Source: Burkholderiales bacterium (GTDB taxonomy: Bacteria; Pseudomonadota; Gammaproteobacteria; Burkholderiales; Burkholderiaceae_D). Taken from it: a stretch of DNA of 7,702 bases. The notes beneath the pieces were generated by a model, which saw nothing but the letters and a program-made list of their open reading frames with translations, made no database searches and was not told where the DNA came from. This document shows positions 1 through 7,702 of this stretch, piece after piece; positions within the stretch are counted from its first letter, which is position 1; every line of letters starts with the position of its first letter. The stretch covers positions 1-7,702 of the forward strand of contig JAGWUK010000128.1 of assembly GCA_028868455.1 (NCBI GenBank), given 5' to 3'. Both the position numbers and the translations under genes were made by a program.

Positions 1-694
1 GCATATCGCCGCCCAGACGGTCAGCAGCAGCAGTCCAATTGCTGTAGGCTGCGGTCACTTTGGCATGGTTAATAAACGCGCCGTAGAAATCAGCGGGAAC
101 CCACACAACAGGCGGAGCGGTAGAAACATCGTCGCCCAAGTTGTCGAAAATGGCGTTCTTGACCAAAGCGCACTTGCTCAGAATGTCGGTGGTGCTGGTA
201 CCCAAGGCGAAATCAACCTGCGTTTGAGTAAAGCCAAGTGTGGTGTTGATGTCAAGAATGGTCGAGCCATCTTTGTCCACCACAACGCCGGTCAACGCCT
301 TGGCTTTGCGGAACTCTTGGGTTACTTCGTGGCGTTTGCGCATTTCTTGCAAGCGGCGGGCCACCTCGGTATTGATGCTTTCAACCATGCCGGTCGAACC
401 AAAAGCGCGACGCCCGTACAGGTCAGCAACAGCAACGCGAACATCATGCACCACCTGCGGTACGATAACCGACACAGCAGAGCGGCCAGCGACGTTAGCA
501 ACAGAACCAGCAGCGCCCCATGGGTTGGTAGGCAACACGCCAAGGGTTGGGGTGCGGGTCTCAATCACTGCGGTGTTGCCCACAATGCCACGGTCAGGAA
601 ACAGGCCGGACGCATTGAGCAAACCAAACTGAACCGGCATGGCGTTAATTGCGCGGGTCAGCTCGGCAATGTTAAACAAATCGGTGTTAATCAT
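1..694 (-). CDS. Major capsid protein, lambda gpE / Phage_cap_E family (3' end outside window)
   Basis: This is the shell-forming protein of the phage head. The frame starts at ATG 694 and stays open to the window edge, giving 231 residues. Family members are usually about 340 residues, so roughly the last third is missing. Recognisable stretches are an N-terminal arm with GLFPDRGIVGNTAVIE (about 29-45), an extended region ending in TLGVLPTNPWG (about 50-60), and DKDGSTILDINTTLGF (140-155), the typical DG-centred turn of this family. The start is fixed by an AAAGGAGG ribosome site 8 bases upstream, the strongest at any full-length gene start here, suiting the most abundant virion protein. It lies 14 bases after the decoration gene, the normal D-E order of lambda-like heads. 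The family call is from remembered sequence character. A long plus-strand frame over this gene (65-712) looks like a shadow. Confidence 0.9.
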   Translation of the reverse strand, partial: MINTDLFNIAELTRAINAMPVQFGLLNASGLFPDRGIVGNTAVIETRTPTLGVLPTNPWGAAGSVANVAGRSAVSVIVPQVVHDVRVAVADLYGRRAFGSTGMVESINTEVARRLQEMRKRHEVTQEFRKAKALTGVVVDKDGSTILDINTTLGFTQTQVDFALGTSTTDILSKCALVKNAIFDNLGDDVSTAPPVVWVPADFYGAFINHAKVTAAYSNWTAAADRLGGDM

Positions 695-702
695 ATGCTT
701 GG

Positions 703-708
703 CCTCCT
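703..708 (-). promoter_or_regulatory. Strong ribosome binding site for the major capsid gene
   Basis: The minus strand reads AAAGGAGG followed by 8 bases and ATG at 694. It is a full match to the anti-Shine-Dalgarno core. It touches the TAA stop of the decoration gene (709-711), so ribosomes ending there are positioned to restart. It explains how the capsid protein can be made in excess from a polycistronic message. Confidence 0.85.
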
Positions 709-1080
709 TTAGACCGAAGTACGGGCCAAGATGCCCAAAGCTTTAAGTGCTGCATAAGCGGTGTCTTTATGGTTCTGCGTGGTAACAGCAGCGCCCCAAG
801 CCAAGCCGTCTTTGCCCACAATGCCATGACGGGCAAGCACTTGGATAGGCTTATCTGCTGCGGTTGCATCAACGGTTTCTAGCGCAACGCATGCCGCGTT
901 TTGACTGCCATCAGACGCGCCGGGAGCGTAGGCCACAACCTTGCCCGATGCGGTGATGATGCCCAGAACGGTGCCGATTGCGACACTGTTGCCGCTTTTC
1001 AGGGTAAGCGTATCGCGCGAGAACGCCAATTCTTCTTCGTACAAAACAACGCTGGTCAATTCTTTAGCCATCGTGGTCAT
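709..1080 (-). CDS. Head decoration protein, lambda gpD-like (HDPD family)
   Basis: The product is a 123-residue capsid-stabilising protein of the lambda gpD type, which binds the outside of the expanded head as trimers after maturation. The sequence has an N-terminal arm (about 1-30) and a small beta-rich domain beginning about residue 31 with an SVAIGTVLG strand-turn. It continues with GKVVAYAPGASDGSQ (46-60), a Gly- and Ala-rich segment typical of the family, and ends with ALKALGILART. Length matches gpD (about 110 residues). ATG 1080 overlaps the protease stop as TAATG, which suggests translational coupling. An in-frame ATG three codons later (1071) is a possible alternative start. Position between protease/scaffold and major capsid gene is the classical C-Nu3-D-E order. 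Confidence 0.9.
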   Translation of the reverse strand: MTTMAKELTSVVLYEEELAFSRDTLTLKSGNSVAIGTVLGIITASGKVVAYAPGASDGSQNAACVALETVDATAADKPIQVLARHGIVGKDGLAWGAAVTTQNHKDTAYAALKALGILARTSV

Positions 1081-1433
1081 TATTTACCGCCTTTCAGTTG
1101 CTCAACTGCGGCCATCAAACCGCTTTTTTCTGCTGGTGCGGCCTGAATATCGGCGCGCTTGAATTCATGCTTGGGCTTTGCGGCCAGCGAAGTTACATCT
1201 TCACGCCATGCTGCAAAGGTTTGGCGATCCATTGCCTCGTAAAGCTTGGCGCGTTCCTCGCTGTATTCGCGGCCAACAGCGGCAAACACCGCCTTGACTT
1301 CATCCTTGCGAATGGCTGCGAATTGCGCCTTGAATTCGTCCAACTGGGCCGACAATGAAGCATGCGCCTCCTTGAGCCCGTTCAATTCGGCTTGCGCCGC
1401 GTCGCGTTCGGCCAAAGCCTGCGCTAGTTCCAT
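1080..1433 (-). CDS. Nested capsid scaffold protein, in-frame internal start in the protease gene
   Basis: This is a 117-residue protein identical to the C-terminal part of the protease, proposed from an internal start at ATG 1433. Upstream of that ATG the minus strand has AGGAGG with 8-base spacing, far better than expected for a random internal Met codon. The protein opens with MELAQALAERDAAQAEL, a heptad-like, Glu/Ala/Leu-rich helix (about 1-45). A charged region and an Ala/Lys tail follow. Such low-complexity coiled helices are typical of phage scaffolds, which fill the procapsid and are then cleaved or expelled. Lambda Nu3 inside C and Mu Z inside I have the same nested layout. The start site and composition are seen. 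The scaffold role is inferred from the family architecture. Confidence 0.72.
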   Translation of the reverse strand: MELAQALAERDAAQAELNGLKEAHASLSAQLDEFKAQFAAIRKDEVKAVFAAVGREYSEERAKLYEAMDRQTFAAWREDVTSLAAKPKHEFKRADIQAAPAEKSGLMAAVEQLKGGK

Positions 1434-1958
1434 GTTGTCGCCCTCCTCTTGGCGGTTCCGGCCAAAATTGGCCAATTCTGTGTTTGGGTCAGCGCCGTAG
1501 ATAACTACGCTCACCTCCTGCAATGATGCATTTGTAAACAGCGCGTTCACGGTCAAAGTCTGGCCGTTCACGGTGATTTGTTTTGCTGGGCTGTATTCCT
1601 CAATGCTGGCCATAATGCCAACGCTCAATTCAAGCGGGAATCCACGGTCAAGCAACTTTTTCACCAAATCACCGCTTGGCACATCGGCAAAAATCTCGCC
1701 ATTGATGGATAGTTGCCCGCCTGATACGGTCGGCACAACTCGGCCAGCCACGGCGCTAACCTCGGCCTCGTGGTCAACCAGCAGCGGCACAGAATCCGGT
1801 ACAGTGATGCTTGATAGGTCAATGGCGCAGTCGCCCAGCCAGCCATAGGCCGGAAGCATCCCGCCGCTGTAGGCCACGCCGCTTATTTTCGTTCCGTCGC
1901 CGCCCGCTGAATTGTCAGGCGTCAAGGCAAAGGTAAAATTGTGGATAGACTTTTTCAT
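1080..1958 (-). CDS. Capsid maturation protease with C-terminal scaffold domain (Mu gpI-like)
   Basis: This 292-residue protein should cleave scaffold and head proteins inside the procapsid. Residues 1-165 resemble a phage prohead protease of the assemblin-like serine fold. A strand carrying VPLLVDHEAE includes the candidate catalytic His63, followed by AGRV. ELSVG holds the candidate nucleophile Ser112, and LQEVSVVIYGADPNT (146-160) closes the domain. Residues from 176 on form the scaffold, also made separately from an internal start. I chose ATG 1958 because GGAG lies 9 bases upstream and the protein then begins MKKSIHNFTFAL at the fold's first strand. An in-frame extension back to 2186 overlaps the gpG-like gene and looks noncoding. 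A 46-base gap separates it from the preceding gene. The exact protease family (Mu I versus HK97-type) is uncertain. Confidence 0.85.
   Translation of the reverse strand: MKKSIHNFTFALTPDNSAGGDGTKISGVAYSGGMLPAYGWLGDCAIDLSSITVPDSVPLLVDHEAEVSAVAGRVVPTVSGGQLSINGEIFADVPSGDLVKKLLDRGFPLELSVGIMASIEEYSPAKQITVNGQTLTVNALFTNASLQEVSVVIYGADPNTELANFGRNRQEEGDNMELAQALAERDAAQAELNGLKEAHASLSAQLDEFKAQFAAIRKDEVKAVFAAVGREYSEERAKLYEAMDRQTFAAWREDVTSLAAKPKHEFKRADIQAAPAEKSGLMAAVEQLKGGK
1442..1447 (-). promoter_or_regulatory. Internal Shine-Dalgarno for the nested scaffold
   Basis: AGGAGG lies on the minus strand inside the protease coding sequence, in codons for QEEG. It is 8 bases before an in-frame ATG (1433) that opens the coiled scaffold domain. 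Strength and spacing match the major capsid ribosome site, which supports high-level synthesis of scaffold relative to full-length protease. Confidence 0.75.
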
Positions 1959-2004
1959 GCCTTTATACTCCGGCTTGTGTCGTGTGTTTGTAATGTGACG
2001 CGCA

Positions 2005-2475
2005 TCATTGCTTTGCGATGTACGCGCTGATTGTGTTGATAACCTCGGCCAGCACATCAACTTGCAGCACGTCGCCCTGTGGCCCGCCAAAAGGAAGGAA
2101 CGGACGCGCTGGTAGAATGGTCTTTTTCCCTCGTCCTGTTTCTCCGCCGAATTGGTGGATAGCTCCGTACTCAACGCCAGCCGCAATTGATGCCGTGAAA
2201 GGCGTGTTTGACGGAAAAACAGAGCGGCGCAAAATTCCTTTGTCCGTCAGCGTTTGCCCGTTTTCTCTTATGGCGCGTTTTGATTTTTTCCAAGGCACCG
2301 CTTGGCCTGATGAATCTGGGCCGGACTCGTTTTGAAAGTTGAAGGCGGTTTGTGTCACCAAGTCCTGCGCAATTTGCCGCGTGATTGACGAAAAATCCGA
2401 AGTGCGGCCTATCAATCCGGCAAAGGCTTGCGTGATGCTGTCTTGGGTTATTTCAATAGCGATAAGGTCAGCCAT
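2005..2475 (-). CDS. Phage virion morphogenesis protein, Mu gpG / P2 gpS-like
   Basis: This 156-residue structural protein belongs to the virion morphogenesis family that includes Mu gpG and P2 gpS, small proteins involved in head or tail completion. The diagnostic C-terminal signature is present: YGAIHQFGG (103-111) and then LPARPFL (121-127). Before it come WKKSKRA (62-68), LTDKGILRRSV and a Ala/Val-rich strand, corresponding to the usual W-K-x-S/T then T/D-K-G-x-L-xx-S pattern. Length is normal. ATG 2475 overlaps the end of the MuF gene by eight bases (ATGGCTGA), and AAGGTGA lies just upstream within the MuF coding sequence, so it is probably translated by coupling. In Mu-like heads gpG follows gpF directly, as here. 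The family call is firm. The precise role in this phage is inferred. Confidence 0.88.
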   Translation of the reverse strand: MADLIAIEITQDSITQAFAGLIGRTSDFSSITRQIAQDLVTQTAFNFQNESGPDSSGQAVPWKKSKRAIRENGQTLTDKGILRRSVFPSNTPFTASIAAGVEYGAIHQFGGETGRGKKTILPARPFLPFGGPQGDVLQVDVLAEVINTISAYIAKQ

Positions 2476-4702
2476 TTTGCATCACCTTGGATAGCAACAG
2501 CGCGCCAAAATCATCGGCGTCTAGCGCGTCGAATAGGTCAAGAAAAACCGACACGTCGCGGCCCGTTTCACCAGCCAAGCGCGTTGCAAGCGTTGTTGCT
2601 GCATCGCCCGTATTGTAAAGAATAGCCTCGGACGCCCATGCCGCCATAGCGTCGCGCTCAATGCCAAACGATTGCGCAATACGCTTGATTCGACCGGCCT
2701 GCAACGTCAAACCGGATTGCACCAACTCTTGATGCGATACAGCGAGCCCGAATGCGCCTGCAAAATCGCCATAGTTCGCCAAGGTGATAATCTCGGCCAG
2801 CGGCTCATTGATTAGTCCGTCACCAGCCTTTGCATTGGCGCGCACGGCCTCTTGATACAGTTCAATAATGGCCTGCTCTTTCGGAAGCGATAACGGCTCG
2901 CCCTGTGATGCAAGCGCACTTTCAAGTTGCGGTGATACCGCCCCGATTCTCACCGGCTCGGTCATGGCCGGTTCGGTGCGCTGCCATTCGCGCAACGCCT
3001 TGTTGATGCCGCGCACGTCCAGCGATTCGGGTGATATGGTCGGCATAGGGTGGCGCGCTATGTCCTGCATTGATGGTGGCAAGTTTTTGGCATATCCGTC
3101 TAGGATGTTTTGCAGCACATCATCATGCTGCGTTGCGGGGTTATATTCCCAGCCCGGATCGGCTCCAGCGCCGGGTGGAATTTCACCTGTTGGCCCACCG
3201 CGCAGGGCTGCCTGTTTCTCGGTTAGGGCTATTGTCCCGCATCTACAATTGTGTACAATAAAGCCTTCAGCAAACATGATTCCACTTTTCGTTTGAAAGT
3301 CATAAACATGCCCACTAAAATCGAAAACATCGACGCTAACAACATTGTCAGCAAATACCTTTCCGGCATTAGCGAAAACAGTATCGCTAAAAACCTTGGA
3401 GTTTCCCGTAGCGTAATCAGACGCATCATAATTGAAAACAATGTCAGGCCAAGAACTCAATCCGAGGCCGAAACCATAAAGTGGATTGAAATCAAAAAGG
3501 ATAGAAAGCTGGTCGAGAGGCAATGCAGCAAGGCTTGGGAGGTTGCAAGAGAGCGCACCTTTTTTAAAGAGCCCGAAAAGCAAATTCTCCCCCTCTTTAT
3601 CAATGAAGGGCTTTCCTGTCGTGATATTGCAAAACGCCTTGGCGTTAGCAAGAGCCTTATTGTAAAAATCATTGTCAATAGTGGCATCAGCATCTCGAAG
3701 CAAGATAAGCGTGAGCGCCGCGCCAATGGTGTTTTCAAATCTACCAAAATTGGAAAATTCAATAATTCCATCAGCACTTCCGAGAAACCAATCATTGAAG
3801 AGCTTGGAAAAAAAGGAATTATTGCAGTTCATCAGTGGTGCATTGGGGCCTACAACGTAGATATATTCATCCCCGCTTTTTCTGTCGCCATTGAAATCGA
3901 AGCCAGAGCCATTACAGAAACCAAGAGCCTGAAGCGAGAGCGAGTAGAACACATCCTCAATTCTGGCGTGTCCATCATCGGTATTTACACCAAGAGAGCC
4001 AGCATCGAGTCCGTTAAAGCCTTCGCGCCGTTTATCGCAGATAAGATAATCGAGTTTTGTAACGTCGCCAGCCTTAACCCATCCGCGACTGGTAAGTACG
4101 GGATGATTGACTGTAAGGGAAACGCTGTTTCCAGACTTGGCGGTAATTTTGACGGCTTTACCAGAGTAGAAGGATTTTAAGCCTATTTCAAAATCGCCCG
4201 ATATTTTCTGATTTGGCAGAATGCAGCGATGCCCATTAGGAGGATAGATTGTTGACCAAACAGGGTCATCAATCCGCGCAATGAACCCGTCCAGCTTGCG
4301 GTGAGCGGGTCTAGTACGGCTGTCGTTCACCGCGTCATACATCAGATAGGGCCGCCGCTCCTTGTTGTCCTGGAACTGCGCCCACCGCCCTATGCTGTAA
4401 TGCGTCTGAAGTGCGTTGATGTAGACCGTCTCGGCATGCGCGCGGTTGATAAACAGCTTGTCTAGCCCGCCTTCGCGCATCTGTTTTTGCCAGCGTCCAA
4501 GCGAGTCGCCGCGCTGCGTGGCTTGTTCAAGGCTTTGCAGAATATCTTGGATGCGGTTGATGTTGGATATTCTGGCCACGCTGAAAGCGCGCGAGCGCAT
4601 TTCTTTTTGTAGAAGGCCGTAATACTCCTGCGGCAACACAACACCGCGCGCTTTTGCGGCCGCTATCGCCTCGGAGTATTCAACACCGCCGCGAATCGCC
4701 AC
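2468..4702 (-). CDS. MuF-type minor head (head morphogenesis) protein interrupted by an intein
   Basis: The 744-residue precursor consists of an N-extein (1-159), an intein (160-485) and a C-extein (486-744). Spliced, the product would be 418 residues, close to Mu gpF. The MuF domain is seen in SVARISNINRIQDIL (41-55), RAHAETVYINALQTHY (87-102), DAVNDSRTRPAHRKLDG (123-139) and the motif PPNGHR joined across the intein to CRCG. The C-extein continues with ADPGWEYNP, then a largely helical tail of about 200 residues I do not recognise. MuF proteins sit inside the head near the portal and are needed for assembly. The start is GTG, one base after the portal TAG, with AAGGGT upstream. An unspliced product would have the conserved motif broken, so splicing should be required for function. 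Confidence 0.93.
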   Translation of the reverse strand: MAIRGGVEYSEAIAAAKARGVVLPQEYYGLLQKEMRSRAFSVARISNINRIQDILQSLEQATQRGDSLGRWQKQMREGGLDKLFINRAHAETVYINALQTHYSIGRWAQFQDNKERRPYLMYDAVNDSRTRPAHRKLDGFIARIDDPVWSTIYPPNGHRCILPNQKISGDFEIGLKSFYSGKAVKITAKSGNSVSLTVNHPVLTSRGWVKAGDVTKLDYLICDKRREGFNGLDAGSLGVNTDDGHARIEDVFYSLSLQALGFCNGSGFDFNGDRKSGDEYIYVVGPNAPLMNCNNSFFSKLFNDWFLGSADGIIEFSNFGRFENTIGAALTLILLRDADATIDNDFYNKALANAKAFCNITTGKPFIDKEGENLLFGLFKKGALSCNLPSLAALPLDQLSILFDFNPLYGFGLGLSSWPDIVFNYDASDYATGNSKVFSDTVFANAGKVFADNVVSVDVFDFSGHVYDFQTKSGIMFAEGFIVHNCRCGTIALTEKQAALRGGPTGEIPPGAGADPGWEYNPATQHDDVLQNILDGYAKNLPPSMQDIARHPMPTISPESLDVRGINKALREWQRTEPAMTEPVRIGAVSPQLESALASQGEPLSLPKEQAIIELYQEAVRANAKAGDGLINEPLAEIITLANYGDFAGAFGLAVSHQELVQSGLTLQAGRIKRIAQSFGIERDAMAAWASEAILYNTGDAATTLATRLAGETGRDVSVFLDLFDALDADDFGALLLSKVMQNG
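3232..3259 (+). promoter_or_regulatory. Possible sigma-70 promoter for the antisense nuclease
   Basis: On the plus strand TTGTCC (3232-3237, 4 of 6 matches to TTGACA), a 16-base spacer and TACAAT (3254-3259, 5 of 6 to TATAAT) lie about 50 bases before ATG 3308. The -35 is in MuF C-extein codons and the -10 just inside the intein. The match is modest and could be chance. If real, it would favour the 3308 start over GTG 3251, which would lie upstream of transcription. Confidence 0.35.
3248..4225 (-). other. Intein inserted in the MuF CRC motif
   Basis: This protein-splicing (Hint) element spans residues Cys160 to Asn485 of the precursor, 326 residues. Visible splicing residues are the first Cys (Cys160), block B TVNH with Thr197 and His200 followed by PVLTSRGWVKAGDV, block F-like GHVYDFQT (464-471), the terminal His484-Asn485, and +1 nucleophile Cys486. 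The splice restores PPNGHR-CRCG, the normal MuF motif. N-terminal (about 160-213) and C-terminal (about 455-485) blocks account for splicing. The middle of about 240 residues has no homing endonuclease that I recognise in this frame, is unusually Phe-rich (about 24 of 235) and is antisense to a nuclease-like frame. Sampled 60-base lines are about 38-47% GC, against about 58% in one flanking line. Splicing competence is inferred from intact residues. Confidence 0.95.
3308..4180 (+). CDS. Putative homing endonuclease (HTH-HTH-Vsr-like nuclease) encoded antisense inside the intein
   Basis: The 290-residue plus-strand product lies wholly within intein DNA. Residues 12-47 and 91-126 are two similar helix-turn-helix units (SISEN-type turn with SIAKNLGVSRSVIRRII, then DIAKRLGVSKSLIVKII). 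Residues about 156-231 look like a Vsr/PD-(D/E)XK nuclease core: IGAYNVDIFIP (candidate Asp185), VAIEIE (Glu196, Glu198), KRERVEHILNSG and a closing strand IIGIY. This order matches phage homing endonucleases that I recall with GPYNVD and VAVEIFGG motifs. A His usually following the GG is Thr203 here, so activity is uncertain. The last 37 residues mostly mirror intein block A/B and may be a nonfunctional tail. ATG 3308 has weak GAAAG 8 bases upstream; a GTG at 3251 would add 19 residues. Its likely role is cutting intein-free MuF alleles to spread the intein. Confidence 0.8.
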   Translation: MPTKIENIDANNIVSKYLSGISENSIAKNLGVSRSVIRRIIIENNVRPRTQSEAETIKWIEIKKDRKLVERQCSKAWEVARERTFFKEPEKQILPLFINEGLSCRDIAKRLGVSKSLIVKIIVNSGISISKQDKRERRANGVFKSTKIGKFNNSISTSEKPIIEELGKKGIIAVHQWCIGAYNVDIFIPAFSVAIEIEARAITETKSLKRERVEHILNSGVSIIGIYTKRASIESVKAFAPFIADKIIEFCNVASLNPSATGKYGMIDCKGNAVSRLGGNFDGFTRVEGF

Positions 4703-4703
4703 G

Positions 4704-6188
4704 CTAGTTAATACCCTTGTCTGCGTTGATGTAGCCCAGCACGGTTGCTGCGAACTGCGCGCGCGCTAAGTTGCTGGCGAATTCGGATTCGCTCATAGGG
4801 TCAAGCGCCGCTTTTAGCCGTAGCTCTAAATCTTCCTTCGACGTGGCTGCGAATACCGCGCGTCGCATTGCATCAAGCGCGCCGGTGTCGAGTTGCTCTG
4901 TTGCCGCTATCAAATCCTCTAGCGCCTGCTGGCCCGGCGTGAATTGGCGGTCACCAGCACCAGCGAAACGATAACGGCTCATGCTGGCTTGTTGCTGGCC
5001 GGGCTGTGGCGCCACTTCTTGCGGCATAACGAAATCGTCCGATTTGAAATCATAACGATCTTCCATGTATGCGCGCGTCACGCCTGCTATCAGGCCAGCA
5101 TCCATCAGCACCTTATCACGCTCAGCCCGGTCGCGTTCAAGCCCCGCATTGTCCTGCATGGCGAACCGTGGTGCGGTTCCAGCGAACTCGTTAAGCAACC
5201 ACAGGTTATCGATAACCTTCTGGATGCCAGTGGAAATCAGGCGAATGTCGGCTTGCTTCTTATCCTGCCGCACAGAATCATGCACCTGGCCAAGCGCGCG
5301 CGAGCCGCTGCCATCTGTGCCAGTTGTGAGCGTTTGTCCCAGCACCACCTTTTGAATACTGCGCACAAGCGCGCTTTCAAAATCGGTGAACAATGCCGGA
5401 TTTGCATCGAGCTTCAACGCCGATACATCATCAGAATCAGGGATGGAAATTACAGCGTTTTGCGACGCCGAAACCAGCGCATCGGCCATGTTCTGGCAGT
5501 CGCCCACGGTTTTTCCGACAAGAAACGGAGTACCGCAACGCTCGAGCGACTTGGCCCAGAACTGCCAGCCATTGGCGCGATAGAACCAAGGCCAGTACAA
5601 ACGCGACAAAAGGGGTTCGCCCATAGGATTGCGCGCCGTGGGATTGCGCACCACATGGAACAACTGCCAAGCCCAAGGCGACTGGTCAACGCGCTGTGCG
5701 TTTTGCCGCAGCATTAGGCCACCGTCAATCAGCGGGGTGAAGTTGGCGAAGTCGTGAACGATTACGGAGGCGATTTTAATGCCATCTGCGGTGTTTTCCG
5801 GCAATGCCTCAATCACCGCGTAACCGTATGGAACGGCATCGAAAAAACCGCGCTGCATAGCCTCAACGTGTGGCGCAATTGCCGATTGAATAAACGCCAC
5901 GTTGTCAGCATTCGCGCCCTGTTCTGGCTCAAGCCGCCACGGTGTACTAATCACCGCCTCGCGCCGTGTTTCAAGTGCCGCCGATATTTCCCCGTCGCCC
6001 TCAAGCTGGCGCAGACTGGTGCGGTTTATCCCGGCCTTGACTAGCACGGCATCTGCCTCGCTTGACCATAACGAGTAGTTCATAAAGCCGTTAATGGCCG
6101 ATAGGAAAGACTGCGCCGACGCAAGCGGCCCGAGAACGGGCTTGGATTGCGGGCTGTTGTCTGGTGTGGTTTGCGGTTTTTTAGCCAT
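4704..6188 (-). CDS. Portal protein, DUF935 / Mu gp29 family
   Basis: The 494-residue protein forms the dodecameric ring through which terminase packages DNA and to which the tail later attaches. Family features are LEGDGEISAALETRREAV (62-79) followed by STPWRLEP. FFDAVPYGYAVIE (115-127) is a conserved turn, NPMGEPLLSRLYWPWFYR (187-204) is the most recognisable family signature, and CGTPFLVGK (218-226) follows. GSGSRALGQVHDSVRQDK precedes the helical wing and stem. Length is normal for the family. ATG 6188 has only a weak site (AGGTG about 11 bases away, TAGG close by), so initiation may be modest. It ends TAG one base before the MuF GTG, and the portal-MuF pair is the usual Mu-like neighbourhood. 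A 257-codon open frame on the plus strand (4944-5717) shows no domain and looks like a codon-aligned shadow. Confidence 0.93.
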   Translation of the reverse strand: MAKKPQTTPDNSPQSKPVLGPLASAQSFLSAINGFMNYSLWSSEADAVLVKAGINRTSLRQLEGDGEISAALETRREAVISTPWRLEPEQGANADNVAFIQSAIAPHVEAMQRGFFDAVPYGYAVIEALPENTADGIKIASVIVHDFANFTPLIDGGLMLRQNAQRVDQSPWAWQLFHVVRNPTARNPMGEPLLSRLYWPWFYRANGWQFWAKSLERCGTPFLVGKTVGDCQNMADALVSASQNAVISIPDSDDVSALKLDANPALFTDFESALVRSIQKVVLGQTLTTGTDGSGSRALGQVHDSVRQDKKQADIRLISTGIQKVIDNLWLLNEFAGTAPRFAMQDNAGLERDRAERDKVLMDAGLIAGVTRAYMEDRYDFKSDDFVMPQEVAPQPGQQQASMSRYRFAGAGDRQFTPGQQALEDLIAATEQLDTGALDAMRRAVFAATSKEDLELRLKAALDPMSESEFASNLARAQFAATVLGYINADKGIN

Positions 6189-6233
6189 AGCCTATGCTTG
6201 CACCTGTTTTGCGTTGTGTTGGCGTGCTGCGTG

Positions 6234-6455
6234 TCACATAACAGTTGATTTGTAGCAACGGGCATGGCCGGTTTGGATTGCTTCGTCACCAAACATGACG
6301 CGGAAGGTCTGGCCGGTGTGGTTGATTGCATGGCACTGCGGGCCAGACTCATGCTTATTTGAATAAATTGCATCTGCTGCAATGGCAACAGCAACGCCAA
6401 TGGCAAACACAAAAAAACTTGCTGCCGCGATAATTTCAACAGTTATGTGTTTCAT
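6234..6455 (-). CDS. Small hypothetical protein with N-terminal membrane or signal segment
   Basis: This 73-residue protein is not recognised. It starts MKHITVE and has one hydrophobic stretch (about 8-30; IIAAASFFVFAIGVAVAIAA) ending in ADAIYS. It could be a signal peptide or a single-pass anchor with the remainder outside the cytoplasm. The remaining 40 or so residues are polar, with QCHAINHTGQTFRVMFG and ARCYKS, so the only two Cys could form a disulfide in the periplasm. I chose ATG 6455 because GGAG lies 8 bases before it. A GTG three codons earlier (6464) is in frame but less well spaced. It follows terminase by 18 bases and precedes the portal by 45. Such a place between terminase and portal often holds small accessory genes. 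A role in lysis, exclusion or the envelope is possible, but nothing in the sequence decides. Confidence 0.7.
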   Translation of the reverse strand: MKHITVEIIAAASFFVFAIGVAVAIAADAIYSNKHESGPQCHAINHTGQTFRVMFGDEAIQTGHARCYKSTVM

Positions 6456-6473
6456 TTTAATCACTCCATTTTG

Positions 6474-7702
6474 CTACGAAATAACGCGCCGGCCTGCAAC
6501 TACCGGCCCCCTGTTACTACCACGGGCATGATACCAGTTTAGAAACTGGCTCACACTATCAACTTGGTCATCATGTGTCGTCAAAGGGAACCCCGCTAGT
6601 TCCTGCTCGAAGTCAAACAGCCACGGCGCTGAATTAGGCAGCCAAACGCGACCAGCTTCAACCATTGGTGAAACATGCGCGGCCCTGCTCACCTTGTCTT
6701 GCGTCGGAGTGATGGCGATGATTGGAAGCTTGGCGCGAAGCTCTTGGATTAACGCTTGGCCCGAAGATTTATCTTCGATTAGTATTGAAACAGGGCGATG
6801 CAGCTCATAATTTGATTGCACGGCGCGCTTTAACTCGGGGTATTCCATGCGCTTGCGTAGCACGTCGATAAGGTATAGGCGCCCATCATGCTCTAGCCAC
6901 GTGGTGCACACGCTTGGATCGTTTAGCTCCCCCGACTTGCTCGCAGTATCCCATGACTGAATAATCCGGCCCGACTCAGGCCGCGCCTCGTAGCGGCATT
7001 GCTCCAACCATTCCAGCTTGAATATACCGCCGCCTGCTGGTGCTGGTGACTGCTGGAACTGCGCGGCATAACCGTAGCCACCTAGCGCGATTTTCTGCGC
7101 GGCCAATTCCTCGGCGCTGAAACGCTCGGGCCATAGTAAATCGCCATCATTGCGCCGTGGATCCTCCCATCCTATAGACGTTCGGCACGGTCTTCCAGCG
7201 TCGTATTCTGCTGGCAAGCGTAGGTGTTCCCACTTCTTTCCGGATTCCTTCAGCGCCCAGCCTGCAGGGTCATCGTTATGAAGACGCTGCATAATCAGCA
7301 CTTGGCCATAAGTTGACGGTTCTACGCCACGGGTTGACATTGCTCGCATGTGGCCGATTGCCTTGGCCCGTTCTGCCGCGCTGTGTGCGTCGTTGGCCCG
7401 CAGCAAATCGTCATTGATTGAAAAATGCACACGTTCGCCCGTGCCGACGCCGCCGGTTGACGAGGCCATGCGGAAGCCCAACTTGCTATTCACAATCAGG
7501 CTTTCAGTCCACTTATCAATGCCAAACGATGCGCCGAAGTTGGCCTGATACCACTCGGACGAAATCAATTTTCGCGTTTTGTTTGAGTCACGCGCCGACA
7601 AGTCAGCCGCATACGATGCAAACAAAAAGCGCAAGTGTGGCTGCTTAATCCATGCCCATGCGGGCCAGAATACGCAAACCGTTAAGCTTTTCATGTGGCC
7701 GG
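6474..7702 (-). CDS. Terminase large subunit (TerL), 5' end outside window
   Basis: This is the packaging motor: an ATPase that drives DNA into the procapsid plus a nuclease that cuts genome units. The frame stays open to the window edge, so ATG 7694 is probably internal. Upstream codons give Gly-His, making GHMKSLTVCVFWPAW, which resembles the deviant Walker A region of one TerL family (PPGH-x-KS). Counting that Met as 1, RFLFASYAADLSARDS (22-37) and NDD (94-96) lie in the ATPase, and MQRLHNDD (135-142) is the coupling motif. The RNase H-like nuclease acidic residues are all present: SWDTAS (Asp249), IEDKSSG (Glu307, Asp308) and HDDQVD (Asp375/376, Asp379). The 3' end is intact (TAG 6474-6476). 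Missing are the N-terminal residues ahead of the P-loop, perhaps 50-100 by comparison with the family. Confidence 0.93.
   Translation of the reverse strand, partial: GHMKSLTVCVFWPAWAWIKQPHLRFLFASYAADLSARDSNKTRKLISSEWYQANFGASFGIDKWTESLIVNSKLGFRMASSTGGVGTGERVHFSINDDLLRANDAHSAAERAKAIGHMRAMSTRGVEPSTYGQVLIMQRLHNDDPAGWALKESGKKWEHLRLPAEYDAGRPCRTSIGWEDPRRNDGDLLWPERFSAEELAAQKIALGGYGYAAQFQQSPAPAGGGIFKLEWLEQCRYEARPESGRIIQSWDTASKSGELNDPSVCTTWLEHDGRLYLIDVLRKRMEYPELKRAVQSNYELHRPVSILIEDKSSGQALIQELRAKLPIIAITPTQDKVSRAAHVSPMVEAGRVWLPNSAPWLFDFEQELAGFPLTTHDDQVDSVSQFLNWYHARGSNRGPVVAGRRVIS

Follow-up and report, generated by a model that had tools for sequence, protein, structure and literature searches.

A MuF intein of phages with a predicted Vsr-like homing endonuclease gene on its opposite strand

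The locus

The window considered here, i.e., the whole of the analysed stretch of 7,702 nucleotides from a Burkholderiales bacterium, holds on its minus strand a MuF-like head morphogenesis gene that is interrupted by a predicted intein. Within the same nucleotides, on the plus strand, lies a second reading frame. Here the term ‘sense’ refers to the minus, MuF-encoding strand and ‘antisense’ to the plus strand. The features are as follows.

2468..4702, minus strand: MuF-like head morphogenesis gene, intein-interrupted; 744 aa, GTG start (ORF list; PF04233 and PF14890 matches)
3248..4225, minus strand: predicted intein of 326 codons, inserted between GHR and CRCG of MuF (motifs, profiles, predicted Hint ends)
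4223..4225, minus strand: intein Cys1, invariant in 43 aligned inteins
4103..4114, minus strand: block B, TVNH, intein residues 38-41, with T38, N40 and H41 invariant in 43 aligned inteins
3296..3313, minus strand: block F, GHVYDF (residues 305-310 of the intein), with a His codon, CAT, that is the complement of the antisense ATG
3245..3253, minus strand: block G His-Asn (3248-3253) with +1 Cys (3245-3247), from sequence motif
3308..4180, plus strand: antisense gene, predicted homing endonuclease, ATG to TAA, 290 aa, wholly within the intein (ORF list, substitution pattern)
3347..3430, plus strand: first helix-turn-helix (HTH), residues 14-41 (HTH_29, 1.2e-5; predicted helices, pLDDT block means 96-98)
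3581..3667, plus strand: second HTH, residues 92-120 (HTH_23, 2.8e-8; predicted helices)
3767..4075, plus strand: Vsr-like nuclease core, residues 154-256 (E159, N183, D185, E196, R212)
4178..4180, plus strand: antisense stop TAA, opposite intein codon 16 (TTA, Leu), from codon 16 comparison

The sense-strand intein

Inteins are recognized by an N-terminal Cys or Ser, a block B with Thr and His, a block F, and a C-terminal Asn that is followed by Cys, Ser or Thr. The window intein possesses these sequence hallmarks of a Hint protein-splicing domain, i.e., the N-terminal Cys, blocks B and F, and Asn plus Cys. In precursor numbering it begins with Cys at residue 160 and ends with Asn485, then the +1 Cys, with TVNH, GHVYDF and HN all found. 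A minus-strand intein with complete splicing residues, as claimed by the first-pass annotation, is in this way borne out, its bounds being exactly 3248-4225. In profile searches the minus ORF matches PF04233 (Pfam, E 1.1e-21, residues 52-160), PF14890 (E 5.3e-7, residues 179-485, at 30.0 bits and hence below the curated cut-off of 35.8) and TIGR01443 (16.2 bits, above the cut-off of 15.6). The structural model of the sense intein has Hint ends with pLDDT block means above 90, and inteins are its top Foldseek matches; most of residues 133-270 fall below 50, that is, the middle is predicted to be mostly disordered. No LAGLIDADG or HNH match was found between blocks B and F in the window sense protein or in 10 sampled relatives. 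By these searches the window intein would seem not to be of the canonical, homing-endonuclease (HEN)-containing type, with an endonuclease domain apparently absent from the sense frame.

The antisense gene and its recurrence

The antisense gene and the intein lie codon-on-codon and antiparallel, with sense position 3 opposite antisense position 1, and both frames are open across the same 291 codons. The plus ORF starts opposite intein residue 306, which is the His of block F, and ends opposite residue 16; its ends therefore face splicing blocks F and B. The earlier suggestion that this ORF is found wholly inside the intein stands, with the refinement that the ORF as a whole reaches beyond the non-splicing middle. 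In the window intein the codon-aligned antisense frame has 310 codons without a stop, a length reached by 0 of 1000 synonymous resamplings of the intein using extein codon usage (mean 70).

Signals of translation coincide with the splicing ends as well. The block F His codon is CAT in 74 cases and CAC in 6, versus 223 and 368, respectively, in exteins (Fisher 4.5e-22). Shine-Dalgarno-like words precede the antisense start in 41 of 80 cases, versus a null mean of 21.8 and a maximum of 32 in 500. Codon 16 is TCA, CTA or TTA in 58 of the 97 distinct inteins. Opposite the sense splicing ends are found the antisense start, ribosome-site-like words in excess and, in many cases, the antisense stop.

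Related loci, 129 in number, were gathered by alignments of the sense N-block alone. An antisense gene, whole or partial, is present in 115 of them (104 complete, 11 partial or otherwise set aside), 12 are other inteins that do not have it, and 2 are uninformative. Among those other inteins from the same scans, the controls L123, L128 and L131 carry an in-frame LAGLIDADG domain and are without the antisense gene. As seen by BLASTP, each of 112 antisense products matches 38 to 112 of the 112, and 110 match the window product. Antisense stops within the overlap are not found in 96 of 97 distinct inteins; L097 and L113 are frameshift-interrupted, perhaps due to sequencing errors, and the frame is open in Escherichia phage Snoke. 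The antisense-in-intein arrangement is far more general than a single window, being present in more than 100 related phage sequences.

The antisense product as a predicted Vsr-like nuclease

Searched as a single sequence, the plus product had no relative in the PDB (2 matches, best E 0.34), one match in the protein database and none among viral contigs; the nuclease was not found in 59 other genomes around the host. Pfam nuclease models gave no match to the window plus protein alone at E 0.01, with the 20 families listed all HTH-like or unrelated. Because these single-sequence searches returned almost nothing, a family profile was needed, and it is at the level of the family, i.e., by that profile and by Pfam searches of relatives, that the Vsr-like core becomes evident. 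The antisense family profile matches 2lvs, an HTH protein, first (2.7e-7), then 3hrl (1.9e-6) and I-Bth0305I (9.9e-5), and among 56 antisense products 28 match MTES_1575 and 13 match DUF559.

The AlphaFold model of the antisense product (pLDDT 90.2) is of a confidently predicted fold that resembles I-Bth0305I, Vsr and ngo0050, with I-Bth0305I the first-ranked Foldseek match. E159, D185 and E196 are near-invariant across the antisense family, as is R212, and this fold together with the conserved E, D and E is what characterizes a Vsr-like PD-(D/E)XK nuclease. Vsr-like homing endonucleases carry the motif EDxHD; where its His-Asp portion is concerned, WH or H is seen in some family members and not in the window product. 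HTH profiles, family profile and predicted fold agree in supporting the two HTHs and Vsr-like core that had been proposed for the plus frame on first inspection.

Relatives exist also outside of antisense positions. In other genomes, ten ORFs match the antisense family profile (E 1.5e-17 to 7.9e-13), all ten matching Pfam DUF559 at E 8.7e-30 or better, and the longest opposite-strand ORF of each, one being tested per ORF, matches no Pfam family. Their resemblance to the antisense family is in the nuclease domain only, without shared HTHs. Full-length relatives outside inteins were sought via P0088, in which the C-terminal motif mirroring block B is missing. This matched 47 phage records and no viral contigs; among the 30 records listed, the match lies under a head or capsid gene in 18 and under a hypothetical or unnamed gene in 12. 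Free-standing relatives are established for the nuclease domain only.

Mobility and the proposed homing cycle

Intein-free MuF alleles of Guernseyvirinae are, in 7 of 7 retrieved, 1044 nt in length, which is exactly 816 nt, i.e., the intein, below L007. With exteins thus of equal length and directly comparable, the junction residues are identical in L007 and in the 7 intein-free alleles. Identity of these alleles to L007 declines toward the insertion site, and near that site the three closest empty alleles are 97-100% identical among themselves. L034 and L037 differ at 402 of 1218 extein nucleotides versus 23 of 942 intein nucleotides. Such exact empty alleles, along with apparently recent transfers, indicate an intein that, judging from these alignments, is mobile.

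The reading we prefer, and to which we assign a probability of about 0.88, is that of a predicted self-splicing MuF intein whose opposite strand encodes a predicted HTH-HTH-Vsr-like homing endonuclease, one likely driving the copying of the insert into empty alleles. The MuF-intein-MuF precursor would splice via its Hint fold, with the greater part of the intein protein's middle serving presumably as a tolerated linker. An antisense transcript would yield the nuclease, which would cut the uninterrupted MuF site, and repair templated by an intein-bearing copy would then insert the intein along with its antisense gene. From sequence we infer homing by the antisense product, that is, both DNA cutting and spread. 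The origin proposed on first inspection, in which the nuclease would have been placed antisense, is likewise a conjecture.

From a different perspective, the antisense gene might be real but its nuclease not for homing, acting instead, e.g., in regulation or against rival phages, with the intein inherited vertically. Vsr-like/DUF559 proteins are indeed a broad group with free-standing members too, a regulatory role is possible for HTHs, and cleavage of the MuF site is predicted. We view this as improbable, however, as the gene sits inside an intein, as the homing endonuclease I-Bth0305I is among its closest solved relatives, and given patchy occurrence at one exact site, altered flanks, and inteins that are far more alike than their exteins.

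Which strand is constrained

Substitutions were compared in 18 intein pairs as rates per opportunity, by region (exteins, intein tips, middle). In the middle of the intein these rates are 0.069 (SN), 0.237 (NS), 0.319 (SS) and 0.034 (NN), versus 0.316, 0.043, 0.285 and 0.041 in exteins. Per opportunity, sense-changing but antisense-silent substitutions in the middle outnumber the opposite kind 3.4-fold, and SN/NS is 0.29 there (95% bootstrap 0.23-0.38) versus 7.4 in exteins (5.8-10.1). Omega in the middle is 0.22 antisense versus 0.74 sense. Changes at sense position 1 exceed those at position 3 in 17 of 18 pairs in the middle, with the reverse seen in 18 of 18 in exteins. The intein tips are extein-like (codons 1-16, SN 0.32 and NS 0.03; last 22 codons, 0.30 and 0.03), and constraint switches strand at the antisense stop, i.e., intein codon 16, and at the antisense start, i.e., block F. 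Changes to or from an antisense stop number 1 per 329 opportunities in the middle versus 59 per 460 in exteins. Purifying selection on the antisense frame is strong within the intein and not seen in exteins or intein tips; constraint on the sense frame is strong at the splicing ends and weak in the middle. The first-pass annotation had allowed for a pattern in which only the minus frame would be conserved, with plus-frame stops common; the middle instead conserves the plus frame, with stops almost absent.

The strong sense constraint at both intein ends bears on another possibility, that is, that the sense insert is a non-working intein, read through as a loop of MuF as has been proposed for ShiLan, with only the antisense endonuclease of consequence. 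Splicing is in fact predicted here, and the penultimate His, present in the window intein, is replaced in 82 of 97 distinct inteins (by Ser in 68), which leaves it in 15. Against such read-through, Asn326 is, along with Cys1, T38, N40 and H41, invariant in the 43 aligned inteins, a Hint fold is predicted, and an intein plus mature peptides were annotated by the submitters of the Snoke record, so that we consider read-through to be very unlikely. Less likely still is that the antisense ORF is a mere by-product of an intein that alone is coding, its openness and conservation following from sense conservation, since chance long antisense frames in GC-rich loci (16 of 112 with P >0.05) and a C-terminal antisense motif, YGVIxGxG, opposite conserved block B are outweighed by the excess of antisense-silent changes in the middle, by the HTH and Vsr-like profile matches, and by the 12 other inteins without the gene.

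Known systems

HEN domains are described as nested within inteins in PMC8966425, and PMC9548176 describes homing endonuclease genes that lie antisense within group I introns of nuclear rDNA, both in line with the first-pass annotation. HEN-containing inteins such as PI-SceI and TliVMA share with the present element Hint splicing ends, insertion into a conserved stretch, and mobility by homing endonuclease, predicted in the present case. Their endonuclease is, however, an in-frame intein domain rather than, as here, a separate opposite-strand product of a Vsr-like family. The group I introns share an endonuclease gene opposite a self-splicing element; that element is RNA, and the endonuclease region therefore needs no second protein reading.

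I-Bth0305I/Vsr-like (EDxHD) homing endonucleases and ‘fractured’ split-intein loci are said to have been described by Dassa in 2009 and Taylor in 2011. These enzymes have in common with the antisense product the nuclease fold and, reportedly, an association with inteins and introns, but their genes are said to be free-standing between split intein halves or in an intron, rather than antisense in a continuous intein.

The nearest published precedent that we found is the ShiLan element of PMC11855218, i.e., an out-of-frame HNH gene in a phage methylase, for which its authors detected no splicing element. There, too, an in-frame insertion free of stops conceals a homing endonuclease encoded in a different frame, and the in-frame product is loop-like by prediction. 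The ShiLan HNH, however, occupies another frame of the same transcript without a splicing element, while the window element is of the opposite strand, Vsr-like, and in possession of splicing blocks. The main text of PMC5050341, on mycobacteriophage inteins, is, in the passages covered, without ‘antisense’, ‘opposite’ or ‘MuF’. In the literature searched, coverage of which was partial, we found no description of an intein with an antisense endonuclease, and an earlier account may exist.

Significance

It is reasonably likely that these loci represent a widespread, undescribed, ‘ambigrammatic’ class of mobile element in MuF genes of Proteobacteria and Actinobacteria phages. In that class most of the intein middle would be a homing-endonuclease gene in reverse complement, read codon-on-codon across about 230-340 codons, and GHVYD(L/F)Q would double as ribosome site and start of the nuclease. 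To our knowledge, long antisense overlaps in which both proteins are conserved are rare and most often met with doubt. The 97 distinct inteins constitute a natural experiment on this matter, one with internal controls, i.e., tips, exteins and other inteins. The arrangement also cautions against discarding the overlapping strand during automated annotation, and may provide, as tools, further Vsr-like homing endonuclease candidates along with linker-tolerant inteins. If true, then protein splicing encoded by one strand would protect an entire enzyme gene on the opposite strand, which would account for the long, domain-less middle of these MuF inteins and would add another way of pairing endonuclease and splicing element, beyond the in-frame and the free-standing.

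The window locus

The window, which derives from a draft genome of 879 contigs, carries on its minus strand a Mu-like cluster of phage head and packaging genes (ORF calling and Pfam), which includes more ORFs than are listed here.

Features of the window
Minus strand: terminase, PF17289
Minus strand: portal, PF06074
2468-4702, minus strand: MuF, the intein-bearing ORF, PF04233
Minus strand: virion morphogenesis, PF05069
Exactly 3248-4225, minus strand: intein, precursor Cys160 to Asn485, then +1 Cys, with TVNH (block B), GHVYDF (block F) and HN (block G)
ATG 3308 to TAA 4180, plus strand: antisense ORF, inside the intein

The first-pass annotation had read a full set of splicing residues in the minus frame and had placed the plus ORF within the intein, and both readings are as found here. 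P0003, a protein of 418 aa from a 41 kb contig, is an intein-free relative; it reads ...GHRCRCG... and is 94% and 92% identical to the window's two exteins, that is, the MuF parts flanking the intein. Profile and predicted fold, in turn, show the antisense product to belong to a nuclease family.

Selection on two frames

The sense and antisense frames are antiparallel and codon-aligned, and sense position 3 therefore faces antisense position 1. Among 18 pairs sharing no member, codons were classed as silent (S) or changing (N), sense frame first, with opportunities counted. Only codons with a single difference entered this comparison; SS changes are few (64 in the middle), and the members of some pairs have diverged. 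Exteins act like single-coding sense DNA (SN 0.316, NS 0.043 per opportunity). Between the splicing ends, i.e., in the intein middle, the pattern is reversed (SN 0.069, NS 0.237), with direction common to 17 of 18 pairs, while SS, at 0.319, is near the extein 0.285.

Substitutions per opportunity along the intein
Codons 1-16: SN 0.32, NS 0.03
Codons 17-55: SN 0.135, NS 0.09
Codons 56-85: SN 0.09, NS 0.20
Codons 86-130: SN 0.08, NS 0.15
Codons 131 to n-75: SN 0.054, NS 0.274
Last 75-46 codons: SN 0.075, NS 0.293
Last 45-23 codons: SN 0.125, NS 0.148
Last 22 codons: SN 0.30, NS 0.03

These steps fall where the antisense gene stops (at codon 16 in most) and where it starts, some 20 codons short of the intein end. 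The double coding originally proposed is thereby upheld: there are two overlapping coding frames, each separately selected, with antisense omega in the middle of 0.22 (0.15-0.31) vs sense omega of 0.74 (0.59-0.97) by NS/SS or 0.49 (0.44-0.57) by NN/SN (bootstrap over pairs). The sense middle thus is constrained weakly but measurably, beyond a mere lack of stops.

A sense model built on an alignment of 43 inteins has block mean pLDDT above 90 at residues 1-60 and 281-326, intermediate at 81-130, and below 50 over most of 133-270, with inteins as top Foldseek matches (TliVMA first, 6.6e-4). The splicing fold therefore is predicted to be intact, with most of the middle looking like linker. A sense motif, EDVFxxL...DFHGD...VxVV (intein residues 86-125; window 3851-3970), is conserved and moderately confident in the model, and it lies across from the nuclease active site on the opposite strand, F111 facing E196 and I122 facing D185. 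The penultimate residue in 97 distinct inteins is Ser in 68, His in 15, Arg in 7 and other in 7, and hence the usual His is missing from most of the family.

Antisense signals within splicing blocks

The block F His codon and the antisense start codon are the same three base pairs read on opposite strands. Found by pattern in 80 of 97 distinct inteins, this His codon is CAT in 74, for an ATG start, and CAC in 6, for GTG, vs CAT:CAC of 223:368 in exteins of the same loci, 355:367 for other intein His, and 11:11 for His past block F, outside the overlap; even given extein CAT use below 30%, it is 31:1. SD-like words lie upstream of the block F ATG in 41 of 80, vs 21.8 under a null of intein codon usage (maximum 32 in 500). 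The antisense stop is at intein codon 16 in 58 of 97. Common plus-frame stops, which would have spoken against the original proposal, are not what is seen, with none between start and end in 96 of 97 distinct inteins.

The exception, L085 (stop at antisense residue about 95, sense intein open), and also L158, with a stop in its nuclease frame, are candidate dead-endonuclease stages of a homing cycle. Frameshifts inside the intein break the sense frame of L113 and both frames of L097, reflecting either sequencing error or real decay.

Recurrence

By tblastn against phages the plus product matched 23 phage records. All seven phage records fetched have a gene in the MuF position with an intein at a comparable site, which in turn contains an antisense ORF; six are from that list (Cronobacter ES2, Vibrio H2, Vibrio PvVp04, Idiomarinaceae 1N2-2, Gordonia Malisha, Pseudomonas BR313c) and one is from a MuF search (Salmonella STM-ZS). 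A later search used only the sense N-block as query (alignments A4, A5), such that the antisense gene could not steer selection, and yielded 122 viral and 7 genome loci (L010-L138), with a complete intein delimitable in 104. Once the window and the seven phage records are added, there are 112 inteins (97 distinct), in all of which the codon-aligned antisense frame is open over 204-359 codons, at P <=0.05 by synonymous resampling in 96 but not in 16, the latter mostly GC-rich. In Snoke, vB_StyS-sam and PK2 the open stretch of that frame begins with the block F ATG and ends with a stop at intein codon 2.

Among the 25 loci set aside, BLAST still found the antisense product in 11 (4 cut by a contig end) and did not find it in 12; L121 is too short, and L113 has a frameshift close to the start. 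Of the 12 without the product, six went through a Pfam scan: each matches the intein model (two below its cut-off), three have in-frame LAGLIDADG, and hosts include a DNA polymerase and a helicase. Host ORFs with the antisense gene match PF04233 in 8 of 10 sampled (exceptions L054, L107). The relative P0073 has matches in 120 phage records, with coverage of at least 80% in 96; 60 were listed and few inspected. P0088, on a 1518-bp contig, has an HTH-like N-terminus and Vsr-like/DUF559 homology without the C-terminal motif mirroring block B, and possibly is a free-standing relative. The intein-bearing MuF ORF of L015:2-3613 also has upstream matches to 2'-5' RNA ligase-like and Acb1 (anti-CBASS) families.

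A literature search found no antisense endonuclease inside an intein; outside its reach was a 2025 preprint on non-canonical actinobacteriophage inteins, the main risk to novelty as Gordonia phages carry an antisense-bearing intein. Nearest among the papers found are the ShiLan element (PMC11855218), which is without splicing, and antisense HEGs of group I introns (PMC9548176). In deposited records the submitters had marked the intein for Snoke and, for Salmonella phages PK2 and vB_StyS-sam, a 'hypothetical protein' on the antisense strand; no record seen links the two.

Probable mobility

Intein presence or absence is site-specific. Intein-free Guernseyvirinae alleles (seven fetched, from 34 records matching the N-extein) are all 1044 nt vs 1860 in the intein-bearing L007, the 816-nt difference equaling a 272-codon intein, with junction residues (PPAHPN|CRST) the same in both. 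Identity of L007 to GRNsp27 is 100% at -360 to -180 but drops to 70% over the final 30 nt ahead of the site and to 67% at 30-60 nt past it, a dip that is weaker vs St162 and PhiSTP1 and absent vs phiEap-2; GRNsp27, FSL SP-031 and SenTO17 are mutually 97-100% identical around the site. Such a dip is the pattern that co-conversion during homing would leave, though no donor was found, the three intein-bearing relatives compared being no closer around the site. Idiomarinaceae phage 1N2-2 has annotated HNH endonuclease genes close to its head genes, and Salmonella phage PhiSTP1 has them upstream of the portal as well as downstream of its intein-free MuF region.

Between L034 and L037, 33% of extein nucleotides differ vs 2.4% of intein nucleotides, which suggests recent horizontal transfer. 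In the proposed mechanism the precursor would splice, the antisense gene would be expressed, its product would cleave the empty site, and the element would home.
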